DNA of 5,585 nucleotides from Acidobacteriota bacterium (GTDB taxonomy: Bacteria > Acidobacteriota > Vicinamibacteria > Vicinamibacterales > UBA8438). Positions within the stretch are counted from its first letter, which is position 1; each line of letters opens with the position of its first letter. Positions 1-5,585 of the stretch are shown one piece after another. The position numbers were made by a program, and so were the translations under genes. Location: the NCBI GenBank assembly GCA_012963185.1, contig DTWD01000035.1:1-5585 (forward strand), in the 5' to 3' direction. The notes under the pieces are model-generated. The model worked only from the letters and a program-made list of their open reading frames with translations, was not told the origin of the DNA and did not search any database.

Positions 1-126
1 AATGACGCGAGCGCCCATGTCGGCCAGCATCATCGTGCAATATGGACCGGACAACACTCGCGTGAGATCTAGGACGGTAATGCCGTCGAGAGCGCTTGGT
101 GTATTCGATGTCTGTGTAGTGTTCAT
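1..126 (-). CDS. CaiB/BaiF family (class III) CoA-transferase, N-terminal fragment
   Basis: Only the first 42 codons lie in the window; the gene continues past the left edge. The ATG is the reverse complement of 124-126. The translation contains [19 protein letters not shown] followed by [11 protein letters not shown], which is the highly conserved N-terminus of class III CoA-transferases (CaiB, BaiF, formyl-CoA transferase and alpha-methylacyl-CoA racemase relatives). Family members move CoA between acyl-CoA and a free acid, or epimerise acyl-CoA. The substrate cannot be told from this fragment, and the catalytic Asp of the family lies beyond the edge. The start is 13 bp downstream of the homoserine dehydrogenase stop on the same strand, so the two are probably co-transcribed. 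The ribosome binding site is weak (purine-rich AAGAAG about 8 nt upstream of the ATG). Family assignment is firm; function is open. Confidence 0.88.
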
Positions 127-139
127 CAGTTGACTTCTT

Positions 140-1222
140 TCACGTGACGTTGAGTGTTCTAAGACGATGGATGGATAAGAGATCAGCCATCAGGGCATAT
201 GCTGTGTGAGTGACCCCAGAGGTTGTTTTACTGATCATCAGTGGCCCAAGTATGTCTGTGTCTATTACGAGACCCTTTGCTGTCCCCGATAATCTCGCGA
301 GCGGATCACTAGCCTCTAGAAGACGTGGGGCCACTGTCGCGACGCCCCCAGTACTGTGGCGCTTAGCCTCAGCGATAAGCTTAACGGCACGGCCATCTTG
401 ATGCGCCCTGCGGACGTCTGTTTCATCGACCGTACGGAGGCCTTTGCGTTTGACCTCATGTGGGTTGATGTTGGCATCAAAAAGCACGTTGGCGAGAATG
501 GAGGCTTTTGCAGCGGCATCCCACCCTTCAATATCTATTTCAGGATCGGATTCGGTAATCCCAGCTTCTTGCATGTCGATTACAGCTTTTGACAGGGTTT
601 GACCTCGTTCCATTGCCGTCAAGAGATAATTCGTTGTGGTATTGACGACGCCCCGGACGCGCTCCACTCGCACACCGGGGAGCGTTTCCTGGATGAGACT
701 GAAGACCGGAAGTCCGTCTAGTACCGCCCCTTCAAATTTAAACATTGAGCCCCGAGAGGTTGCAAGGTCAGAGAGTTCACGATAGGCGAAGGCAGCAGGT
801 CCCTTGTTTGCCGTAATTACATCAGCAGGCATTGTGAGCGCAGTTCGCACGTGGTCGACACTAGGCTGCCCTTTGTCGAGACTGAAAGGTGTGTTTTCAA
901 CAACGACCATTCGATTCTCTTTTGAGCGTTTCGGGTATAACTCCGACAATTGTTTGAGAACCTCCAAAGCGCTCGCCGGCTGTGGCCCCATAGTCGAGTC
1001 GTGGCACATGTCAAGCAATTCCCCGGTCGTTCCCAGATTGACAAGGGTTTTACAGTCGATGCCTTCCGTGGATACGGCGCAATGATGTCGTCTTGTTGCG
1101 ACTCCGACGACACGCCACTGAAAACCGAGCGCAGGCGATCGTTGCATTAGTAGTTTGACGAAGGCTTGGGCTACCGCCCCAAAGCCGAGAAGCACAAGGT
1201 CAAAGGAATACCGGTCGGTCAT
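140..1222 (-). CDS. hom: Homoserine dehydrogenase, short form without ACT domain
   Basis: Predicted to reduce aspartate semialdehyde to L-homoserine with NAD(P)H, the branch point to threonine and methionine, in the cytoplasm. The product is 360 residues from the ATG at 1220-1222. A Rossmann motif GFGAVAQ is at residues 13-19. TANKGP at 137-142 holds the conserved nucleotide/substrate-site Lys140. The catalytic domain shows GAVLDGLP (165-172), NTTTNYLL (194-201) and the signature around TESDPE and GWDAAAK. Glu224, Asp235 and Lys239 have the same spacing (11 and 15) as Glu208, Asp219 and Lys223 of yeast Hom6. The protein ends at about residue 360, so the C-terminal ACT regulatory domain of longer bacterial enzymes is absent, as is an aspartokinase fusion. 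The frame is open upstream to an ATG at 1363, but those 47 extra residues look unlike the family, and the Rossmann strand begins right after the chosen Met. It is divergent from the cysteine operon and leads into the CoA-transferase gene. Confidence 0.93.
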
Positions 1223-1417
1223 CAGAGGCGGTGAATATCCTGTCGTGACTAAGGTCAATATCTGTCGAGTATTTGATTCGTGAAGTGGAAGAAAAGAGAT
1301 TTTTTTACTGGACAGCCAGGTACTGTTTTCCGGAGACGGATCGTAGCATGCGGAGGAGCGCATTCGAGTTTCTCATGAGATCAGCTGGTAGCGAAGAATA
1401 GGATAGGATTGAGAGCG
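1223..1417. promoter_or_regulatory. Divergent intergenic region between hom and the cysteine operon
   Basis: This 195-bp spacer must hold the promoters for both directions. On the minus strand a weak sigma-70-like pair can be drawn: TTCACG, 16-nt gap, GATATT, shortly upstream of hom. No convincing plus-strand -35/-10 pair stands out. Visible structure: TGAC-TAAG-GTCA inverted repeat (1246-1257) nested in a near-direct repeat AATATCCTGTCG (1234-1245) and AATATCTGTCG (1257-1267); a run of seven T (1300-1306); and a perfect 10-bp palindrome TCTCATGAGA (1371-1380) about 37 nt before the cysM start. Any of these could be operator sites, but each is short enough to be chance. No known riboswitch was recognised. 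The regulatory role is inferred from position. Confidence 0.4.
1405..1408 (+). promoter_or_regulatory. Ribosome binding site favouring the ATG start of cysM
   Basis: AGGA lies 9 nt before the ATG at 1418. A second AGGA at 1400-1403 lies 5 nt before an in-frame TTG at 1409, so a start three codons earlier is possible. ATG is preferred for codon type and acceptable spacing. The surrounding leader AGGATAGG recurs upstream of the carrier gene at 3198-3205. Confidence 0.45.
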
Positions 1418-2755
1418 ATGGATGATAACGTGCTGCGCGTCTACGACTCGATTCTAGGGATGCTGTCTGGACCGGAGAATCCGACGCCATTGGTACGACT
1501 CAATCGCGTTACACCGTTTCAGCACACGCAGGTTTACGGAAAACTTGAGTGGTATAACCCTTTTGGCGCGGTTAAAGATCGTGTTGCAGCGAATCTGATT
1601 GCTGACGGTGAAGCGCGTCATACCGTGCAAGAGGGTCAGAAATTAGTCGAGCCAACATCAGGGAATACCGGGATGGCGCTCGCCATGATTGCGAATGCGA
1701 AAGGATATTCGCTGACGACACCTATTTCAAGTGAGGTGCCCCTAGAGAAACGTACGATGCTGAGATTTTTTGGTGCTGATGTTCTGGAGCTTGAGGATAC
1801 ACTCTGTCCTGCACCGGGAGCCCCGGAGGGGGCCATTGCGAAGGCAACTGAGATCAGTGAACGATCAGACTATTTAATGCTGAACCAGTATGCCAACGAA
1901 GCGAATCCTGAGGCACATTACAAGACTACAGGACCTGAGATATGGCGTCAGACTCAGGGAAAGGCAACTCATTTTGTTTGTGGTCTTGGTACCTGCGGCA
2001 CGATTACTGGAACAGGACGTTTTCTTAAGGAGCAGTCCGAGAGCGTCCAGATACTTGGCATCCACCCACAGGACGGCCACGATATTCCTGGCGTTCGTAG
2101 TATCCGGCAATTGCAACAGACGAAGTTGTTTTTTCCAGACGAGTACGACGGCCTTATTGAGGTAACGAATCAAGAGGCATTTGACCTTTGTCTTCGACTG
2201 AATAGGGAGGAAAGTTTGATTGCCGGGCCAAGTTCTGCGATGGCGCTGGCCGGTGCTTTCAAACTTGTCCCGGACGAACCAGGCAATGTAGTGGTCGTGA
2301 TTTTTTGTGACAGTGCTTTCAAATACGCATCATCGGTTGTAAAACATCTTCCGGGGTTGGTTGCCGCAGAAATTAAGAAAGATAATCCGAAGAATCCTCT
2401 CCTCGACAGTATGGTTGAGAATGTTCGCGGAAATGCAGAGCTCACGATTGATGTCGATTCGGCGCATGCAGAATGGAATACTGGCAAGCTTTTTGTCGTG
2501 GATGTGAGACCTCGGGATCAATTTGCGGAAGCTCATTTGCCCGATGCTATCAACATGCCACTTGCGGAGATCCAAGAAAACCATCAGGGATTGCCTGAGG
2601 ACTTTGATGCGCCGATACTGAGCGTTTGTCAGCGCGGAAATGCATCCCTGTCTGGCCTGCTTTTTCTTAAGTCACTTGGATACCGGAATGTGCGTAGCAT
2701 CGACGGCGGTACGCTTGCATGGCGTGAAAAGGGATTTGAAACTGTTACAGAGTGA
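1418..2755 (+). CDS. cysM: CysM-type cysteine synthase fused to a C-terminal rhodanese domain
   Basis: Predicted PLP enzyme that makes cysteine by beta-replacement. Numbering is from the ATG at 1418 (445 aa). Residues ~5-315 are a fold-type II synthase: NPFGAVKDR contains the Schiff-base Lys53, PTSGNTG (79-85) is the substrate carboxylate loop, and GLGTCGTITGTG (189-200) is the PLP-phosphate loop, with Cys193 where Mycobacterium CysM has Thr. IPGVRSIR (about 224-230) has arginines near the place of Arg220, which in M. tuberculosis CysM recognises O-phosphoserine. DSAFKYASS (298-306) resembles the CysM DAGWKYLST block. Residues ~342-445 form a rhodanese domain with DVRP and an active-site loop CQRGNAS (Cys404). 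Ordinary CysM is about 300-325 aa, so the extra ~120 residues are a true fusion in one uninterrupted frame. The next gene starts 15 bp after the stop. The genes that follow suggest a carrier-protein thiocarboxylate as sulfur donor rather than free sulfide; O-phosphoserine is the likely acceptor, but O-acetylserine is not excluded. Confidence 0.9.
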   Translation: MDDNVLRVYDSILGMLSGPENPTPLVRLNRVTPFQHTQVYGKLEWYNPFGAVKDRVAANLIADGEARHTVQEGQKLVEPTSGNTGMALAMIANAKGYSLTTPISSEVPLEKRTMLRFFGADVLELEDTLCPAPGAPEGAIAKATEISERSDYLMLNQYANEANPEAHYKTTGPEIWRQTQGKATHFVCGLGTCGTITGTGRFLKEQSESVQILGIHPQDGHDIPGVRSIRQLQQTKLFFPDEYDGLIEVTNQEAFDLCLRLNREESLIAGPSSAMALAGAFKLVPDEPGNVVVVIFCDSAFKYASSVVKHLPGLVAAEIKKDNPKNPLLDSMVENVRGNAELTIDVDSAHAEWNTGKLFVVDVRPRDQFAEAHLPDAINMPLAEIQENHQGLPEDFDAPILSVCQRGNASLSGLLFLKSLGYRNVRSIDGGTLAWREKGFETVTE

Positions 2756-2770
2756 CGGTACGGACTACTG

Positions 2771-3178
2771 ATGCTTATGTTGCAGTCCGAGGCGGACATG
2801 GATATTAGGCGGCATGGCCGAGAGTCGTACCCTGAAGAGTGTTGTGGAGCGTTAATAGGTCGTAACGGTTCAGTCGTTGAGGCTATGCGCCTTCCGAATC
2901 TAATGGGGGAAGAGGCCCGTCGGTATTTTCTGGTTGGGCCGGTTGAATACCAAGTGGCTGAAAAACGAGCTGCCGAGATGGGAGGGAAGCTGATGGGGTT
3001 TTACCATTCGCACCCTGACCATCCAGCGCGTCCGTCACAGAATGATCTTGAACAGGCTTGGCCGACGTTTTTGTATGTCATCTTGGCTGTGCAGAATGGT
3101 GAACCAGGCACGATGACTTCATGGCGCTTGCGTGAAGATCGGTCAGCCTTTGACGAACAAACGGTTGCTGTGACATAA
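2771..3178 (+). CDS. mec: JAMM/Mov34 zinc metalloprotease (Mec-type)
   Basis: A 135-residue single-domain JAMM (MPN+) peptidase, the usual size for bacterial members. The zinc-site consensus is complete: Glu23 in PEECCG, then HSH (79-81) followed by seven residues, Ser89, two residues and Asp92, exactly the HxHx7Sx2D pattern. In M. tuberculosis, Mec+ hydrolyses the CysO-cysteine adduct to free cysteine. In the thioquinolobactin and Wolinella systems, JAMM homologues (QbsD, HcyD) trim residues behind the Gly-Gly of the sulfur carrier. Both jobs are plausible here because the adjacent carrier has a tail beyond Gly-Gly. It lies 15 bp after cysM and 40 bp before the carrier gene. The start ATG at 2771 has only a weak GGA about 6 nt upstream; an in-frame ATG at 2777 is an alternative. 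Activity is inferred from intact metal ligands and context. Confidence 0.88.
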   Translation: MLMLQSEADMDIRRHGRESYPEECCGALIGRNGSVVEAMRLPNLMGEEARRYFLVGPVEYQVAEKRAAEMGGKLMGFYHSHPDHPARPSQNDLEQAWPTFLYVILAVQNGEPGTMTSWRLREDRSAFDEQTVAVT

Positions 3179-3207
3179 GGCTTTGAAATAAAGGGACAGG
3201 ATAGGTT

Positions 3208-3210
3208 AGG
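3208..3210 (+). promoter_or_regulatory. Ribosome binding site of the sulfur carrier gene
   Basis: AGG 8 nt before the ATG at 3219, in a purine-rich leader (AGGCGAGAG). The AGGATAGG at 3198-3205 just upstream matches the leader of cysM. Confidence 0.4.
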
Positions 3211-3218
3211 CGAGAGAT

Positions 3219-3503
3219 ATGGCAATCCAGATACTCATTCCGACGCCGCTGCGCGTCTATACAGATAATCAAGATACGGTTGAAGCGGAAGGTTCTACGG
3301 TGGGAGAGCTTCTTGCCAATATGACGGACCAGTACACGGAATTACGAAAGCATCTTTACCGTGAAGACGGTAAGCTCAGAAGTTTCGTGAATATTTATCT
3401 TAACGACGATGATATTCGATACCTTGAGAAGGAAAAGACACCAGTGACATCGGAGGATACGGTGAGCATCGTTCCGTCGGTTGCAGGTGGGGGATGTTTG
3501 TGA
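3219..3503 (+). CDS. cysO: CysO/MoaD/ThiS-like sulfur carrier with a Cys-Leu tail behind Gly-Gly
   Basis: A 94-residue ubiquitin-like beta-grasp protein. It resembles Mycobacterium CysO: IPTPLRVYT near the N-terminus, GSTVGELLANM (25-35), FVNIYLNDDDIRY (56-68) and a C-terminal VPSVAGG. In this family the terminal glycine is adenylated by an E1-like enzyme and converted to a thiocarboxylate, which acts as sulfide donor. Here the sequence does not stop at Gly-Gly: it reads Ala89-Gly-Gly-Gly-Cys93-Leu94 and then TGA. Such a tail would block adenylation until removed. A Cys-Phe tail on QbsE is removed by the JAMM protease QbsD in thioquinolobactin synthesis, so processing by the neighbouring JAMM protein is likely. 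Start is ATG 3219 with AGG 8 nt upstream. The last 10 bp overlap the moeZ reading frame, indicating translational coupling. Placement between mec and moeZ favours cysteine synthesis over molybdopterin or thiamine synthesis. Confidence 0.9.
   Translation: MAIQILIPTPLRVYTDNQDTVEAEGSTVGELLANMTDQYTELRKHLYREDGKLRSFVNIYLNDDDIRYLEKEKTPVTSEDTVSIVPSVAGGGCL
3485..3493 (+). promoter_or_regulatory. Ribosome binding site of moeZ inside the Gly-Gly codons of cysO
   Basis: AGGTGGGGG is a strong Shine-Dalgarno-like stretch that also encodes the end of Ala89 and the Gly-Gly-Gly of the carrier. It sits 3 nt (from AGGTGG) before ATG 3494 and 9 nt before GTG 3500. The latter start overlaps the cysO stop as GTGA, a common coupled arrangement. 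Both starts give the same protein apart from two N-terminal residues. Confidence 0.5.
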
Positions 3504-4666
3504 CGACAGAATCTCCCGTATCACTTAGTAATCAAGAGGTCGAACGTTACAGCCGACATTTGATTATGCCGGAAGTCGGCATGGACGGGCAGCTGAAGCT
3601 AAAGGCTGCAAGCGTGCTCTGTATTGGAGTCGGAGGTCTCGGGTCTCCTGTGGCAATGTACCTGGCAGCTGCCGGTGTTGGGCGACTTGGTCTAGTTGAC
3701 TTTGATGTTGTTGACTACAGCAACCTCCAGAGGCAAGTCATTCATGGGACGCCAGACGTAGGTCGGTCTAAGCTTGAATCTGCTCGAGACACGCTTGTTG
3801 CGATCAATCCGGAAGTTGCGATCGATATGCACGAGACGGCACTCTCGTCGTCTAACGCATTTGACGTGCTCGGTGATTACGACGTCGTTGTCGATGGTAC
3901 AGATAATTTTCCGACCCGATATTTGGTGAACGATGCGTGCGTGTTACTGCGTAAACCGAATGTGTTCGGTAGTATCTTTCGATTTGAAGGTCAGGTATCC
4001 GTTTTTGCAACCGAGCAGGGACCGTGTTATCGCTGCTTATATCCTGAACCTCCGCCGCCAGGGTTGGTGCCGAGTTGTGCTGAGGGTGGAGTGTTGGGAA
4101 TTTTGCCAGGCGTCATCGGCACTATTCAGGCCACTGAAACGGTCAAATTAATCATTGGTGTCGGCGAGCCGCTCATCAATCGTTTCATGATTTACGACGC
4201 ACTTCGGATGAAGTTTCGCGAACTGAAGTTGCGTCGCGATCCGGATTGTCCGGTTTGTGGTGATAGGCCGACAGTAACTCAATTGATTGATTACGAACAG
4301 TTTTGCGGTGTCACCCCTGGTGCTCAGGTTTTAGACGACCCTTCGTCTGGCGATAACGTGACAGTTGAGGAACTAAAAGTCTTTATTGATAACAATGAAG
4401 GGGTTTTCGTATTGGACGTTCGTGAGCCACAAGAGCATCAGATTTGTTCCATACCAGGTTCAGTGTTGATACCGCTTGGGGAACTTCCGAACAGAATTAA
4501 TGAGCTTGGCGGCCATGAAGATATGGTGGTTCACTGTAAGTCGGGTGTTCGTAGTGCGAAAGCAGTGAAAATTTTGCGTAACGCTGGTTTCAAAAAAGCG
4601 AAGAATCTCAGTGGCGGTATCCTTCGCTGGATTGATGTTGTCGATCCGTCACTGCCAAAGTACTGA
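3494..4666 (+). CDS. moeZ: MoeZ-type adenylyltransferase/sulfurtransferase (MoeB-like E1 domain plus rhodanese)
   Basis: A 390-residue two-domain enzyme predicted to activate the carrier C-terminus with ATP and then replace AMP with sulfur carried as a rhodanese persulfide. Residues ~14-270 are the E1-like domain: RYSRHLIMPEVG, ATP loop GVGGLGS (45-51), SNLQRQ with the conserved Arg80, and DGTDNF with Asp137 at the catalytic Asp of MoeB. Conserved Cys195 lies in VPSCAEGGVLG. Four zinc-ligand-like cysteines form two CxxC pairs, Cys178/181 and Cys252/255. The linker block DYEQFCGV matches MoeZ. Residues ~288-390 are the rhodanese, with DVREPQEH and active loop CKSGVRS (Cys348). M. tuberculosis MoeZ activates CysO, and moeZ here overlaps cysO by 10 bp, so that carrier is its likely partner. 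It may also serve MoaD or ThiS proteins encoded elsewhere. GTG at 3500 is the alternative start and has better ribosome-binding spacing; ATG 3494 is given for codon preference. Confidence 0.94.
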   Translation: MFVTTESPVSLSNQEVERYSRHLIMPEVGMDGQLKLKAASVLCIGVGGLGSPVAMYLAAAGVGRLGLVDFDVVDYSNLQRQVIHGTPDVGRSKLESARDTLVAINPEVAIDMHETALSSSNAFDVLGDYDVVVDGTDNFPTRYLVNDACVLLRKPNVFGSIFRFEGQVSVFATEQGPCYRCLYPEPPPPGLVPSCAEGGVLGILPGVIGTIQATETVKLIIGVGEPLINRFMIYDALRMKFRELKLRRDPDCPVCGDRPTVTQLIDYEQFCGVTPGAQVLDDPSSGDNVTVEELKVFIDNNEGVFVLDVREPQEHQICSIPGSVLIPLGELPNRINELGGHEDMVVHCKSGVRSAKAVKILRNAGFKKAKNLSGGILRWIDVVDPSLPKY

Positions 4667-4692
4667 GGGTAAGGATGTTTGGGTATAGCGGT

Positions 4693-4715
4693 AAACCTGT
4701 CACACAGACAAGTTT
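4693..4715. repeat. Imperfect inverted repeat after the cysteine operon
   Basis: AAACCTGTC, a 5-nt loop ACACA, then GACAAGTTT: nine pairs with a single C-A mismatch, starting 27 nt after the moeZ stop. As RNA it would form a short hairpin ending in three U, with G-C-rich sequence following, so it is at best a weak terminator. As DNA it could be a protein-binding site upstream of the regulator gene. No stronger terminator is visible between moeZ and the regulator. Confidence 0.3.
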
Positions 4716-4736
4716 GGGCCGACATTAAAGCTTGCT

Positions 4737-4765
4737 TTGTCCGACCTGTGATGGAGGACTACAAT
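4737..4765 (+). promoter_or_regulatory. Probable sigma-70-type promoter of the Rrf2 regulator gene
   Basis: TTGTCC (4737-4742, four of six matches to TTGACA), a 17-nt spacer, and TACAAT (4760-4765, five of six matches to TATAAT). Transcription would start near 4772, leaving a leader of about 30 nt before the ATG at 4802. The -10 element overlaps the left end of the perfect inverted repeat at 4764-4779. Confidence 0.5.
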
Positions 4766-4779
4766 AGTGGCAGCACTAT
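4764..4779. promoter_or_regulatory. Perfect inverted repeat over the -10/start region, candidate Rrf2 operator
   Basis: ATAGTG-GCAG-CACTAT: two exact 6-bp arms around a 4-bp spacer. It begins within the -10 hexamer and covers the expected transcription start. A dimer bound here would block polymerase, which suits autorepression by the regulator encoded 22 bp downstream. Rrf2 proteins often repress their own genes. The motif does not obviously match published IscR, NsrR or CymR sites that I recall. Confidence 0.45.
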
Positions 4780-4801
4780 ACGTTTCTGACGGTGCCTACT
4801 A

Positions 4802-5311
4802 ATGCTGCGTTTTTCGAAGAAGGCTGACTACGCTCTTATCGCTCTTAAGGATCTTGCATCCCGACCAGACGGTGCATCGTCCAATGCACGTGAGATCGCC
4901 AATAGATATGACATCCCGTCCGAGTTAATGGCGAAGGTACTGCAGCGGTTGGCAAAGATGGGTGTTATTGCGTCGCACCACGGAACACGTGGGGGGTATT
5001 ACTTAGCTCGTTCGGCGCATCAGATTTCCGTTGCCGACATCATCCAAGCGATAGACGGACCATTTCTAGTAACTGCGTGTTCTGATGACGATGAAACGTG
5101 TGACCAATATGCTAAGTGCAATGTGCGTGACCCCCTTTGGCGCCTTAAAGATCTTATTTTGCAATCTCTTTCGTCTTTTACCGTAGATGAACTCGTTTCT
5201 GAGGAACCAAAAAGTCCAGGAATAGATAATGATCGAGAACCATTGTCTCTCTCTGCGGTCAGGCGGTCTTTCGAAACGGTAATCACTCCTGTAAGCAACG
5301 CCGACCGATAA
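4802..5311 (+). CDS. Rrf2/IscR-family transcriptional regulator, probably Fe-S-binding
   Basis: A 169-residue winged-helix regulator, close in length to IscR (162 aa). The N-terminus MLRFSKKADYALIALKDLA is typical of Rrf2. Helix-turn-helix residues ~28-55 (NAREIANRYDIPSELMAKVL) are followed by the wing around HHGTRGGYYLAR (59-70). Cys93, Cys100 and Cys106 lie in the cluster-binding loop, spaced Cx6Cx5C against Cx5Cx5C in IscR. The fourth IscR ligand, His107, corresponds by position to Arg109 (CNVRDPLW), so a fourth ligand would have to differ or be absent. A [2Fe-2S] cluster is likely but not proven. The regulator would sense Fe-S status, redox or a related signal and control the downstream desulfurase and perhaps the upstream cysteine operon. 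A weak GGTG lies 7 nt before the ATG. It has its own promoter-like element and palindrome. CymR-type (cysteine-responsive) or NsrR-type (nitric oxide) function are alternatives. Confidence 0.9.
   Translation: MLRFSKKADYALIALKDLASRPDGASSNAREIANRYDIPSELMAKVLQRLAKMGVIASHHGTRGGYYLARSAHQISVADIIQAIDGPFLVTACSDDDETCDQYAKCNVRDPLWRLKDLILQSLSSFTVDELVSEEPKSPGIDNDREPLSLSAVRRSFETVITPVSNADR
5296..5310 (+). repeat. 15-bp exact direct repeat, copy 1
   Basis: CAACGCCGACCGATA lies at the extreme 3' end of the regulator gene, including most of its stop codon. It recurs 113 bp downstream inside the desulfurase gene, read in a different frame. Confidence 0.6.
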
Positions 5312-5368
5312 CGTGCCGGGTCGTGCCTAGTGAGTTCCGCCTCTTAGTTTTTAGAACACTTTCCGATA

Positions 5369-5585
5369 ATGAAAAGTACCTCTGCCATATACATGGATCA
5401 TCATGCGACAACGCCGACCGATAGCCGCGCATTGGCTCGAATGTTGCCGTTTTTCAATGAGGACTTTGGCAACGCTTCGAGTCGACATCATTGCTTTGGT
5501 TGGAAAGCGCGTGACGCTGTTGCGGAAGCCAGACGTCAGGTCGCCGAACTTATTGGTGCGGATCCTCGTGAGATCTACTTTACGA
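5369..5585 (+). CDS. iscS: Cysteine desulfurase (IscS/NifS family), N-terminal fragment
   Basis: The first 72 codons of a PLP-dependent cysteine desulfurase, cut by the right edge. The translation begins [18 protein letters not shown] and continues with [23 protein letters not shown] and [16 protein letters not shown]. All of these are conserved at the N-terminus of IscS/NifS proteins, where YxDxHATTP opens the fold and FGNASSxH contributes to the active site. The PLP lysine and the mobile catalytic cysteine lie outside the window. The enzyme would take sulfur from cysteine as a persulfide for Fe-S clusters, tRNA thiolation or rhodanese partners. It starts 57 bp after the regulator stop on the same strand, an IscR-IscS-like order. 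There is no clear ribosome binding site; an in-frame TAG at 5345-5347 and no start codon before ATG 5369 fix the start. The exact subfamily (IscS against NifS) cannot be settled. Confidence 0.93.
5409..5423 (+). repeat. 15-bp exact direct repeat, copy 2
   Basis: CAACGCCGACCGATA here lies within the desulfurase codons for the conserved HATTPTD segment. It is identical to 5296-5310. Confidence 0.6.

Follow-up and report, generated by a model that had tools for sequence, protein, structure and literature searches.

The CysO-like sulfur carriers of Acidobacteriota mostly end in a short tail behind the Gly-Gly or run on, in frame, into their own E1 (MoeZ), and 135 of the 136 genomes with such a blocked carrier also encode a JAMM metalloprotease. 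These comparisons make it very probable that the carrier is an inactive pro-form that is freed by the adjacent JAMM, and that the tail or fusion is free to drift where JAMM is kept. Judged across homologues, it is the blockage of the Gly-Gly and not the sequence of the tail that is the conserved feature.

The window (the whole stretch of 5,585 nucleotides that was analysed) contains a cysteine synthase, a JAMM, the carrier and MoeZ in a single cluster, the gene content of a CysO cysteine-synthesis operon (Table 1). The zinc pattern of its JAMM, HxH-x7-S-x2-D, recurs in 165/166 JAMM domains (at least 60 bits) from related loci. The PF02597 match of the carrier spans residues 5-91. The layout in which moeZ starts inside cysO, with an ATG-10 or GTG-4 overlap, recurs in locus L008, where the tail is GWS. 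For the synthase, O-acetylserine sulfhydrylase B (2jc3_A, E 4e-65) is a better match than O-phosphoserine sulfhydrylase (3dki_A, 6.7e-44), and the use of the carrier by this enzyme is therefore something that we infer. The rhodanese-bearing cysteine synthases of the window, L008, L019, L022, and L036 are 73-75% identical among themselves. Most of the first related operons have a different synthase, roughly 36-40% identical to this group. Five guanines in a row (GGGGG, 3489-3493) precede the moeZ ATG, which stands in the -1 frame relative to cysO; slippage by -1 at this run would put cysO and moeZ into a single reading frame.

Table 1. Features of the window, with positions counted from its first nucleotide.
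Feature	Position	Strand	Basis or remark
Homoserine dehydrogenase	window left end	opposite to operon genes	
Cysteine synthase (CysM / cysteine synthase B type) with C-terminal rhodanese	1409..2755	+	scores below the NCBIfam cut-offs; ATG alternative 1418
JAMM (Prok-JAB) metalloprotease, proposed cap remover	2771..3178	+	PF14464 E 1.7e-23; 2kcq_A E 8.5e-28
JAMM zinc motif HSHPDHPARPSQND (HxH-x7-S-x2-D)	3005..3046	+	intact in window sequence
CysO-like sulfur carrier, ThiS/Urm1 beta-grasp family, 94 aa + stop	3219..3503	+	PF02597 E 2.3e-14
Codons of working Gly90-Gly91	3486..3491	+	aligned to the terminal Gly-Gly of CysO-type chains, and to homologues
Cap Gly92-Cys93-Leu94 and stop codon	3492..3503	+	sequence; tails of relatives
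Overlap of cysO end and moeZ start (ATG 3494; alternative GTG 3500)	3494..3503	+	sequence
MoeZ-type E1 adenylyltransferase with C-terminal rhodanese	3494..4666	+	GVGGLG, SCAEGG, CYRC/CPVCG, and CKSGVR motifs present
Rrf2-family regulator	4802..5311	+	many of the first related loci also have it beside moeZ
Class-V aminotransferase, start only	5369 onward	+	window right end

The original prediction placed two or three residues behind the Gly-Gly of this carrier. They are present, and alignment settles the number. The gene ends GGT GGG GGA TGT TTG TGA, which encodes Gly90-Gly91-Gly92-Cys93-Leu94-stop, and the glycine codons begin at 3486, one base after the 3485 first given. In alignments to the solved CysO-type chains 4n6e_B and 3dwg_C the last aligned residues are the final Gly-Gly of those chains, and they fall on residues 90-91. 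The working pair is therefore Gly90-Gly91 and the tail has three residues (GCL), so that the protein ends SVAGG-GCL. The window thus has what marks capped carriers of the QbsE/QbsD kind, namely a beta-grasp domain with Gly-Gly, residues beyond it, and an adjacent JAMM with an intact zinc motif. It departs by three residues from CysO of the Mycobacterium tuberculosis type, which ends directly at Gly-Gly.

The tail is not a peculiarity of the window. Among the 120 homologues listed, out of 3205 found, 112 carry tails of 2-11 residues after Gly-Gly, six end plainly in Gly-Gly and two have no Gly-Gly motif. Endings shared among the 120 include GCL (9), SCL (13), and GSL (2), and because these recur the GCL tail is no one-off sequencing error. 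A conserved Cys-Leu-like tail had been envisaged, and this is rejected, since both length and sequence drift, with 40 different tails in the 112 tailed homologues. Relatives with plain ends and no conservation of the tail would have spoken against a pro-carrier; the lack of conservation and the plain ends in 6/120 are indeed seen, but most relatives are tailed or fused to MoeZ. A further candidate, a cysteine behind the Gly-Gly as mimic of the CysO-Cys product, is not general, with Cys in 5/38 free tails outside one clade. Cys makes up 4 of 1920 residues in CysO-MoeZ linkers.

In the relatives L001 and L002 no stop codon separates the two genes, and CysO continues in frame via a linker into MoeZ. 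CysO-MoeZ-rhodanese reading frames number 102, at 99 distinct places. A search with the CysO-plus-linker region gave matches at E <= 1e-10 for 7669 of 8000 scored candidates; all of the 120 listed carry ThiS and ThiF domains, and those of the listed proteins that are named are called MoeB, adenylyltransferase/sulfurtransferase or similar. Release of the carrier from such a protein is impossible without proteolysis, as follows from the fusion itself. In two proteins the JAMM is part of the chain as well: L065 (1852-3705, minus strand) and P0121 each join JAMM, CysO, MoeZ, and rhodanese in about 620 residues, and the two share 47% identity across 97% of their JAMM-CysO portion. P0122, the annotated version of the L065 protein, starts at the CysO methionine, although no stop codon closes the JAMM part. 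Reading frames that join CysM to JAMM occur at three loci (L159, L161, and L162, of which L159 was checked).

In 96 different linkers the residue directly behind the Gly-Gly is Ala in 34, Ser in 33, Thr in 13, Val in 12, Asn in 3, and Gln in 1, so that one of the first four stands there in 92/96. Free tails are less uniform at this position, and therefore no strict cleavage preference is established. Predicted structures put the Gly-Gly into weakly modelled segments, 231-263 in P0121 (pLDDT 71, pTM 0.52) and 88-99 in the CysO-MoeZ fusion P0126 (pLDDT 73, pTM 0.55), both under pLDDT 50; for these two models the overall confidence is too low for docking to be judged.

If a blocked carrier depends on JAMM, the two should go together across genomes. 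Two phyla were surveyed, that of G001, taken as Acidobacteriota, and that of G002, taken as Ignavibacteriae. The first has 396 genomes; a CysO match (E <= 1e-8) was found in 174, and 145 of these were classified. With genomes counted as JAMM-positive at a PF14464 match of E <= 1e-10 and as JAMM-negative when no match reached 1e-10, JAMM is present in 135/136 genomes with blocked CysO, in 3/9 with only plain CysO and in 19/222 without a CysO match. Blocked and plain-only genomes differ at Fisher p = 5e-8, a value that ignores kinship and sets the blocked class against just nine genomes, whose CysO copies score lower. Among the plain-only genomes counted as JAMM-negative, G029 does match PF14464 more weakly, at 3.2e-7, which is above the family cut-off. 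On these comparative grounds the original prediction of a pro-carrier freed by the JAMM is strongly supported, and the ThiS and MoaD carriers sampled below behave alike.

The single blocked genome without JAMM is G143, whose CysO locus sits on a 3.7-kb contig. A search with the window JAMM gave no match in G143, nor in the six genomes that are plain-only and JAMM-negative. In G143 the JAMM is probably missing from a fragmented assembly, because its CysO is blocked and its neighbours in the ThiS+ThiG tree are JAMM-positive. In 11 blocked Acidobacteriota genomes the stretch read contained no JAMM; a strong one lies elsewhere in 10 of them, and in the second phylum all eight fused genomes without an adjacent JAMM carry one elsewhere. 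At the level of loci, classification (window excluded; 30 loci from the phylum of G002) gave 105 carriers fused to MoeZ (two counted twice), 63 tailed by 1-26 residues and 19 plain. A same-strand JAMM is found no more than 2.5 kb away at 87/105 fused, 58/63 tailed, and 6/19 plain loci.

The next clue comes from outside cysteine synthesis. In five JAMM-positive genomes, 5/15 carriers of the ThiS/MoaD family other than CysO have tails. Tailed ThiS (L242, L243, and L244) and tailed MoaD (L231 and L233) occur in the same genomes, and ThiS and MoaD were therefore surveyed more widely. If JAMM frees blocked ends generally, ThiS and MoaD are expected to lose the plain Gly-Gly only where JAMM exists. 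Both surveys covered the genomes of relatives. For ThiS the sample consisted of the 30 best-scoring loci and 80 of 115 further listed places, including all 38 that were JAMM-negative. In JAMM-positive Acidobacteriota, 36/64 sampled ThiS loci are blocked (31 tails and 5 fusions, with 28 plain), compared with one tail and 45 plain ends at the 46 JAMM-negative loci (Fisher p = 3.6e-10, kinship ignored). The five fusions (L341, L344, L347, L351, and L359) are to a ThiG-like partner, confirmed as ThiG in L344 and L359, and all lie in JAMM-positive genomes.

The same holds for MoaD, for which two sets of 46 genomes were sampled by taking the best 30 loci of each. Blocked ends account for 25/30 loci in the JAMM-positive set, which was enriched for blocked ThiS (18 fused, to MoaE in the two that were checked, 7 with two-residue tails, and 5 plain). 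The JAMM-negative set has 29 plain ends and one tail (Fisher p = 1.2e-10, kinship ignored). For both carriers the sole JAMM-negative exception is the fragmented G143, and apart from it ThiS and MoaD in the Acidobacteriota samples are capped solely where JAMM is present. Among sampled genomes without a CysO match, ThiS or MoaD is blocked in 8/8 that are JAMM-positive and in 0/39 that are JAMM-negative. A Mec-like role in cysteine release is therefore no explanation there.

This bears on the alternative that survives best, although it is improbable. What if the tail is harmless read-over from the gene overlap, trimmed by carboxypeptidases or other proteases, while the JAMM just releases cysteine as Mec does? 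The tail sequence is unconserved and overlaps the moeZ start, as this explanation would have it, and in the second phylum the JAMM stands beside CysO that ends plainly in Gly-Gly. However, trimming from the end cannot mature full fusions to MoeZ, ThiG or MoaE. General proteases would also allow tails in any genome, yet among 46 ThiS and 30 MoaD JAMM-negative loci tails occur in G143 alone, and JAMM tracks blocked ThiS and MoaD even where there is no CysO match.

A second alternative, less probable still, is that blocked carriers and JAMM co-occur merely by inheritance in the same clades, with no functional link. Both traits are common to related genomes, and the Fisher tests ignore relatedness. 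Independent-pairs tests (Treekit) on ThiS and MoaD trees reached no significance, the supported pairs being too few and the tests underpowered, and therefore a four-state model comparison by likelihood ratio was made on trees. It favours JAMM-dependent gain of tails, with gain near zero without JAMM: p = 7e-7 on the ThiS tree with 110 rows (4e-6 with G143 counted as lacking JAMM) and 6e-4 on the ThiS+ThiG tree with 71 rows. Because the ThiS tree is short and its resolution poor, these values are guides and no proofs. Both traits have changed repeatedly, with 18 changes of JAMM and 16 of the blocked state on that poorly resolved ThiS tree and 13 and 6 on the ThiS+ThiG tree. The phylogeny-aware test supports a dependence of ThiS blockage on JAMM. 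Also against mere inheritance, the link is the same in three different carriers, and two proteins hold JAMM and carrier in one chain.

The second phylum supplies a counter-example to any stronger claim, and one that suits shared inheritance. There, ThiS is matched in 56/148 genomes, and the best 30 ThiS loci all end in a plain Gly-Gly (30/30) though JAMM is present in 29/30 of the genomes. Five plain Gly-Gly CysO loci in this phylum have a JAMM neighbour. JAMM beside plain carriers implies that JAMM permits caps and does not cause them. The ThiS data of this phylum are compatible with JAMM being permissive and lend that reading no positive support.

How might a pro-carrier freed by JAMM work in the window? 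The carrier would be made as an inactive pro-form, and the adjacent JAMM would cut behind Gly91 to remove Gly-Cys-Leu, a cut and a site that comparison suggests. MoeZ would then adenylate the free Gly-Gly, its rhodanese domain would supply the sulfur for the thiocarboxylate, and the cysteine synthase would use the carrier in this form. The window tail would itself arise incidentally from the overlap (translational coupling) of cysO with moeZ; it ends in Cys-Leu here because the moeZ start lies within its codons. Wherever a lineage retains JAMM, the sequence after Gly-Gly could drift into a tail or into a fusion with MoeZ (CysO), ThiG (ThiS) or MoaE (MoaD). That a single JAMM serves all three carriers is, like the cleavage, something we infer. 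JAMM may also act again to release cysteine from the carrier, by analogy with Mec and HcyD. HcyD of Wolinella performs both steps, removal of the cap and release of cysteine. The two-step protease of the original prediction would therefore not be new in kind, since Mec of M. tuberculosis likewise releases cysteine from the CysO carrier (PMC3227635). The CysO-E1 fusion is so common that a tailed or fused carrier working uncut, with the tail accommodated and sulfur passed another way, is conceivable, but this is hardly credible given that known chemistry adenylates a C-terminal glycine carboxylate (PMC6006322), that uncut SAMP1-MoaE gave no growth without HvJAMM1 (PMC4443979) and that MoaX requires cutting at Gly82 (PMC4326299).

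Capped carriers with JAMM partners are known already, as is JAMM cutting of carrier-MoaE fusions. In QbsE the tail after Gly-Gly is Cys-Phe. In the thioplatensimycin system of Streptomyces, PtmS2 is capped by MV and PtmS3 by C after Gly-Gly, the PtmS1 JAMM gene adjoins ptmS2, and a MoeZ-type homologue is required; QbsE/QbsD are named alongside (PMC6006322). Like the window, QbsE/QbsD and PtmS2/PtmS3-PtmS1 combine a small capped ThiS/MoaD-like carrier (the cap being 1-2 residues in these two systems), a JAMM and a MoeZ-type partner. However, those carriers have been studied for secondary metabolites (thioquinolobactin for QbsE), whereas the window operon is one for cysteine and its cap drifts. 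Also unlike them, relatives of the window fuse the carrier to E1, and genomes with JAMM often have capped ThiS and MoaD as well. The CysO-CysM-Mec-MoeZ set of M. tuberculosis, in which MoeZ thiocarboxylates CysO (PMC3227635), has the same four functions as the window, and the carriers align over residues 2-91. However, M. tuberculosis CysO ends exactly at Gly-Gly (3dwg_C) and the window carrier runs three residues beyond it, while the window synthase is nearer to other CysM-type enzymes than to the M. tuberculosis one and carries a rhodanese domain.

Fused carriers have precedents as well. HvJAMM1 cuts SAMP1-MoaE exactly after Gly (PMC4443979), DRJAMM of Deinococcus acts on MoaD-MoaE (PMC8832034), and Ubl-MoaE fusions have already been noted in Acidobacteria (PMC8832034, PMC4443979). 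As here, the fused carrier of these two systems and of MoaX must be cut after Gly-Gly, in the first two by a JAMM. The partner in all three is MoaE, whereas a three-residue tail takes its place in the window and E1 in the relatives. The operon type itself was described as 4c (ThiS/MoaD, E1-rhodanese, JAB, and cysteine synthase), with one acidobacterium included (Iyer, Burroughs and Aravind, 2006; PMC1779556). The same paper made the prediction that a fused carrier could be released by JAB, and described Ub-like domains on the ThiF N-terminus, in Pelobacter beside a cysteine synthase. It assigned the ThiF-fused domain another role because free ThiS is usually present (PMC1779556). The relevant portions of that survey mention neither CysO-MoeZ-rhodanese fusions nor the JAMM-CysO-MoeZ chain, the short caps or the genome-wide link between JAMM and capped ThiS and MoaD. 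In the open-access literature searched, no report was found of a CysO-MoeZ fusion, a JAMM-CysO-MoeZ chain, a JAMM requirement for capped ThiS or such a reach over three carriers.

An exposed Gly-Gly end counts as the defining mark of sulfur carriers, and likewise of processed ubiquitin. Should one bacterial JAMM lift the Gly-Gly rule for three pathways, this would be a bacterial counterpart of ubiquitin-precursor processing. It would show a route to carrier-enzyme fusions (CysO-MoeZ, ThiS-ThiG, MoaD-MoaE, and JAMM-CysO-MoeZ) and give a testable genome rule, namely that a blocked carrier implies JAMM. It would also be a warning for annotation: capped or fused carriers should not be called broken, nor CysO-MoeZ fusions simply MoeB.

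One clade, with CysO ending in LTIIPSIAGG or LSIIPSIAGG, has Cys in 24/25 tails as against 5/38 other tails. Tails rich in cysteine codons are found here (TSC, CCL, CCCCCCL, and SACCSCCPLL, for example in L073, L078, L110, and L129). Where a moeZ start was found, the spacer between the cysO end and this downstream start measures mostly 80-220 bases (extremes about 20-370) and is predicted to be able to fold. For L114, L116, and L103, fold prediction has the cysteine codons base-paired with the stretch directly behind the stop. Short poly-cysteine reading frames act as cysteine-responsive attenuators in mycobacteria. Perhaps the Cys-rich tail and spacer of this clade form a cysteine-sensing leader. 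A wider proposal, which is speculative and seems possible rather than probable, takes one JAMM as general maturase of CysO, ThiS, and MoaD that would gate the synthesis of cysteine, thiamin, and molybdenum cofactor and lift the Gly-Gly rule for the whole carrier set. In the acidobacterial clade just described, the CysO tail would then have been recruited as a run of Cys codons which, with the long spacer before moeZ, would serve as a cysteine-sensing leader, its peptide being discarded by JAMM. As a minor observation, the CysO tail of L072, 26 residues long (...SVIPSGARDPGFCL), resembles an inserted repeat.
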